Source of the DNA: Ruminococcaceae bacterium YAD3003
GTDB lineage: Bacteria > Bacillota > Clostridia > Saccharofermentanales > Saccharofermentanaceae
Direction of reading: 5' to 3'
Length of the DNA: 64,000 nucleotides
Assembly (NCBI GenBank): GCA_900107185.1
Contig: FNPA01000006.1
Location: forward strand, 62,001 to 126,000
Shown here: piece by piece, positions 1 to 64,000 of the stretch
How positions within the stretch are numbered: position 1 is the first letter of the stretch
Layout: each line of letters begins with the position of its first letter
Program-made: the position numbers and the translations under genes
The notes under the pieces: model-generated
Told to the model about the DNA's origin: nothing
The model's input: only the letters and a program-made list of their open reading frames with translations
Databases searched by the model: none

Positions 1-1284
1 TCACTCACAGCTAAGAGTACAGACAATATAACTAAGCAGTTTACAACAGCTGATACAAACATCCACACTTACGTTATTGAACTCGACAGTGACGGAAACC
101 CTACTGACAACGTTATCGAATATGCATCTGATAAGACAGACGTATCAGTTACGATCGTAGGATCTGAGAGAGCTTTCGAAGGCGTTTATTCCTTTAATAC
201 CGATAACACGAAGTATGAGTTTGCAATCAACGGTGTAAATTCTGATTCTTCTAAAGTTGAATTCGTTATGGATTCAGAAACTGCAGCTGATGCAGGACTC
301 GTTTTCTATGTTGATTCAGAATGTTATGAAGCTATCAAGAACAATGATTCTATTGATGCAGATCTTACGATGAATTCTACATTGGAAGTTGAGAGAGTCG
401 GTTTCAAATACTTCTCACTCATCATCGGAATCCTGTTCATCGTCTTCATTGCCATTACATGCCTCTGCATCAAGGAGAAGTCATCAGTTGATATGAAGAC
501 TCCATCCGTTAAGCAGATGTTCAAGGCTCTCCTCAGCAACGACCAGGCGATGACGATCGTTATAACTATCGTATTGTTCAATACTGCTACATACATCACG
601 TCGAATCTGTTGATTTATTTCTTCAAATACGATATTGCTGGTTCTAACTGGCAGGGCAATTACACACTGTTCAATATGTTCGCAGGCGCGATGCAGATTC
701 TTGCGATGATGTTGCTCTTCCCGCTGCTTAGAAAGGCTTTCTCCACACTGAAGATTTTCTACATCGGTGTATTCGCAGCTATTGCCGGATATCTTATTCT
801 CCTCGGATTGTCTATTGTCGGAACAAAGAATGTATATGCCTTCTTCGTACCCGGATTCTTCATCATGGGCGCAGTCGGAATACTCAATGTTATCTGCACG
901 GTATTCCTGGCAAATACATGCGATTACGGCGAACTGAAAAACGGCAGAAGAGACGAATCAGTAATCTTCTCCATGCAGACATTCGTCGTTAAGCTAGCAT
1001 CCGGTATCGCAGCCCTGGTTGCATCTGTCTGCCTCACGATCTTCAACATCCAGCAGAACAGCGATGTCGATATGAATCTCAGCGTTCTCCTCTCGAAAGT
1101 AACATCGATCAGGAACAATGTCGTAGAGACGATCGACACGAGCGCTGTATTCGGCCTTAGAATGGTAATGACACTTGCACCTATATTTGTTCTCGTAATT
1201 GCATTGCTTATATTCAAGGCAAAGTATATTCTGACAGATAAGAAGCTTGAGGAGATTTCTAAGGAACTTAAATCAAGGAGCTGA
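1..1284 (+). CDS. GPH-family sugar:cation symporter, 5' end outside window
   Basis: The reading frame is open from base 1, so the gene starts before the window. The C-terminal half has about six membrane segments and the motif DYGELKNGRRDESVIF at about residues 309-324 of the visible part, typical of the MelB/GPH (glycoside-pentoside-hexuronide) symporters, which import glycosides with a cation. Ahead of the first visible membrane helix (about residue 136) lie roughly 130 residues of soluble, beta-rich, Thr/Asp-rich sequence. The helix after it is followed by a cytoplasmic loop that looks like the loop after helix 6 of MelB, so the soluble part appears to be an extracytoplasmic insertion before helix 6. 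That is unusual for the family. The alpha-galactosidase starts 6 bases downstream, so alpha- or beta-galactosides are the likely substrate (inference). Confidence 0.85.
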   Translation, partial: SLTAKSTDNITKQFTTADTNIHTYVIELDSDGNPTDNVIEYASDKTDVSVTIVGSERAFEGVYSFNTDNTKYEFAINGVNSDSSKVEFVMDSETAADAGLVFYVDSECYEAIKNNDSIDADLTMNSTLEVERVGFKYFSLIIGILFIVFIAITCLCIKEKSSVDMKTPSVKQMFKALLSNDQAMTIVITIVLFNTATYITSNLLIYFFKYDIAGSNWQGNYTLFNMFAGAMQILAMMLLFPLLRKAFSTLKIFYIGVFAAIAGYLILLGLSIVGTKNVYAFFVPGFFIMGAVGILNVICTVFLANTCDYGELKNGRRDESVIFSMQTFVVKLASGIAALVASVCLTIFNIQQNSDVDMNLSVLLSKVTSIRNNVVETIDTSAVFGLRMVMTLAPIFVLVIALLIFKAKYILTDKKLEEISKELKSRS

Positions 1285-1289
1285 ATACC

Positions 1290-3704
1290 ATGATCACTGT
1301 TAAAGGCGATAAAGCCCCTCTGTTTATCCTTGATACCGCGCATACGACGTATGCCATGAAGGTATTGGATTCAGGTCATATAGAGCATCTTCACTACGGA
1401 AGAAAGATCCATATGGATAGTGAAGACGGTCTTACTGAGCAGCATGAATTTGCACCCGGAACATCTGTAGTCTATTCATCTGAAGTGAGCAATTTCTCAT
1501 TGGATGATATGCGTCTTGAGATGAGTACATACGGTAAGGGTGATGCACGGGAAGCTTTCATTGAGGTCGTTAATTCAGACGGCAGCATGACTTCTGATTT
1601 CCTTTATTCGGGATTTGATCAGAGCCGTGGAAGAGACGGTGGAACAGAAGGTCTTCCTTCCTCTTATGGTGAGGATGCAGAGGTTCTTACGATCACCTTG
1701 AACGATAAAGACAATAACCTTAAACTCGAACTGATTTACTGCGTTTATTCTGATACAGATGTGATCACCAGAACGGTACTTCTCATTAACGAAGGTGAAG
1801 GCGATATCAGGATCAAGAAGATCATGAGCTGTCAGATCGATTTCGATCCCGATAATTATGTGTTCACGACATTTACCGGCGCGTGGGCAAGAGAGATGAA
1901 AAAGACTGATATGTCTGTAGCATCTGCACGCCTTGTTAATTCGTCTTTTACGGGCAACTCATCCAACCGTGCCAATCCGTTTGTCATGCTCTCTAAAAGA
2001 GGTGCGAACGAAGAGTACGGCGACGTGTACGGATTTAATCTCGTCTACAGCGGCAACCATTATGAGTCTGTTGAGAAGAGTCCGTTTGGAAAAGTAAGAT
2101 TCTTATCGGGTATCAACCCGACTTCATTTGAATGGAAACTGTCGAAAGGAGAGTCTTTCCTGACCCCGGAAGCGGTCATGACATATTCCTCTATGGGATA
2201 TAACGGAATGAGCGGGCAGATGCATGACTTTGTGTCAAAGCATATCCTGCGCGGTCCGTGGAAAGACAGACTTCGGCCAATTCTCTTAAATTCCTGGGAA
2301 GCATCTTACTTCAAGATCAGTGAAGGTAAACTTTTGCGTCTTGCACGCAAAGCGAAAGAAGCAGGAATTGAACTCTTTGTCATGGATGACGGATGGTTCG
2401 GTGAGCGTAACGATGACACATCCTCATTAGGCGACTGGTTTCCTGATACGAAGAAACTTCCTCGTGGTGTAAAAGGAATCTGTGATAAGGTCCGTGCGTT
2501 GGGACTCGACTTTGGCATCTGGGTTGAACCTGAGATGGTTAACCGTGACAGCGGCCTCTATCTCGCACACCCTGAGTGGGCAATGGAGATTCCCGGTAAG
2601 AGCCATTCCGAAGGAAGAAACCAGATGGTATTAGACCTCGCAAATCCCGAGGTTCAGGATCACCTGATAAGAGTAATGAGCAAGGTTTTCTCTTCTGCTG
2701 ATATCTCATACGTTAAGTGGGATATGAACAGAAACTTCTCTGATGTCTTCTCGAAGTCTTTGCCTTCTGACAGGCAGGGGGAAGTTGCGCACAGATATAT
2801 CCTTGGTCTTTACCGTGTAATGCGTGAACTCACAAATAAGTTCCCTGATATTCTTTTCGAAGGATGCGCTTCGGGCGGCAACAGATTTGACCTTGGAATA
2901 TTGAGTTTCTTCCCGCAGATCTGGGCAAGTGATGACACTGATGCTGTCTGCAGGGCTGAGATCCAGAATGGTTATTCATACGGATATCCGATGTCTACCG
3001 TTACTGCACATGTTTCAGATTGTCCTAATCACCAGACGCTCAGGAGAACTCCGATCGAGACAAGATTCAATGTTGCTTCATTTGGCGTGCTCGGTTACGA
3101 GTGCAATTTGAACGACATGAGCGCTGATGATTTTGCAGCCGTTAAAGCGCAGATAAAAATGTATAAGAAGTGGCGCGAGGTCATGCAGTTCGGAAGATTC
3201 TACAGATCTGTTTCGATGAATGATTCGGGGAGCTGCGACGGTGATCTCTTAGGCGCGCCAGGATACAGTGTTATGGAAAGCATTCCGGGTAATAACATAT
3301 CGTGGACTGTAGTATCTTCTGATAAGACTAAGGCGGTTTCAATGACAATGCAGCTGTTTACTCATCCGAATACACAGTGGGGTGTCCTAAAACCCGTGGG
3401 ACTTGATGGTGAGACTAAGTATCACATCGAAGGAAGAAGTCTTAAGTTCGATCTGCGTGAATTTGGCGGCCTCATTAATTATGTTGCTCCGATTCACGTT
3501 AAGCAGGACAGTCTGCAGCACAGAACGATTGCGAGATTCTATAAGATGAGTTCGGAAACAGAAGTTCATGACATGTATGGTGATGCAATGATGTATTCCG
3601 GAGTTCATCTTAGGAGTGCTTTTGCGTCAGGCGGATACAATGAGAACATGAGATATTATCCTGACTACGGTTCGAGAATATATACTATAGAGAAGGTTGG
3701 ATAA
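1290..3704 (+). CDS. GH36 alpha-galactosidase
   Basis: This 804-residue protein is the usual size for family GH36 clan-D alpha-galactosidases, which release terminal alpha-1,6-galactose from melibiose, raffinose and galactomannan. The catalytic barrel is clear: VMDDGWFGERNDD, GIWVEPEMV, then YVKWDMNR with the predicted nucleophile Asp478, and SDDTDA at about 547-552 carrying the general acid/base. The N-terminal 330 residues are the beta-sandwich domain. There is no signal peptide, so it acts in the cytoplasm on imported oligosaccharide. The start is preceded by AAGGAG about 10 bases upstream, and the gene is six bases from the symporter, so the two are co-transcribed. The GH2 gene follows after 20 bases. 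Confidence 0.95.
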   Translation: MITVKGDKAPLFILDTAHTTYAMKVLDSGHIEHLHYGRKIHMDSEDGLTEQHEFAPGTSVVYSSEVSNFSLDDMRLEMSTYGKGDAREAFIEVVNSDGSMTSDFLYSGFDQSRGRDGGTEGLPSSYGEDAEVLTITLNDKDNNLKLELIYCVYSDTDVITRTVLLINEGEGDIRIKKIMSCQIDFDPDNYVFTTFTGAWAREMKKTDMSVASARLVNSSFTGNSSNRANPFVMLSKRGANEEYGDVYGFNLVYSGNHYESVEKSPFGKVRFLSGINPTSFEWKLSKGESFLTPEAVMTYSSMGYNGMSGQMHDFVSKHILRGPWKDRLRPILLNSWEASYFKISEGKLLRLARKAKEAGIELFVMDDGWFGERNDDTSSLGDWFPDTKKLPRGVKGICDKVRALGLDFGIWVEPEMVNRDSGLYLAHPEWAMEIPGKSHSEGRNQMVLDLANPEVQDHLIRVMSKVFSSADISYVKWDMNRNFSDVFSKSLPSDRQGEVAHRYILGLYRVMRELTNKFPDILFEGCASGGNRFDLGILSFFPQIWASDDTDAVCRAEIQNGYSYGYPMSTVTAHVSDCPNHQTLRRTPIETRFNVASFGVLGYECNLNDMSADDFAAVKAQIKMYKKWREVMQFGRFYRSVSMNDSGSCDGDLLGAPGYSVMESIPGNNISWTVVSSDKTKAVSMTMQLFTHPNTQWGVLKPVGLDGETKYHIEGRSLKFDLREFGGLINYVAPIHVKQDSLQHRTIARFYKMSSETEVHDMYGDAMMYSGVHLRSAFASGGYNENMRYYPDYGSRIYTIEKVG

Positions 3705-3724
3705 ATTTCTTAGGAGCTGTCTTT

Positions 3725-6088
3725 ATGAGAATAGATTTTAATAACGGCTGGTTGTGGTCACCTGAATTTGCGACTGAAATGACAACGCCCGTCTTCGGCG
3801 GTGAAGATAAGATGGAGCAGGTCAGGATTCCTCATACAGTTTCTATTACTCCTCTAAACTATTTTGATGCCCATGTTTACCAGATGATTTCCTGCTACAG
3901 GAAAACTTTCGCTGTGCCTTCTGAATGGAAAGGCAAGAAAGTATCCGTAACTTTCGATGCGGTTGCTCATGAAGCAGAAGTATATATCAACGGTGAATCA
4001 GTTGTTAAGCATTCATGCGGATATACAGCGTTCACGGCTGACCTTACAGACCATATAAGATTCGGCGAAGAGAATGTTATCGCGGTTAAGTGCGACAGCA
4101 ACGAAACTCTCAATGTTCCTCCGTTCGGATTTGTAATCGACTACATGACATATGGCGGAATCTACAGAGAGGTCCATCTCGATGTCAGAGAAACAGATTA
4201 TATCCGTGATGTTTTTGTCAGTGCCGGTGCAGATAAGAAGGTAAGGATCAAGACTGATATTGTAGGTGACGGCGAGCTCGTTGCCATGATAACTGATGTC
4301 AATTCGGGTAAGGTCCTTTTAGCTGAACCGTGCGGCAGAGAATGTGAGATCCAGGTAGACGAAGCAGAGCTCTGGTCAATGGATAATCCCACTCTCTATG
4401 AACTCTCGATGACTCTCCGAAATGGTGATTCGGAAGATACATATGTAACCAGATTTGGTTTCAGAGATGCAGTGTTTAAGGCAGATGGGTTTTATCTTAA
4501 CGGCTCGAAAGTAAAACTCAGGGGACTTAACCGTCACCAGTCCTGGCCTTATGTCGGATATGCTATGCCTAAGTCTATGCAAAGACTTGATGCAGACATA
4601 ATGAAGAATGAATTGGGCCTTAATGCCGTAAGAACTTCCCACTATCCCCAGTCGCATCACTTCATTGACAGATGCGATGAATTGGGACTCCTCGTATTTA
4701 CGGAGATCCCCGGATGGCAGAACATCGGTGATGAAGCATGGAAAGAACAGGCAGTTGTTAATACACGCGAGATGGTATCACAGTACCGCAATCACCCCTC
4801 GATCATTTTGTGGGGAGTAAGGATCAATGAATCAATAGATTGTGATGAGCTCTATGTCAGAACAAATAAAGAAGCACATGAACTGGATCCTTACCGCCAG
4901 ACTTCAGGCGTAAGATATCTTAAGAACAGTTCTCTTCTTGAAGATGTGTATGCGTTTAATGATTTCAGTCACAACGGAAAAACAGCAGGATGCGAGCCTA
5001 AGAAGAACGTTACCCCAGATATGAGCAAGCCTTACTTTGTCAGTGAGTATAACGGCCACATGTTCCCGACAAAGACTTTTGATTCGGAACTGCACAGACA
5101 GGAACATGCGCTGAGGCATTGCAATGTTTTGGACAGTGTCATGTCCTATGACGATATCTGCGGTTCTTTTGGCTGGTGCATGTTCGATTACAACACACAT
5201 AAAGATTTCGGTTCAGGTGACAGAGTCTGCTATCACGGCGTTATGGATATGTTCAGAAATCCGAAGACAGCTGCATATGCTTATTCGAGCCAGAACAAAG
5301 ATATCGGACCTGTGCTGGAGATCAGTTCTTCAATGGATATCGGAGAGCATCCCGCAGGCAACAGGGGAGAAATCTATATCTTTTCTAACTGCGACAGCGT
5401 AAAGATGTATAAGGATGATATTTTCATCAAGGAATATACGAGAAAGGATTCCTCATACAAGAACATGATCTCTCCGCCGATGCTCATCGATGACTTCATC
5501 GGTGATCAGATGAAAGAGGGCGAAGGATTTACTGACAGGCAGAATAAGATCGTTAAGGATGCATTGAACTTCTCGGCCGTATACGGAATGGAGAATATGC
5601 CTCTTAAGATGAAACTTACAATGGCAGAAGCCATGACAAGATACAAGATGAAGTTTGACGATGCTTATATGCTGTTCGGCAAATACATCGGCAACTGGGG
5701 CGGTAAGGTAACAAAGTTCAGATTCGAAGGGATCAGGAACGGTGAAGTGGTTAAGACCGTTATTAAGTCTGCGATGACGGAATTGAATCTCAGCATCGAT
5801 GTATCTTCAAATGACCTCGTTGAAGGCCCGACTTATGACGTTGCAGCCATCAGAATAAAAGTAACCGACGAGTATGGAAATGTAATGCCGTTTTACAACC
5901 GTCCGGCACAAATAGATGTGACAGGAGATATTGAAGTCCTGGGGCCTTCGCTGGCTGATATCAACGGCGGTATGGGCGGTGTCTATGTAAGGACCACCGG
6001 AAAAGAAGGAAAAGGAAGTATCAGGATAACTCTTCCTGAAAACGGACAGTCGGTATCAACGGATTTCACTATAACCAAAAACGTTTAA
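3725..6088 (+). CDS. GH2 glycoside hydrolase, probable beta-galactosidase
   Basis: A 787-residue GH2 enzyme: N-terminal jelly-roll domain (residues 1-150), immunoglobulin-like domain (to about 250), TIM barrel (about 255-540) and a C-terminal beta region. The acid/base lies in ILWGVRINES (Glu369) and the nucleophile in VSEYNGH (Glu441), both standard for GH2. It is shorter than LacZ of E. coli and lacks a signal peptide, so it is cytoplasmic. Position directly after the GH36 gene, 20 bases apart with a GGAGC ribosome site, suggests the two enzymes share galactose-containing substrates taken in by the upstream symporter. Beta-galactosidase is the best guess; other GH2 specificities such as beta-glucuronidase cannot be excluded from motifs alone. 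Confidence 0.88.
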   Translation: MRIDFNNGWLWSPEFATEMTTPVFGGEDKMEQVRIPHTVSITPLNYFDAHVYQMISCYRKTFAVPSEWKGKKVSVTFDAVAHEAEVYINGESVVKHSCGYTAFTADLTDHIRFGEENVIAVKCDSNETLNVPPFGFVIDYMTYGGIYREVHLDVRETDYIRDVFVSAGADKKVRIKTDIVGDGELVAMITDVNSGKVLLAEPCGRECEIQVDEAELWSMDNPTLYELSMTLRNGDSEDTYVTRFGFRDAVFKADGFYLNGSKVKLRGLNRHQSWPYVGYAMPKSMQRLDADIMKNELGLNAVRTSHYPQSHHFIDRCDELGLLVFTEIPGWQNIGDEAWKEQAVVNTREMVSQYRNHPSIILWGVRINESIDCDELYVRTNKEAHELDPYRQTSGVRYLKNSSLLEDVYAFNDFSHNGKTAGCEPKKNVTPDMSKPYFVSEYNGHMFPTKTFDSELHRQEHALRHCNVLDSVMSYDDICGSFGWCMFDYNTHKDFGSGDRVCYHGVMDMFRNPKTAAYAYSSQNKDIGPVLEISSSMDIGEHPAGNRGEIYIFSNCDSVKMYKDDIFIKEYTRKDSSYKNMISPPMLIDDFIGDQMKEGEGFTDRQNKIVKDALNFSAVYGMENMPLKMKLTMAEAMTRYKMKFDDAYMLFGKYIGNWGGKVTKFRFEGIRNGEVVKTVIKSAMTELNLSIDVSSNDLVEGPTYDVAAIRIKVTDEYGNVMPFYNRPAQIDVTGDIEVLGPSLADINGGMGGVYVRTTGKEGKGSIRITLPENGQSVSTDFTITKNV

Positions 6089-6148
6089 TTTAGGGTTTGA
6101 CTTCAAATATCGTATAATGATTCCAGTTTCAGATTAACAGGAGTTTTT

Positions 6149-6811
6149 ATGAGCGCTAAAAAAGGCATTATTTTCGATATGGACGGCACAGTCTGGGATT
6201 CTTCCGAGAATGTAGCCAAATCCTGGACTGTTAAGGTTCACGAAGCAGGGTTTAAGGATAAGTCTGTTACCAGGGAAGATATCCAGAGCGTAATGGGTAA
6301 GCCCATGGATGTTATTGCAGATACGCTCTTTACTTACACTGAGAAGGGTCCTGAGAGAGACAGTCTCAGATTTGCATGTGAGAATTACGAGAACGAGTAT
6401 TTGAGACAGCATGGCGGAATTCTCTACGAAGGTGTTCTGGAGACATGGGCCAAGCTCAAGGAGATGGGTTATCACATCTATATAGTAAGTAATTGTCAGG
6501 CAGGCTATATTGAGGCCTTCCTGGAATTCTATGGTATTGCTTACGGTACTCCCGATGACCTGGTTGAAGACATTGAGTGTTATGGAAATAATTTCCTGCA
6601 AAAAGATGAAAATATAAAGCTCATTGCTGAACGTAATGAGCTTACAGCGGCCTGCTATGTAGGTGACATCCAGAGCGATTACGATGCTACTCACAAAGCC
6701 GAATTGCCTTTCATCCATGCTAAATACGGATTTGGCACGATAAATACAGAGGTGCCGGTTATTAATTCTTTCGCAGAGCTCACAAAGGTTGTCCCCGAAG
6801 TGATCGGATAA
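6149..6811 (+). CDS. HAD-superfamily phosphatase, phosphoglycolate phosphatase-like
   Basis: A 220-residue HAD hydrolase with all four motifs: FDMDGTVWDS (nucleophile Asp10, Asp12), IVSNCQ (motif II), a lysine in the NNFLQKDENIK stretch (motif III) and YVGDIQSDYDAT (motif IV). The cap is helical (C1 type), as in phosphoglycolate phosphatase and beta-phosphoglucomutase. The start is preceded by AGGAG and the gene has a TATAAT at 6113-6118, so it may begin its own transcript although no good -35 box is visible. The substrate is not determinable. The glycerol-1-phosphate dehydrogenase gene starts 19 bases downstream, so a small phosphorylated polyol is a reasonable guess. Confidence 0.85.
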   Translation: MSAKKGIIFDMDGTVWDSSENVAKSWTVKVHEAGFKDKSVTREDIQSVMGKPMDVIADTLFTYTEKGPERDSLRFACENYENEYLRQHGGILYEGVLETWAKLKEMGYHIYIVSNCQAGYIEAFLEFYGIAYGTPDDLVEDIECYGNNFLQKDENIKLIAERNELTAACYVGDIQSDYDATHKAELPFIHAKYGFGTINTEVPVINSFAELTKVVPEVIG

Positions 6812-6830
6812 AAGAAGCGAGGTAAATACT

Positions 6831-7886
6831 ATGTCAAAAGACGAGATCTCAATCCCTACAATACTTAAGATCGAGCGCGGAGTTACTGCTCACATCGGTG
6901 ATTATCTTAAAGATGCAGGCATTACACAGGTAACGATCCTGTTTGGTAACGGCCTGACAGAGATGTTCGGAAAAACGGTTTTCGAGTCTTTTGACAAAGC
7001 CGGCGTAAAGGTCCTTCACCATCAGGAGATGGATACAGTGGACTTCAACGACATTACCAATCTCGCTTTTGAGATCCCTAACAAGACACAGGCGATTATC
7101 GGAATGGGCGGCGGCAAGGTTATTGATGCTGCCAAATATATCGGTTATATCCTGAGGATCCCGTTTATCAGCGTTCCGACCAGCTCTTCGTCTGACGGAT
7201 TCTCCAGCTCTTCAGCTTCTCTCATCGTAGACGGACACCGTAAGTCTCTCCCTGCGAAGATGGCTTCAGGAATTCTGGTTGATACCGATGTTATCAAGAG
7301 CGCGCCTGTCAGATTTCTCTATTCCGGCGTTGGTGACATGGTCGCGAAGATCCAGTCCACATACGACTGGCAGCACGAAGAGGATCTCGGATATGAAGAA
7401 GTTAATGATTTTGCGTTCATGGTGGCAAAGAAGGCTGTTAATTCCTTTGTCAGAACACCGTTTGAGACAATTAATGACGACCTGTTCCTCAAAGAACTCC
7501 TTGATTCACTCGCAATGAGCGGCGTAGCCAATGAGATCGCAGGCTCCAGTGCCCCGACGAGCGGCTCTGAGCACCTCATCTCCCACGCATTGGACCAGAT
7601 CCTTGAGCGCCCGCAGCTCCATGGTGTCCAGGTAGGTATCGCGACTTATATCATGTGCAAGATCTGCGACCACAGATGGAAGAGGGTAGACAATGTCTTT
7701 ACCAAGACCGGCTTCTGGGATTATTGCGCTACGCTCGGCATGAAGGCTGAAGATTTCTGCAACGCCATAGATATGGCGCCTTCGATCAAGCCTCACCGCC
7801 ACACATATCTTCACGAGGAAAAGTACAGAAACCTCGCGAAAGAGCTTCTGACAAGCGATGAAAAGCTCTCAAAGATCCTCGTCTGA
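6831..7886 (+). CDS. egsA: sn-glycerol-1-phosphate dehydrogenase (AraM/EgsA family)
   Basis: A 351-residue member of the iron-containing alcohol dehydrogenase-like superfamily. The nucleotide-binding motif GMGGGKVIDAAKY lies near residue 90, followed by FISVPTSSSSDGFSSS near 120 and SGVGDMVAK near 163; histidines in SEHLISHALD and LHGVQVG are expected metal ligands. This pattern matches AraM/EgsA, which reduces dihydroxyacetone phosphate to sn-glycerol-1-phosphate, the archaeal-type lipid glycerol stereoisomer. In Bacillus the product feeds PcrB to make heptaprenylglyceryl phosphate. No PcrB gene is in this window. The AGCGAGG ribosome site and 19-base gap indicate co-transcription with the HAD phosphatase. 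Confidence 0.85.
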   Translation: MSKDEISIPTILKIERGVTAHIGDYLKDAGITQVTILFGNGLTEMFGKTVFESFDKAGVKVLHHQEMDTVDFNDITNLAFEIPNKTQAIIGMGGGKVIDAAKYIGYILRIPFISVPTSSSSDGFSSSSASLIVDGHRKSLPAKMASGILVDTDVIKSAPVRFLYSGVGDMVAKIQSTYDWQHEEDLGYEEVNDFAFMVAKKAVNSFVRTPFETINDDLFLKELLDSLAMSGVANEIAGSSAPTSGSEHLISHALDQILERPQLHGVQVGIATYIMCKICDHRWKRVDNVFTKTGFWDYCATLGMKAEDFCNAIDMAPSIKPHRHTYLHEEKYRNLAKELLTSDEKLSKILV

Positions 7887-7982
7887 TACTAAAAACTGAC
7901 AGTTTTTTCGAATATCTCATCATTTTTTAACATTTTTATACACTTGTGCCCATAAACAGGGTAAAATAAAGTAATCTTTTCT

Positions 7983-10900
7983 TTGTTGAGGTGCATTATG
8001 GACGGCAGTAACTCAAAAAGGATTACATTCGACGAGATTGCTCAGGCTCTCGCGAAAGACTATGAAAGTATTTATGTAATTGATTCAAATGATGACAGTT
8101 ACGTTGAGTACATAACCGAAGGTGAAGAAAAGTCTCTTGTCATCCGTTCTTCAGGAGATGACTTTTATTCTGACACCATTCATAATTGCCGTTTGATGGT
8201 TTATCCCGATGATCAGGAACAGTTTCTTGCTTCTTTCAGAAAAGAGGCTGTAACTGAAGTTTTGAAAAACGGCAAATCTTTCACTCTCAATTACAGACTC
8301 GTGATCGACGGCAAGCCTTTGCACTATTTCCTCAAGACGATTAAGGGAGCAGATAACAAGGTTATTATCGGTGTGCAGAATATCGATGAGCAGAAAAGAA
8401 AAGAAATCGCTTCTGAGAAACAGATGCTCACATACAGCCGCATTGCAGGTGCACTGGCGAGCCGTTATGAGGTAATTTACTACGTAAACATCAACAGCAA
8501 CAAATACACAACATACAGTTCCAGTGATGTTTATGCCAGGCTCGGTACTCCGAAGCATGGAAAGGATTTCTTTGCCGACAGTATTGAAGACGTCAAGAAA
8601 TTTATTTACAAAGAAGACGTTAATTACGTATTGAATGGGCTGGATAAAAAGACACTCCTGGCTAATATGCGTGAGAGCGGCACCGTTGTTCTGACTTACA
8701 GACAGCAACTGGGTGATGATGTAAGGTATGTTTCACTGAATGCAGTAGTTCCTAAAAACGACCCGGCGCACATTGTAATTGGTGTTCTGAATGTCGATGC
8801 TCAAATGAAGCGCGAACAGTCGATTATGGAACAGAGCGAACTGTTCAACCATGTTGCAATGGCATTGGCTTCCAGATATGAAGTTATTTACCGCGTTAAT
8901 ATCATAACCAACGAATATTACGAGTTCAGTACGAGTGAAAAATATTCCAAGCTCGAAGTGGGCAGCAGGGGTTCGGACTTCTTTGCGGATTCACAGCGTA
9001 ACATGAAGCGTGATATCTATGAAGAAGACTATGAGATGATGGCCAAGGCTATCAATAAGGAACATATCCTTAAACAGCTTGAGCACATGAATAAAATCTA
9101 TCTCAATTACAGACTGAACCTCGACGGACGTCCGCAGTATGTTTCCCTCGTAATCATGCGCCTCAGCACAGATTCGGATTACATCATTGTGGCTCTTGAG
9201 AATACTGATGAAGCTAAGAGAAGAGAAATCGAATTCGAGGCCAAGATCGGTTCAGCCATTGATATAGCTAACAAGGATACGCTGACAGGCGTAAAGAATA
9301 AGCATGCCTATGTAACTGCGGAAGCGCATCTTAATGAGCAGATCGATGCAGAAACTGACGGGTTGGAATTTGCGATTGCTGTATGTGATATTAACGGACT
9401 TAAAGAAGTTAATGACTTACAGGGTCACAGTGCCGGTGACAAGTATATCAGGGATGCATGCACGGTAATATGTGAGGTCTTCGATCACAGTCCTGTTTAC
9501 CGCATTGGCGGAGATGAGTTCGTTGTCATTTTAAGAGGTCACGATTACGAGAACAGATTAGACCTCGTAAAGCATTTTTATAATCTTCAGGTTGAGCACA
9601 GACATAAGGGTCTGGTTACGATCGCATATGGAATGTCGGAGTTTGATCCCGACAAGGATCTTACTGTCCAGGATGTTTTCGAGCGTGCTGACAAATCCAT
9701 GTACGAGGAAAAGGCCAGATTTAAGAACCAGCCGATCAATAATGAGGTTGAGGCGATTGAGAGTTATTCATTTGTCAGATTTTATGAACTCTACGAACAG
9801 CTCCTCGCGGCAATGACCAATTTCGAAGGTTTTGATATCGGACTCATCCAGCAGCAATTAACTAAGATCGGTCTTATGTTCAGACTGAGTAAGGGTGTCG
9901 TGAAGGTATACCGTAATGCCAAGGAAGAAGAACTCGGATTAGGTGACACGTATATTCCTTTTGATAAAGGAGAAGAGGGTGTTGAAATCCTTCGCATCAA
10001 GGCAGTAACGAGTGTTATGTCAGGTGCTACATGCATGGTCTATATGGCTGAGGATGAAGAACCTCTGAGTCCTGAAGAACGTGATAAAGTTGAACTCGTA
10101 ATGAGAACAGTGGTAAGTTTTGTCAGCCGCAACAGATTAAAGGACATCGTATATGATCTGGCATATTTCGATGACAGCGGATACCCCAACTTGAGAAGCC
10201 TTAACCGGGTATTGGATAACATAGTAAAAACCAATGCGTTCGAAAACAAGATGGCAGTCCGTTATAACCTGAGGCACTTCTCGCTGATCAACCAGGAATT
10301 CGGAAGAGAAACCGGCGATAAGATAATCAAAAAGCATTATGATACGCTTAAAGAGATCCTGGGTGAAGACGGATTCGTTGCCAGATTGGGCGGCGATAAC
10401 TTTGTTGCCATTGGTTCCATAGACAAAGTAGGTGAAGTTGCTGACTATCTGTTCGAAGCGAATATCAGAATAGATGATTCCAATGTTGTAAAAGTTCCGT
10501 GCAGCGCGGGTGTTTTTGAAGTTCCTGAAGGTTATACCGCAGCTGACCTCGGTGATATCATGGGTAAGATCATCAATGCTTACCGCGTGGCGCAAAACGG
10601 TGGCGGAAGTCATATAGTTTACTATTCAGATGAGCTCATGATGACAAAGGAGAAATTCGCCTGGGTTCAGCAAAAGCTTTCTGATGCACTCGCAAATGAG
10701 GAGTTTGTTCCTTATTATCAGCCTAAGGTAGATATATATACAGGCAGGATAATCGGAGGAGAAGCTCTCTGCAGATGGTTCCATAAAGACCAGGTCTATC
10801 AACCGAGTGATTTTATCCCTGCGCTGGAAAAGACAAGTGATATATGTAAACTTGACCTCTATATGCTCGAACAGGTTTGTCGTAATCAGAGAGCATGGCT

Positions 10901-11441
10901 CGATGGCGGCGAGGACCGTAAGCTCGTTCCGATGTCTATAAACTTCTCAAGGAAGCACATCATGAATGTAGAGATAGCTGATAACATTGAGAGAATTATC
11001 GATAAGTATCAGATTCCTCACGATGCGATTGAAATTGAATTTACTGAGACAACAAATGAGATTGAATTTAATGATCTTAAGCACGTAGTCTGCAGTCTTC
11101 TCGAGAAGGGTATTATGTCTTCTGTAGATGATTTCGGTATAGGATTCTCATCTTTGAATCTGTTAAGAGAGATTCCCTGGAAGACCATAAAGATCGACAA
11201 GAGTTTCGTTCCCGAAGAGTCTGACCCCATTGACGGTGATAAATGCAAAATGTTCCGCAGCGTAGTAGCTATGTCAAAGAGTCTTGGATTTGATTGTCTG
11301 GCAGAAGGCGTTGAGACTGAGTATCAGATACAGTTCCTCAGAGACAGCGGCTGCAATTATGTTCAGGGATATTACTACGACAAACCGCTGCCCAAGGAAG
11401 AGTTCGAAGCAAGACTCGTTACCAAGAAATACGATAAGTGA
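7983..11441 (+). CDS. Giant GGDEF/EAL cyclic di-GMP protein with triplicated N-terminal sensor module
   Basis: This 1152-residue protein has three tandem repeats of about 130 residues (about 10-140, 155-290, 293-420), each opening with a variant of ALASRYEVIY and closing with a variant of VIGVQNIDEQKR. They look like PAS-type sensors. A GGDEF domain follows with an intact GGDEF at 509-513, then about 150 residues that may be GAF-like, then a second degenerate GGDEF domain whose motif is GGDNF (803-807), and finally an EAL phosphodiesterase domain with EAL at 927-929 and the conserved INFSR, EFTET, VDDFGIGFSS, KIDKSF, AEGVET and QGYYYDKPL motifs. Both synthesis and hydrolysis look possible. 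No membrane helix or signal peptide is visible, so it is predicted to be cytosolic. A GAGGTG ribosome site precedes the ATG. Confidence 0.92.
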   Translation: MLRCIMDGSNSKRITFDEIAQALAKDYESIYVIDSNDDSYVEYITEGEEKSLVIRSSGDDFYSDTIHNCRLMVYPDDQEQFLASFRKEAVTEVLKNGKSFTLNYRLVIDGKPLHYFLKTIKGADNKVIIGVQNIDEQKRKEIASEKQMLTYSRIAGALASRYEVIYYVNINSNKYTTYSSSDVYARLGTPKHGKDFFADSIEDVKKFIYKEDVNYVLNGLDKKTLLANMRESGTVVLTYRQQLGDDVRYVSLNAVVPKNDPAHIVIGVLNVDAQMKREQSIMEQSELFNHVAMALASRYEVIYRVNIITNEYYEFSTSEKYSKLEVGSRGSDFFADSQRNMKRDIYEEDYEMMAKAINKEHILKQLEHMNKIYLNYRLNLDGRPQYVSLVIMRLSTDSDYIIVALENTDEAKRREIEFEAKIGSAIDIANKDTLTGVKNKHAYVTAEAHLNEQIDAETDGLEFAIAVCDINGLKEVNDLQGHSAGDKYIRDACTVICEVFDHSPVYRIGGDEFVVILRGHDYENRLDLVKHFYNLQVEHRHKGLVTIAYGMSEFDPDKDLTVQDVFERADKSMYEEKARFKNQPINNEVEAIESYSFVRFYELYEQLLAAMTNFEGFDIGLIQQQLTKIGLMFRLSKGVVKVYRNAKEEELGLGDTYIPFDKGEEGVEILRIKAVTSVMSGATCMVYMAEDEEPLSPEERDKVELVMRTVVSFVSRNRLKDIVYDLAYFDDSGYPNLRSLNRVLDNIVKTNAFENKMAVRYNLRHFSLINQEFGRETGDKIIKKHYDTLKEILGEDGFVARLGGDNFVAIGSIDKVGEVADYLFEANIRIDDSNVVKVPCSAGVFEVPEGYTAADLGDIMGKIINAYRVAQNGGGSHIVYYSDELMMTKEKFAWVQQKLSDALANEEFVPYYQPKVDIYTGRIIGGEALCRWFHKDQVYQPSDFIPALEKTSDICKLDLYMLEQVCRNQRAWLDGGEDRKLVPMSINFSRKHIMNVEIADNIERIIDKYQIPHDAIEIEFTETTNEIEFNDLKHVVCSLLEKGIMSSVDDFGIGFSSLNLLREIPWKTIKIDKSFVPEESDPIDGDKCKMFRSVVAMSKSLGFDCLAEGVETEYQIQFLRDSGCNYVQGYYYDKPLPKEEFEARLVTKKYDK

Positions 11442-11469
11442 CAGCTAATTAACAATTTTTTCTGAGCGG

Positions 11470-11521
11470 AAACCCCAAAGTAAAGGGCGTATAATAGTGC
11501 CATAACTTTCCGGAGGGGTTT
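11470..11521 (+). promoter_or_regulatory. Probable -10 element and inverted repeat upstream of the GH9 gene
   Basis: A perfect TATAAT lies at 11490-11495, 27 bases before the cellulase start, without a recognisable -35 box. It is flanked by a perfect 7-base inverted repeat, AAACCCC (11470-11476) and GGGGTTT (11515-11521), whose right arm overlaps the end of the ribosome binding site. In read-through RNA from the upstream gene the site could be masked, but RNA started at this promoter would lack the left arm. Confidence 0.4.
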
Positions 11522-14065
11522 ATGAAAAGATTAATCAGACCGGTAGCATTGGTTCTTGCCGGAGCTATGTTATTGACGGCTTGCAATAAAGTAACAGATC
11601 AGGAAACATCAGAATCCATCGTCGGGTCAGACGGTACTTCATCAGAGACTGAAGCTTCATCACAGGGTTCATTTAACGGCGTATCAGGCTCATCTCATTC
11701 CACATCTGATCTAACCGAATTCGGACGCGGATATGAAGGCGTTGAAGGAACGGGTAATTTTAACTATGGTGAAGCGCTCCAGAAATCCCTTTTATTCTAT
11801 GAACTCCAGAGAAGCGGCGCGCTCCCTGAAGAGACCAGATGCAACTGGAGAGGAGATTCCGGTCTTACTGACGGTGCTGATAACAATGTTGATCTTACCG
11901 GTGGATGGTACGATGCCGGCGATCACGTTAAGTTCAATCTCCCTATGGCATATACGGCTGCCATGCTCAGTTGGTCAGTTTATGAGGACCGGGAGGCATA
12001 CGAGCAGAGCGGCCAGTTGGAATATGCTCTGGGTGACATCAAGTGGGTTACAGACTATCTCATTAAGTGCCATCCTGAAGATGAAGTTTTCTACTATCAG
12101 GTAGGTGACGGCGGTGCAGATCACTCATGGTGGGGACCTTGTGAGGTCATGACCATGAACAGACCTTCCTATAAGGTTACAAAGGATAATCCGGGATCAG
12201 CTGTTGTAGGTGAAGCTGCTGCTGCTCTGGCTGCGGCTGCGATTGTTTTCGAGAAGACAGATAAGGAATATGCGGACCTCTGCTTAGAGCATGCAAAGAG
12301 TCTTTATGCATTTGCAGATTCTACGAGAAGTGATTCAGGTTATACGGCCGCTAACGGATTCTATAATTCATGGAGCGGATTCTACGATGAGCTCTCATGG
12401 GCAGGATGCTGGCTCTATCTGGCAACAGATGAGGCCGGATATCTCGATAATGCGAAGTCATGTTTTACACAGGCAGGTCACGATTTTAACTGGTCTCTCT
12501 GCTGGGACGATGTTCATATCGGTGCCGCTGTAATGCTCGCAAAGATCACTGGCGATAAGGCATACAAGGATGAGGTTCAGAAGCATCTTGATTTCTGGTC
12601 ATGCGGAACATCGGACGGAGAGAGAATCACTTATTCTCCAAAGGGTCTGGCATGGCTCGATTCATGGGGTTCATTAAGATATGCGACAACTACAGCTTTC
12701 GTAGCGACAGTATACAGCAGATGGGAAGGCTGCCCTGCTGACAAGGTATCGGTTTATTGGGATTTTGCGGTTTCCCAGGCTGACTATGCTCTCGGTTCTT
12801 CCGGCAGATCTTTTGTGTGCGGATTTGGTGAGAATTCACCTGAACATCCTCACCACAGAACGAGCCAGGGTTCTTACTGCGATAACATGAATGAACCCGG
12901 TGAAGCCAGACATACGCTCTTTGGCGCGTTGGTAGGCGGTCCTGATGCATCTGATAACTATACGGATACAGTTACCGACTATTGCATGAATGAGGTTGCA
13001 TGCGATTACAATGCAGGATTCACAGGCCTTCTGGCAGCACTGTATTCCAAGTATCACGGACAGACACTGATCGATTTCGGTGCAGTAGAAGAAGTTCCCG
13101 CTGACGAATACAGCTGCGAGAGCAGTCTCAACGTTCAGGGTGACGATTTTGCTGAAATAAAGGCATTCATTTATAACAAGACAGCATGGCCTGCGAGAAC
13201 CGCAGAGAATCTGGAATTCAGATATTTTGTTGACCTGTCAGAGATCTATGAGGCAGGCGGAGATGCTTCTGGTGTCAGCATTACAACAAATTACATGCAG
13301 TCAGGAAGAGTAGACGGACTTAAGGTATGGAATGAAGAGAACCATATCTATTATCTGTCTGTTGTTTTCGATGATAACGGATTAAGACCTGCAGGACAGT
13401 CACAGTATAAGTCTGAGATCCAGGTAAGAATGGTCAGCCCTAACGGTACATGGGACAACGGAAATGACTATTCTTTTAATTCAGGTGCCGTATTGCTCGA
13501 GAACGATAAAGTGGTTTTCGGTGAACTGCCCGATGAAGAAGGACAGGGTTCAGGTACTACAGCAGTAGGCGGTGGCTGCAGCTCCGGTTCAGGTTCTTCT
13601 GGTAACAACCAGAACAGCGGTTCTTCAACAGGCGGCAGCGGCCAGGCAGCTGTTGGTGACCTGAGCGTCAAGATGACTTATAACGACAATTCTTCTTCAG
13701 CCAATGCGATCGCCGGAACATTGGATATCGTTAACAACGGTTCTGATTCAGTTGATCTGACGAACATGACGATTAAGTATTATTTCACAGATGACGGCTC
13801 GATGGCTTTCGATTGTTATCATGCGGCAATCAGTTCTTCATCAGGACAGTACACTGCATTGACGGATAATGTCGGAGGTGCGTTTGAATCCTGTTCGGGT
13901 GAAGACCGCAACACATGCCTTACGATTACGGTCGGCACTGGCACGCTCGCTCCGGGCGATACTCTTACGATCAGTTTCAGCTGTCACAGGTCTGACTGGC
14001 AGAATATGAATCTGGCAGACGACTGGTCACACAAGAGTGTTGATAACATTGAAATCAATATCTGA
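11522..14065 (+). CDS. GH9 cellulase with two CBM3 modules, predicted lipoprotein
   Basis: 847 residues. A lipoprotein signal ends in LLTAC (lipidated Cys21), followed by a Ser/Thr/Glu linker. The GH9 catalytic domain runs from about 78 to 510: [10 protein letters not shown] holds the catalytic base region (Asp131/Asp134), [12 protein letters not shown] is the family His/Arg motif, and [11 protein letters not shown] holds the acid Glu491. A CBM3c-like module (about 530-665) follows, then a Gly/Ser linker, then a C-terminal CBM3-type module (about 715-847). GH9 plus CBM3c is the arrangement of processive endoglucanases. There is no dockerin, so anchoring is by lipid rather than a cellulosome. 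The epimerase gene follows after 12 bases. Confidence 0.95.
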
Positions 14066-14077
14066 GAGAGTATTAAT

Positions 14078-14701
14078 ATGCCGGTTTGTGTTTCAACAGA
14101 AGTAATGCGTAACAGCGACAGATGGACCATAGAGAATCTTGTTCCATCCAAAGAGCTGATGGCGAGAGCCGGCAAGGCTATCTTTGAGCAGGCTCAATGG
14201 AAAGCTCCTGTCGGAATCATTTGCGGCAAGGGAAATAATGCGGGCGACGGCTTTGTTGTTGCTTCGCTGTTAAAAGATGCCGGTATCGGTTGTGAGATCG
14301 TCCTGCTGTTTGAAGAATCATTCTCGGAAGATGGTAAGTATTATTTCGACAAGTGCTTAGAGAAGGGGATACCCGTAGTTACAGATGGTGATTACAGCAG
14401 GTATAACACTATCCTCGACTGCATTTTCGGAACGGGATTTAAGGGCGAAGTAAGAGAGCCCGCCAAAAGCGCGATCGGGAAGATCAATAATTCAGGCGCT
14501 TACGTCGTCTGTGCCGATATCAACAGCGGCCTTAACGGCGATACGGGACTCGGTGACCTGTATGTAAGATCCGATCTTACGGTATCGATCGGAACCTATA
14601 AATACGGACATTTTCTGGGAAATGCCGGTAAAGCTATGAAGAATAAAGTGAACTGCGATATCGGTATCAGGATAACCGGTGAGACAAAAGTGTTGTCATA
14701 A
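14078..14701 (+). CDS. nnrE: NAD(P)H-hydrate epimerase (YjeF N-terminal domain only)
   Basis: A 207-residue YjeF_N domain protein. GKGNNAGDGFVVASLL near residue 50 and ILDCIFGTGFKGEV near 110 are the family signatures, and DINSGLNGDTG carries the catalytic Asp region. The enzyme epimerises damaged NAD(P)H hydrates so that a dehydratase can restore them. Many bacteria fuse it to the dehydratase; here it is the epimerase alone and no dehydratase is nearby. It starts 12 bases after the cellulase stop with only a weak ribosome site (GAGAG), suggesting co-transcription without an evident functional link. Confidence 0.85.
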   Translation: MPVCVSTEVMRNSDRWTIENLVPSKELMARAGKAIFEQAQWKAPVGIICGKGNNAGDGFVVASLLKDAGIGCEIVLLFEESFSEDGKYYFDKCLEKGIPVVTDGDYSRYNTILDCIFGTGFKGEVREPAKSAIGKINNSGAYVVCADINSGLNGDTGLGDLYVRSDLTVSIGTYKYGHFLGNAGKAMKNKVNCDIGIRITGETKVLS

Positions 14702-14725
14702 ATTCCTGCTGATCGAAAACATTCA

Positions 14726-14754
14726 TTGACGAACATGGGCGTATTATGTATAAT
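14726..14754 (+). promoter_or_regulatory. Promoter of the polyamine operon
   Basis: TTGACG (14726-14731), a 17-base spacer, then a perfect TATAAT (14749-14754). Predicted transcription start near 14761, giving an untranslated leader of about 370 nt before speA. Confidence 0.8.
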
Positions 14755-14760
14755 TCCCCA

Positions 14761-15132
14761 TGTTTTTAAACAAAATATATCAAGTATAGACGATGTTAAT
14801 CAGAGTCTTAGGTGATTTTACGGACCGCTCCAACGGAGCTGAAGGCCATACGGACAGCCGGGTCCACTGCCGATGATCGGATCTTCCGGTCTATTGATTG
14901 AGTTAAAAGCTCAGTTTTATAAGTTGGTTACTTTATAACCGAAATGCGTGACTTGCGCAGACTTGTGAAATGGTCAATAAGAGTAGTAAAAGTAGTATTG
15001 CTATATAGACTCTATATGTTGATATTCGACATATTGGTGTACCGCCTATACCTGTATCTCGGATAATCAGATAATATTGTAACCATACGCAAGTTGTGTA
15101 ACACAGCTTGCGTTTTTGTTTTGAGGTGGAAA
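14761..15132 (+). ncRNA. Structured 5' leader of speA, candidate riboswitch or attenuator
   Basis: About 370 nt between the promoter and the arginine decarboxylase start, with no convincing gene. Small helices visible by eye: GGACC/GGTCC (14822-14826 with 14861-14866) enclosing a GCTCC-AAC-GGAGC hairpin and a GGC/GCC hairpin; CCGA-TGA-TCGG; GGTTA-CTTTA-TAACC; TGCG/CGCA at 14945-14959; ATATGTTG/CGACATAT; GGTGTA/TATACC; TATCT/AGATA. The leader ends in a 12-bp intrinsic terminator. Bases 14945-14957 can pair over 13 consecutive positions (several G-U) with 15088-15100, the left arm of that terminator, so an antiterminator is available. I do not recognise a known class: no T-box core, lysine, SAM, guanidine or cyclic-di-GMP signature. 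Ligand unknown; a polyamine or arginine/agmatine is the natural guess. Confidence 0.65.
15087..15122 (+). terminator. Intrinsic terminator directly before speA
   Basis: A 12-bp stem with one G-U pair (ACGCAAGTTGTG 15087-15098, CACAGCTTGCGT 15102-15113), TAA loop, then TTTTTGTTTT. The ribosome site GAGGTGG begins one base later, so this is an attenuator in the leader rather than the end of the upstream gene. Confidence 0.85.
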
Positions 15133-16587
15133 ATGGACAAAATTGAATTGGATCAGACAAGGGCACCAATCTACGAAGCCCTAGAGCGATTCCGCGAAAT
15201 GCGTGTCGTTCCGTTTGATGTACCGGGACACAAGCACGGTAAGGGTAATCCTGAGCTCACTGCATTCCTCGGTGAGAAATGTGTCGGTGTCGATGTAAAC
15301 AGCATGAAGCCTCTGGATAACCTTTGTCATCCTATTTCGGTTATCCGTGATGCTGAGCTCCTCGCTGCAGATGCATTTGGTGCGAGCCATGCATTCCTTA
15401 TGGTTGGAGGAACAACGAGCTCAGTGCAGAGCATGGTCCTCTCATGCTGCAAGCATGGAGATAAGATCATCCTCCCGCGTAACGTGCACAGAAGCGTTAT
15501 TAACTCTCTTGTTCTTTGCGGAGCGATTCCCGTATATGTCAATCCTGAGGTTGACTGCCATTTGGGAATCTCTTTGGGTATGAGCCGTGAACAGGTTAAG
15601 AAGGCGATAGAAGAGAACCCTGATGCTGTTGCAGTTCTGGTAAACAATCCGACTTATTACGGTATCTGCAGTGATATCCGCGCGATCGTTAAGATGGCTC
15701 ACGATGCAGGCATGCTCTGCCTCGCTGATGAAGCGCACGGAACACACTTCTATTTCGGTGATAACATGCCGATCTCTGCGATGAAGGCAGGAGCTGATAT
15801 GGCTGCCGTTTCAATGCATAAGAGCGGCGGAAGTCTTACACAGTCCAGTCTGTTGCTCATCGGTGAGAACGTAAGCGAGAGACACGTAAGGCAGATCATT
15901 AATCTTACGCAGACTACATCAGGCAGTTATCTGCTCATGTCAAGCCTTGATATCAGCAGAAGAAACCTCGCGCTGAGAGGCAAGGAAGTTTTCCGTAAAG
16001 TTATCGGGATGGCTGATTATGCGAGAGAAGAGATCAATGCGATCGGCGGTTACTATGCATATGGCCGTGAGATGATCAACGGAGATTCGATCTTCGATTT
16101 CGATCCTACAAAGCTCAGTGTTCACACAAGAGATATCGGTCTTGCAGGAATCGAGGTTTACGACATCTTAAGAGACGAATACGATATCCAGATCGAGTTC
16201 GGTGATATCGGAAATATCCTCGCATACCTTTCGATCGGTGACAGAATGCAGGAACTCGAGAGACTCGTAAGTGCTCTGGCAGAGATCCGCAGAAGATACA
16301 AGAAAGACCCTGCAGGACTCCTTAGTCAGGAATATATCGATCCTGAAGTTGTATGCAGTCCGCAGAGCGCATTCTATTCAAACAAGAAGAGTATTCCGAT
16401 CAAGGAGAGCGCAGGTCATGTCTGCAGCGAATTCGTTATGTGCTATCCGCCGGGAATACCGATCCTCGCGCCCGGCGAAAGGATTACGGAAGGAATCCTC
16501 GAGTACATCGAGTATGCAAAGGCTAAGGGATGTTCAATGACAGGTCCTGAGGATCCTGATATCAATTACATTAACGTTTTGGAGTAA
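15133..16587 (+). CDS. speA: Arginine decarboxylase (aminotransferase-fold Orn/Lys/Arg decarboxylase)
   Basis: 485 residues from ATG 15133, chosen because GAGGTGG lies four bases upstream; an in-frame earlier ATG at 15094 falls inside the terminator stem and is rejected. FDVPGHKHG, the ADEAHGTH motif and the PLP-binding lysine in SMHKSGGSLTQSS (Lys230) identify the short, Bacillus-type group of Orn/Lys/Arg decarboxylases. The enzyme would convert arginine to agmatine. Arginine rather than lysine is inferred because an agmatinase-family gene lies two genes downstream. It heads a five-gene polyamine operon behind a terminator-containing leader, so its level is probably set by attenuation. Confidence 0.9.
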   Translation: MDKIELDQTRAPIYEALERFREMRVVPFDVPGHKHGKGNPELTAFLGEKCVGVDVNSMKPLDNLCHPISVIRDAELLAADAFGASHAFLMVGGTTSSVQSMVLSCCKHGDKIILPRNVHRSVINSLVLCGAIPVYVNPEVDCHLGISLGMSREQVKKAIEENPDAVAVLVNNPTYYGICSDIRAIVKMAHDAGMLCLADEAHGTHFYFGDNMPISAMKAGADMAAVSMHKSGGSLTQSSLLLIGENVSERHVRQIINLTQTTSGSYLLMSSLDISRRNLALRGKEVFRKVIGMADYAREEINAIGGYYAYGREMINGDSIFDFDPTKLSVHTRDIGLAGIEVYDILRDEYDIQIEFGDIGNILAYLSIGDRMQELERLVSALAEIRRRYKKDPAGLLSQEYIDPEVVCSPQSAFYSNKKSIPIKESAGHVCSEFVMCYPPGIPILAPGERITEGILEYIEYAKAKGCSMTGPEDPDINYINVLE

Positions 16588-16598
16588 GGAGGCGGCTA

Positions 16599-17453
16599 AT
16601 GAATCTGTGGTTTAGTGAATATCATGCACCTGACGTAAGACACAGCATGCGTGTCACAAGACATCTTTATTCGAGCAAGAGCGACTATCAGCAGATCGAT
16701 ATTTTCGATACTCCTGAATTTGGTAAGGTTCTGGCTCTCGATGGGAATGTCATGCTGACAGAACGAGATGAATTCATCTACGACGAGATGATCACACACA
16801 TTCCCATGTCTGTTCATCCCAATGTACAGGACGTTCTCGTTATCGGCGCAGGAGACGGCGGTGTCGTAAAGGAACTTACCAGATATGAGAGCGTTAAGCG
16901 TATCGATCTCGTTGAGATGGATGGCCAGGTTATTGAGGCATGCCGCACATATCTTCCTGAGAACGCATGCAAGCTCGATGATTCACGTGTGCATATTTAC
17001 TTCGATAACGCACTCCGTTTTATCAGACGTTCAAGTGATGAATACGATCTGATCATCGTTGACTCAACTGATCCGTTCGGACCTTCTGAAGGATATTTCA
17101 CTAGAGAGTTCTATGGCATCTGCTATAACGCTCTTCGTGATGACGGAATCATGGTCAACCAGCAGGGCAGCCCGTTCTATAAGCACGATGCAGAAGCAAT
17201 GCAGAGAAGCCACAAGAGGATCGTAAATACATTCCCGATCAGCCGTGTATATCAGGCGCATATTCCGACATACGCAGCTGGTTACTGGCTGTTCGGTTTT
17301 GCGAGCAAGAAGTATCACCCCGTAGATGATTTCGATGAAGAGAGATGGAAGAGCCTGCACCTCAGCACGAAGTACTATACAACGAAGCTGCACAGAGGTT
17401 CATTCTATCTGCCGGCATATCTTGAGAAGATGCTTATGGAGGTTGAGTCGTGA
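16599..17453 (+). CDS. speE: Spermidine synthase family aminopropyltransferase
   Basis: 284 residues, normal for SpeE. The SAM-type nucleotide fold shows GAGDGG (83-88), and VDSTDPFGPSEGYF holds the catalytic Asp155 and substrate-binding Asp158. The family transfers an aminopropyl group from decarboxylated S-adenosylmethionine to putrescine, or in some bacteria to agmatine. No speD (SAM decarboxylase) is present here although the operon also encodes the alternative carboxyspermidine route, so the donor and acceptor are open questions. It has a strong AAGGAGG site and its stop overlaps the GTG start of the next gene. Confidence 0.88.
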   Translation: MNLWFSEYHAPDVRHSMRVTRHLYSSKSDYQQIDIFDTPEFGKVLALDGNVMLTERDEFIYDEMITHIPMSVHPNVQDVLVIGAGDGGVVKELTRYESVKRIDLVEMDGQVIEACRTYLPENACKLDDSRVHIYFDNALRFIRRSSDEYDLIIVDSTDPFGPSEGYFTREFYGICYNALRDDGIMVNQQGSPFYKHDAEAMQRSHKRIVNTFPISRVYQAHIPTYAAGYWLFGFASKKYHPVDDFDEERWKSLHLSTKYYTTKLHRGSFYLPAYLEKMLMEVES

Positions 17454-18304
17454 AAAAGAATGTAGAGACATTTATCGGCTGTGACAGCGGATACGAGGAA
17501 TCCGGTATCGTATTATTCGGTGCTCCTTTTGATTCAACTACGAGCTTCCGCCCCGGTGCCAGATTCGGAAGTGCCGCTATCCGTCACGAGAGTTTCGGAA
17601 TTGAAACTTACAGTCCTTATCAGGACAAGGATCTCCTGGATAAGAAGGTATTCGACTGCGGTGATCTCGAACTGTGCTTTGGTTCAGCAGAATCAGCTCT
17701 CGCAGATATTGAAGAGCAGACCCGTACTATCTTAAATGACGGTAAGCTCCCCATCATGATCGGCGGCGAACACCTGGTTACATTGGGCGCGGTCAGAGCA
17801 GTTTTCGAGAAGTATCCGGATCTTCAGATCGTTCATTTCGATGCGCATGCTGATCTCCGTGACGATTATCTCGGTGTAAAACTCAGCCACGCATGTGTAC
17901 TCAGAAGATGTTATGAATTAGCAGGTGACGGAAAGATCCATCAGTTCTGTATCAGGAGCGGAGAGCGTGATGAATTTGCTTTCGCTATGGAACATACAGA
18001 TATGCATAAGTTCAGTTTCGACGGATTAGAAGAAGTGTGTGCCGAATTGAGTAAGAATAACACACCTGTATATTTCACGATCGATCTGGACTGTCTCGAT
18101 CCTTCTGTATTCTGCGGAACAGGAACACCTGAAGCAGGCGGTGTGAATTTTATGGAATTACTGTCAGCAATTCTTACGGTCAGCAAGACAAATATCGTAG
18201 GAGCAGACATCAACGAACTCGCACCCATGCTGGATTCCAGCGGTGCATCAACAGCAGTGGCTTGTAAGACATTAAGGGAATTGATCCTTTCTATCAATAA
18301 ATAA
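17450..18304 (+). CDS. speB: Agmatinase-family ureohydrolase
   Basis: 284 residues, GTG start overlapping the speE stop by four bases. The binuclear manganese site is complete: GGEH (His108), DAHAD (Asp131, His133, Asp135) and IDLDCLD (Asp212, Asp214). The family hydrolyses agmatine to putrescine and urea; relatives act on N-aminopropylagmatine or other guanidines. The arginine decarboxylase in the same operon supports agmatine or an agmatine derivative as substrate. Which one decides whether spermidine is made through free putrescine or through an aminopropylated agmatine. Confidence 0.88.
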   Translation: MKKNVETFIGCDSGYEESGIVLFGAPFDSTTSFRPGARFGSAAIRHESFGIETYSPYQDKDLLDKKVFDCGDLELCFGSAESALADIEEQTRTILNDGKLPIMIGGEHLVTLGAVRAVFEKYPDLQIVHFDAHADLRDDYLGVKLSHACVLRRCYELAGDGKIHQFCIRSGERDEFAFAMEHTDMHKFSFDGLEEVCAELSKNNTPVYFTIDLDCLDPSVFCGTGTPEAGGVNFMELLSAILTVSKTNIVGADINELAPMLDSSGASTAVACKTLRELILSINK

Positions 18305-18322
18305 CAAAGGAGATTTACGAAG

Positions 18323-19582
18323 ATGAGCAGAGTATTAGTTATCGGATGCGGCGGTGTCGCAAATGTTGCAATCAGAAAGTGCTGTCAGGCAGATGACGTT
18401 TTTACAGAACTTTGCATCGCGAGCCGTACTAAGTCAAAGTGCGATGCACTCGCAGAAGCGTTGAAGGGTAAGACAAAGACTGTAGTTACAACTGCACAGG
18501 TAAATGCAGACAGCGTTGATGAATTAGTTGCGCTTATCAATTCATATAAGCCTGATCTCGTAATGAATATCGCGCTTCCTTATCAGGATCTTACTATCAT
18601 GGATGCATGCCTTATCTGCGGCGTAAACTACATGGATACAGCTAACTATGAGCCTGAGGATACAGATGATCCGGAGTGGCGCAAGATCTATGAGAAGAGA
18701 TGTGAAGAGAAGGGTTTCTCTGCTTACTTCGATTACAGCTGGCAGTGGGCATATAAGGAGAAGTTTGAAAAGGCAGGACTTACTGCGCTCCTTGGCTGCG
18801 GCTTTGATCCCGGAGTAACACAGGCATACTGCGCATACGCAAAGAAGCACGAGTTCGACACTATTGATACGATCGATATTCTTGACTGCAACGGCGGTGA
18901 CCACGGCTATGCTTTCGCAACTAATTTCAACCCTGAAGTAAACCTTCGTGAAGTATCTGCTCCCGGCAGTTACATCGAGAACGGCAAGTGGGTTGAGATT
19001 CCTGCTATGAGCATTAAGAGAGAATACGATTTCGACTGCGTTGGTCAGAAGGATATGTATCTTCTCCATCATGAAGAGCTCGAGTCCCTTGCAGTTAATA
19101 TTCCTGAAGTTAAGAGAATCCGTTTCTTTATGACTTTTGGCCAGAGCTATCTTACACACATGAAGTGTCTTGAGAACGTAGGCATGCTCTCAACAACACC
19201 GATCAACTTCGAAGGCCACGAGATCGTTCCGATCAAGTTCCTGAAGGCGCTTCTTCCTGACCCTGCGAGCCTCGGTCCCCGTACACACGGTAAGACAAAT
19301 ATCGGCTGCATTTTCACAGGTAAGAAGGACGGTCAGGAAAAGACTTACTACATCTACAATGTATGCGATCACCAGGAGTGCTACAAGGAAGTTGAGAGCC
19401 AGGCAATCAGCTACACAACAGGCGTTCCTGCTATGTGCGGTGCAATGATGCTCCTTACAGGCAAGTGGACAGAGAAGGGCGTACACACTGTTGAAGAGTT
19501 CGATCCCGATCCGTTCCTCGATGCACTCGACAAGTACGGTCTCCCCAGAAGCGAGAGCCACAATCCTGTATTGGTAGACTGA
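18323..19582 (+). CDS. Carboxynorspermidine/carboxyspermidine dehydrogenase (saccharopine dehydrogenase-like)
   Basis: 419 residues with an N-terminal NAD(P)-binding fold (VIGCGGVANVA at 5-15) and the saccharopine dehydrogenase-like catalytic domain (GCGFDPGVTQAYCAYA near 162). In the alternative spermidine route it condenses L-aspartate semialdehyde with putrescine (or agmatine) and reduces the Schiff base to a carboxylated polyamine. The identification leans on the next gene, which is a clear carboxynorspermidine decarboxylase, and on the operon context; the two always act in sequence. AAAGGAG lies nine bases before the ATG. Confidence 0.88.
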   Translation: MSRVLVIGCGGVANVAIRKCCQADDVFTELCIASRTKSKCDALAEALKGKTKTVVTTAQVNADSVDELVALINSYKPDLVMNIALPYQDLTIMDACLICGVNYMDTANYEPEDTDDPEWRKIYEKRCEEKGFSAYFDYSWQWAYKEKFEKAGLTALLGCGFDPGVTQAYCAYAKKHEFDTIDTIDILDCNGGDHGYAFATNFNPEVNLREVSAPGSYIENGKWVEIPAMSIKREYDFDCVGQKDMYLLHHEELESLAVNIPEVKRIRFFMTFGQSYLTHMKCLENVGMLSTTPINFEGHEIVPIKFLKALLPDPASLGPRTHGKTNIGCIFTGKKDGQEKTYYIYNVCDHQECYKEVESQAISYTTGVPAMCGAMMLLTGKWTEKGVHTVEEFDPDPFLDALDKYGLPRSESHNPVLVD

Positions 19583-19586
19583 TAAC

Positions 19587-20783
19587 ATGAACGATATTTT
19601 TGATGGACTCACATCTGTTATAAACGGCGGGAACATCAAGGCATTAAAAACACCTTGTTATGTTATCGATGAAAAGAAACTGGTTAAGAATGCAGTAATT
19701 TTGTCTTCTGTGATCTCACATACAGGATGCAAGATCCTGCTCGCTCAAAAAGCCTTTTCCAATTACGATTTCTATCCGCTTATTTCAGGTTTTATTTCAG
19801 GCACCGAAGCGAGCGGTCTTTACGAGGCCCGACTCGGTAAAGAAGAGATGCCTGAAGGTGAGGTCCACGTATTCTGTGCTGCGTACAGAGACGATGAATT
19901 CGACGAGCTTTTGTCCTATGCGGATCACATCGTTTTCAACTCAATTAATCAGCTCAAAAAGTTTGGTGCTGTTGCTAAGCAGCACGGTAAGAGTGTAGGG
20001 CTAAGAATCAACCCTGAATGCTCTACTCAGGAAGGTCACGAGATATATGACCCTTGCGCCGTGGGAAGCCGTTTGGGCGTCACCAGGAACGTATGGGATA
20101 AGGAGATGACTCCTGACCTGTTTGAGCTGTTGGATGGAATTCATTTCCACACTCTCTGCGAACAGGGTTCTGATGCACTCGAGATTACACTTAAAGCAGT
20201 AGAAGAAAAGTTTGGTGATGTTCTTCCCAAGATGAAGTGGATCAATATGGGCGGCGGTCATCACATAACAAAAGAGGATTACGATGTTGAACTGCTCGAA
20301 AGGCTCATTATCTCCGCGAAAGAAAAGTGGGGAGTAGAAGTCTATTTGGAACCCGGAGAAGCAGTTGCTATCAACGCAGGTTACCTTCTTACCAGAGTCC
20401 TTGATGTAGTAGAGAATTCAGATGTTAAGATCGCGATCCTGGATAGCAGTGCTGCATGCCATATGCCGGATGTAATCGAGATGCCGTATACACCGCCTCT
20501 TATGAATGCATGCGCTGATAAGACAAAAGCGTTCCGCTTCAGACTCGCAGGTCCTACATGTTTGTCTGGAGATGTTATCGGTGATTATTCTTTCGACAGT
20601 GAAATTGCAACAGGTGACCTGCTGGTATTCGGTGACATGGCGATATATACGACATGTAAGAACAATACGTTTAACGGTATGCCGCTGCCTGATATCTACA
20701 GTCTTAAACCTGACGGAACGTTTGAGAAACTGACAGACTTCGGGTATAAGGATTTTAAGAACAGATTGGGGAAACCTGAATAA
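19587..20783 (+). CDS. nspC: Carboxynorspermidine/carboxyspermidine decarboxylase
   Basis: 398 residues of the alanine-racemase-fold group IV decarboxylases. The PLP lysine is Lys55 in LLAQKAF; INMGGGHHITKEDYD, EPGEAV, DSSAACHMPDVIEMPY and AGPTCLSGDVIGDYSF are characteristic of NspC rather than of diaminopimelate decarboxylase. It removes the carboxyl group from carboxyspermidine (or carboxyaminopropyl-agmatine), completing the aspartate-semialdehyde route. It starts four bases after the dehydrogenase stop and ends the operon. An inverted-repeat array and a shared terminator with leuS follow. Confidence 0.92.
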   Translation: MNDIFDGLTSVINGGNIKALKTPCYVIDEKKLVKNAVILSSVISHTGCKILLAQKAFSNYDFYPLISGFISGTEASGLYEARLGKEEMPEGEVHVFCAAYRDDEFDELLSYADHIVFNSINQLKKFGAVAKQHGKSVGLRINPECSTQEGHEIYDPCAVGSRLGVTRNVWDKEMTPDLFELLDGIHFHTLCEQGSDALEITLKAVEEKFGDVLPKMKWINMGGGHHITKEDYDVELLERLIISAKEKWGVEVYLEPGEAVAINAGYLLTRVLDVVENSDVKIAILDSSAACHMPDVIEMPYTPPLMNACADKTKAFRFRLAGPTCLSGDVIGDYSFDSEIATGDLLVFGDMAIYTTCKNNTFNGMPLPDIYSLKPDGTFEKLTDFGYKDFKNRLGKPE

Positions 20784-20832
20784 ACGATGTTTTCGAGCGC
20801 CGGTATTCTTAAATCGCAAAAAGAGAAAATTG

Positions 20833-21050
20833 GAATACAAAAAATCGCGGTTTTGTATTCGGAATTCGGCATACTGGAAAAACAGAATACAAAATCTTTG
20901 GAAAATGTATTCTGATTCTCGAAAATCAGGAAATGCGAATACAAAAAACGATGAATTTGTATTCGGAATTTGGTGTTTGAGAAAATAGGAATACAATTCG
21001 AAGATTTTTTGTATTCCATTTCTTCAAATCAACGAAAAGTGAATACAAAA
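20833..21050. repeat. Array A: 52-nt-period inverted repeats with private arm GAATACAAAA
   Basis: Fills the 315-base gap between convergent nspC and leuS. GAATAC arms start at 20833, 20885, 20937, 20989 and 21041, an exact 52-base period. In the first four units a GTATTC arm ends exactly 28 bases from the unit start (20860, 20912, 20964, 21016). Best unit: GAATACAAAA, 8-base loop, TTTTGTATTC. Loops and the 24-base spacers vary, though spacers 1 and 3 resemble each other. The fifth arm runs into the nspC/leuS terminator. Unlike CRISPR repeats, only the arms are conserved. Confidence 0.9.
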
Positions 21051-21076
21051 AGGCTGCCCATTGGACAGCCTCTTTT
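21046..21076. terminator. Bidirectional terminator between nspC and leuS
   Basis: AGGCTGCCC (21051-21059) pairs with GGACAGCCT (21063-21071) with one mismatch. An A-run lies to the left and TCTTTT to the right, so it can serve both convergent genes. Confidence 0.8.
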
Positions 21077-21098
21077 ATTATTTGGTTTTTGCTTAAGT

Positions 21099-23579
21099 TT
21101 ACTTAGCAACGATGTTTGCGATTCTGCCCTTAACGTAGATGAACTTAACGATTGATCTGCCGTTCAGCGCGCCTGCTAATCTCTCGTCAGCGTTAACGAT
21201 TGATTCAACTGCTGCCTGGTCAGCTTCGGCAGGGATGTTTACCTTGAACTGAACCTTACCGTTGATCTGGACAGCGATCTCGATTTCATCCTTAACAAGA
21301 GCGCTCTCATCGCACTCAGGCCACTTCTGGTTGTATACGGAGTAGCCGTTGCCCAATGTCTCACACCAGAGTTCTTCTGTGAAGTGAGGAGCGAAGGGTG
21401 CGAGAAGGAGAACGAGTTTCTCTGTTGCATATCTCTTGAACTCAGCCTTGCAAGCTGCATCCTGGCTGTACTTAGTAATAGCGTTCAGGAGCTCCATCAT
21501 TCTTGCGATAGGAGTGTTGAACTGGAACTTCTCGATGTCAGCTGTAGAACTCTTGATAGCGTAGTTAACAGCGTAGTTGAGTTCCTTATCAGCAGATGTC
21601 ATGTCAGCCTTAGCGGGAACAGAAGCAGCAACGCCTGCGCAGTCAGCTACGCATGTCTCGATTCTTCTGAAGAACTTAACGATAGCCTGGAGTCCGGAAT
21701 CAGCCCAAGGACCGCCCTCAACGTATGCGAAGCCGAATCCTAAGTATGTTCTGAATACGTCGGAACCATACTTGCTGATGTAATCGTCAGGTGCAACAGT
21801 GTTGCCTCTGGACTTACTCATCTTCTGTCCGTCAGGTCCGAGGATCGTTCCCTGGTGAACGAGGCTTGTGAAAGGCTCATCGAAATCGAGCATGCCCATG
21901 TCACGCATAGCCTTTGTGAAGAATCTTGCGTAAAGGAGGTGCATGCAAGCGTGCTCAGCACCGCCTACGTATTTGTCTACAGGGCAGAACTTGTTGATCT
22001 TAGCCTTAGAGAACATTTCCTTGTCGTTCTTATTATCAGGATATCTGAACTGATACCAAGAAGAGTCAACGAATGTGTCCATAGTATCAGGATCACGTCT
22101 TGCATCACCGCCGCACTTAGGGCACTTGCAGTTCATGAATGATTCGCACTTAGCGAGCGGGCTCTCACCATCAGGTGTGAACTCAACGTCGTAGGGGAGA
22201 AGAACAGGGAGCTGATCCTCAGGTACAGGTACAACGCCGCATGAAGGGCAGTGGATCATCGGGATAGGTGTTCCCCAATATCTCTGACGTGAGATGAGCC
22301 AGTCACGGAGTCTGAAGTTAACCTTCCATTCGCCCATGCCGATCTCAGCGAGCTTTGCAACGATTGCCTTCTGTGCATCGTGCATCTCCATTCCGTCGAA
22401 CTCATCTGAGTTTGTGAGGTACCCCTTCTTCTCGCAGTAAGGAAGATCGGAATCAACACCCTTCTCAGGCTGGATAACGCGGATGATGTCGAGGCCGTAT
22501 TTGTGTGCGAAATCGTAGTCTCTCTCATCGTGTGAAGGAACTGCCATTACGACACCAGTACCGTATCCTGCAACAACATAATCTGCTGCCCAGATCGGAA
22601 CTCTTCTTCCGTTCAAAGGATGAATAGCATAAGCGCCTGTGAATACGCCCGTCTTCTCACGTGTTGTGGACATACGGTCGATCTCTGTAACCTTAGCGGT
22701 TGCCTTGCGGTATTCTTCAACTGCCTCACGGCACTCGTCAGTAGTGAGCTGAGCGCAGAGCTCTGACTCAGGTGCGATAACAACATATGTGATACCCATG
22801 AACGTATCAACTCTTGTCGTGAATACTTCGAGCTTCATGGGAGAACCGTCTTCGTTAGTTAAACGATGTCCGTCCTTTTCAACGTAGAGCGCAACCTGCG
22901 CACCTTCTGATCTGCCGATCCAGTTCTTTTGGAGTTTCTTTGTCTTTTCAGGCCAGTCGAGCTTCGGGAGATCATCCAAGAGTTCCTGAGCATACTCAGT
23001 GATCTTGAAGAACCACTGTGTCATGTTCTTTCTGATTACTTCTGTGTGGCATCTCTCGCAGGCACCGTCTATAACCTGCTCGTTTGCAAGAACCGTCTTG
23101 CATGAAGGACACCAGTTAACGGGTGCGTTCTTACGGTATGCGAGGCCCCTCTTATAGAGTTCGATGAAGAACCACTGGTTCCATCTGTAGTAGTCGGGCA
23201 TGCAAGTCTTTACCTCATAGTCCCAATCTACTGTAGTACCCATAGCCTGGAGCTGCTTTTCCATCGTGTCGATGTTCTTGAGTGTTGAATCCTGGGGATG
23301 GATACCTGTCTTGATCGCATAGTTCTCAGCAGGGAGTCCAAATGAATCGAATCCCATAGGGTGGAAGAGGTTATAGCCCTGCATGTGCTTAAATCTTGCC
23401 CAGGAGTCTGTTAGCGAGTAGTTGTACCAGTGACCCAGGTGAAGATTTGCACCGGAAGGATAAGAGAACATTTCAAGGCAGTATAGCTTGTCGCCCTCTG
23501 CATCGGGGTTGAACTTGTAAAGGCCTGTTTCAGCCCATTTTGCCTGCCACTTCTTGTCAGTCTCAATTGAATAACTCAT
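21099..23579 (-). CDS. leuS: Leucyl-tRNA synthetase
   Basis: 826 residues, full length for bacterial LeuRS. The HIGH signature appears as HLGH near residue 47 and the KMSKS signature as [10 protein letters not shown] near 585. A zinc-binding CPSC...CERC segment lies near 157-178 and the editing domain between. The C-terminal [14 protein letters not shown] segment is the tRNA-contacting end. It charges tRNA-Leu. On the minus strand a TATAAT (complement at 23616-23621) lies about 40 bases before the ATG with AAGGAG between, so the leader is too short for a T-box. Confidence 0.97.
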
Positions 23580-23658
23580 GTGAAAGACTCCTTATTACTT
23601 ATAATTGAACAACTCATTATACTCCGATGTTTTAGGAAATAACATAGAGATAATTCGC

Positions 23659-23690
23659 CTAATTTCGAACTGCCAGTTCGATTTTAGGGA
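23659..23690. repeat. 32-nt dispersed palindromic element, copy 1
   Basis: An imperfect palindrome centred on CGAACTGCCAGTTCG with outer arms CTAA and TTAG, in the 292-base gap between divergent leuS and mreB. Its exact reverse complement, 32 of 32 bases, occurs at 56796-56827. The rest of the gap shows a CGCTGA-TTG-TCAGCG hairpin near 23830-23845 just before the mreB ribosome site, and nothing else I recognise. Confidence 0.85.
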
Positions 23691-23871
23691 TTTTCGGGAT
23701 GAACATGCAGGCCTCAAAATGCCTACAAATCGCCACAAATTGAAATCAGAATGTCACCTAAAATAGGGCGGTGCTACATTGATTTTTACAAAGTCGAATG
23801 TAATAATAAATTGAATTTTCATGGACTATTGCGCTGATTGTCAGCGTTTTCGAATATTTTGAGGTGAAAAA

Positions 23872-24882
23872 ATGGGTTTAGGTATGGAAATTGGTGTCGA
23901 TCTTGGCACCAGCAGTGTACTTGTTTATATCAGGGGTAAAGGTATCGTTCTCAAGGAACCTTCCGTAGTTGCAGTAAACAGCAAAACAGGTAAGGTTTTG
24001 GCAGTAGGTGAATCTGCTTCGCTCATGCTTGGACGTACTCCCGGAATCGTAGAAGCAATCAGACCCTTGCGAGAGGGCGTTATTTCTGACTTCAGAGCAA
24101 CTGAGGTTATGCTCAAGGCTTTTATCGGCCGTGTATGCACAGGCCTTCGCGCTACTTATTTCAAGCCTACGATCGTAGTTTGCGTTCCTTCGGTTATTAC
24201 TCCCGTTGAGCAGCAGGCAGTTGAGAATGCTTGCCGTCACGCAGGTGCCAAGGACGTATTCCTTATCAGAGAGCCTATCGCTGCAGCAATTGGTGCAGGT
24301 ATTGATATTACCAAGGCATGCGGTTCAATGGTTGTTGATATCGGCGGCGGTACAACAGATATTTCCGTTATCTCACTTTGCGAGCCTGTAGTTGATGCAT
24401 CTTTGAAGGTTGCAGGCGACAAGTTCGACGAAGCTATCATTAAGCACGTTAGAAAGAGACATAACATCCTCATCGGTGAGAAGACAGCAGAAAAGCTCAA
24501 GATCGAGATCGGCTGTGCTTATCCGAGAGATGAAGAGCTCACATTAGACGTTCAGGGAAGAAACATCATCACAGGTCTTCCTTCAACAGTTACAGTATCT
24601 TCAACAGAAATGCTCGAAGCATTGGAAGAGCCTATCACACAGATCTTCGAAGCTGTTCACAATGTACTCGAGAGAACACCTCCGGAACTCATGGCTGATA
24701 TCTCACAAAGAGGTATCGTAATGACAGGCGGCGGTGCTATGCTCTACGGTCTTGACCACATGTTATCCAACAGAATCGGTATCGATGTTTACCTTGCCCA
24801 GGATCCTGTTTCCTGTGTTGTAATCGGTACAGGTAAAGCACTCGATATGATGGATAAATTCGCAGCATTAAGCGACAATTAA
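23872..24882 (+). CDS. mreB: MreB/Mbl-type rod-shape actin homologue
   Basis: 336 residues, normal for MreB. Phosphate-binding loops are EIGVDLGTSSVLVYI (residues 6-20) and VVDIGGGTTDISVIS (about 154-168), with GIVMTGGGAMLYGL near 281 for adenosine binding. It polymerises under the membrane and directs lateral wall synthesis. No mreC or mreD follows, so it may be the Mbl or MreBH-type paralogue rather than the mreBCD gene. The start has GAGGTG seven bases upstream. A long hairpin that overlaps the rho promoter lies after its stop. Confidence 0.93.
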   Translation: MGLGMEIGVDLGTSSVLVYIRGKGIVLKEPSVVAVNSKTGKVLAVGESASLMLGRTPGIVEAIRPLREGVISDFRATEVMLKAFIGRVCTGLRATYFKPTIVVCVPSVITPVEQQAVENACRHAGAKDVFLIREPIAAAIGAGIDITKACGSMVVDIGGGTTDISVISLCEPVVDASLKVAGDKFDEAIIKHVRKRHNILIGEKTAEKLKIEIGCAYPRDEELTLDVQGRNIITGLPSTVTVSSTEMLEALEEPITQIFEAVHNVLERTPPELMADISQRGIVMTGGGAMLYGLDHMLSNRIGIDVYLAQDPVSCVVIGTGKALDMMDKFAALSDN

Positions 24883-24896
24883 TAACTGATTTTTGA

Positions 24897-24925
24897 TTGA
24901 CTGATACATTAACAAATGTTATATT
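24897..24925 (+). promoter_or_regulatory. Promoter of rho
   Basis: TTGACT (24897-24902), 17 bases, TATATT (24920-24925), only 14 bases after the mreB stop. The predicted start near 24932 falls within the left arm of the following hairpin. Confidence 0.7.
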
Positions 24926-24965
24926 ATGCGCGTTGAGGATATGCCTCGGCGCGCATTGATTTTTA
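24926..24965 (+). terminator. Terminator-like hairpin after mreB, overlapping the rho start site
   Basis: A 13-bp stem (ATGCGCGTTGAGG with CCTCGGCGCGCAT, two G-U pairs), 5-base loop, followed by TGATTTTTAG. It directly abuts the -10 box of the rho promoter, so mreB transcripts would form the whole stem while rho transcripts starting near 24932 would not. Confidence 0.7.
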
Positions 24966-24993
24966 GATTAGATTTTTCCTTTTCACGATACAA

Positions 24994-25029
24994 ATAGATA
25001 TCCCTTGTATACGCAGATAGATATCCCTT
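24994..25029 (+). repeat. Direct repeat in the rho leader
   Basis: ATAGATATCCCTT occurs at 24994-25006 and again at 25017-25029, 23 bases apart start to start, inside the untranslated leader of rho. Rho genes are often autoregulated, so these may mark a binding or pausing site (inference). Confidence 0.6.
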
Positions 25030-25097
25030 TGGCTGAATTATGGATAATAGGATTTGATAGGGAAATTCAATAGGAAAACTTTACTCGAAAGGCGTTT

Positions 25098-27146
25098 ATG
25101 GACGATTTAGACAACCTTAATTCGAAGACGGATTCTGACTTAAGACAGATAGCCGTTGCATTCGGAGATTTCACACCCGAAGAAGCACAATCAAAAACAA
25201 GAGATGAACTCATCATGGCGATCACAGGAGCCAAAGATATCGGTGACGTTACAGTAGTCGATTTATCAGAAGATCCTGTACCCGTTAAGTCAGCTGCTAT
25301 TCCTGAAGCTGCAAAGCCGATCGAACACAATATCAGTATTGATGAGCTCATTGAAAATGTAGGAAGAACCGCAAGATTTGAGACTAATGATTTGGCCGAT
25401 GCAATTAAGGCCGAACGTGCAGAGGAGAAGAAAGTGGCTAAGAAAACAAACGAGAATGAAGTGGTAAACGCTAAGGAGACAGCTGAGGCAGTTTCCAAGG
25501 CAGAAGCACCTGCAGCACAAGCCCCTGCTGAAGAGAAAAAGCCTGCAAAGCGCACCACCAAAAAGACAAAGGCAAAAGTTGAAGAAAAAGCACCTGAAGC
25601 TAAGGAAGAAAAGGTAGAAGCAGCAGTCGCAGAAACAGCTGAGGCTCCTAAGAAAACTTCCAAAGCAGCAAAGGCAGATAAGCCTGCTAAAACAAAGAAG
25701 ACAAAGTCTAAGAAGGAACAGGAAGCTCCCGCTGAAGAGACACCTGCAGCTGAAACAGTTGAGGCACCTGTTGCTGAAGCTGAGAAAGCAACCGAAGCTC
25801 CTGCCGAGGCAGCACCTGTTGAGGCTGCTCCTGCTGAAGAAAAGGCAGCTCCTGCCGCACAGCCCCAGGGTAAGCACGGAAGATCAAAGAGAAGAAAGAT
25901 TTCTTTTGGCCCCGGTCAGGATACAAAGACAGTCGAAATGACTGATGAAGTTCCGGCTGAAGCTGAAGAAGAGAAGACAGAACCGGAGCTCCCCGTTGAG
26001 ATCGAGATCGAAGGTGTTCTCGCTATCAACAATAACGAAGGTAACAAGAATGATTTCTGCGGATTCGTTCACAGACATAACTATTTGCCCGGTGAAGAGG
26101 ATGCCTATGTTCCCGGCCAGTTCATTAAGAGAATGGGCCTCAGGAAGGGCGACTACATCAAGGGTTTTGCTAGTCCCAAGAGAGGTAAGGACAGATACGC
26201 TCCGCTCAAGAGAGTAACTGAAGTTAACGGAATCCCCGTAACTGAGGGTGATTACGAGAATATCAGAAGACGTCCCAAGTTCGAGAGCCTTACAGCTATT
26301 TATCCTAACGAGAGACTCACTCTTGAGACTGCTAAAGAAGATATCTCAACTAGAATCATTGACCTTTTCTCACCTATTGGTAAGGGACAGAGAGGTATGA
26401 TCGTATCACCGCCGAAGGCAGGTAAGACAATCCTCCTCCAGAAGGTCGCAAATTCCATTACTGCTAATAATCCCGGCTGTGAACTGATCGTTCTCCTCAT
26501 CGACGAGCGTCCTGAGGAAGTTACGGACATGCAGAGAAACATCCAGGGTGAGGTTGTATATTCAACTTTCGATAAGAGACCTGAAAATCACGTAAGAGTT
26601 ACAGAACTCGTTCTCGAGAGAGCAATGAGACTCGTTGAGCTCGGCAAGGATGTTGTAATCCTCTTAGACTCAATGACAAGACTCGCAAGAGCTTATAACC
26701 TTACTATCAACCCTACCGGTAGAACTCTGTCAGGCGGTCTCGATCCGGGATCACTCTACGGACCTAAGAGATTCTTCGGTGCGGCACGTAACATCGAGAA
26801 TGGCGGAAGCCTTACGATTCTTGCAACTGCCCTGATTGAAACCGGTTCCAGAATGGACGAAGTTATTTTCGAGGAGTTCAAGGGAACAGGTAACATGGAA
26901 GTTACTCTCGACCGTAAGCTCGCTGACAGAAGACTCTTCCCGGCTATCGCAGTCGACAAGTCCGGTACGAGAAGAGAAGAGCTCCTCCTGTCCCAGGAAG
27001 AACTCGATGCCGTATGGCTCATCAGAAGAAGGATCGCAGAGGCGGATACGATCACGGCGACCAACGCTGTCATCAATTTTATGGAAAAGACGACGAGCAA
27101 CATGTCTTTCGTACTTTCCGTAAAGAAATCGTTCGCGACCGATTGA
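25098..27146 (+). CDS. rho: Transcription termination factor Rho with large disordered insertion
   Basis: 682 residues against about 420 for E. coli Rho. The N-terminal helical domain (residues 1-50) is followed by roughly 190 residues (about 105-300) made almost wholly of Ala, Glu, Lys, Pro and Thr, with a basic GRSKRRK patch near 260. The RNA-binding OSB fold follows ([21 protein letters not shown]), then the ATPase core with Walker A SPPKAGKT (about 434-441), [27 protein letters not shown] and the Q/R-loop region. Disordered N-terminal insertions occur in Rho of some Firmicutes, Actinobacteria and Bacteroidetes, where they alter RNA affinity or phase behaviour. It has its own promoter, and rpmE has another overlapping the rho stop. 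Confidence 0.96.
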
Positions 27147-27171
27147 CAACCGATTACTATTCAAGTAATAT
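27143..27171 (+). promoter_or_regulatory. Promoter of rpmE
   Basis: Perfect TTGACA (27143-27148), 17 bases, TAATAT (27166-27171). The -35 box overlaps the rho stop codon. Leader about 75 nt. Confidence 0.75.
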
Positions 27172-27254
27172 AGCAAGGCTAACACGAAGAATCCGGTATG
27201 ACATACGTGAGATTAGGATTACGCGTCATATCTTTGATTGAGAGGTGAAAGGAC

Positions 27255-27455
27255 ATGAAAGAAGGAATTCATCCTAAGACGCAGGTCGTTACAGTTAAGT
27301 GCGCATGCGGCAACACATTCGAGACTCTTTCCACAAAGAGTGATCTGAGAGTTGATATCTGCTCCAACTGCCACCCGTTCTATACAGGTAAGCAGAAGCT
27401 CGTTGACACAGGCGGACGTGTTGATAAGTTCAAGAAGAGAATGGAAAAGGCTTAA
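27255..27455 (+). CDS. rpmE: 50S ribosomal protein L31, zinc (C+) form
   Basis: 66 residues starting [19 protein letters not shown]. Four zinc-ligand cysteines are present (Cys16, Cys18, Cys36, Cys39), marking the zinc-containing form that is replaced by a zinc-free paralogue under zinc limitation in many bacteria. GAGGTGAAAGG precedes the ATG. Position between rho and the DUF1385-prmC pair is a common arrangement in Clostridia. A strong terminator ends the transcript. Confidence 0.97.
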
Positions 27456-27479
27456 TTCTCATTCTGAAGAAAAGATTTT

Positions 27480-27510
27480 AAGAGGTTGTCTTCGGGCAAC
27501 CTCTTTTTTG
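27480..27510 (+). terminator. Terminator after rpmE
   Basis: An 11-bp stem AAGAGGTTGTC with GGCAACCTCTT around a TTCG tetraloop, followed by six T. Confidence 0.93.
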
Positions 27511-27528
27511 TTGCATGATTAGCGGCTT

Positions 27529-27652
27529 TGGCGGATTTCTTGGCGTTTTCGAGCCTGAAAACACCAGAAAAAACGCCATTTTGTTTTAAATGGCGTAATT
27601 CCTGGCGTTTCTCACCCCAAAACCGCCCGAAAAAACGCCAACAAATTTACGA
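27529..27652. repeat. Array B: two 62-nt units with private arm TGGCGTTT
   Basis: Two diverged tandem copies (27529-27590, 27591-27652). Each holds an inverted repeat of exactly 38 bases, TGGCGTTT...AAAACGCCA, at 27541-27578 and 27603-27640, so period 62 and gap 24. The middle also forms GCCATTT/AAATGGC across the unit junction. It lies after the rpmE terminator and before the DUF1385 gene. Confidence 0.8.
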
Positions 27653-27747
27653 CATACACAGTTTTGCCTTTTGTCTGTAATATCACTGCCCTTATTATTT
27701 GTTATAATCCTTGCAGAATGGAAAATTATGTTTATTCGGAGGAGAAT

Positions 27748-28866
27748 ATGTCCGATAACAATGAAAACATGGAACTGATCAACCAGGAGCAGATTAAGGA
27801 GATAACACCTGAACAGGTTCAGCAGGAAATTGCTGAAATGGAGACTCAGGCCCAGGTACCCGCGAAAGAGACCAAGAAGAAGGGTAAGAAAAAGAACGAT
27901 TGCCCCGTTAAGAAGACCACGATCGGTGGTCAGGCTCTTATTGAAGGTGTCATGATGGTCGGTCCGTCCAGAACTGCTATGGCAGTTCGAAAGGGTGACG
28001 GCACCATTGTTGTTCAGGAGATTACCCAGAGCGAGAAGACTACATATTTTGAGAAGGTTCCTTTTATCCGTGGCTGCATCAGATTCTATAAGATGCTTGT
28101 AACAGGTACCGGCGCCCTCATGAAGGCTGCTGATATCTCAGAAGAAGGAAAGCCTGAGAACAATAAGGAAGGTGTTAAGAAGTCACGCCTCGATGAATTT
28201 ACGGAGAGACACTTCAACGTTATGATGACTATCTCTGCCATCGTCGGAATCATCCTCTCAGTCGGACTTTTTATTCTCCTGCCGAGACTTGCAGTTGATA
28301 TTGCTACAAAGTTTATTCCGGAGAATTATCTTGAACTCCGTTGGATGAGCATTGTTTTAAATGTTGCTGAAGGTATCTTGAGACTCATCATATTCCTTTT
28401 GTATCTGGTATTTGCGTCCACTCTCAAGGACATCAAGAGAGTATGGCGCTATCACGGTGCTGAGCATAAGACGATTGCCTGCTATGAGGCAGGACTCCCG
28501 CTTACGGTTGAAAACGTTATGAAGCAGACACGTTTCCATCCCCGTTGCGGAACATCCTTTATGTTCAACGTTCTTGCAATTTCGATCATTATCTATACGG
28601 TTATCGGTATACTTACCGGAGCACAGCCCATGTGGATGAATGCTCTCATAAGAATCGTATGCATTCCATTTATCTGCGGTATCTCATACGAAGTATTGAG
28701 ATTTGTAGGCCGTCACGATGGCAGAGGTTTGGGTAAGCTCATGGCAAAGCCCGGTCTCTGGCTCCAGAAGTTCACGACTGCTGAGCCTGATGCTCCTATT
28801 GTTGAGGTAGCCATCGCATCAATGCAGGCAGTAATCCCGGAGAACAAGGAAGATGATGTCTGGTAA
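27748..28866 (+). CDS. DUF1385 family membrane protein
   Basis: 372 residues from ATG 27748, picked because GGAGGAG lies seven bases upstream. A Glu/Gln/Lys-rich N-terminus (1-55) precedes the family signature IGGQALIEGVMMVGP (about 59-73). Four membrane segments follow, in two pairs (about 165-215 and 270-330), with YHGAEHKTIACYEAG and RFHPRCGTSFMFN between. The function is not established. The family is regularly found next to rpmE, prmC and prfA, as here. A TATAAT at 27703-27708 is a likely -10 box. The last 14 bases overlap prmC, which implies coupled translation. Confidence 0.88.
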   Translation: MSDNNENMELINQEQIKEITPEQVQQEIAEMETQAQVPAKETKKKGKKKNDCPVKKTTIGGQALIEGVMMVGPSRTAMAVRKGDGTIVVQEITQSEKTTYFEKVPFIRGCIRFYKMLVTGTGALMKAADISEEGKPENNKEGVKKSRLDEFTERHFNVMMTISAIVGIILSVGLFILLPRLAVDIATKFIPENYLELRWMSIVLNVAEGILRLIIFLLYLVFASTLKDIKRVWRYHGAEHKTIACYEAGLPLTVENVMKQTRFHPRCGTSFMFNVLAISIIIYTVIGILTGAQPMWMNALIRIVCIPFICGISYEVLRFVGRHDGRGLGKLMAKPGLWLQKFTTAEPDAPIVEVAIASMQAVIPENKEDDVW

Positions 28867-29701
28867 AGATGAACTCTTGAATCTTCTTAAGGAATCAGGC
28901 GATGAAGAGGCCGAGCTGGACCTTAAGATCCTTAAAGAAGAATTATCAGGTGAAGAATTAGTTAAAGCAGTTAAGAGGCGCGCTTCAGGCGAGCCTCTCG
29001 CTTATATTTTGGGATACCGTCATTTCTACAAAGAATGTTATAAGGTTTGCCCCGGCGTGCTTATTCCGAGGGCTGATACCGAAATGCTCGTAGAATCTGC
29101 TTTGCAGTTTCTGGGTCTTAACGCTATGGCGACCGGCGATCTTCTGAATATCCCTTCCTATGCTAAAGACATTAACGAAGTCTGGTTTGCAGATCTTTGC
29201 ACCGGCACAGGCTGCATAGGTATTTCCATAGCTAATGAGATAGTAAGAGCGGGCGGCAGCGCGAAAGGATATCTTATCGATATAAGCGATACCGCGATCG
29301 GAATCTCAACATCTAATGTTGAATCGCAGGCACTTAAACCTGAAGATATAAAGATAATTAAGCATGATGTTCTGAGTTCCTGCCCCGAGCTCGAAAAACT
29401 CGACTTCATCGTATCCAACCCTCCTTACATTACAAATAAGGAAATGGATGAATTAGACAGCGTTGTAAAAGACCATGAGCCTGACCTCGCTTTAAGGGCA
29501 GGGGATACAGGTCTTGATTTCTATGGACCTTTGGTTGAATACGCAGGAAAGCTTCTTAAGGACGGCGGAGCTCTTATGGTTGAGCATGGCTATGAACAGG
29601 GAGAAGCCGTGAGAAAGATTTTTGCGCAGGGCGGACTCAAAAACTGCATGATCATAAAAGATTATGGCGGCAATGACAGGGTAACCATAGGTTTTAAATA
29701 A
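28853..29701 (+). CDS. prmC: Peptide chain release factor glutamine N5-methyltransferase
   Basis: 282 residues. The N-terminal helical domain binds the release factor, and the Rossmann domain carries ADLCTGTGCIGISIA for SAM and the NPPY motif in DFIVSNPPYITNKEM, which binds the GGQ glutamine. It methylates release factors RF1 and RF2 to raise termination efficiency. The gene overlaps DUF1385 by 14 bases. No prfA gene follows, unlike many Firmicutes. The next gene is an unrelated ECF sigma module with its own promoter. Confidence 0.93.
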   Translation: MMSGKDELLNLLKESGDEEAELDLKILKEELSGEELVKAVKRRASGEPLAYILGYRHFYKECYKVCPGVLIPRADTEMLVESALQFLGLNAMATGDLLNIPSYAKDINEVWFADLCTGTGCIGISIANEIVRAGGSAKGYLIDISDTAIGISTSNVESQALKPEDIKIIKHDVLSSCPELEKLDFIVSNPPYITNKEMDELDSVVKDHEPDLALRAGDTGLDFYGPLVEYAGKLLKDGGALMVEHGYEQGEAVRKIFAQGGLKNCMIIKDYGGNDRVTIGFK

Positions 29702-29769
29702 ACGAAAACCCAATAAAATCAAGGCTTCCGAGCCCTCCGAAAATAATTTGAAAAATTTTTCGATTTTCT

Positions 29770-29797
29770 TGTAACGAATTTAAGATTTCTCCGTCTA
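29770..29797 (+). promoter_or_regulatory. ECF-type promoter of the sigma operon
   Basis: TGTAAC (29770-29775), 16 bases, CGTCTA (29792-29797). This is the -35 AAC and -10 CGTC pattern with 16-base spacing of ECF sigma factors such as SigW, and it sits just ahead of an ECF sigma gene, so autoregulation is likely. Confidence 0.75.
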
Positions 29798-29832
29798 ACA
29801 GGTGAGATCACAAAAGAAAGGTGAAATGATAC

Positions 29833-30327
29833 GTGGATAAGAATACCGCTGAAAAGCTTTATGAAGCCTTTTATATGAAGGTATTCTCATACGTCATGAC
29901 ACTTACCAAGGATCGGAATGACGCCGAAGAGATAACCCAGGAGACCTTTTTCAGGGCGATATCGACTGACAAGAGTTTCCGGGGTGATAGTGACAGTTAC
30001 ACGTGGCTGTGCGCTATCGCGAAAAATATCTTCATAGATGAAAAGCGGCGCGTTTCAAGACAGGATGACGAACTGAATGAAGAGCTTCCGGATACAAACA
30101 AAGGGATAGAGGAGAAGCTCACAGACAGGGACACATCGCTGAAGATCCACTTAATACTCCACCAGCTGGAGGAACCGTACAAGGAAGTGTTCCAACTACG
30201 AATATTCGGTGAGTTGTCATTTGCGGAAATCGGATCAATCTTCGGAAAGACCGAGACCTGGGCCCGGGTTACGTATCACAGAGCCAGACTAAAGATCAAG
30301 GAAAGGATGGATGAAAATGAAATATAA
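29833..30327 (+). CDS. ECF RNA polymerase sigma factor
   Basis: 164 residues with GTG start, the only in-frame option since a nearby ATG at 29826 is quickly closed. Region 2 contains TLTKDRNDAEEITQETFFRA and YTWLCAIAKNIFIDEKRR; region 4 contains EPYKEVFQLRIFGELSFAEI and a helix-turn-helix ending in ARVTYHRARLKIK. It would direct RNA polymerase to a small extracytoplasmic-stress regulon, starting with its own promoter. Its end overlaps the anti-sigma gene by 17 bases, so the pair is translationally coupled. Confidence 0.93.
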   Translation: MDKNTAEKLYEAFYMKVFSYVMTLTKDRNDAEEITQETFFRAISTDKSFRGDSDSYTWLCAIAKNIFIDEKRRVSRQDDELNEELPDTNKGIEEKLTDRDTSLKIHLILHQLEEPYKEVFQLRIFGELSFAEIGSIFGKTETWARVTYHRARLKIKERMDENEI

Positions 30328-31267
30328 TTGTGATTTGATCTCGGATCTTCTTCCGTTATATAAAGACGAAATCTGCAGCGAAGCCAGCAGAAAGATCGTA
30401 GAAGAACATCTGGCTGAATGTCCTGACTGCAAAAAGATGTTAGACAGTCTGAACGACATTACGATAGATGAAAAGATCGTTAAAGAAAAAGAAGAAGTAA
30501 TCGGAACCCAGGCCAAGTTTTTTAAGAGGAAGAGCGCTCTGGCTGGAAGCATTATCGGATTGATATTCTCTATACCGATCCTCGTATGCCTTATCGTTAA
30601 CCTCGCAACAGGTGCAGGCCTTACATGGTTCTTTATCGTACTCGCGGGAATCCTGGTTGCTGCATCGCTTATCATTGTTCCGCTCATGGTCCGTGAGAAC
30701 AAAATGTTCATGACAATGGTATCTTTTACTGCAAGTGTGGTGCTGCTCTTAGGTGTTATCTGCATCTATTCAGGCGGCAACTGGTTCTTGGTTCCGGCAT
30801 CTGCAACTCTCTTCGGACTTACGATGCTTTTCTCGCCATTTATCGTGAGCAGAAGACCTGTAAATGCTTATGTTAAGAATCACAAAGGTCTTGCGATAAT
30901 GTGCGCAGACACGGCAACGTTCGTGCTCATGATGCTCGCAATCGGATTCTATGCCGGAATGAGAGAATTTTTCCCGATGGCATTTGCAGTCTCAATGCCT
31001 TTGGTCGCAATGGCTTGGGCGTTCTTCGCAATCATCAGATATCTGCGTTTCAACGCTTGCGTTAAGACAGGCCTTTGCATTGCATCTGCAGGCGCTTTGT
31101 CAGGAGTTCTCGCGACGCTCGCATCTTCTGCAGAAGCAAGCATGTCGGTTACAGGCGTTACTTATTCTTCCGGTGTATCAGTGCCGCCAATCGCAATCGT
31201 TGCTGTAGGACTCGCAATTGCCGGAATCGGTTTCTTAGTTGGAAAAAATAAGGGAGGAAAGAAATAA
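30311..31267 (+). CDS. Membrane anti-sigma factor with zinc-finger (zf-HC2) domain
   Basis: 318 residues. The N-terminus has the HxxxCxxC zinc motif of anti-ECF factors (His33, Cys37, Cys40 in EEHLAECPDCKK). About seven to eight membrane helices follow from residue 75 onwards, far more than the single helix of RsiW-type factors. It should hold the sigma factor at the membrane until a signal arrives. The polytopic domain may itself sense the membrane. Its stop overlaps the DUF4097 start by one base. Confidence 0.88.
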   Translation: MKMKYNCDLISDLLPLYKDEICSEASRKIVEEHLAECPDCKKMLDSLNDITIDEKIVKEKEEVIGTQAKFFKRKSALAGSIIGLIFSIPILVCLIVNLATGAGLTWFFIVLAGILVAASLIIVPLMVRENKMFMTMVSFTASVVLLLGVICIYSGGNWFLVPASATLFGLTMLFSPFIVSRRPVNAYVKNHKGLAIMCADTATFVLMMLAIGFYAGMREFFPMAFAVSMPLVAMAWAFFAIIRYLRFNACVKTGLCIASAGALSGVLATLASSAEASMSVTGVTYSSGVSVPPIAIVAVGLAIAGIGFLVGKNKGGKK

Positions 31268-32331
31268 TGAACACAAAACTTTTAGTAGCAGGAGCAATGG
31301 CTCTCATCGTACCTTCAACAATTTGCTTAACAGGTTGCTCGTTTGGCTTGATCAACACAGTAAGTTACCAGTACGAGAACGCTGATAAGTACACTGCAGG
31401 AGACCTTGAGATCGACGATAAGATCACAAAGATCAACATCGATTACCTCGCAGGCGACGTAAAGGTTAAGGGTACAGACACTGACATCATTAAGGTAGAT
31501 GAGACTGCCAACACTGATATCGATGCCGACCACCAGGTCCACACATGGGTAGACGGCGACACACTCTATGTCAGATACTGCGTTTCAACCAAGTCGATTA
31601 ATTTCAGCAAGATCGAGAAGAGACTTGAGATCACGATTCCTGAAACTCAGGAATTGGATGACTTCGTAATCGAAGTATCTTCCGGCTGCATCGATCTGGA
31701 CGGTTTCACCACAGATAATCTGTATTCACACGCTTCATCAGGCAACATGGATATCGACTGCTCTGCAACGGATATTGAAGTGAAGTCTTCTTCAGGCAAT
31801 GTCGGCCTTACTCAGCGCGGAAACAGTGATACCGTAAAGGTCAAGGCATCTTCAGGTACTATCGCTATCAATCACGATGGTGACTGCAATTCATTCGACA
31901 TTGATTCTTCTTCAGGTAAGATCAGTATTGAGCAGAAGGGCACAGTAGATCAGGCTAAGATCCATTCTTCTTCAGGCGGAGTTACTGCAGTAATGGGTAC
32001 GGTTAACACACTTAGTGTTGATGTAAGTTCAGGCGGCATTAAGCTTGATGCGGATGAGGTAAAGAACCTCAACACAAATGCTTCCAGCGGTCACTCGGAA
32101 ATTATCCTTGATAAGGTGCCCGAGACATCCAATATTAAATGCAGCTCAGGCGGAATCGATGTCAGTATTCCTGAAGATTCGGATGTTACTGTTCATACAA
32201 GCATCTCAAGCGGAGAGTTCAATTACGAACTTCCTTTCACAAAGGATGGCAAGAACTACATAAACGGCAACGGTACAGCAGACATGAACATCCACTGTTC
32301 ATCTGGTGACGTAAGTTTCCACAAGGTTTAA
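31267..32331 (+). CDS. DUF4097 beta-solenoid lipoprotein
   Basis: 354 residues. A signal peptide with lipobox CLTGC (Cys24) predicts a surface lipoprotein. From about residue 135 on, the protein is a series of short repeats of about 18-20 residues, each with a Ser-Ser-Gly turn (VKSSSGNVGL, VKASSGTIAI, DSSSGKISI, HSSSGGVTA and others), at least nine in all. This is the DUF4097 pattern expected to form a right-handed beta-solenoid. Co-transcription with the sigma and anti-sigma genes suggests an envelope-stress effector or signal modulator, by analogy with LiaG-like proteins. Confidence 0.88.
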   Translation: MNTKLLVAGAMALIVPSTICLTGCSFGLINTVSYQYENADKYTAGDLEIDDKITKINIDYLAGDVKVKGTDTDIIKVDETANTDIDADHQVHTWVDGDTLYVRYCVSTKSINFSKIEKRLEITIPETQELDDFVIEVSSGCIDLDGFTTDNLYSHASSGNMDIDCSATDIEVKSSSGNVGLTQRGNSDTVKVKASSGTIAINHDGDCNSFDIDSSSGKISIEQKGTVDQAKIHSSSGGVTAVMGTVNTLSVDVSSGGIKLDADEVKNLNTNASSGHSEIILDKVPETSNIKCSSGGIDVSIPEDSDVTVHTSISSGEFNYELPFTKDGKNYINGNGTADMNIHCSSGDVSFHKV

Positions 32332-32346
32332 GCAAAAACTATCGCG

Positions 32347-32391
32347 TACCCACTAAACAGCATGTTTATGTTGTTTAGTGGGTATTTTTTT
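32347..32391 (+). terminator. Terminator formed by unit 1 of array C
   Basis: TACCCACTAAACAGCAT pairs with ATGTTGTTTAGTGGGTA (17 bp, one G-U) around a GTTT loop, followed by seven T. It ends the sigma operon. The third unit, with T-runs on both strands, can act for the opposite gene. Confidence 0.88.
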
Positions 32392-32522
32392 GACCATTGT
32401 CAGATGTTTTTACCCACTAATTGTCTTTAACTTAGGTTTTAGTGGGTATTTATCTGCAAAAACATTAATTTTCTTAAAGAAAAATACCCACTAAAAGCTG
32501 TGACTTAGCTGTCTAGTGGGTA
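32347..32522. repeat. Array C: three 38-nt inverted repeats with private arm TACCCACTAA
   Basis: In the 231-base gap between convergent genes. TACCCACTAA...TTAGTGGGTA (or a one-base variant) forms units at 32347-32384, 32411-32448 and 32485-32522. All three are exactly 38 bases edge to edge, with gaps of 26 and 36 bases and unrelated loops. Units 1 and 3 are each followed by at least six T, unit 2 by a shorter T stretch. Confidence 0.92.
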
Positions 32523-32562
32523 TTTTTTAATTCAGTGTTATTATCCAAATGCTGATCTAAGA

Positions 32563-33405
32563 TCAACCTTCCAGATACTGTGATACGCAGATGTGTCTTC
32601 CGTCGATATCCTCGAAAACAAACTGGCGGTTCTTATCCTGCTTTTGTGCAGCCTTTGCTTCAGGCAGGTCTTCAACGATCTTGATGCCGTTTCCTGCAAC
32701 TTCGTTATGAAGAAGGAATGGCTCGGAACAATAAATATACATATCGTAGTCGATTCCGAATTCGCGCATAGGCTTTGTGATCGCACCTTCACCTTTGACA
32801 AGAACGATAACAATATTGTCACGTGTGAGTTTGATGTGGGGCATAGCCTCATCGTCGAGGTGTGCAGCCTTGAAACCAAGTTTGTCTTCATAGAAGACGG
32901 ATGTCTTATAAATGTCTTCACAAGCGAAAACCGCTGCCTGGCTGTTCATAAGAAGGAGGCGTCCGCCGTTCTCTTCTTCTTCGCCTTCCTTAACCTCAGA
33001 AGGTGCAGCACTGCCGGAATTGAACTGGTAGCCCAAAAGGGGAGTGCCAAAGAGTTTCTCGTGCTCGTTGAGAGAATTCACGATATCACTTCTTTTCTTA
33101 ATCTCATCGTTTGATAAAGTAGCGGGAATATCAGCAAGATACTCAACCTTTTCCAAGTATTCCAAAAGGTTCATGAGTCTTACGTGAAGGGGATTGATGT
33201 CGGAAGTAGCAGGTACTTCTGCGCCTCTTCCGTGAATAAACATCATTCCGCACTCTACAGCTTCAGCGGGGAGCCCTGCGTACAGGTGCATGAGGAGATT
33301 CATCTCATCAGATGCCTTGGGGTCTGTTCCGCCCTTGGCTATAGATTTCTCGATCATCTCGAAAACAAGATTCATATCATGAAGCGGGTATTCTTTGTTA
33401 AGCAT
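32563..33405 (-). CDS. Glyoxalase/bleomycin-resistance fold protein
   Basis: 280 residues. The N-terminal 120 residues are helical and not recognised. The C-terminal 130 residues (LLLMNSQAAVFACEDIYKTSVFYEDKLGFKA in outline, then HIKLTRDNIVIVLVKGEG, and FVFEDIDGRHICVSQYLEG at the end) have the beta-alpha-beta-beta-beta pattern of the vicinal oxygen chelate fold. A short acidic linker (EVKEGEEEENGG) separates the parts. The catalytic activity and metal are unknown. It is transcribed towards array C. Confidence 0.7.
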   Translation of the reverse strand: MLNKEYPLHDMNLVFEMIEKSIAKGGTDPKASDEMNLLMHLYAGLPAEAVECGMMFIHGRGAEVPATSDINPLHVRLMNLLEYLEKVEYLADIPATLSNDEIKKRSDIVNSLNEHEKLFGTPLLGYQFNSGSAAPSEVKEGEEEENGGRLLLMNSQAAVFACEDIYKTSVFYEDKLGFKAAHLDDEAMPHIKLTRDNIVIVLVKGEGAITKPMREFGIDYDMYIYCSEPFLLHNEVAGNGIKIVEDLPEAKAAQKQDKNRQFVFEDIDGRHICVSQYLEG

Positions 33406-33512
33406 GTAACTCTCCTGAGGACTTAAAGTAATGTATATTTTATCAATTTGAATCTGCTTGGCAATAAATATAGAATATGCAGAGCATAAAGTAAGTATTA
33501 AAGGAGAGCAAA

Positions 33513-33998
33513 ATGGCTCAATTTAAAAAGACAAATGCAATGAGAATCCTGGATAAGGCAGGAATCGATTATACATATCAGGAATACGAGTACGACGAGA
33601 ACGATCTGGACGGTCATCACGTAGCCGAGTATCTGGGCGTTCCTTATGAAGAGGTCTTTAAGACTCTGACTGCAGTAACTGACAAGGGTGAATATCTTGT
33701 TTTCTGTATTTCTGTAGATGACGAGATCGATCTCAAAAAGGCAGCCGTGTTGGCAGGCGTTAAGAGAGTAGACATGATCCATGTAAAGGATCTCCTGAAC
33801 GTTACGGGTTATATAAGAGGCGGCTGTTCTCCTATCGGAATGAAAAAGCAGTACAGGACTTTTATTGATGAAATGATCGAACTGGTTGACAGCGTTTGCG
33901 TAAGTGCCGGCCAGAGAGGCGTCCAGTTAAAACTTAAACCCCAGGACCTGATTTCATTTACAAATGCCGTAGTCGGTGATTTTGCTGTCAGGTCTTAA
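33513..33998 (+). CDS. ybaK: YbaK/EbsC-type aminoacyl-tRNA deacylase
   Basis: 161 residues, the normal size. The YbaK core shows YLGVPYEEVFKTLTA, the catalytic-site lysine region KKAAVLAGVKR and the signature GYIRGGCSPIGMKK. The family hydrolyses Cys-tRNA-Pro mischarged by prolyl-tRNA synthetase, protecting the proteome. It stands alone with AAGGAG before the ATG. Its stop is 44 bases before murC, so co-transcription is possible. Confidence 0.92.
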   Translation: MAQFKKTNAMRILDKAGIDYTYQEYEYDENDLDGHHVAEYLGVPYEEVFKTLTAVTDKGEYLVFCISVDDEIDLKKAAVLAGVKRVDMIHVKDLLNVTGYIRGGCSPIGMKKQYRTFIDEMIELVDSVCVSAGQRGVQLKLKPQDLISFTNAVVGDFAVRS

Positions 33999-34041
33999 AA
34001 TGGTAGAATTACTTGAATATTTCAGCATAAACAGGAAGTGA

Positions 34042-35502
34042 ATGCTCATGTTAGAACCTAAGACTTTTACGCTTAATGATATTGAGAAGGGTGCCAGAAT
34101 CTACTTTATCGGTATTGGCGGAATCTCAATGAACGGACTTGCGAGACTGGCAAAGCACGCAGGATTTGTTGTCGGAGGTTCAGACAATCACCCGGGTGAG
34201 AGAACTGAGATTCTGGAAGCACAGGGCATTAAGATCTACAACAGCCAGGTTGCTGCAAATATCGATGATTTTAAGCCTGATTATCTCGTTAAGACGGCTG
34301 CCATCCTTCCTCACAACGAAGAAGTAAAGAGAGCAACTGAACTTGATCTTCAGATCTTTGACAGAGCTGAATTCCTCGGTGCTTTTACCAGAACATATAA
34401 GAATGTAATTAACGTATCCGGTACACACGGTAAGACTACGACAACTTCGATGATCTCACTGATGATGATCGATGAAGGCCTTGATCCGACAGTGCATCTC
34501 GGTGCTGACCTCGATATATTTAATGGAACTATCAGAACAGGTTCTCATGACCTTCTCGTTTCCGAAGCATGTGAGTTCAACAGGTCATTTTTGAACTTCT
34601 CATCTACCACAGCAGTCATTACAAATATAGATCACGATCACGTTGACTGCTATCCGACTATTGAAGATGTAATCGATGTTTTCGCGCGTTTCATCAGACT
34701 CGTTGACGATAACGGTTATGTTGTTGTTTCAGGTCACGATAAGAACATTGCAAAGTCTGTAAAAGAGGCTGAAGAGTTCTTCAAGGAAAACGGCAGAACT
34801 CTTCCTCAGATAGTTACATGCGCAACTGATAAAGAGATATGCGAAGTAACAGGTAAGACTGCCGATTTTATTGCTGACAACATCAGATTTAATAACGGAC
34901 TTCCTGAGTTCGACATTGTTGTAAAGGGCGAAGAATCAGTAAGGGTAAGTCTTAAGATTCCCGGAAGCCACAATATCGCAAATGCACTTAATGCGGCAGC
35001 GGCTGCTTATCTTAACGGTGCAACTCTGGAATCTATCAGGACTGCTCTTGATAGTTTTGGCGGAGCAGATGGCAGATATACCGTCAAAGGCCAGTACAAG
35101 GGTTGTGATGTAGTAGTTGACTATGCACATCACCCGACAGCTGCCAGAGCAACGATCGAGGCAGCTTCCAACATGCCTCACGGAGACATTCTCGTTGTGT
35201 TCCAGCCGCTTACTTTTAACAGAACGAAGTTGCTTTTCGAGGATTACGTCACAAGCCTTTTGCCTTGTAAGAAGGTATTGTTTGCTGAGATATTCTCAGA
35301 CAGAGAGAATGATACACTCGGCATGTCCAGCAAGCTCATTTCGGATGAGATCAATAAACGCGGCGGTGACGCTGAATTCTATGAAGACAGGGAAGAGCTC
35401 AAGAAAAGAATAGACGAGCTTATCAAGCCCGGTGACATCATCCTCATCTTAGGACCTGAAGATATCAGATCATTAGGCGACGAACTCTGTCCGGAGAAAT
35501 GA
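34042..35502 (+). CDS. murC: UDP-N-acetylmuramate--L-alanine ligase
   Basis: 486 residues. Features of MurC in order: FIGIGGISMNGLA for the UDP-sugar (23-35), P-loop SGTHGKTTTT (126-135), EACEFNRSFL (about 177), DHDH (about 197) and a C-terminal ligase domain with DYAHHPTAARAT. It adds the first amino acid of the peptidoglycan stem in the cytoplasm. It lies outside any dcw cluster. Its last four bases overlap the next gene, an uncharacterised membrane protein. Confidence 0.94.
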   Translation: MLMLEPKTFTLNDIEKGARIYFIGIGGISMNGLARLAKHAGFVVGGSDNHPGERTEILEAQGIKIYNSQVAANIDDFKPDYLVKTAAILPHNEEVKRATELDLQIFDRAEFLGAFTRTYKNVINVSGTHGKTTTTSMISLMMIDEGLDPTVHLGADLDIFNGTIRTGSHDLLVSEACEFNRSFLNFSSTTAVITNIDHDHVDCYPTIEDVIDVFARFIRLVDDNGYVVVSGHDKNIAKSVKEAEEFFKENGRTLPQIVTCATDKEICEVTGKTADFIADNIRFNNGLPEFDIVVKGEESVRVSLKIPGSHNIANALNAAAAAYLNGATLESIRTALDSFGGADGRYTVKGQYKGCDVVVDYAHHPTAARATIEAASNMPHGDILVVFQPLTFNRTKLLFEDYVTSLLPCKKVLFAEIFSDRENDTLGMSSKLISDEINKRGGDAEFYEDREELKKRIDELIKPGDIILILGPEDIRSLGDELCPEK

Positions 35503-37061
35503 TGAAGAAGACGGCCGAGAAAAATCCGCAAGAACGCCCGGCAGCGCCGCAATACGGTTTCCGTAAGCTGCGTCCTATTAAGATACCTAAGGCCGCCTGG
35601 TTTGCACTGATCCTGTCATTTGTTATGGCGGTAACGCTTTTTGTATTGTATGGGTTGTCCTACAAGGATACAGACAGTACAAATAAGACATTGATCATTT
35701 ATTCTGACGGAACATCTATTCCTGAAGTGTCATTACGCAATTCTCTTGCAGCTGCAGGATTTGATTTTGAGATCGTTGAGGCTGACAAGCGCAGTTCCAA
35801 GCCTGATTATGTTTATACCTTACCTGATGGCTATGAGAAGGACGAAGTGGTCGTCTGCGCAATCGGCAGCAATGCGTTTAAGGTCATGAATGACCTTTTG
35901 ACTTCCCGTTCAGGTAATGTCGAAGGTTATATCCTCGTTGCGCCTGAATATCCCGGAAACATCGCGTTGGAAGGCTATACCAGCGATTATCCGTCTGTAC
36001 CCTGTGCAGTATTTGGAATTGACAGCAAGGCCAAATCATCCAGTGACCTGAGCGGTGCACAGATGATTTTCGAGAAGATATCAGGTGTTGATACCATGTA
36101 CGGTCAGCCTGCCGTAAGAGGTAAACTGTTCCCGACAAAAGTATTTGTATCCCACAACCAGATGAGATATTTGTCCCTGTCCTCTGCAAAGTTTGGAACG
36201 GCAGGCCTGTTGGCTTCGCCCTCTTTCCAGAGCGAACTGGCACAGTATCTCGGAACCACATTCGGCAGGGGATTTGATTCTGCGAGAATTACGGTTTGGA
36301 ATATTATTCTGGTTCTTGCGATATTTGTGTCTGCAGCTGCGCTCGCACTGTTCCTTTTCATGGTTCCTGTTTCCGTACCTGACAAGGGAGAGAAACTCTT
36401 AAAGGGCAGAGACAGTCTTGGCGCCATTATTTTCCTTGGCGTATCCGGCTGGATAGCTCTTTGCGGAGCAGTAATGACGTTCATCCCGCAGGCGAATTTC
36501 CTGGCAGTTTACGTTGCCCGCTATTCTCCCGTGCTGATAATTGTCCTGATGGCACTGGCACAGATCAAGATAATTGCCAGCAAGAAGATTACGTACAAGC
36601 GAAAGGACTATGGCTTTACTATCTTCTTGGCTTCTGTTGTGACAGGCCTGATCGAGATAATGATCATTGCCGGAACAGCCTTAAATATCACTAATGTTGA
36701 ATCAGTATTAAAAGATAATCCTAATCTGATAGTTACTCTTGCCGTGTTCGTTTTGATGAGTATCTCTGCACTCGCCCTTATCCTTGCAGATAAGAAATCC
36801 AGAGCCTCAGGGCAGGGAGCGGCAGCTTATTTCGCGAGCCCTGCGTATTTTGTCGAGGCATTGTTCCCGCCTTTGGTTATGCTGATCCTGGGTGCCATTC
36901 GTGGTAATCCTGAGATCGTCAGTGCCTCTGTTACGGGCTGTGCCCTTGGCGTATTGCCTTTCCTGTGCGCAGTACCGATCAAGAGAATATCGGATTATTA
37001 TGAGATTACGGGCCTGATTTTCGGAATAGTTGCAGCACTTATCGTGTTTGTTGCTGTCTAA
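35499..37061 (+). CDS. Uncharacterised membrane protein coupled to murC
   Basis: 520 residues, not recognised. One N-terminal membrane helix (about 34-51) leads to an extracytoplasmic domain of about 200 residues (55-255) with alternating strands and helices, including VEGYILVAPEYPGNIALEG, which vaguely resembles an alpha/beta-hydrolase core. No clear nucleophile-elbow motif is seen. About seven to eight further membrane helices follow (265-520). The start overlaps the murC stop by four bases, so the two are coupled and a role in envelope or cell wall biology is plausible but unproven. Confidence 0.8.
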   Translation: MMKKTAEKNPQERPAAPQYGFRKLRPIKIPKAAWFALILSFVMAVTLFVLYGLSYKDTDSTNKTLIIYSDGTSIPEVSLRNSLAAAGFDFEIVEADKRSSKPDYVYTLPDGYEKDEVVVCAIGSNAFKVMNDLLTSRSGNVEGYILVAPEYPGNIALEGYTSDYPSVPCAVFGIDSKAKSSSDLSGAQMIFEKISGVDTMYGQPAVRGKLFPTKVFVSHNQMRYLSLSSAKFGTAGLLASPSFQSELAQYLGTTFGRGFDSARITVWNIILVLAIFVSAAALALFLFMVPVSVPDKGEKLLKGRDSLGAIIFLGVSGWIALCGAVMTFIPQANFLAVYVARYSPVLIIVLMALAQIKIIASKKITYKRKDYGFTIFLASVVTGLIEIMIIAGTALNITNVESVLKDNPNLIVTLAVFVLMSISALALILADKKSRASGQGAAAYFASPAYFVEALFPPLVMLILGAIRGNPEIVSASVTGCALGVLPFLCAVPIKRISDYYEITGLIFGIVAALIVFVAV

Positions 37062-37096
37062 CCCCCGAAAACTTGGGAATTCCCTATATATTATTA

Positions 37097-37125
37097 TTGA
37101 CTTTGCCACACCTGTGGTTTATTAT
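37097..37125 (+). promoter_or_regulatory. Promoter of the L21 operon
   Basis: TTGACT (37097-37102), 17 bases, TATTAT (37120-37125), followed by a leader of about 90 nt before rplU. Confidence 0.75.
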
Positions 37126-37131
37126 ACGTCG

Positions 37132-37215
37132 GTGACCGCATGCAACGGGCTTTTTTAAATGCGCTTATTTTTGGCGCTGCCTTGGTTTAAGCAGCGAGAC
37201 TGGAAGAACAGGAGG
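37132..37215 (+). ncRNA. Candidate L21 ribosomal protein leader
   Basis: The transcript start region folds into CGCAT/ATGCG with CAACGGGC in its loop, then a CGCTGC/GCAGCG hairpin with loop CTTGGTTTAA, ending just before the GGAGG site of rplU. Position and size fit the autoregulatory L21 leader known in Firmicutes. I assign it by context and fold only. Confidence 0.5.
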
Positions 37216-37222
37216 AATAAAT

Positions 37223-37525
37223 ATGTACGCAGTAATTAAGACAGGCGGCAAGCAGTACAAGGTTTCAGTTGACGACGAGATTTTCGTTGAGAAGCTTGAA
37301 GGAGAGGCTGGCAGCCAGGTTACTTTCGAGGATGTACTTGCTGTATCTGATGACAAGGGTATCGTAGCTGGTGATGTAAAGGCTACTGTTACTGGTGAAA
37401 TCGTTAAGCAGGGCAGAAACAAGAAGGTTATCGTCTCTAAGTACAAGGCTAAGAAGGGCTACAGAAGAAAGAATGGCCACAGACAGCCTTACACACGTGT
37501 ACTTATCAAGGCTATCAACGCGTAA
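37223..37525 (+). CDS. rplU: 50S ribosomal protein L21
   Basis: 100 residues beginning MYAVIKTGGKQYKVS, with the conserved C-terminal KYKAKKGYRRKNGHRQPYT rRNA-binding segment. It is a structural component of the large subunit. First gene of the standard Firmicutes order rplU-prp-rpmA-obgE, with a strong AGGAGG ribosome site. Confidence 0.98.
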   Translation: MYAVIKTGGKQYKVSVDDEIFVEKLEGEAGSQVTFEDVLAVSDDKGIVAGDVKATVTGEIVKQGRNKKVIVSKYKAKKGYRRKNGHRQPYTRVLIKAINA

Positions 37526-37543
37526 GTCAAAGGCTTTTAGCGT

Positions 37544-37915
37544 ATGATTTCCGTTATCGTCAACAGGGAAGGCAGTTCCATCCGCGCGATTTACGCAAAC
37601 GGACATGCAGGATATGCCGATCCGGGTCAGGACATCATCTGCAGCGCAGTCTCAACACTCCTTTTTACGAGTGCCAGTGCTTTGGAAGATATTTGCGGTT
37701 ACGACAGCGAGACTTTCTTCCAGATAAAGGGCGAAGGTACAGAAGATGTTAACCTAAGGATAACGGTTCCCGATACAGGGGACGATGAGACTAAGGACAG
37801 GGCTCAGGTAATAATGAGAACTTGCGAATTGGGTCTTATCGGGATAGCAAGAGATTATAACGACAGTAAGTTTAAGTACGTAGAGATTATTAATTCGAGA
37901 ACACCGGAGGTGTAA
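37544..37915 (+). CDS. prp: Ribosomal-processing cysteine protease Prp
   Basis: 123 residues. The catalytic pair is His21 in [12 protein letters not shown] and Cys33 in IICSAVS, both conserved in Prp. The enzyme removes the N-terminal extension of ribosomal protein L27, which is essential in Firmicutes that have the extension. The target gene rpmA follows directly and does encode the extension. No strong ribosome site is visible; it may be translated by coupling from rplU, 18 bases upstream. Confidence 0.95.
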
Positions 37916-37917
37916 TT

Positions 37918-38199
37918 ATGATTAAGTTTAATTTACAGCTCTTCGCACATAAGAAGGGAATGGGTTCCACCAAGAACGGCCGTGAGTCCCAGTCCAAGAG
38001 ATTAGGAGCGAAGAAAGGTGACGGACAGTCAGTTCTGGCCGGCAATATTCTTGTTAGACAGCGTGGTACAAAGATCCATCCCGGAACAAACGTTGGTATC
38101 GGATCTGATGACACACTTTTCGCTTTGATTGACGGTAAGGTCAAGTACGAGCGTATGGGCAAGGATAAGAAGCAGGTTAGCGTTTATCCTGTAGCCTGA
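37918..38199 (+). CDS. rpmA: 50S ribosomal protein L27 with Prp-cleaved extension
   Basis: 93 residues. The N-terminus [14 protein letters not shown] matches the Prp recognition pattern (xNLQxFA followed by the mature end), so the mature protein should begin at His11. The rest is standard L27 ([21 protein letters not shown]). The mature N-terminus reaches the peptidyl-transferase centre. It starts two bases after the prp stop. Confidence 0.97.
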
Positions 38200-38223
38200 T
38201 TTAGGTATTCAGTAGAAACCAAG

Positions 38224-38270
38224 AGGAGCAGTCTGTCGCTTATTTAGCGATTGGACTGCTCTTGATTTTT
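38224..38270 (+). terminator. Hairpin between rpmA and obgE
   Basis: AGCAGTC (38227-38233) pairs with GACTGCT (38254-38260), extended outwards, with an inner TCGCT/AGCGA stem, then TTGATTTTT. It lies 14 bases before the obgE start, so it may reduce rather than fully stop transcription into obgE. Confidence 0.75.
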
Positions 38271-38283
38271 GAGGGAGAATCAG

Positions 38284-39561
38284 ATGTTTATAGATCACTC
38301 TAAGATTTATGTAAAGGCCGGAGACGGCGGTAATGGCGCGCTCAGTTTCCATACGGAGAAGTATATTACCAACGGCGGACCGGACGGTGGTGACGGCGGA
38401 GACGGCGGTAACGTTATTCTGCAGGCAGCACCTAATCTGACGAGCCTTCAGAATTTCAGATTTAAGCACAAGTTTGTTGCTCCGAATGGTGCTAAGGGCA
38501 TGGGCAAGAAGATGTACGGTAAGCGCGGAGAAGACCTCGTAATCGGTGTTCCCGTCGGTACTGTCGTAAAGGATGTCCAGACAGGTGACATCATTGCAGA
38601 TCTTACCGAAGCAGGCCAGAAGATTGTTGTCGCACGCGGCGGCAAGGGCGGACTTGGCAACATGCACTATGCCAACTCAGTAAGACAGGCACCGCAGTTT
38701 GCTACACCAGGCGCTCCCGGCGAAGAGAGAGAACTCTCGATCGAGCTCAAGCTCATTGCTGATTGCGGCCTTGTTGGTTTCCCTAATGCCGGTAAATCAA
38801 CATTGCTTTCTGTCCTTACGAGAGCGAAGCCGAAGATCGCAGATTATCCGTTCACAACATTGGAACCTGTATTGGGCGTTGTTTCAAAGGATGATTTCTC
38901 ATATGTCATTGCCGATATTCCCGGAATCATCGAGAACGCTCATGAAGGCGCAGGCCTGGGTCACGACTTTTTAAGACATATTGAGAGAACAAGACTTCTC
39001 GTTCATGTTGTAGACCTGTCTGCAGCTGACGGAAGAGATCCTATAGATGATTTCAAGACGATCAATAACGAACTTGAAGAGTTCAGCTTAGAACTCGCTC
39101 AGAGACCGCAGATCGTTGTCGGAAACAAGTGTGACGGCGTATCTGAAGAAGATTGCCAGAAGTTCATTGATGCAGTTAAGAAGATGGGATATGAGGATGT
39201 ATTCATCATCTCAGCAGCCGGTATGATCGGCGTGAATGAACTCGCTGACAAGATTACTGAGAGAGTATCCCAGTTGCCGCCTACGATCCTTCACGATATC
39301 GCTGAAGGCGGAGAGAGAGTCTACACATTTGATGAAGGCAAGAAGTTTGAGATTATCATCAATGAAGACGGTAATTTCGAAGTTACGGGCAAGTGGATCA
39401 ACAAGATATTCAATTCAACCAACTTCGAAGATACTGAGTCAACCAACTTCTTCCAGAGAACGTTGGAGAACGAGGGCGTATTTGAAGAACTCAAGAAGAT
39501 GGGTGTCAAAGAGGGCGATACCGTTAAGGTTTGCGAGCTCGAGTTCGATTATTACGACTGA
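38284..39561 (+). CDS. obgE: GTPase Obg with C-terminal OCT domain
   Basis: 425 residues from ATG 38284, chosen over an in-frame ATG at 38269 because GGGAG lies just before it and Obg proteins begin MFID. Glycine-rich Obg fold (1-158), then the GTPase with P-loop GFPNAGKST (165-173), DIPGIIENAHEGAGLGHDF (G3), NKCD (G4) and SAAG (G5), and an OCT domain (about 345-425) that is typical of Gram-positive Obg. It acts in 50S assembly and stress control. A strong hairpin separates it from the convergent HTH gene. Confidence 0.97.
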   Translation: MFIDHSKIYVKAGDGGNGALSFHTEKYITNGGPDGGDGGDGGNVILQAAPNLTSLQNFRFKHKFVAPNGAKGMGKKMYGKRGEDLVIGVPVGTVVKDVQTGDIIADLTEAGQKIVVARGGKGGLGNMHYANSVRQAPQFATPGAPGEERELSIELKLIADCGLVGFPNAGKSTLLSVLTRAKPKIADYPFTTLEPVLGVVSKDDFSYVIADIPGIIENAHEGAGLGHDFLRHIERTRLLVHVVDLSAADGRDPIDDFKTINNELEEFSLELAQRPQIVVGNKCDGVSEEDCQKFIDAVKKMGYEDVFIISAAGMIGVNELADKITERVSQLPPTILHDIAEGGERVYTFDEGKKFEIIINEDGNFEVTGKWINKIFNSTNFEDTESTNFFQRTLENEGVFEELKKMGVKEGDTVKVCELEFDYYD

Positions 39562-39590
39562 TACGGCAGTCTGATTAAAAGTTGTATTTA

Positions 39591-39625
39591 AAAGGGGTTG
39601 TCTCGAATTTTGAGACAACCCCTTT
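39591..39625. terminator. Bidirectional terminator between obgE and the HTH gene
   Basis: A perfect 14-bp stem AAAGGGGTTGTCTC with GAGACAACCCCTTT around a 7-base loop, between convergent genes. Confidence 0.88.
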
Positions 39626-39628
39626 ATA

Positions 39629-40513
39629 TTATTTGCTTGCTGTTTCCTTGGCCTTTTTCCTCTTGATCATCAAAGTGAATGTCTGGTAGATGATGAGGCC
39701 GTAAATAGCTATTCCCAATACCAGACTCAACGTCTGATTCATCGTGAACCCGTCACTGTAATTGGTGAGAATGGTCAGTTTACCCGTAATATTAATGATT
39801 ATTCCGGCGATTGAAGCAACCGTTATCAGCACAGGCCAAATGATCCGGTTCTTATTCCTGATAAAAAAGAAGAATGTGCCTGTTGCGCCTGCAATGCCCG
39901 GAACAATTAAGATTACGAACACGCATATCAGTTTCGATATTTGTCCGTTATTCAGGCTCCAAGTGACAGTTTCAGGAGGAAAGGCTCTTATTAACGATTC
40001 AGCACCTGTAATGCAGTTAGCTGCGAAATAAGCTCCTATTACCGCGCCCATTCTTTTGGGTGACAGCGTTCCTTTTATTGCGTTGATAAGTCCGTATGTA
40101 AAGCAGAATAATTCCAGTATTACCACAGATGCCTGAATGATGACATAGGAGTCATAGCCCGGCATATTGGTATCAACGACTGCCTGATATGTCAATATGC
40201 CGTTCAGTATGGGGATGATCATTGAGAATAAGACTATGGCATAAAGCGCAGTCATTATGTTGTTTGCAACTTTGTTTTCTACTACAGGGTTTCTTTCTAC
40301 TACTTTCTCCATTTCTTTTCCGGATAAAAGGTCGTCAAGGCTCACTTCCAGGATTTGAGCTAATTTTGTTGTGGTAAGAAGATCCGGGTAACGGTCGCCG
40401 CATTCCCATCTGGAGACAGACTGTCTTGTTACATATAACTGTTCTGCCAGAGACTGCTGTGTCATTCCTTTCGCTTCTCTTGCTCTTCTTAACTGTTCGC
40501 CAAATTCGACCAT
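39629..40513 (-). CDS. HTH (Xre-type) regulator with C-terminal membrane domain
   Basis: 294 residues. An Xre-type helix-turn-helix fills residues 5-60 (EQLRRAREAKGMTQQSLAEQ, then VTRQSVSRWECGDRYPD), followed by a linker and about six membrane helices from residue 85. Such DNA-binding plus membrane-domain proteins probably regulate neighbouring genes in response to envelope signals, but the target is unknown. AAAGGA precedes the ATG on the minus strand. Confidence 0.85.
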   Translation of the reverse strand: MVEFGEQLRRAREAKGMTQQSLAEQLYVTRQSVSRWECGDRYPDLLTTTKLAQILEVSLDDLLSGKEMEKVVERNPVVENKVANNIMTALYAIVLFSMIIPILNGILTYQAVVDTNMPGYDSYVIIQASVVILELFCFTYGLINAIKGTLSPKRMGAVIGAYFAANCITGAESLIRAFPPETVTWSLNNGQISKLICVFVILIVPGIAGATGTFFFFIRNKNRIIWPVLITVASIAGIIINITGKLTILTNYSDGFTMNQTLSLVLGIAIYGLIIYQTFTLMIKRKKAKETASK

Positions 40514-40782
40514 GTCAAATCCGTTCCTTTCGTGAAATCACCTGCAGATGTGTCCACAGTATCCCCTCAAGGTTCGAAAACATCAAGCACCACACTGTAA
40601 GAATCCTGTCACCATAGTGGCGCGCACCCAAAAAACGATGATTTATGGCTATGATTTCATAATTGGAGGGTTTTATTAACGAATTATTCACAAATGTTCC
40701 CTTATAGTGCCTTAATGCTAGCGTATTATTCAAATTGTAAAGAACGTGATAGCGCTTCGTTAAGTTTTGAGTTTGTTTGTAG
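40514..40782. other. Gene-free interval upstream of the divergent HTH gene
   Basis: About 270 bases that precede the terminator at 40783. They must hold the promoter of the minus-strand HTH gene. On the plus strand a short open frame of about 50 codons runs through the terminator and has no database-like features that I recognise. The terminator with no plus-strand gene ahead of it suggests a small plus-strand RNA. Confidence 0.35.
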
Positions 40783-40815
40783 AGATGCCGCAGAGATCCT
40801 GCGGCATCTTTTTTT
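40783..40815 (+). terminator. Orphan plus-strand terminator
   Basis: An 11-bp perfect stem AGATGCCGCAG with CTGCGGCATCT, 5-base loop, then seven T. The nearest upstream gene is on the minus strand, so its transcript is unidentified. Confidence 0.85.
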
Positions 40816-40826
40816 AGGGTTTATTT

Positions 40827-40855
40827 TTGTACTCGATAGAGTAAAATAATATAGA
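40827..40855 (+). promoter_or_regulatory. Promoter of the PAP2-like gene
   Basis: TTGTAC (40827-40832), 17 bases, TATAGA (40850-40855), 25 bases before the ATG. Confidence 0.55.
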
Positions 40856-40880
40856 CTTATTGGAATAAGAAAGGGATAGT

Positions 40881-41345
40881 ATGAATTTCCTGCTACAGAT
40901 AATTACAAACAAAGTTTTGATCGTTGGTGTAGCATCGTGGTTTTTGGCACAGGTATTTAAAACGATCAGTAATCTGATCCTTACCAAGAAATTCAGCTTC
41001 GAGAGACTTTTTGGAGACGGCGGTATGCCGAGCGGACATACTGCAACGGTTGTTTCTGTTGCTACAGCAACAGGCCTTTATGAAGGTTTTAACACTGCTT
41101 ATTTTGCAATTGCTGCTATTCTGGCGATCATCGTTATGCACGATGCAATGAATGTCAGATATCAGGCTGGTAAGCAGGCAGAGCTCTTGAATGTAATGGC
41201 TGAGACTTTCGAGAAGATCACAGGTGCCGACCTCCCCAACGAAGAAAAGCTCAAGGAACTCTTGGGCCATACTCCTTTGCAGGTAGCAGCAGGTTTTGTT
41301 CTTGGAGTAGCTACAGCTATTTGCATGTATTTGTTCATCGGTTAA
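40881..41345 (+). CDS. Divergent PAP2 family (DUF212, YuiD-like) membrane protein
   Basis: 154 residues with four membrane segments. GGMPSGHTATVVSVATATG is the conserved PAP2-like phosphatase motif of the DUF212 family, and MHDAMNVRYQAGKQAELLN is a second family signature. The family resembles acid phosphatases acting on lipid phosphates, but no substrate is established. AAAGGG precedes the start and the AlkD gene follows after four bases. Confidence 0.9.
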   Translation: MNFLLQIITNKVLIVGVASWFLAQVFKTISNLILTKKFSFERLFGDGGMPSGHTATVVSVATATGLYEGFNTAYFAIAAILAIIVMHDAMNVRYQAGKQAELLNVMAETFEKITGADLPNEEKLKELLGHTPLQVAAGFVLGVATAICMYLFIG

Positions 41346-41349
41346 TTCC

Positions 41350-42039
41350 ATGATTACCGACGAGATACGTTCCGAATTATTTAGACTGCAAGATCCCGGT
41401 TATAGAGATCTTCAGCTTAAGATTGTTCCCACAGCGGATAAGGAATCAGTTATCGGCGTCAGAACACCTGCTCTGAGGCAGTTAGCAAAAGAGTATGTCA
41501 AAAGGGACGATGTTTCTTTGTTCCTTAATGATCTGCCGCATAAGTATTTCGATGAGAACCAGCTGCATGCCTTTATTTTGTCTCTAATGAAGGACGCGGA
41601 AGAGTGCATCAAGTTAGTTGATAAGTTTCTTCCTTTTGTGGATAACTGGGCAACATGCGATCAGATGTCTCCGAAGGTTTTCAAGAAGCATAAGGATCTG
41701 CTCCTGAAATACGTAAATGTCTGGATCGGGTCTGACCATACATATGTTAAAAGATTTGCTATAGGAATGCTGATGGAACATTTCCTTGATGAGGATTTCA
41801 AAACATCTTACCTTACCAAGGTATCGAAAATCCGTTCAGACGAGTATTATGTCAATATGATGGTAGCCTGGTATTTTGCCACGGCGCTGGCAAAGAAATA
41901 TGAAGAAACACTGCCGTATATTGAGAAACAGAAACTTGATATCTGGACACACAATAAAACGATTCAGAAGGCAGTAGAGAGTTACCGTATAACACCGGAA
42001 CAGAAAGAATATCTTAAGACGTTGAAAAGGAAGGCGTGA
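41350..42039 (+). CDS. AlkD-like DNA alkylation repair protein
   Basis: 229 residues of HEAT-like helical repeats, the AlkC/AlkD fold. VDNWATCDQMSPK near residue 100 contains the conserved Asp that corresponds to the catalytic-site residue of Bacillus cereus AlkD, and AFILSLMKD and VKRFAIGMLMEHFLD are family segments. The enzyme removes positively charged alkylated bases such as 3-methyladenine and 7-methylguanine. The 1-phosphofructokinase gene starts four bases downstream. Confidence 0.87.
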   Translation: MITDEIRSELFRLQDPGYRDLQLKIVPTADKESVIGVRTPALRQLAKEYVKRDDVSLFLNDLPHKYFDENQLHAFILSLMKDAEECIKLVDKFLPFVDNWATCDQMSPKVFKKHKDLLLKYVNVWIGSDHTYVKRFAIGMLMEHFLDEDFKTSYLTKVSKIRSDEYYVNMMVAWYFATALAKKYEETLPYIEKQKLDIWTHNKTIQKAVESYRITPEQKEYLKTLKRKA

Positions 42040-42043
42040 AGGC

Positions 42044-42967
42044 ATGATTTACACAATTACACTTAACCCCGCAGTAGATGTCAGTCTTCATGTAAAAGAC
42101 GGACTGATGCCTGGAAGTATCAACCAATCTTACGGTGTAAGAACCGATCCGGGCGGAAAGGGAATCAATGTATCTAAGACATTGAAGGTTCTTGGTAAAG
42201 AATCTGTTGTCTGCATCGGCATCTGTGGTGACGATGGAGACAGACTCCTAAAGATGTTAGGTGATGTCGGAACTGAAGTAATCAGCGTCAGATATCCTTC
42301 CGGTAATACCAGAATAAACGTAAAGATAAACGGTGAGAACGGAGTAACAACTGATATCAACGGCGAAGGTCCTTTGTATGACAAGGGTACTGTTGATGAA
42401 CTTAAAACCCTTATCCGTTCAAGAATCGTAACAGGTGATACTGTTGTTATCTCAGGAAGACCGCCTCTCGGTTCTCCTTCAATGATCTATGCGGATCTCA
42501 TAAAGTGTTTCAAAGAAGTTGAAGGAGTCAAAGTAATCCTTGATGCTTCTGACAGATATCTTCAGGAAGGTCTCGAAGAAAGGCCTTATGCTGTTAAGCC
42601 TACATGTGAAGAGCTCGGCATTGATAACGATACAGACAGTGCTAAATATGAAGCAAGCGATCTGGTTATGAGAGGTGTTACACGTTGTCTCATTTCAATG
42701 GGAAGCGTCGGTGCAGTTTATTGCGGCCGCGATATGGAAGCAACTTATGCCAGAGCTCTTGATGTTAAGGTCAATTGCACAACCGGTTGCGGTGACGCAA
42801 TGACTGCCGGTCTTGCTTATGCTTCCGAAGAAGGCTTGTCTTCAGAAGACACCTTAAAACTCTGTATGGCTCTGGCTGCTGCTGAAGCAGAAACAGAAGG
42901 TACCAATCCGCCTCTTAGAGCACGCGTTGAAGAACTCGCAGGTATATCTCCGTTATTAGGTCAATAA
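42044..42967 (+). CDS. fruK: 1-phosphofructokinase / tagatose-6-phosphate kinase (PfkB family)
   Basis: 307 residues. PfkB motifs: GGKGINVSKTLKVLG near residue 38 (substrate end) and NCTTGCGDAMTAGLAYA near 245, which holds the catalytic Asp in GD. The opening MIYTITLNPAVDVSL is typical of the FruK/LacC group, which phosphorylates fructose-1-phosphate or tagatose-6-phosphate. With galactoside hydrolases at the left end of the window, tagatose-6-phosphate kinase is possible, but no PTS gene is here. AGGCATG gives a modest ribosome site and the gene is four bases from AlkD. Confidence 0.87.
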   Translation: MIYTITLNPAVDVSLHVKDGLMPGSINQSYGVRTDPGGKGINVSKTLKVLGKESVVCIGICGDDGDRLLKMLGDVGTEVISVRYPSGNTRINVKINGENGVTTDINGEGPLYDKGTVDELKTLIRSRIVTGDTVVISGRPPLGSPSMIYADLIKCFKEVEGVKVILDASDRYLQEGLEERPYAVKPTCEELGIDNDTDSAKYEASDLVMRGVTRCLISMGSVGAVYCGRDMEATYARALDVKVNCTTGCGDAMTAGLAYASEEGLSSEDTLKLCMALAAAEAETEGTNPPLRARVEELAGISPLLGQ

Positions 42968-42979
42968 ACAGATACCGTA

Positions 42980-43008
42980 TTGCATTCATAGAACAAACGT
43001 TCTAAAAT
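42980..43008 (+). promoter_or_regulatory. SOS promoter of uvrB-dnaE with embedded LexA box
   Basis: TTGCAT (42980-42985), 17 bases, TAAAAT (43003-43008). The spacer contains GAACAAACGTTC within the longer palindrome TAGAACAAACGTTCTA (42989-43004), matching the Firmicutes LexA/DinR consensus GAAC-N4-GTTC. LexA bound there would cover the promoter. Confidence 0.85.
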
Positions 43009-43042
43009 TGTTTTAGAAGATTTGATTTAGGACACTTATTTT

Positions 43043-45061
43043 ATGTTTAAACTGGTATCTGATTATAAGCCGTCAGGCGACCAGCCTGAAGCTATCAACA
43101 GCCTTGTACAGGGTATTAAGGACGGGAAGCACGCTCAGACGCTTCTCGGTGTTACCGGTTCAGGTAAGACTTTCACAATGGCTAATATCATTGAGAAGGT
43201 ACAAAGACCTACACTGGTCCTTGCCCACAATAAGACTCTGGCAGGTCAGCTCTATGCCGAGTTTAAGGAATTGTTTCCTGAGAATGCAGTTGAATACTTT
43301 ATCTCATACTACGATTACTATCAGCCTGAGGCGTATATAGCTGCTACTGATACGTATATCGAGAAGGATTCATCGATCAATGATGAGATTGACCGTATGC
43401 GTCACGAGGCTACGAAGTCTTTGCTCACGAGGGAAGATGTAATTATTGTCGCATCTGTTTCCTGTATCTATGGTATCGGTGAGAAGGACGATTATTTATC
43501 ACTTGCCCTTATGCTCGAGACAGGACTCGAAGTTCCTATGGATGTTGTTATGGGACAGCTCATCAACATGCAGTACACTCGTAACGATTTTGATCTCGTA
43601 AGAGGATCCTTCAGACGCAAGGGTGACATTATCGATATATGGACACCTGATTCGGAACACACACTTACCAGGATCAGTTTCTTCGGTGATGAGATCGATA
43701 AGATCAGTTATGTTGATGCGATTACCGGCAGGACTGAATATACGAAGGATTATATTGAGCTCTTCCCGGCATCACACTATGCGACCGGCAGGGCAAAGCT
43801 TAACAAGGCTATCGACAGGATCGAAGCCGAACTCGAAGTAAGACTTAAGGAATTAAGAGATGCCGGTGATATGATCGCCGCATACAGACTTGAGCAGCGT
43901 ACCCGTTATGACATTGATATGTTGAGGGAGACGGGCTTTTGCAAAGGTATTGAGAATTATTCCAGACATATAGCAGGAAGGGAAGCGGGAGAACCGCCCT
44001 GCACGCTTATGGATTTCTTCCCGGATGATTTTCTGCTTTTCATCGATGAGTCCCACCAGACTATTCCTCAGGTCGGTGCCATGTATAACGGTGACAGATC
44101 CAGGAAGGAGATGCTCGTCCAGTACGGATTCAGACTTCCTTCCGCATTCGACAACAGACCGCTGAAATTTAATGAATTCGAACAGCGCATGGGTCAGACT
44201 GTTTTTGTCAGTGCGACTCCTGCAGATTACGAGAAGGAACACAGTGAGCAGACGGTTGAGCAGGTAATAAGACCTACAGGTCTTCTTGAGCCTGAGATCT
44301 TTATCCGTCCTGTAGAAGGACAGATCGAAGATATCCTGGCGATGCTCAAGGAACAGAAAGCAACAGGAGATAAGAGCCTTATTATGACTCTTACGAAGAG
44401 AATGGCAGAAGACCTTACTGATTTCCTTAAGAAGGAAAATATCAGGGTTACTTATCTGCATTCTGATATCAAGGCTGTAGAACGTATGCAGATACTGAAC
44501 CAGCTCAGAAATGATGAGATAGATGTTATTGTCGGTATCAATCTCTTAAGGGAAGGTATCGATCTTCCTGAAGTATCTTTGCTGATGATCCTTGATGCTG
44601 ATAAAGAAGGATTCCTTAGATCCGAGAGATCCCTTATCCAGATAATCGGACGATGCGCGCGTAATGATCACGGCAGAGTTGTTCTTTATGCAGATGAGGT
44701 AACCGATTCAATGATGAATGCGGTATCTGAAACTAACCGCAGAAGAAAGATTCAGGAAGAGTACAACAAGGTTCACAATATCACACCAAGAACTGTTAAG
44801 AAGGCAGTCAGGGATATCTTCGATATCGTTGCTGAGAACAGTAAGGATTCTTCCGAGGCTAAGGGCAGAGGTAGATCTTCCAAGGGCGGTATTGATCCGG
44901 CCAGACTTATTAATGAAGGTGTTTCCGGCGGCAGCGAGGAAGAAAACAACAAACTTATTGATAAGCTTACGATAGAGATGACCAAGGCTGCCAAGGATCT
45001 TGATTTTGAGAGGGCGGCAGAGATAAGAGACATTATCATCGAACTTAAGGGGAAGAAGTAA
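43043..45061 (+). CDS. uvrB: Excinuclease ABC subunit B
   Basis: 672 residues, full length. Walker A GVTGSGKT (36-43), the beta-hairpin region with [11 protein letters not shown] (about 92-102), helicase motifs such as [21 protein letters not shown] and [10 protein letters not shown], and a C-terminal UVR coiled coil (about 635-670) that binds UvrC. It scans and verifies damage in nucleotide excision repair. Control by the LexA box upstream is expected. The stop codon overlaps the dnaE start by one base. Confidence 0.98.
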
Positions 45062-48000
45062 TGAGCGGCTTTTGTCACTTACATCTTCATACTGAATACA
45101 GTCTTCTTGATGGCGCGATAAAGATTAAGGATCTCGCTGCAAGACTTAAGGAAATGGGCATGACATCATGCGCCATAACAGATCACGGTGTAATGTACGG
45201 CGCTGTTTCTTTCTATCGTGAGATGAAGGCTAACGGCATTCATCCGGTTATCGGATGCGAAGTTTATGTCGCACCCGGTTCCCGTTTTGATAAGACAATA
45301 GGTCCCGGTAAAGAAGACAGGTATTATAACCATCTCATTCTTTTGGCGAAGGATAACGAAGGACTTACTAATCTCAACAGACTGGTTTCGAGCGGTTTTA
45401 CCGAAGGTTTCTACAGAAGACCGAGAATCGATGAAGAGCTCCTTGAGAAGTGGCATGACGGTTTGATCTGTCTGTCAGGTTGTCTTGCCGGTAAATTATC
45501 TTCTCTCATCCTCTCCGGTGAAACTGATAAGGCTGCACAGACTGCTATCTGGTATGACAATCTGTTCGGCAGAGGTAATTACTATCTTGAGATTCAGGCT
45601 AATACAACTCCTGAACAGGCGAGGGTAAATGCGGCTCTTGTAAAGATATCCAATGAGACAGGTATTCCTCTTGTAGCAACTAACGACTGCCACTATCTGA
45701 TGAAGGAAGATTATGAGGCGCAGGATATACTTCTTTGCATTTCGACTGCTGCCAGGATCGATGACGAGAACAGAATGCGCATGACCAGTAATGACTTCTA
45801 TGTGAAGTCCGAGACTGAAATGAGACGTTTCTTCCCTGAACTGTCAGAGGCTATAGATAACACCGGCAAGATCGCAGACATGTGCCATGCCGAATACGAT
45901 TTTGAAACTATCCATCTTCCTGTTTATGAAGTGCCTGAAGGATACAGTACTCATGCAGATTACTTATCTGACCTGACATATAAAGGTTTGGAGAAAAGAT
46001 TCGAAATAACTCCGCCTACAGGCAGCGTTGATGACTATATGAAACGTGCTGAATATGAATTGTCCGTCATTAACAGCATGGGTTATACGGATTACTATCT
46101 GATAGTCTGGGACTTCATTAATTACGCTAAAACTCACGATGTTACAGTAGGCCCCGGAAGAGGCTCAGGTGCAGGTTCACTTGTTGCATATGCTGTAGGA
46201 ATAACTGATATTGATCCGATAAGATACGGACTCGTTTTCGAGAGATTCCTTAATTCAGAGAGAGTATCAATGCCGGACTTCGACGTCGACTTCAACGACG
46301 AGAGAAGACAGATAGCGATCGATTATGTTACCGAGAAATACGGTAAGAGCAGAGTTGCCCACGTAATTACTTTCGGAACGCTGGCAGCCAGACAGGCAGT
46401 TAAGGACGTTGCGCGTGTATTGAATATGCCTATTGCCCAGAGCAATAAGCTCACAAAGATGATTCCTTTCTCTGTCGGCATGACGCTCAAGCAGGCACTG
46501 GAGATCAGTACTGAATTCAAAGAAGCATACGATACTGATGCTGAAGCACATAAGGTTATTGATATGGCTATGCGTGTTGAGGGTCTGCCACGTAACGCAG
46601 GAACGCACGCAGCTGGTATCATTATCTCAGGAAAAGACATTACTGATATCGCTCCTCTGGCTGTTAACGATGAGACAGTTGCAGTTCAGTTTGCCAAGAC
46701 TGATGTAGAGAGTATCGGACTTCTTAAATTCGACTTTTTGGGACTTAGAACTCTCACTGTTTTACAGGATGTAAAAGAACTCGTAAGACAGAACCATGGA
46801 GTGGATATCGATCTCGACAGGATACCGTTAGATGATCCTGAAGTATTTAAGATGATCGGAAGAGGTGAGACGATAGGTATATTCCAACTTGAGAGCCGCG
46901 GTATGACTTCTTTCATGAAGCAGCTCGAACCTGAGAGTCTGGAGGATATCATTGCAGGTATTTCACTATACAGACCGGGACCTATGGATCAGATTCCGAA
47001 GTATGTTGACTGCAAAAAGAATCCGTCTCACATCACCTATGATCATCCGCTTCTTGAACCCATCCTTAACGTTACTTACGGATGCGCTATTTATCAGGAA
47101 CAGGTAATGCAGATCGTAAGAGACCTTGCAGGTTTTTCCATGGGTCAGTCCGATAACATCAGACGTGCGATGAGCAAGAAGAAAAAGTCGATAATGGAGA
47201 ACTACAGAAATCTCTTCATGTACGGCGGAATTGATGACAAGGGACGCCAGGTCGACGGATGTATTAAGAGGGGAGTGCCTGAGAAAACCGCTGCCAAGAT
47301 ATTTGATGACGTAGCTGGCTTTGCAGGTTACGCGTTTAACAAATCACATGCTGCATGTTATGCGGTTGTAGGTTATTGGACAGCATACTTTAAGTATTAC
47401 TATCCGACTGAATTTATGGCAGCGACACTTAACTCTTTCAGAACGGATTTAGGTAAGGCTTCTTACTACATTTCATGTTGTCCTGCTATGGGTATAGAGG
47501 TATTGCCGCCTGACATAAACAAGAGCCGTGAGCGTTTTACAACTGAGGGTGACCGTAAGATAAGAATAGGCTTATCGGTAATAAAGAACGTAGGCGAAGG
47601 TGCAGTCCTTGATATCTTAAGTGACAGAAAGAAAAACGGTGATTACAGATCGTTCGAAGACTTCGTTATTAGGGCTGCAAAGATCGGCGTTAAAAAGCCC
47701 GTTGCAGAATCTCTGATACTTGCTTCATGCATGGATTCATTCGGACTTACAAGAGCTCAGATGACTGCATGCGTGCAGACTGAATTGGAGAAGCTCGCAC
47801 ATGAGGAGAGCCGTAATATAGAAGGACAGTTATCACTCTTCGATTTCGGCGATCATTCAGATTCGGGCGCATCGATCTATATTCCTGATATACCTGAATA
47901 TCCTGAGGCGCAAAAGCTCGGTTATGAGAAGGAAATGGTCGGTATTTATCTGTCAGGTAATCCTCTGGCTTCATATACAAAACTGATGTCTGAGATTGCT

Positions 48001-48717
48001 ACTTTCGATATGTCGGAAGCAATGGATATTCTGTCTCTGTCAGGAAGCGATGCATTAGACGATAACAAGCAGATTGCAATCTGCGGAATGGTAACGGATA
48101 AGAAGACCGGATATACCAAGAAAAAGACCATGATGAGCACTGTCAGCTGCGAGGATCTGAGTGGCGCATTTGAAGTGCTTCTATTTGGCAAGAAGTTCGA
48201 TGAATATAACAGGATGGTAGAAAAGAACAAGCCGTATCTTTTCATCGGAAGAAGACAGATGAGAGAAGGCGGGGAGTTATCACTCTTTGTCGACAGCTGT
48301 TATGAGTTATCTGATGACCCTGCACTGTTAAGCCGCATCCGTAATGACAGATCTTATCAGACGGCATTAAGGGAGAGAGACGGTATGCAGAATGTCAGGC
48401 CATCCGTAACTTCAGCTGCTCCTGTGGAACCGGCAGCACCTGCAGCACAACCGGTGCAGGCGCCGGCAGCTCCGGTTAAGCAGGAGAATGCAGAGTCTTT
48501 GATAAGGATCCATTATTCAGGCAAACCTGATTCGAAAGGATTTAACAGGCTTCTTAATTTTCTTGCATATTTCCACGGAAATATGCCGGTCGAAGTGCTC
48601 TTTGAATCTGATAAGAGCATCATAAGGCTTGATGACATCTGCAGGATCCAGCCTGATGAAGGCGTAATTAGGAAACTTGCCGAACTGGTAGGCGAAGACA
48701 ATATAGAGATGCTGTAA
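45061..48717 (+). CDS. dnaE: DNA polymerase III alpha subunit, DnaE type
   Basis: 1218 residues. N-terminal PHP domain (HLHLHTEYSLLDGA, residues 4-17), polymerase core with catalytic aspartates in PDFDVDF (Asp406-Asp410), GRGSGAGSLVAY, a helix-hairpin-helix region, a probable clamp-binding motif QLSLFDF near 923, an OB-fold domain (about 1000-1100) and an Ala/Pro-rich linker before the C-terminal domain. In Firmicutes that also use PolC, DnaE extends primers or copies damaged DNA. Its one-base overlap with LexA-controlled uvrB makes SOS induction likely here. Confidence 0.97.
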   Translation: MSGFCHLHLHTEYSLLDGAIKIKDLAARLKEMGMTSCAITDHGVMYGAVSFYREMKANGIHPVIGCEVYVAPGSRFDKTIGPGKEDRYYNHLILLAKDNEGLTNLNRLVSSGFTEGFYRRPRIDEELLEKWHDGLICLSGCLAGKLSSLILSGETDKAAQTAIWYDNLFGRGNYYLEIQANTTPEQARVNAALVKISNETGIPLVATNDCHYLMKEDYEAQDILLCISTAARIDDENRMRMTSNDFYVKSETEMRRFFPELSEAIDNTGKIADMCHAEYDFETIHLPVYEVPEGYSTHADYLSDLTYKGLEKRFEITPPTGSVDDYMKRAEYELSVINSMGYTDYYLIVWDFINYAKTHDVTVGPGRGSGAGSLVAYAVGITDIDPIRYGLVFERFLNSERVSMPDFDVDFNDERRQIAIDYVTEKYGKSRVAHVITFGTLAARQAVKDVARVLNMPIAQSNKLTKMIPFSVGMTLKQALEISTEFKEAYDTDAEAHKVIDMAMRVEGLPRNAGTHAAGIIISGKDITDIAPLAVNDETVAVQFAKTDVESIGLLKFDFLGLRTLTVLQDVKELVRQNHGVDIDLDRIPLDDPEVFKMIGRGETIGIFQLESRGMTSFMKQLEPESLEDIIAGISLYRPGPMDQIPKYVDCKKNPSHITYDHPLLEPILNVTYGCAIYQEQVMQIVRDLAGFSMGQSDNIRRAMSKKKKSIMENYRNLFMYGGIDDKGRQVDGCIKRGVPEKTAAKIFDDVAGFAGYAFNKSHAACYAVVGYWTAYFKYYYPTEFMAATLNSFRTDLGKASYYISCCPAMGIEVLPPDINKSRERFTTEGDRKIRIGLSVIKNVGEGAVLDILSDRKKNGDYRSFEDFVIRAAKIGVKKPVAESLILASCMDSFGLTRAQMTACVQTELEKLAHEESRNIEGQLSLFDFGDHSDSGASIYIPDIPEYPEAQKLGYEKEMVGIYLSGNPLASYTKLMSEIATFDMSEAMDILSLSGSDALDDNKQIAICGMVTDKKTGYTKKKTMMSTVSCEDLSGAFEVLLFGKKFDEYNRMVEKNKPYLFIGRRQMREGGELSLFVDSCYELSDDPALLSRIRNDRSYQTALRERDGMQNVRPSVTSAAPVEPAAPAAQPVQAPAAPVKQENAESLIRIHYSGKPDSKGFNRLLNFLAYFHGNMPVEVLFESDKSIIRLDDICRIQPDEGVIRKLAELVGEDNIEML

Positions 48718-48730
48718 AGGAGGATTTACC

Positions 48731-49480
48731 ATGAATGAAAAAGATGTAGCTGAACTGAACCGTATCGTAAAGGAATGCAACCACATTGTCTTTTTCGGAG
48801 GTGCCGGCGTATCGACTGAGAGCGGCATCCCTGATTTCAGAAGTAAGGACGGCCTTTATAACCAGCATGATGTAAAGTTCGACAGGTATAGCCCGGAGTA
48901 TCTCTTGAGTATCGACTGTCTTGTCGATCACCCTGATGTGTTCTATGAGTTCTACAGACAGAAACTCAATACTGCAGGTATTGAACCTAACAGGGCTCAC
49001 TATAAGCTCGCTGAGATGGAGAAGGCAGGAAAACTCGACGGCATTATCACGCAGAATATCGATGGCCTTCACCAGAGGGCAGGAAGTAAGAATGTCCAGG
49101 AAGTCCACGGAACGACATTCAGAAATTACTGCATGAAGTGCCATGAGAAGTATCCATACGATTTTATCTTCAAATCCGAAGGCCCTATTCCGAAATGTCC
49201 TAAGTGCGGAGGCATGGTAAGACCTGATGTAACTTTATATGGCGAAGGCCTGCCGCAAACGGCATGGATCGAATCCAAGAGACTGGTGTTCAGAGCTGAT
49301 TGCCTCATAATCGGAGGAACATCTCTGGCTGTTCAGCCTGCGGCTTCACTGGCATATGATTTCAGCGGTAAGTATCTGGTCATTATCAATCGTGACAAGA
49401 CATTTGCCGACAGGAATGCCCATCTTGTTTTCCACGATAATATTACTGAGGTTTTGGATTCCATTATTCTTGAAGATTGA
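48731..49480 (+). CDS. cobB: NAD-dependent protein deacylase (sirtuin)
   Basis: 249 residues. FGGAGVSTESGIPDFRS (about 23-39) binds NAD, TQNIDGLHQRAG (about 103-114) follows, and the catalytic histidine is His126 in EVHGTT. Two cysteine pairs (CMKC and CPKC) form the zinc site. The enzyme removes acetyl or longer acyl groups from lysines. It starts 13 bases after dnaE with AAAGGAGG, probably on the same transcript. Confidence 0.95.
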   Translation: MNEKDVAELNRIVKECNHIVFFGGAGVSTESGIPDFRSKDGLYNQHDVKFDRYSPEYLLSIDCLVDHPDVFYEFYRQKLNTAGIEPNRAHYKLAEMEKAGKLDGIITQNIDGLHQRAGSKNVQEVHGTTFRNYCMKCHEKYPYDFIFKSEGPIPKCPKCGGMVRPDVTLYGEGLPQTAWIESKRLVFRADCLIIGGTSLAVQPAASLAYDFSGKYLVIINRDKTFADRNAHLVFHDNITEVLDSIILED

Positions 49481-49548
49481 TATAATAGCCAAGGCTGAAA
49501 TGTCAAGAATTTCAGACCTAATAACAATATTCAGAGGGGAATTTTCCT

Positions 49549-50619
49549 ATGCCAATTGATTCAAAGTTCTATCTCCACCCGTCAGACCGCGCTGCGCTGA
49601 AGGCTTTAAAAGCCATTCCCGGTTTCCATCAGCTTATGAAGTTCTTTATGAGCATCTGGAACGAGAAAGTCTTCAGAATCGAGAACATGTCAAGCAATCT
49701 GAGAGTCAATGACAACCAGATGAAGAAGTATTACGATATGCTTCCGCCCATTTGTGAGAAGCTCGGAATTGACGTTCCTGATCTTTTCATAAAATTGGAC
49801 GTTCAGCCTAATGCATATACATATGGTGATACAAAACCGTTTATCGTTTTGACCAGCGGCCTTTTGGAGAGATTCCCTGATGATCTTGTTGCAACAGTAA
49901 TTGCTCATGAGTGCGGACACATTGCATGCCATCACACTCTCTATTCAACAATGGGAAGAATCCTTTTGAACGGTGCGGTAACTGCTACAAGCGGTCTTGG
50001 TGCTGCCAGCCTTATTTCCGAGTCTCTCTCTATCGCTTTCTTCTACTGGATGCGCTGCAGCGAGTTCTCTGCTGACCGTGCTGCAATCGTTTGCGACGGC
50101 AGTGCTACGGATATCACAAGAATGTGCATGCATTTCTCCGGTTATGATCCCAGATTTGATGAAGAGGCTAACCTTGAGGAGTTCATGGCTCAGGCACAGG
50201 ATTATTCATCAATGATGACAGATTCCAAAGTTAATAAACTCATGGAATTCTATATGTACAAATCAATCGATCATCCGCTCAATGCAGTAAGAGCTTTCGA
50301 AGCTAAAAAGTGGGCAGATGGTGAGGATGCAAAGAGAGTATTCGATTATCTTGAGAACGGTTCAGCTGAGATCCTGGATACATTCCTTCTTCCTGTTCCT
50401 GATTCTGCTAAAAAACTCTGCGGTCAGGACCGTGATGATGTTAAGACACAGTTTGTTGAAGCAGGATTCGAGAACATTAAAGAAGTTGAGGAGTATTCAA
50501 AGGAGAAACTCAAGAGAAGAAATTCCGTTCTTGCCGTCAGCATAAACGGTAACAGCGCATTTACAGAGACTGATTGGTTCCCTGCAAATTCCCAGATCAA
50601 TATCCATTACAAGATGTAA
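49549..50619 (+). CDS. M48-family zinc metallopeptidase
   Basis: 356 residues. The zinc motif HECGH lies at residues 120-124 (His120, Glu121, His124) and the third ligand in SEFSADRAA near 180, as in M48 (HtpX/Ste24-like) peptidases. There is no signal peptide. The stretch between the zinc motif and the third ligand (about 135-165) is hydrophobic and may insert in the membrane. A TATAAT at 49481-49486 and a 7-bp inverted repeat CTGAAAT/ATTTCAG at 49495-49515 lie upstream. Ends in a strong terminator. Confidence 0.88.
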   Translation: MPIDSKFYLHPSDRAALKALKAIPGFHQLMKFFMSIWNEKVFRIENMSSNLRVNDNQMKKYYDMLPPICEKLGIDVPDLFIKLDVQPNAYTYGDTKPFIVLTSGLLERFPDDLVATVIAHECGHIACHHTLYSTMGRILLNGAVTATSGLGAASLISESLSIAFFYWMRCSEFSADRAAIVCDGSATDITRMCMHFSGYDPRFDEEANLEEFMAQAQDYSSMMTDSKVNKLMEFYMYKSIDHPLNAVRAFEAKKWADGEDAKRVFDYLENGSAEILDTFLLPVPDSAKKLCGQDRDDVKTQFVEAGFENIKEVEEYSKEKLKRRNSVLAVSINGNSAFTETDWFPANSQINIHYKM

Positions 50620-50652
50620 CAGACATTATCTGAAATTTAAAAGTATTCTTGA

Positions 50653-50686
50653 GATTGCCGGCATTTCTTGCCGGCAATCCTTTTTT
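50653..50686 (+). terminator. Terminator after the M48 gene
   Basis: An 11-bp stem GATTGCCGGCA with TGCCGGCAATC, 5-base loop, then CTTTTTT. Confidence 0.92.
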
Positions 50687-50745
50687 ACGGTTATAACCAG
50701 TATTAGTGTATACTGTCTCTTACAGGGATAGATTGGAGACAACAC

Positions 50746-51282
50746 ATGAATACACGTAAATGCGTAAGCAGCATTATCAGTATCACACTTATTTTTGCCG
50801 TTATTTTCAGTTTTACGGGCTGCAGCAAGTTTATTGAGGATTTGAACTCCGAGCGTTATGGCGCCAAGAGACTCGCCAAAAAGGAAGCTGAAGAGATATT
50901 CAAGATGATACAGGAAGAAGACATAGAGGGTTTATCTGCACTGTTTGCTGAGGATGCCAGACAATACCATAACATTGAAATGGAGTGGGAATTGTTTTTC
51001 GAGCGTATGGACGGACATGTGGTCTCTTATTCGGGTATCTCTTTTCCTGGCGAGGGAATGGGCGTTGATAAGGATGGGAATATCTACGATTCGCATCTGT
51101 CGGTCAATTTCAAAAACGTAAAGACGGATACCGGTGTGGTCTATAAGGAATTCGGATATTATCAGACCAGAATCGATACAAGGAATCCCGAGCTCGAGGG
51201 TATAAATGTATTTGTCGCACAGGTTAAGGGGTCAGATACATATATTGATGTCGGCGGGTTTTCATCTGAATACGATTATTGA
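50746..51282 (+). CDS. Small lipoprotein, DUF5104-like
   Basis: 178 residues. The signal peptide ends in FTGC (Cys26), so it is lipid-anchored outside. The remainder is a compact domain with a helical start (KKEAEEIFKMIQEEDIEGLSALFAEDAR) reminiscent of NTF2-like/DUF5104 lipoproteins, followed by strands. A TATACT at 50709-50714 lies 32 bases upstream. Function unknown. Confidence 0.75.
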   Translation: MNTRKCVSSIISITLIFAVIFSFTGCSKFIEDLNSERYGAKRLAKKEAEEIFKMIQEEDIEGLSALFAEDARQYHNIEMEWELFFERMDGHVVSYSGISFPGEGMGVDKDGNIYDSHLSVNFKNVKTDTGVVYKEFGYYQTRIDTRNPELEGINVFVAQVKGSDTYIDVGGFSSEYDY

Positions 51283-51392
51283 GAATTAATTGAGCACGTA
51301 AATTTTGCACTCTTATATATTATTTTAATACGGTCAGTCTTCAATTAGTGTATAATTCGGGAAGATATATTTTGTGTTTCGGAGGCATTTTT

Positions 51393-52448
51393 ATGGGCAG
51401 ACTTCTTTATGATGAGAGCAATCTCCCTGAGATCAGCAGCCTTAAGGCTTTGGATTATGACACGGTAGATAAGTCTACTGTTGAACCTATAAAGCGTGTT
51501 GGAGTTCTTACGAGCGGCGGTGATGCGCCCGGAATGAATGCTGCAATCAGATCTGTTGTAAGAGCAGGTATCAATGCGGGATTTGAGATGTATGGCGTAA
51601 CCCGTGGTTTTCACGGACTCTGGAAGGGCGAGATCAAGCAGCTCGACGGCAGAAGCGTTTCAGAGACACTGCAGCGTGGCGGTACATTCCTTATGACAGC
51701 CAGATCACAGACATTCATGACTGATCAGGGTGTTCTTAAGGGTGCCAGAATGATGGAAGCATATGAGCTCGATGCTCTTATCGTAATCGGCGGTGACGGT
51801 TCTTATAAGGGTGCCAGAGCGCTCGCTAGAATCGGAATGCCTGTTATCGGTTTGCCGGGTACTATTGATAACGATATCTCTTCAACTGAGTATACGATCG
51901 GATATGATACGGCAATGAATACTGCTATGCAGTGCATCGATAAGCTCAGAGATACAGCTTCTTCCCACGAACGTTGCTCCGTTATCGAAGTAATGGGAAG
52001 AAATGCAGGATGGATCGCACTTAACGTTGGTATTGCTACAGGTGCCGAGAGCATCCTTATTCCTGAAGTTCCTTATGACTTCAACAGAGATGTTTTGAGA
52101 GTAATCCTTGACGGACGTAATACAGGTAAGAAGCACTACATCGTTATCGTTGCTGAGGGTGTCTGCAAAGCTGAAGAGATCGCTAAGCAGATCGAAGAGG
52201 CAACAGGTATCGAGGCACGTCCTACAATTTTGGGTCACCTCCAGAGAGGCGGCTCTCCGACATTAAGAGACAGAACGATCGCAAGCCTTATGGGTATCAG
52301 AGCTATCGACTGCCTCATTGAGAAGAGATTTAACAGACTCGTTTGCATGAAGAACGGAGAGATAACAGACGTTGATATCGAGAAGGGTCTCGAAATGACA
52401 AAGACAATCACTCCGGACATTATTGAAAAGGCAAAGAGGCTTGGTTGA
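51393..52448 (+). CDS. pfkA: ATP-dependent 6-phosphofructokinase
   Basis: 351 residues from ATG 51393, preceded by CGGAGG; an in-frame upstream ATG at 51348 overlaps the likely -10 box TATAAT (51351-51356) and is rejected. VGVLTSGGDAPGMNAAIR, IGGDGSYKGA, PGTIDNDI and LGHLQRGGSP are the PFK signatures, with the GGDGS form typical of ATP-using enzymes. An N-terminal tail of about 35 residues precedes the usual start of PfkA. It phosphorylates fructose-6-phosphate in glycolysis. mutS2 follows after 30 bases. Confidence 0.95.
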   Translation: MGRLLYDESNLPEISSLKALDYDTVDKSTVEPIKRVGVLTSGGDAPGMNAAIRSVVRAGINAGFEMYGVTRGFHGLWKGEIKQLDGRSVSETLQRGGTFLMTARSQTFMTDQGVLKGARMMEAYELDALIVIGGDGSYKGARALARIGMPVIGLPGTIDNDISSTEYTIGYDTAMNTAMQCIDKLRDTASSHERCSVIEVMGRNAGWIALNVGIATGAESILIPEVPYDFNRDVLRVILDGRNTGKKHYIVIVAEGVCKAEEIAKQIEEATGIEARPTILGHLQRGGSPTLRDRTIASLMGIRAIDCLIEKRFNRLVCMKNGEITDVDIEKGLEMTKTITPDIIEKAKRLG

Positions 52449-52478
52449 TAACCTGTCTTTTAGGGGATAGAGAACAGT

Positions 52479-54974
52479 ATGTATGAGTTTTTAAGCTTTG
52501 AAGAGAGCCTCGAGCGGAAGAAAATCCGCGGGCGCGTCTTGAATACGCTTGAATTTACCAAGATAAGGGACAGTGTTACTGCCAAAGCAAGAACGTCTTA
52601 CGGACGTGAACTTTGCGCAGACATGGTTCCCTGTTGTGACATCGAATACGTAACTGCTGAACTCTCATATACTAAGCAGGCGATGGATCATATCATTAGA
52701 TTCGGTATGCTCCCTCTGGGTGGCATGCGTGATCTGAGACAGCCCCTTACTTACGCTAAGGCAGGCGGAACCCTGACATGCGGACAGCTCCTGGAAGTTG
52801 CATCTTTTTTACGTACTTCCGTAGAGTTGAAGAAATCAATTGATAAGGCCAGATCTGCAGGTTCTCCAGTAGTTGATGATGTTGAACCTGATATCTGTTC
52901 CTATGTTGACGGTCTTGAGACTTGTGATGAACTGCTCGGAAAGATCGAGAGTTCTATATTAGGACAGGATGAAGTATCCGACAAAGCGAGCAGGGACTTA
53001 GCCTCCATCAGAAGAGAGCGCAAAAACATTGCCGGCGGAATCAGATCCCTGTTAGACCGTGTAATCCAGAACCACGCTGACATGCTCCAGGAGAGTATCG
53101 TAACGCTCAGAGAGGGAAGATACTGTATTCCGGTTAAGGCTGATTTCAACGGAAGAATTGAAGGTATCGTTCACGGAGCTTCGTCTTCGGGACAGACACT
53201 CTTCATTGAGCCTATGAGCGTTGTTGAGGCGAACAACAAGATTGCCGAATTGAATTTCGCCGAGCAGGCTGAGATCCAGAGGATCTTAAAGAAGTTTTCT
53301 GACGAGGTCGTATCTATTGGCTCTGTCATCGAAAACAACATGGCGATAGCATCGCGCCTGGATTATGTTTTCGCGAAGGGCGAATATGGTGTAGAGACAA
53401 ATTCTTTCTGTCCCGCTCTTAATACAGAAGGCAGGGTAGAACTTAAGGGCGCAAGACACCCCTTGATTCCCAAGGAGACTGTCGTTCCTGTTGATATCAG
53501 CGTTGGTGACACCTATGATGCCCTGATCGTTACAGGTCCTAATACGGGCGGTAAGACAGTATCTCTTAAGACATGCGGCCTACTGGTCCTCATGACCATG
53601 GCAGGACTTCCGATTCCGACTAACAGCGGATCTGAAGTATGTGTTTTCGACAGAGTGCTGGCAGATATCGGTGACGAGCAGAGTATCGAAGAGAGCCTGT
53701 CTACGTTCTCATCACACATGTCCAATATCGTGTTTATCCTGAAGAACATCAGAGGAAAATCTCTGGTGCTCCTTGATGAGCTCGGTTCGGGTACTGATCC
53801 TGCTGAGGGTGCGGCACTCGCGATATCGATAATTGAAGAGTTGAGAAAAAAGAATTGTATCGTAATGTCCACGACTCACTATAGAGAGCTCAAGGGATAT
53901 GCTGAGACCACAGAAGGCGTAATGAATGCTTCCTGTGAGTTCGATACAGAGACACTGGCCCCAACTTATAAGCTGATTACAGGAAGACCAGGTTCTTCCA
54001 ACGCATTTGTCATCTCAAGCAAATTGGGATTGGCAAAGCATATTCTGGATAACGCAAAGTCCAGAATGTCTACTGATGAATTGCAGTATGAAGAATTGCT
54101 CGCGAGAGCTGAGAGCGAAGCGAAAAGGGCACAGCAGCTGGCTGATGAAAATGACAGGCTCAACGTAGAACTCAGAGCTGAGAAGACGCGCCTCGAAGAA
54201 GAGAATGCAAGGCTCAAGGCGTCTAAGACAAAGATATTAAATGACATGAGAGCCGAGCAGAAGAGACTTCTCAAAGAGCAGGAAGAAGAACTGAGCCAGG
54301 AACTCCGTGACTTAAGAAAAAGATCCAGAGATATGGATAACCGTAAGCGTGAGCAGGAACTCGATAAGATCAGAAGGAAGCTCAGAGCGGGAATCGAAGA
54401 TCTCACTGAAGAAGCTGACGAGGCAGTTGATTCTGTTGCGTTGAGCGGTGAACCTGTAAAGGAAGTAATCAAGGGCGAGTGCTACTATGTGCCGTCACTG
54501 GGACAGACAGGTATTGCAGAATCTGACCTCTCGAAGAGCGGCAGTGTTAACATCCTTTGCGGCAGCATGAAGATCGCAGTTAAAAAGAGCCAGCTCATGA
54601 TCCCTACCAAAGCGCAGCGTGATGAATTCATGAGAACCAAAACCGGCAAGGCAGCATCTAAGGGCAAGGGTATTTCCGCTAAGGGCAACGCTGCTGATAT
54701 TTCAAAAGCAAAGTTCAATGCAGCTTCTTCTACGAAGGCTGAACTCATGCTTATCGGAATGACGACTGCAGAAGCAGAATCTGTACTCTACAAGTATCTG
54801 GAGGACTGCTCTCTGGCAGGTATCAAAGAAGCAAGGATCGTTCACGGCAAGGGTACCGGAGCATTGAGATCCTGCGTGCAGGATATTCTCATAAAAGATG
54901 ACAGAGTCGAATCTTACCGTGCAGGAGCCCAAGGTGAGGGCGATGCCGGTGTTACCGTAATCAAATTGAGGTAA
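52479..54974 (+). CDS. mutS2: MutS2 ATPase/endonuclease with Smr domain
   Basis: 831 residues, slightly above the usual 780. Core and clamp regions (1-330), P-loop VTGPNTGGKT (about 351-360), the STFSSHMSN region and LVLLDELGSGTDPAEGAAL (Walker B), a long coiled coil (about 540-660), and a C-terminal Smr nuclease domain with HGKGTGALR (about 790-798). In Firmicutes MutS2 acts on collided ribosomes or suppresses recombination rather than mismatch repair. The CPBP gene follows after 13 bases. Confidence 0.96.
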   Translation: MYEFLSFEESLERKKIRGRVLNTLEFTKIRDSVTAKARTSYGRELCADMVPCCDIEYVTAELSYTKQAMDHIIRFGMLPLGGMRDLRQPLTYAKAGGTLTCGQLLEVASFLRTSVELKKSIDKARSAGSPVVDDVEPDICSYVDGLETCDELLGKIESSILGQDEVSDKASRDLASIRRERKNIAGGIRSLLDRVIQNHADMLQESIVTLREGRYCIPVKADFNGRIEGIVHGASSSGQTLFIEPMSVVEANNKIAELNFAEQAEIQRILKKFSDEVVSIGSVIENNMAIASRLDYVFAKGEYGVETNSFCPALNTEGRVELKGARHPLIPKETVVPVDISVGDTYDALIVTGPNTGGKTVSLKTCGLLVLMTMAGLPIPTNSGSEVCVFDRVLADIGDEQSIEESLSTFSSHMSNIVFILKNIRGKSLVLLDELGSGTDPAEGAALAISIIEELRKKNCIVMSTTHYRELKGYAETTEGVMNASCEFDTETLAPTYKLITGRPGSSNAFVISSKLGLAKHILDNAKSRMSTDELQYEELLARAESEAKRAQQLADENDRLNVELRAEKTRLEEENARLKASKTKILNDMRAEQKRLLKEQEEELSQELRDLRKRSRDMDNRKREQELDKIRRKLRAGIEDLTEEADEAVDSVALSGEPVKEVIKGECYYVPSLGQTGIAESDLSKSGSVNILCGSMKIAVKKSQLMIPTKAQRDEFMRTKTGKAASKGKGISAKGNAADISKAKFNAASSTKAELMLIGMTTAEAESVLYKYLEDCSLAGIKEARIVHGKGTGALRSCVQDILIKDDRVESYRAGAQGEGDAGVTVIKLR

Positions 54975-54987
54975 AGGGGAAAAGGAC

Positions 54988-55935
54988 ATGGCAGAAAATC
55001 AGACAGATAAACAGGCTGTAAAAGAAACCGCAGCAGCTGTTGAACCCAACAAGAAAAAGCTTAGGATAGGATTTGCGTTTTTAGCGCTGGTTCCGCTTGC
55101 AGTTTTTCTAATGATTCAGACAGTAAGCCAGGTGCCTTTCATCATTATGGCTGCTGCAGAAGTTATGAATGGCGGAGCCGCTACCGGTCTGTCCGAAACA
55201 ATTGATTTCTACGAGAGCCTCATGCTGGTTTTCAACGAGAAATACTCTTTGTATGCTTATCTTATATATGCTGTGTTAGGTCTCGTTGTTTTCGGAATCT
55301 GGTATTACAAGGGTTTTGTTAAGAACAGCCCGAAAGTAAAGTTCGGCCAGGTATTCGGAGTAAAATCCGTTTTGGCATCCATAGGAATAGTTGCAGGATT
55401 CTACTTCTCGATTAATGCAGTACTTACACTGCTTATGCAGCTGTTGCCTGATCTCATGGAATCTTATAATCAGCTGCTTGAGATGGCAGGAATCGGTTCT
55501 AATACGCTCGTAACAATTATTTATGCGATCATTCTGGGACCTGTTCTCGAAGAACTCGTTTTCCGTGGAGTGATTTACTCATATTTGGAGAAGGCCGGTT
55601 TAAGGCCCATGGTTGTAATTCTCATTACGGGCATTTTGTTCGGATTTGTTCATATGAATATCGTACAGAGTACATATGCGGCTATTTTGGGAATCCTCTT
55701 AGGATTCTTAAGATATAAGTACCGTTCAATTAAGCTGACGATCTTCGCGCATATCCTGCTTAACTTCTCTGGAACATACGGTGAGATGGCATTGCACAAG
55801 CTGGGATTAAGCGACAGCATTTATATTATCCTCGGTGGAATCGGACTCTTTGTTATTGTGTTTTCAGCTGTTTTGGTTAATAGCGATAAAAAAGCTTTTA
55901 AGGCTTCAAATGAGGGTCAGGAACAGTTGAACTAA
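54988..55935 (+). CDS. CPBP family intramembrane glutamic protease
   Basis: 315 residues with about eight membrane segments. The CPBP (Abi/CAAX-like) motifs are EELVFRG (Glu188, Glu189, Arg193), FGFVHMN and HILLN, the predicted catalytic glutamates, histidine and asparagine in membrane helices. Bacterial members process peptides, give bacteriocin immunity or control anti-sigma factors; the target here is unknown. GGGGAAAAGG precedes the ATG. Confidence 0.9.
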   Translation: MAENQTDKQAVKETAAAVEPNKKKLRIGFAFLALVPLAVFLMIQTVSQVPFIIMAAAEVMNGGAATGLSETIDFYESLMLVFNEKYSLYAYLIYAVLGLVVFGIWYYKGFVKNSPKVKFGQVFGVKSVLASIGIVAGFYFSINAVLTLLMQLLPDLMESYNQLLEMAGIGSNTLVTIIYAIILGPVLEELVFRGVIYSYLEKAGLRPMVVILITGILFGFVHMNIVQSTYAAILGILLGFLRYKYRSIKLTIFAHILLNFSGTYGEMALHKLGLSDSIYIILGGIGLFVIVFSAVLVNSDKKAFKASNEGQEQLN

Positions 55936-55993
55936 TTTTAAGATTATTTGGTATACTTAAAATGTAAATCAAATTTTATCAGGAGAGATTCAC

Positions 55994-56509
55994 TTGAAGA
56001 GCGAAGAAGAACAGATGTCAGAGGCCCTGGTAAGGATCTTTGAAAATGTTGTTTTAACAGAAGAAAAGTCTCTTCAGGCAGGTTATTTCAAAGACCTGTC
56101 TATAGCTGAGATGCATACACTTACTGCCATCGGACCCTACGACGCACGTACAATGACAAATACGGCAGAGGATCTGGGCATTACTACAGGCACCCTTACA
56201 GTTGCGATAGACAGACTCGTTAAGAAGGGTTATGTCCACAGAGAGCGCGATAAGCGTGATAAGAGAATCGTCAGAATCAGCCTTACACACACCGGTAAAC
56301 TTGCGTGCAGAATGAACAGCAAGTTCCATAGAGTATTGGCTAAGCACATTCTGGCGGGATACGATGAAAAAGACAGAAAGCATCTTTTAGACCTGGTCGA
56401 TGAAGTTGACAGATATGTGGAACAGCAGCTCAAGCGCTACGACAGCAGTGAGAATGTGCGCGCGACTGCAAGGCAAGTAGCAAAGGATACGACAAAGGAG
56501 AAGAATTAA
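55994..56509 (+). CDS. MarR-family regulator, FabT-like
   Basis: 171 residues with a TTG start behind AGGAGAG. The N-terminal segment (VRIFENVVLTEEKSLQAGYF, then KDLSIAEMHTLTAIG) closely resembles FabT, the MarR repressor of fatty acid synthesis in Firmicutes. The winged helix follows (TTGTLTVAIDRLVKKGYVHR, then DKRIVRISLTHTGK). An acyl carrier protein gene starts one base after its stop. FabT uses acyl-ACP as corepressor, so the pairing fits, though the rest of the fatty acid genes are not in this window. Confidence 0.87.
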   Translation: MKSEEEQMSEALVRIFENVVLTEEKSLQAGYFKDLSIAEMHTLTAIGPYDARTMTNTAEDLGITTGTLTVAIDRLVKKGYVHRERDKRDKRIVRISLTHTGKLACRMNSKFHRVLAKHILAGYDEKDRKHLLDLVDEVDRYVEQQLKRYDSSENVRATARQVAKDTTKEKN

Positions 56510-56510
56510 G

Positions 56511-56771
56511 ATGAGTGATTCTAAGATCCAAAGAGAGAAGGTTTTCGAGGACGTTGTAAGAATTATGGCTGAGACACTTGAGATTTCTCCTGAGGAGATT
56601 AGTGCGGATCTCAGTTTCAATTCTGACCTGCCTTTTGATTCATTGCAGCTCTACGAGTTCGTAATCGATGTGGAAGAAACATACAACATCCGTCTTCCTG
56701 ATGAAGTTTTGGACGAAGTTAAGACTGTTTCCGATATCGTAGACGTTATTATCAAGCTTGCTGATAAATAA
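56511..56771 (+). CDS. acpP: Acyl carrier protein
   Basis: 86 residues, mostly acidic. The phosphopantetheine-accepting serine is Ser44 in PFDSLQLYEF, where most ACPs read ADSLDTVEL, so the motif is somewhat divergent. Helix III (LDEVKTVSDIVDVIIKL) is normal. It may be the fatty acid ACP or a dedicated paralogue. It is coupled to the FabT-like regulator, with AAGGAG in the end of that gene. Confidence 0.9.
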   Translation: MSDSKIQREKVFEDVVRIMAETLEISPEEISADLSFNSDLPFDSLQLYEFVIDVEETYNIRLPDEVLDEVKTVSDIVDVIIKLADK

Positions 56772-56795
56772 GATACGGTTTATAGTGTCTGAAAT

Positions 56796-56827
56796 TCCCT
56801 AAAATCGAACTGGCAGTTCGAAATTAG
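56796..56827. repeat. 32-nt dispersed palindromic element, copy 2
   Basis: Exact reverse complement of the element at 23659-23690, containing CGAACTGGCAGTTCG. It lies in the 99-base gap between the ACP gene and the lipid kinase, about 45 bases before the kinase start. Confidence 0.85.
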
Positions 56828-56870
56828 AGAATTTGACTCTATGTAATTTCCGAAAATATCGGAGTAAATA

Positions 56871-57839
56871 ATGAAAAAGCTTTTTATTGTTAACAGCAGA
56901 GCGGATACAAAAGCTCTTGCCAGATTTAAGGTCGCGTATGCAGATTGCCTGAGCGGCCGCGAAAGTGAAGCACGCGTAGTTTATACGGAATTTGCCGGCC
57001 ACGCCAGTGAAGTGGCATCCAAGGCTGCTACAGAGGAAGATCTGTTGGTAGTTGCCTGCGGCGGTGACGGTACTATCCATGAAGTAGCCAATTCTCTTGC
57101 ACAGTCCCAGACTCCCATGGCGGTTATTCCGCTCGGAACAGGTAATGATTTCACAAGATCTGTGATGAATGAAGATCACAGAAGCAACTGTGAGATCTGT
57201 GTAAGCGATATTTTTAATGACAAATTCAGCGTTAAGGACACAGACTTGATCAGGGTCACATCTTTTGACCGCAAGGGCACAAAGATCGATTCCAGTTCGG
57301 CATGGTGTCTAAACGTTGCATCCATAGGTCTAGATACCGAAGTTCAGCTCAGAGCCAAAGGTAAGGTGCTTGCCAACCCTAATTCCAGTCTGGTAAGAAG
57401 CACGGCTTATATTACATCGGCTCTCGGATGCATCTTCGGAAACAGGAAATTCAATTTCAAATTCAATGCGAAAAGGTCTAATGGCGGCCCTGAAGAGTCT
57501 GCAAATGAACTGTTTACGCTATTAGCGGTCTGTAATGCATCTTATTACGGTGACGGTTTCTGCCCGGCTCCTAATGCCAAAATTGACGACGGTCTCATGG
57601 ACTGCTGTGCAATTGGCGCGGTAAACCTGCCCAGAGCCCTGTTCCTTCTTACAAAATACAAGAAGGGCAGACATGAGGGCTATAACGACGTAGATACGTT
57701 TACGACCGGTGCAATTACTGTAGAAGCAACGGGATTAAGGGATTTGAACGGAAATTACGACGGTGAGGATTTCTCCGGCCATAAAGTAACTTTCGAGTGT
57801 GTTCCCGGAGCCATCAAACTGGCAACTTATAACGCATAA
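56871..57839 (+). CDS. Diacylglycerol/lipid kinase (DAGK catalytic family)
   Basis: 322 residues. The ATP-binding loop CGGDGTIHEV (about 63-72) and PLGTGNDF (88-95) are the signatures of the DgkB/YegS/BmrU lipid kinases. The C-terminal beta domain follows. Members phosphorylate diacylglycerol or undecaprenol-like lipids at the membrane surface. Its place after the FabT-ACP pair fits membrane lipid metabolism. The ribosome site CGGAG lies about nine bases before the ATG. Confidence 0.9.
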   Translation: MKKLFIVNSRADTKALARFKVAYADCLSGRESEARVVYTEFAGHASEVASKAATEEDLLVVACGGDGTIHEVANSLAQSQTPMAVIPLGTGNDFTRSVMNEDHRSNCEICVSDIFNDKFSVKDTDLIRVTSFDRKGTKIDSSSAWCLNVASIGLDTEVQLRAKGKVLANPNSSLVRSTAYITSALGCIFGNRKFNFKFNAKRSNGGPEESANELFTLLAVCNASYYGDGFCPAPNAKIDDGLMDCCAIGAVNLPRALFLLTKYKKGRHEGYNDVDTFTTGAITVEATGLRDLNGNYDGEDFSGHKVTFECVPGAIKLATYNA

Positions 57840-57895
57840 TTTCACCATAATCAGTTTTGCCGTATTCTGTCATGCTATTTTTTATTATTTATTGG

Positions 57896-57901
57896 TATAA
57901 T
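57896..57901 (+). promoter_or_regulatory. -10 element eight bases before a start codon
   Basis: A perfect TATAAT ends eight bases before the ATG at 57910. Transcription would begin at about 57908, making the mRNA leaderless or nearly so. No clear -35 box or ribosome site is visible. Confidence 0.5.
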
Positions 57902-57909
57902 CAAGAGTT

Positions 57910-59172
57910 ATGAAAGACAGTATTGCTAATTACAGAAAATACGGTGTAAGTGACAAGGCTCTTGAGGCTGCTTCTAAGGCTGAAGAGGCTTTGGCTGACG
58001 TTTATGCACGTATTGATGACATCGTGACTTATAACGAGCTCAAGGTTTTGGACGCGTTCAGAAGCGAGAAATTCTCTGATACACATATGGGCCTTACATC
58101 CGGATATGGTTATGACGATGTAGGCAGAGAGAAGATAGAGAATATCTTTGCAAAGGTATTCGGAACCGAAAAGGCTTATGTCAGATGGCAGATCAGCACT
58201 GGTTCACAGGCTATTTCCGCTATGCTCTACGGCGTTTTAAGACCCGGAGACATCATGCTCTCCGTTACGGGCAGACCTTATGATACTCTCATGGCAACTA
58301 TCGGCCTGTCATCCGAGAATAACGATATGTCTCTCATGTCATATGGCATCAAGTACGAAGAGGTAAACCTCAAAGAAGACGGTTCACCTGATCTCGATGC
58401 TATTAAGGCAGCTATTAAGCCTGAGACCAAGATGGTATTTATCCAGAAGTCCAGAGGCTATACGGGAAGAAGAGCGCTCCTTTGCGAAGACATAAAGAAG
58501 ATTGCCGATCTGGCCCATTCCATCAGAAAAGACATTGTTGTTGCAGTTGATAACTGCTATGGAGAGTTTACAGAAAAGCAGGAGCCTACAGAGGTAGGTG
58601 CCGACGTTATTGCCGGATCACTTATAAAGAATCCGGGCGGCGGAATCGCTAAAACAGGTGGATATATTGCAGGCAGAACCGATCTGGTCGAGAATGCCGC
58701 AAGACATCTTACAACACCCGGTCTGGGCAGTGAGGTAGGTCCTACATTGGGCGCCAATGCCATGATCGCAAGAGGACTGTTTACTGCACCTGCATGCGTA
58801 GGTGAGTGTCTTAAGGGCGCGGTTTTCGCAGCTGAGATATTGGCTGCTGAAGGTTATAAGACGAGCCCCGCTTCAACTGAATTAAGAGGCGATATCGTCC
58901 AGACTATCGAATTCGGAGATCCTGACAAGATGAGCCAGTTCTGTGCTGCAATCCAGTCTTGCTCTCCGGTTGATTCTTTTGTTACACCCGTACCGTGGGA
59001 TATGCCCGGCTACGATGATCAGGTAATTATGGCGGCAGGTGCTTTCGTGCAGGGAGCAACAACAGAGCTCTCATGTGATGGCCCTATCAAGCCACCTTAT
59101 ATCGCGTATATGCAGGGAAGCCTTGCAAAAGAGCAGGCTAAACTGGCCTGCATGCTTGCTGTCGGAGGTTAA
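57910..59172 (+). CDS. Methionine gamma-lyase family PLP protein (aluminium-resistance type)
   Basis: 420 residues, matching the Met_gamma_lyase family once called aluminium resistance proteins. TSGYGYDDVGREKIENIFA near residue 65 and the PLP lysine Lys240 in SLIKNPGGGIAKTGGYI are diagnostic, along with GSEVGPTLGANAM. The proteins are distant from the standard cystathionine gamma-synthase family, and their physiological substrate is uncertain. The ATG gives the normal family length, yet no ribosome site precedes it and a TATAAT lies eight bases upstream. Confidence 0.9.
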   Translation: MKDSIANYRKYGVSDKALEAASKAEEALADVYARIDDIVTYNELKVLDAFRSEKFSDTHMGLTSGYGYDDVGREKIENIFAKVFGTEKAYVRWQISTGSQAISAMLYGVLRPGDIMLSVTGRPYDTLMATIGLSSENNDMSLMSYGIKYEEVNLKEDGSPDLDAIKAAIKPETKMVFIQKSRGYTGRRALLCEDIKKIADLAHSIRKDIVVAVDNCYGEFTEKQEPTEVGADVIAGSLIKNPGGGIAKTGGYIAGRTDLVENAARHLTTPGLGSEVGPTLGANAMIARGLFTAPACVGECLKGAVFAAEILAAEGYKTSPASTELRGDIVQTIEFGDPDKMSQFCAAIQSCSPVDSFVTPVPWDMPGYDDQVIMAAGAFVQGATTELSCDGPIKPPYIAYMQGSLAKEQAKLACMLAVGG

Positions 59173-59177
59173 TTGAC

Positions 59178-61367
59178 ATGGCAGACGGTAAGCAGTGGTA
59201 TAACAGCCCCCAGGATAAGGGAAATAACAGGAACCCAAATGCCAAGCATGTTAATGCTGCAAAGAAGACAGGTAAGCCTATGGGCCAGCCTTCTTCTAAG
59301 CCCGTTGGTAAGCCTGCAGGAAAACCTGTAGGTAAGCCTGCAGGAAAACCTGTAGGAAAACCCTCCGGCAAGCCTGTTGGTATGGCGCAGCCGAACCGTC
59401 CTGTTGCAGGCAAGAAGATTGTAAAGCCTTCCGGTAAGCCCGGTATGAGACCTGATAAGTCCAAGATGCAGGGTCAGAAGCCTGTTAAGACTCAGGGACA
59501 GGTACCCGGCGTAAAGAACGAGAAGAGCATTATCCCCCAGATGAAGCCTGCGGATAAGACTCCTATCCAGGCCAAAAAGCCCGTATCTTCTGCTAATGCT
59601 AAACCCAAGAAGCCTTTGACAAAGGAACAGCAGAAACGCAGGGAACAGGCCAAGATCATGGAGCAGGTCAGACGCAAGGAAGAGGCTAAGCTCCAGGAAC
59701 AGGCAAAGATCGAGAAGAACGAATATAAGCGTAAGAATCCGTCACAGAAGAGTGCTGAGAGCCGTGCGATCAGAAACGGTGTTTTGGGTGCAGTTGCTGT
59801 TGCGGCAGCTTTGTTGGTTCTTGTTTTCGTAGTGCATCACTTATACGACTACATCGCAGAGAAGCCGAATTTCTCATTCGTTACGACAGGTGCCGTTGAG
59901 CATACTATCGGTGCGAGAGCTCTTATCGTAAGAGACGAGGATACGATTCCCGCATCCACTTCAGGTGAGCTCGTAACACAGATTACAGAAGGATCCAGAG
60001 TTGCTAAGGGCCAGGAACTCGCAATCGTAGTTCCTGAAGAGATGAAGTCTGTTGTATCTGATTTGAGAAATGTTCAGTCACAGATCTCAGACGTTCAGCA
60101 GGAGATCATTTTGGCAGGTGACGTTGCCGAGGCTGACATCATTTACAGAAACTATAACAAGAACCTTTCCGCGATCCTCGACTCAGTAAGATTCGATGCG
60201 ATGAACGGAAATCTTAATAACATGTCATCTTACAGCGCTTCTGTAAACGTTATCCTCGATGAGCGTGAAGACGAGATGAGTAAGATCAATTTCGATGACG
60301 AGAGAATATCCGTACTGAGAAGTGACGAGAAGGTATACGAGGCACAGGTCGAGAAATATGCTTCCGTAATCACTGCTCACAGACCGGGTATCGTTTCTTT
60401 CAGACTGGACGGTCAGGAGGATGTTCTCGATTACGGCACATTCCTCACAATGCCTGCGTCTGAGATTAAGAGTTACATTAACAATTCTGTTGGTGCCATT
60501 ACAGCAGACCTGAGCGTCGATGCTGATACGGCCGTTTGCAGAATCTCCCAGAACGAGAGCCAGTATCTTACTGTTTATCTCTCATCCAACGATGCAGCGA
60601 CATCAGACTTCGCTGTAGGAACAACTCATGACATCAACGTGCGTACAGAAGGTATCTCAATCGATAACTGTAAGGTTGTACGTTGTGAGAGTGATTCGAG
60701 CGGAATGCTCATCACGTTTGAAACTTCCAGATACGTAGAAGACCTCCTGGATCTGAGAACGGTTGATATCGAGATCGTTATTACAGAGACAGACGGTATG
60801 AGAGTATCCGTATCCAGCCTCGTTAATACAGAATATGCACCTAAGGGTAATCCCTGCTTCTGCGTTTACATCGCGCCCGGCGCTAATGTGAGCGGAGATG
60901 CCTTTGCAGTTGAATCTCTGTTTAACATTACTGTAGTTCCTAACGTAAAGACTAACGAGGACGGATCTATAGAAGAACAGCAGAATACGGCAGTCGGCGG
61001 CTGCAGGGTAGTCCATTCCGAGTTTATGGAAGACGGTGGCCTCGTTGTCGCATTCTCAACACCTAACGATTATACGAACCTTAAAAAGCTCGAAAGGCTT
61101 TATACCGCAGGATACAAGGTTACATTTGTTGATACTGCAACCGGATTGGGCATCACAACCGAGAAGGTAATCGTATCCGATTATTCCGGTATGGCTTCCG
61201 TATATATGAATAACCAGGGCTTCGTAGAAGAAGTAAGAGTAATCCTCCTCGATAACGACAGAGAATTCGCTATCGTTGATCAGGTAGGTAAATCCTCTGT
61301 TCCTAATCTCGATACAGTTATTATTACTAACCCTAAGACTGTTAAGCCCGGAGATAAGGTCGACTGA
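59178..61367 (+). CDS. HlyD-like membrane protein with long basic GKP-repeat tail, divisome neighbourhood
   Basis: 729 residues. The first 200 are cytoplasmic, strongly basic and low in complexity, with tandem GKPVGKPA repeats at about 43-66 and a charged helical stretch (KEQQKRREQAKIMEQVRRKE). One membrane helix follows (about 203-224). The extracytoplasmic part starts with a lipoyl/HlyD-like hairpin (VRDEDTIPASTSGELVTQIT, then VAKGQELAIVVPEE) and a coiled coil, then beta domains. HlyD-like proteins next to yggS and sepF occur widely in Clostridia, suggesting a role in division or wall synthesis rather than export (inference). yggS starts one base after its stop. Confidence 0.82.
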   Translation: MADGKQWYNSPQDKGNNRNPNAKHVNAAKKTGKPMGQPSSKPVGKPAGKPVGKPAGKPVGKPSGKPVGMAQPNRPVAGKKIVKPSGKPGMRPDKSKMQGQKPVKTQGQVPGVKNEKSIIPQMKPADKTPIQAKKPVSSANAKPKKPLTKEQQKRREQAKIMEQVRRKEEAKLQEQAKIEKNEYKRKNPSQKSAESRAIRNGVLGAVAVAAALLVLVFVVHHLYDYIAEKPNFSFVTTGAVEHTIGARALIVRDEDTIPASTSGELVTQITEGSRVAKGQELAIVVPEEMKSVVSDLRNVQSQISDVQQEIILAGDVAEADIIYRNYNKNLSAILDSVRFDAMNGNLNNMSSYSASVNVILDEREDEMSKINFDDERISVLRSDEKVYEAQVEKYASVITAHRPGIVSFRLDGQEDVLDYGTFLTMPASEIKSYINNSVGAITADLSVDADTAVCRISQNESQYLTVYLSSNDAATSDFAVGTTHDINVRTEGISIDNCKVVRCESDSSGMLITFETSRYVEDLLDLRTVDIEIVITETDGMRVSVSSLVNTEYAPKGNPCFCVYIAPGANVSGDAFAVESLFNITVVPNVKTNEDGSIEEQQNTAVGGCRVVHSEFMEDGGLVVAFSTPNDYTNLKKLERLYTAGYKVTFVDTATGLGITTEKVIVSDYSGMASVYMNNQGFVEEVRVILLDNDREFAIVDQVGKSSVPNLDTVIITNPKTVKPGDKVD
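59307..59354 (+). repeat. 24-bp tandem repeat within the HlyD-like gene
   Basis: Two exact 24-base copies (59307-59330, 59331-59354) beginning GGTAAGCCTGCAGG, with a diverged third, encoding GKPAGKPV. The repeat can change length by slippage without changing frame. Confidence 0.9.
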
Positions 61368-61368
61368 T

Positions 61369-62106
61369 ATGGAATACGATTATAGTGAGGATCTGAAGAA
61401 AAGGATCTCTGATAATATTGCAGCTGTCCGTTCATCCATAGACGAAGCCATTGCAGCTTCCGGAAGAGAGAAGGGCAGTGTCACACTCATAGGTGTCACA
61501 AAAGTATTCCCGGTTGAATATGCAGAATCTGCTGCCATGAGCGGCCTTAAGGATCTGGGTGAGAACAGGGTGCAGGAACTCGTACCGAAGGTCGAGCGTT
61601 TCTCTGCTCTGGATATAGATGCCAACTGGCACCTCATCGGAACATTACAGAAGAATAAGGTTAAATATATTATTGGTAAGACATGCCTTATCCATTCAGT
61701 AAACAGCATCGAACTGGCAGAGGAAATATCGAAGAGATCTGTTAGTAACAATGTTACTACGTCAATTCTCATACAGGCTAACGTATCCGGTGAAGAGAGC
61801 AAGCATGGCTTTGCTCCGCACGAATTAAAGCCTGCTATAGATAAAATAATGGATATGCCTTCTGTGCAGCTCTGCGGCCTCATGACAATGGCTCCTATTG
61901 AGACATATGAGGGTCAGGCGAGGGAAGTTTTCGCTAAGACAAGAGTAATATTCGAAGATCTCAAGTCATATACAGGCCTTGATACATGGAATGTGCTCTC
62001 AATGGGTATGAGCCAGGATTACAAGAGCGCTATCTATGAGGGTTCTACACATATCAGAATCGGTACGGCAATATTCGGCGACCGCTCGCAATATAAGCCT
62101 TTGTAA
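61369..62106 (+). CDS. yggS: YggS/PLPBP family pyridoxal phosphate homeostasis protein
   Basis: 245 residues of the alanine-racemase-like barrel. The PLP lysine is in LIGVTKVFP (about Lys42), with GENRVQEL, WHLIGTLQKNK, GLMTM and LSMGMSQDYKSAI following in the usual order. It buffers PLP rather than acting as a classical enzyme. Position between the HlyD-like gene and sepF is typical of the Firmicutes ylm cluster (ylmE-ylmF). Confidence 0.95.
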   Translation: MEYDYSEDLKKRISDNIAAVRSSIDEAIAASGREKGSVTLIGVTKVFPVEYAESAAMSGLKDLGENRVQELVPKVERFSALDIDANWHLIGTLQKNKVKYIIGKTCLIHSVNSIELAEEISKRSVSNNVTTSILIQANVSGEESKHGFAPHELKPAIDKIMDMPSVQLCGLMTMAPIETYEGQAREVFAKTRVIFEDLKSYTGLDTWNVLSMGMSQDYKSAIYEGSTHIRIGTAIFGDRSQYKPL

Positions 62107-62151
62107 CATTGTTTAATCAAAAAACGTTAATTTTTGTTACATTTTGTAACA
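62102..62151. promoter_or_regulatory. Three TGTWACA half-sites upstream of sepF
   Basis: TGTAACA at 62102-62108, TGTTACA at 62135-62141 and TGTAACA at 62145-62151. The last two form a palindrome with a 3-base centre. They look like an operator, but the factor is unknown. Confidence 0.45.
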
Positions 62152-62197
62152 TAAGCCCGTCTTAAATTACCTTCTTGTGTCATATTGCCCAAAAGTA

Positions 62198-62226
62198 TTG
62201 AGGCAAAAATCAAAGTTCGTTAATAT
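62198..62226 (+). promoter_or_regulatory. Promoter of sepF
   Basis: TTGAGG (62198-62203), 17 bases, TAATAT (62221-62226), 58 bases before the start codon. Confidence 0.55.
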
Positions 62227-62284
62227 CCAAAGTATCTTATATGAATGTCCTTGGTCGGGCGAATTTTTAAGGAGGAAAAATCAA

Positions 62285-62767
62285 ATGGGCACTTTTAACG
62301 TTAAGAATTTCTTCGGAAGCATGTTCACACCTGTAGAGGATGATGTTGAAGAGAACTATTACGGTGAGGAAGAGGGCTACATTGAAGAAGAAGGATACGA
62401 GCAAGAGCCTATCGCTGAGGAAGCTTTTATGGAAGAACCTCGCACCTTCGTTCAGGAGCAGCCCGCAGTTACAACACCTGTAATGCAGCAGAATGCAACA
62501 GTCATCATGCTTACACCTTACGATATCAGAACAAGCCAGATCGTTTGCGATCACATCCGTGAAGGCCACATCGTAATCTGCAACCTTACAAATACAGATA
62601 AGAACCAGCGTGTAGTTGACTACATCTCCGGCGGTGTTTATGCATTAGGCGGAAGAGTTGAGCCTACACCTGTAAAGACAACTTTTGTCTGCACACCTAA
62701 GTCTGTTAACCTCGTTGTAGAGAATCAGGACAGCGAGCAGGTAGGAACTAAGGTTTCAGCTCTCTAA
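62285..62767 (+). CDS. sepF: Cell division protein SepF
   Basis: 160 residues from ATG 62285, chosen because AAGGAGG lies just before it; an in-frame codon at 62177 has no ribosome site. The N-terminal membrane-binding helix (FNVKNFFGSMF) and an acidic, Glu/Tyr-rich linker lead to the SepF core (TVIMLTPYDIRTSQIVCDHI, then VDYISGGVYALGG). SepF anchors and bundles FtsZ at the division site. A strong terminator follows. Confidence 0.95.
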   Translation: MGTFNVKNFFGSMFTPVEDDVEENYYGEEEGYIEEEGYEQEPIAEEAFMEEPRTFVQEQPAVTTPVMQQNATVIMLTPYDIRTSQIVCDHIREGHIVICNLTNTDKNQRVVDYISGGVYALGGRVEPTPVKTTFVCTPKSVNLVVENQDSEQVGTKVSAL

Positions 62768-62790
62768 TAGAGATTTAAAACAGAAGAATT

Positions 62791-62825
62791 AAGAAGCTGT
62801 ACGGTTTAGTACAGCTTCTTTTTTT
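62791..62825 (+). terminator. Terminator after sepF
   Basis: A perfect 12-bp stem AAGAAGCTGTAC with GTACAGCTTCTT, 6-base loop, then T-run. Confidence 0.93.
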
Positions 62826-62859
62826 ATGCCCGACGCGGGCCCTCCAGGCCAACATCCGC

Positions 62860-62889
62860 TTGAATAAAATATCTTTGTTAATATATAAT
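62860..62889 (+). promoter_or_regulatory. Promoter of the DUF47 gene
   Basis: TTGAAT (62860-62865), 18 bases, perfect TATAAT (62884-62889). Confidence 0.65.
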
Positions 62890-62918
62890 TAAGAAACAAG
62901 ATTCAGGGAGGATAGATT

Positions 62919-63572
62919 ATGACACTTGAAGATCGCGAATATTTATTTGATCAGGCTCAGAGACTGTCTGAAGTCCTTAACGAAGAGACTGTCGAGCTCA
63001 TGGGAATGCTCGAGAAGATTGAGGACAGAGTTGCGATCTCAAGACGTATTAATAAGCTCGAATATGAGGGCGATATCATCTTCCACGAGTTTGCTGACAG
63101 ACTTCATGAGTGTGTTCAGGATACAGAACGCAGAATGAGCATTTTCCAGATTATCAGGCATATCGAAGACTGTGTTGATATGGTTGATGAGCTCTCCATG
63201 ACTATTGTCCGCTATAACACCAGAACAGTAAGTGCAGGTATCAAATCCAGTGTTAACGCTATCTTGGGCTGCGCTAAGAAGGAAATGAATCTTCTTAACC
63301 TTATGCGTACTTACGAGCCCGAGAACAAGGAATTGTTTACCAAGGCAATTAATGAATTCGATGCTTTTAAGGTCGATTTCTATAAGATGTATGACATGCT
63401 GATCTTCGGTTTGTTCTCACAGGCTCACGATACCGTTGACATAATCAGATGTAAGGCTATCTACGATTCTGTTAAGGACATCTTCAAGGCGTTTGAAGTA
63501 AGCGCCGACGACTGCTATAAGTACATTATGGCACGTGAAAACGGTATCGACGTTTTCGCTCAGGATAACTAA
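62919..63572 (+). CDS. DUF47 family PhoU-like protein
   Basis: 217 residues, all helical, with the PhoU-like pattern of two three-helix bundles: INKLEYEGDIIFHEFADRLHE, FQIIRHIEDCVDMVDEL and related acidic metal-binding heptads. DUF47 proteins usually regulate PiT-type phosphate transporters encoded next to them. None is visible in the remaining window; the next gene is a GH16-like protein. GGGAGG precedes the ATG and it has its own promoter. Confidence 0.9.
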   Translation: MTLEDREYLFDQAQRLSEVLNEETVELMGMLEKIEDRVAISRRINKLEYEGDIIFHEFADRLHECVQDTERRMSIFQIIRHIEDCVDMVDELSMTIVRYNTRTVSAGIKSSVNAILGCAKKEMNLLNLMRTYEPENKELFTKAINEFDAFKVDFYKMYDMLIFGLFSQAHDTVDIIRCKAIYDSVKDIFKAFEVSADDCYKYIMARENGIDVFAQDN

Positions 63573-63595
63573 GCAAAGTATTTTCGGTCTAGCCA

Positions 63596-64000
63596 ATGAT
63601 TAACAAGATTTCCTTGCCGGACGGATACCAGGTGGTTTGGTCCGACGAGTTCGGCAACAATACTTTAGATAAAACCATATGGTCTGCTGAAGAACGTCGG
63701 TCCGGTTGGATTGACGGTGAGTGCCAGGAGTATTGTGGCGAGAATTGCATATCGGTCAAAGACGGCTATCTCTCGATCAAACCTCATTTAACAACTAATA
63801 ATTCCGGTGAGCCCAGATACTTATCCGGAAGGATCAGTACGCTTGGCAAGAAGGATTTTACTTACGGCAGAATAGTTGCCAGGATGAAGATACCTAAGGC
63901 TAAGGGTCTGGTAAGTTATATCCGACTGATGCCGACAGAAGGCTACGATAAAGAGACGGATAACTATAAGGAGTTCCCTCTTCACGGACAGATCGATTTG
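63596..64000 (+). CDS. GH16-like protein, 3' end outside window, altered catalytic motif
   Basis: 135 residues are visible from ATG 63596; a stop codon two codons upstream bars an earlier start, and no clear ribosome site is present. VVWSDEFGNNTLDKTIWSAE, GWIDGECQEYC, SGRISTLGKKDFTYGRIVARMKIP in pieces match the N-terminal half of GH16 laminarinases. The catalytic GEIDIxE motif begins as GQIDL at the window edge, so the nucleophile glutamate appears to be glutamine. The WPAFWLMP segment is LVSYIRLMP. No signal peptide is seen. It may be a non-catalytic binding protein. Confidence 0.75.
   Translation, partial: MINKISLPDGYQVVWSDEFGNNTLDKTIWSAEERRSGWIDGECQEYCGENCISVKDGYLSIKPHLTTNNSGEPRYLSGRISTLGKKDFTYGRIVARMKIPKAKGLVSYIRLMPTEGYDKETDNYKEFPLHGQIDL

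Follow-up and report, generated by a model that had tools for sequence, protein, structure and literature searches.

The window analysed here, a whole stretch of 64,000 nucleotides from contig FNPA01000006.1 of Ruminococcaceae bacterium YAD3003, holds an operon for polyamine synthesis whose first gene is separated from its promoter by a long leader, and this raises the question of what the leader does and to what it responds. In our reading, to which we assign a probability of about 0.72, it is a member of a cis-regulatory RNA class of Bacillota, a terminating OFF switch for genes of polyamine synthesis and uptake with spermidine as the most likely ligand.

The elements expected of a transcription unit are all found at the locus, on the forward strand. 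A sigma-70-type promoter (TTGACG-17-TATAAT, 14726-14754), called near-consensus in a sequence-only reading of this DNA, matches the consensus at 11 of 12 positions and is the best of four promoter-like sites across 14600-15200, where shuffled sequences yield 2.0. The leader measures about 360 nt, and none of 100 dinucleotide shuffles folds as well (z -5.1). The 12-bp intrinsic terminator described in the same reading is located at 15087-15122, where 15087-15098 pairs with 15102-15113 around a 3-nt loop and a T-rich tail reaches 15122, adjoining the ribosome-binding site GAGGTGG read from the sequence at 15123-15129. The operon begins with a speA-type Orn/Lys/Arg decarboxylase (15133-16587; PF01276, 4.9e-69), which likely starts at ATG 15133 rather than at TTG 15094 within the terminator, and continues with speE, of the spermidine synthase family (16599-17453; TIGR00417, above cut-off), the agmatinase speB (17450-18304; TIGR01230, above cut-off), a carboxy(nor)spermidine synthase/dehydrogenase-like gene (CASDH, 18323-19582; NF043000, 1.5e-121, under the family cut-off) and nspC, a carboxy(nor)spermidine decarboxylase (19587-20783; TIGR01047, above cut-off).

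Several other features were observed in the window. Upstream of the leader, 7983-14701 includes genes for a GGDEF-EAL protein and for a glycosyl hydrolase of family 9 that carries a cellulose-binding domain of family 3. A gene for an NAD(P)H-hydrate epimerase also lies there, its stop codon about 25 nt ahead of the leader promoter. Between nspC and a leuS-like gene (20802-21051), five 42-nt copies are spaced at exactly 52 nt, 64 to 74% like the reference copy, with ends close to TGTATTC and GAATACA and a variable middle; such an array of imperfect palindromes is perhaps CRISPR-like. A tandem repeat with the unit CCTGCAGGAAAA and a period of 12 or 24 is present at 59307-59362.

In regard to known RNA families, RF02440 (Streptococcus sRNA SpF59, ldcC RNA) was the sole Rfam family reaching threshold in the window, matching over its full length at 14822-14873 with 62.5 bits against a gathering threshold of 37.2, and it was the only family listed for the leader at E-values up to 5. 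The match corresponds to a three-way junction with a loop pseudoknot, and the junction anticipated at 14822-14866 is indeed formed, with every pair standard, by P2 (14822-14826/14861-14865), P2a (14827-14831/14835-14839) and P2b (14844-14846/14857-14859). Other classes (T-box, lysine, glycine, guanidine, SAM-I-type and the remaining Rfam classes) gave no covariance-model match to leader or core; a match to RF02435 (SpF41) at 14.9 bits, against 52 required, was rejected as noise, and the core alone returned three matches far under gathering, none of them SAM-I and none a credible family. The sequence-only reading had seen no signature of the classes it named, and this stands for T-box, SAM, lysine, glycine and guanidine; the junction, however, does match a known family, RF02440.

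Formally, an Rfam match, which the sequence-only reading had itself set as a refutation, speaks against a new class, but the family is an uncharacterised "sRNA" model of a single optional 5′ domain of 54 nt. Conservation among relatives reaches far past these 54 nt, and the common core sits 3′ of them. Among the matches listed, the SpF59 loop motif was classified by script in 127 assessable relatives, being present in 93, degenerate in 8 and absent in 26; these come from 130 core-anchored loci, of which three were cut short, and two of those scored as absent (L095, L109) may retain degenerate remains.

The relatives were collected with a pattern placed in the 3′ part of the RNA, which was found in at least 118 genome-contig stretches; these do not represent a random sample. 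The first set comprised 149 loci, of which 144 fit the loose pattern (L010, L014, L017, L025 and L029 were left out), and the core was anchored in 130 of them, the other 14 having no P5 anchor. A model built from the core alone (R1) matched 24 of 398 genomes of the phylum, as compared with 18 of 398 for RF02440, all 18 within the 24; among relatives R1 matched 16 of 59 and RF02440 14 of 59, the smaller group once more lying within the larger. The core was present in 38 of 398 genomes from the class to which one Bacilli-like match belongs. Most genomes searched were without it, and the source genome carries a single copy. The matches listed come from many gut Clostridia and also from Paenibacillus and Bacillus relatives, and the RNA occurs in small Bacilli genomes of streptococcal appearance as well. 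The leader, whose presence in relatives had been proposed as a check, does recur ahead of polyamine genes, with covariation. Viral contigs held no exact match of one pattern and BLAST found none in phage records, giving no sign of viral carriage, and a plasmid search returned one Paenibacillus mega-replicon, unannotated at the match. Further searching listed 42 new loci, 40 of them anchored. The two not anchored lie, by inspection, ahead of speD (L172) and beside speA (L212). Eight of the 40 were identical to first-set or dropped loci and were left out (L160, L168, L171, L192, L198, L199, L201 and L202), and all new-locus counts rest on the remaining 32.

The conserved core spans about 140 nt, approximately 14875-15013, the conserved structure ending at 15013. 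It consists of the P4 hairpin (14875-14891); P5 (14892-14898/14973-14979), which encloses P6 (14900-14902/14910-14912), P7 (14926-14930/14936-14940), P8 (14945-14948/14956-14959) and P10, the last formed by AUAAGU (14919-14924) with 14961-14966; and a highly conserved 3′ segment (14980-15013, AGAGUAGUAAAAGUA...GCUAUAUAGACUCU), whose columns are invariant and in which the search pattern itself is located. The TGCG/CGCA hairpin of the sequence-only reading is the one formed by 14945-14948 and 14956-14959, i.e. P8. The 3′ strand of P10 belongs to a conserved ACUUGUG (14961-14967).

Covariation was assessed in two alignments. A1 contains 32 diverse SpF59-positive members from 62 passing length filters, and A2 contains 43 diverse cores out of 108 (mean column identity 62%), near-identical members having been removed from both. 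In A1, 94.5% of the cells of 38 proposed pairs were standard and 18 of the 38 pairs had changes in both partners; shuffles gave 9.1, none of 500 reaching 18, and slid controls gave 4 to 11. Likewise, in A2 90.6% were standard and both partners had changed in 21 of 32 pairs, whereas shuffles gave 9.4, none of 500 reaching 21, and slid controls still gave 6 to 13. Such changes were found in P4 (6 of 6 pairs), P6, P7, P8 and P10 (4 of 6 pairs, 94.6% of cells paired), although P8 was paired in only 66% of cells in A2. The exception among the core helices counted is P5, without any both-side change; neither this helix nor the 3′ segment varies enough for a covariation test. In the SpF59 domain, A1 gave both-side changes in 5 of 5 pairs of P2a, 2 of 3 of P2b and 1 of 5 of P2, and the loop pseudoknot (14851-14853/14870-14872), invariant in 32 of 32 members, is beyond the reach of covariation.

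The 5′ strand of P1 (14811-14816) pairs with 14997-15002 and, although weak and wobble-rich in the source species, the P1 strands fit their own partners far better than permuted ones across loci (z 11.7; reversed control z -0.3). An upstream AGAGUCU (14802-14808), complementary to 15007-15013 and paired in the minimum free energy fold, could form an outer pairing that competes with P11 (14980-14984/15009-15013), a helix that would itself be pseudoknotted with P1. Of 124 upstream regions among the matches listed, 24% contain AGAGTCT, a motif seen in 0.8% of shuffled ones, and the upstream region fits the 13 nt after AGACUCU better with own than with permuted partners (z 7.5; control 1.5). These permutation tests with controls supersede an initial helix test of P1 and the upstream/downstream pairing, in which the excesses were small. 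For P11, a divergent member (L173) has AGAGU and ACUCU altered together, a double change that lends the helix thin support.

As to the genes that follow, among the matches listed the next gene is polyamine-related and on the same strand in all 141 assessable loci of the first set; the other three of the 144 (L065, L069, L135) were too short for a gene call. Within these matches the first gene is an arginine/lysine decarboxylase of the speA/ldc type in 50, the AdoMet decarboxylase speD in 47, CASDH in 25 and the importer gene potA in 19. Since clustering had merged CASDH with agmatinase, first genes were rechecked against single reference proteins, which left the counts unchanged, and representatives were recognized by NCBIfam as speD (TIGR03331), potA (NF043075) and CASDH (NF043000, below cut-off). 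In the six phylum genomes matched by R1 and missed by RF02440 the RNA is followed by speA or speD, and all but one of the 32 new loci were judged polyamine-related (31 of 31: CASDH 19, speA 10, speD 2), the remaining one, L206, having no polyamine gene in reach. The gene speD belongs to the classical spermidine route and CASDH with nspC to the carboxyspermidine route, PotABCD imports spermidine, and speA with agmatinase makes a spermidine precursor; on this established pathway knowledge, spermidine is the product common to the downstream gene kinds.

Spermidine is therefore our best single guess for the ligand. The sequence-only reading had named a polyamine, agmatine or arginine, of which the first survives, spermidine fitting all four gene contexts, whereas arginine and agmatine fit speD, CASDH-first and potA loci badly. 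That the riboswitch senses a different pathway metabolite, be it putrescine, agmatine, arginine, decarboxylated SAM or methylthioadenosine, appears unlikely, even if less so than the other alternatives: agmatine and putrescine are made by speA and agmatinase, and decarboxylated SAM by speD, yet arginine, agmatine and decarboxylated SAM are not products at the 25 CASDH-first and 19 potA-first loci among the matches listed. This argument does not extend to putrescine, which is a less likely but conceivable ligand.

Furthermore, the RNA is regularly followed by a terminator. Among the matches listed, 112 of 138 loci have one scoring at least 25, whereas only 5 of 138 letter-shuffled stretches do; the other 26 loci yielded no good terminator. 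A hairpin of any kind was present in 118 loci, of which 106 reached a score of 25, and 100 of these, being unique, were used for the analysis of the arms. Among these 100 unique terminators of the listed matches, CAAG or CAGG, matching ACUUGUG, occurs in 74 left arms and in one right arm; when the left arm is given its best ungapped helix with the leader, the CUUG of ACUUGUG takes part in 52, and mainly the 3′ side of P8 is used in the other 48. By eye, the 3′ side of P8 rather than ACUUGUG is the partner of the left arm in L033, L044, L051, L074, L100 and L130 (in L100, for example, AAGGUC with GACCUU), the fit in L130 being poor. Complementarity of this part of the leader to the left arm of its own terminator scores 17.94 against 15.46 for permuted partners (z 8.5, 0 of 10,000), a permutation that ignores relatedness, and control pairings with z 3.2 to 3.8 indicate the share contributed by relatedness alone. 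In the new loci a terminator was found in 30 of 32, and among the 20 unique ones, 18 of which have left arms previously unseen, the match lies in the left arm in 19 and in the right arm in none.

In the source species, ACUUGUG can pair with 15088-15094, and because P10 needs the same bases for its 3′ strand (AUAAGU/ACUUGU), aptamer and antiterminator would be mutually exclusive. For an RNA ending at 15101 the aptamer fold (-91.8 kcal/mol) and the antiterminator fold (-92.4 kcal/mol) are nearly equal, and with the full terminator present the terminator is favoured (-107.9 vs -100.9 kcal/mol). Calculated energies by themselves do not settle which state is adopted. The strand 14945-14957, on which the earlier proposal of three exclusive states was built, does pair over 13 positions with 15088-15100, four of them G-U, but the strand occurs in just 1 of 144 first-set loci, the present one, and its pairing is weaker (-87.0 kcal/mol for the RNA to 15101). 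What is conserved as the antiterminator strand is ACUUGUG, joined by the 3′ side of P8; it lies beside that species-particular strand. The wider claim of a polyamine operon under an attenuator with exclusive states is strongly supported by comparison: the fold, the association with one kind of gene, the terminator and the complementary strands recur in the relatives, and the case for an attenuator that works through mutually exclusive pairings appears strong.

In the proposed mechanism, the aptamer core (P4; P5 around P6, P10, P7 and P8; the 3′ segment), closed by P1 and extended in many members by the SpF59 domain, would bind the metabolite, which would keep ACUUGUG in P10. The terminator at 15087-15113 would then form, leaving speA-speE-speB-CASDH-nspC untranscribed. 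At low metabolite levels the left arm of the terminator would instead be paired with ACUUGUG and the 3′ side of P8, and transcription would proceed. A ligand that holds P10 implies the logic of an OFF switch, and this direction, which we infer from the architecture together with feedback logic, goes along with a likely direct binding of the metabolite by the RNA.

Alternatively, a polyamine-responsive or other protein could bind the RNA and choose between terminator and antiterminator. The architecture of such a protein-binding attenuator would look identical, but the larger downstream gene clusters, for proteins of 120 aa and more, include no recurring regulator, and retention of the RNA in distant families and in all four kinds of operon would argue against it, so that we regard it as rather improbable. 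The terminated leader could also be a functional product in its own right, a trans-acting small RNA, as its Rfam and pneumococcal names imply and as suggested by a lung entry and by its listing as a pneumococcal sRNA of 82 or 327 nt. In the available portions of the sources, the srn235/F59 transcript has 327 nt by listed coordinates (PMC12323649), F59 sits between SP0915 and SP0916 (PMC3395615), and a review table carries a "Lung" entry for srn235/F59 (PMC4387999). The 327-nt size would suit a terminated leader just as well. We take SP0916 to be the decarboxylase gene. A role in trans is very unlikely: among the matches listed, the RNA lies immediately upstream of polyamine genes, and in their orientation, at all 141 assessable loci, and the terminator left arm fits the leader. 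These observations suggest instead that what was catalogued in pneumococcus as an "sRNA" is a polyamine-operon leader whose transcription has been terminated. The enterobacterial speF leader encodes a leader peptide. Attenuation by such a uORF, for which control by the Salmonella speF leader is in print (PMC6386406, as far as its available text goes), is hardly credible here, the core being open in 5, 2 and 2 of 130 loci by frame, with no conserved frame, indels not in threes and lengths spread over all three residues modulo 3.

One divergent family (f130) counts against our reading, with its altered 3′ segment and, in most members, a shorter antiterminator pairing. Its nine genomes of 1.8 to 2.5 Mb show weak R1 matches and are probably those of streptococci, judging from their size and a transposase in one locus. 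In the eight leaders read (L204-L211), P1, P4, P5, P6, P10 and a diverged SpF59 domain are kept by eye, and the 3′ segment differs; RF02440 is above threshold in L204 and below it in L207 and L211. In L204, L205 and L206 the leader CAUCUUGU can pair over eight positions with GCAGGAUG, spanning the left arm and loop of the terminator, and in the other leaders of the family the antiterminator match is shorter. In L206 (G809:C53) the speA position beyond the terminator holds another reading frame. This frame resembles an IS200-type transposase, and the switch seems to be cut off from its operon. Very reduced forms were observed ahead of speD in L170 and L172 (around locus position 1500), where most helices upstream of ACUUGUG are missing and little is left beyond P1, ACUUGUGAA and the conserved 3′ segment.

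The earlier label of a candidate new riboswitch is thus borne out as a candidate, by a large conserved RNA devoted to one pathway with terminator/antiterminator complementarity, and needs qualification in that an Rfam model covers the optional domain. In the open-licence literature, a scope outside which most subscription papers fall, the RNA was not found described as a leader element or riboswitch, and a word search of the available text of three surveys (PMC11109978, PMC6429828, PMC7266159) returned none of the sought terms. We regard it as a riboswitch-type device whose fold was not found described in the literature searched and of which only a small optional piece had been catalogued before.

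Among known systems, the odc1 motif, included together with potE in the available part of one survey (PMC8632094), is likewise an RNA ahead of an ornithine decarboxylase gene, but its heading names a uORF, and none is conserved here. The speF RNA motif (PMC11477304) is also a leader of a polyamine decarboxylase gene; by the description available it is alphaproteobacterial, and no Rfam match to it was found in our leader. RF02440, i.e. pneumococcal srn235, F59 or Spd_sr49, is the closest entry in that its 54-nt model matches and its name points to a decarboxylase gene, but it is typed as an sRNA gene, comes without core, terminator and antiterminator, and misses 6 of 24 core-positive phylum genomes. 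Polyamine riboswitches have long been expected and disputed. The class published by Salvail et al. 2023 (PMC10853860) derives, according to the available text, from SAM-I and is rare, its consensus is drawn from 13 representatives, and the authors anticipate more. That class, a SAM-I variant, is a terminator OFF switch ahead of spermidine-synthesis genes and ldcC, and so resembles ours in the direction proposed here and in similar target genes; it differs in its SAM-I four-stem junction fold, as no SAM-I-type Rfam match was found in the leader or in the scanned relatives (a comparison with Rfam models other than the variant's own). The RNA described here supplies a ready sequence set, structure and mechanism for testing, and we lean towards seeing in it a second natural class of spermidine riboswitch, structurally independent of the SAM-I variant and more widespread, with a highly conserved core shared by Clostridia and Bacilli, a detachable accessory domain, and a reach that would extend over the AdoMet-decarboxylase and carboxyspermidine routes as well as import.
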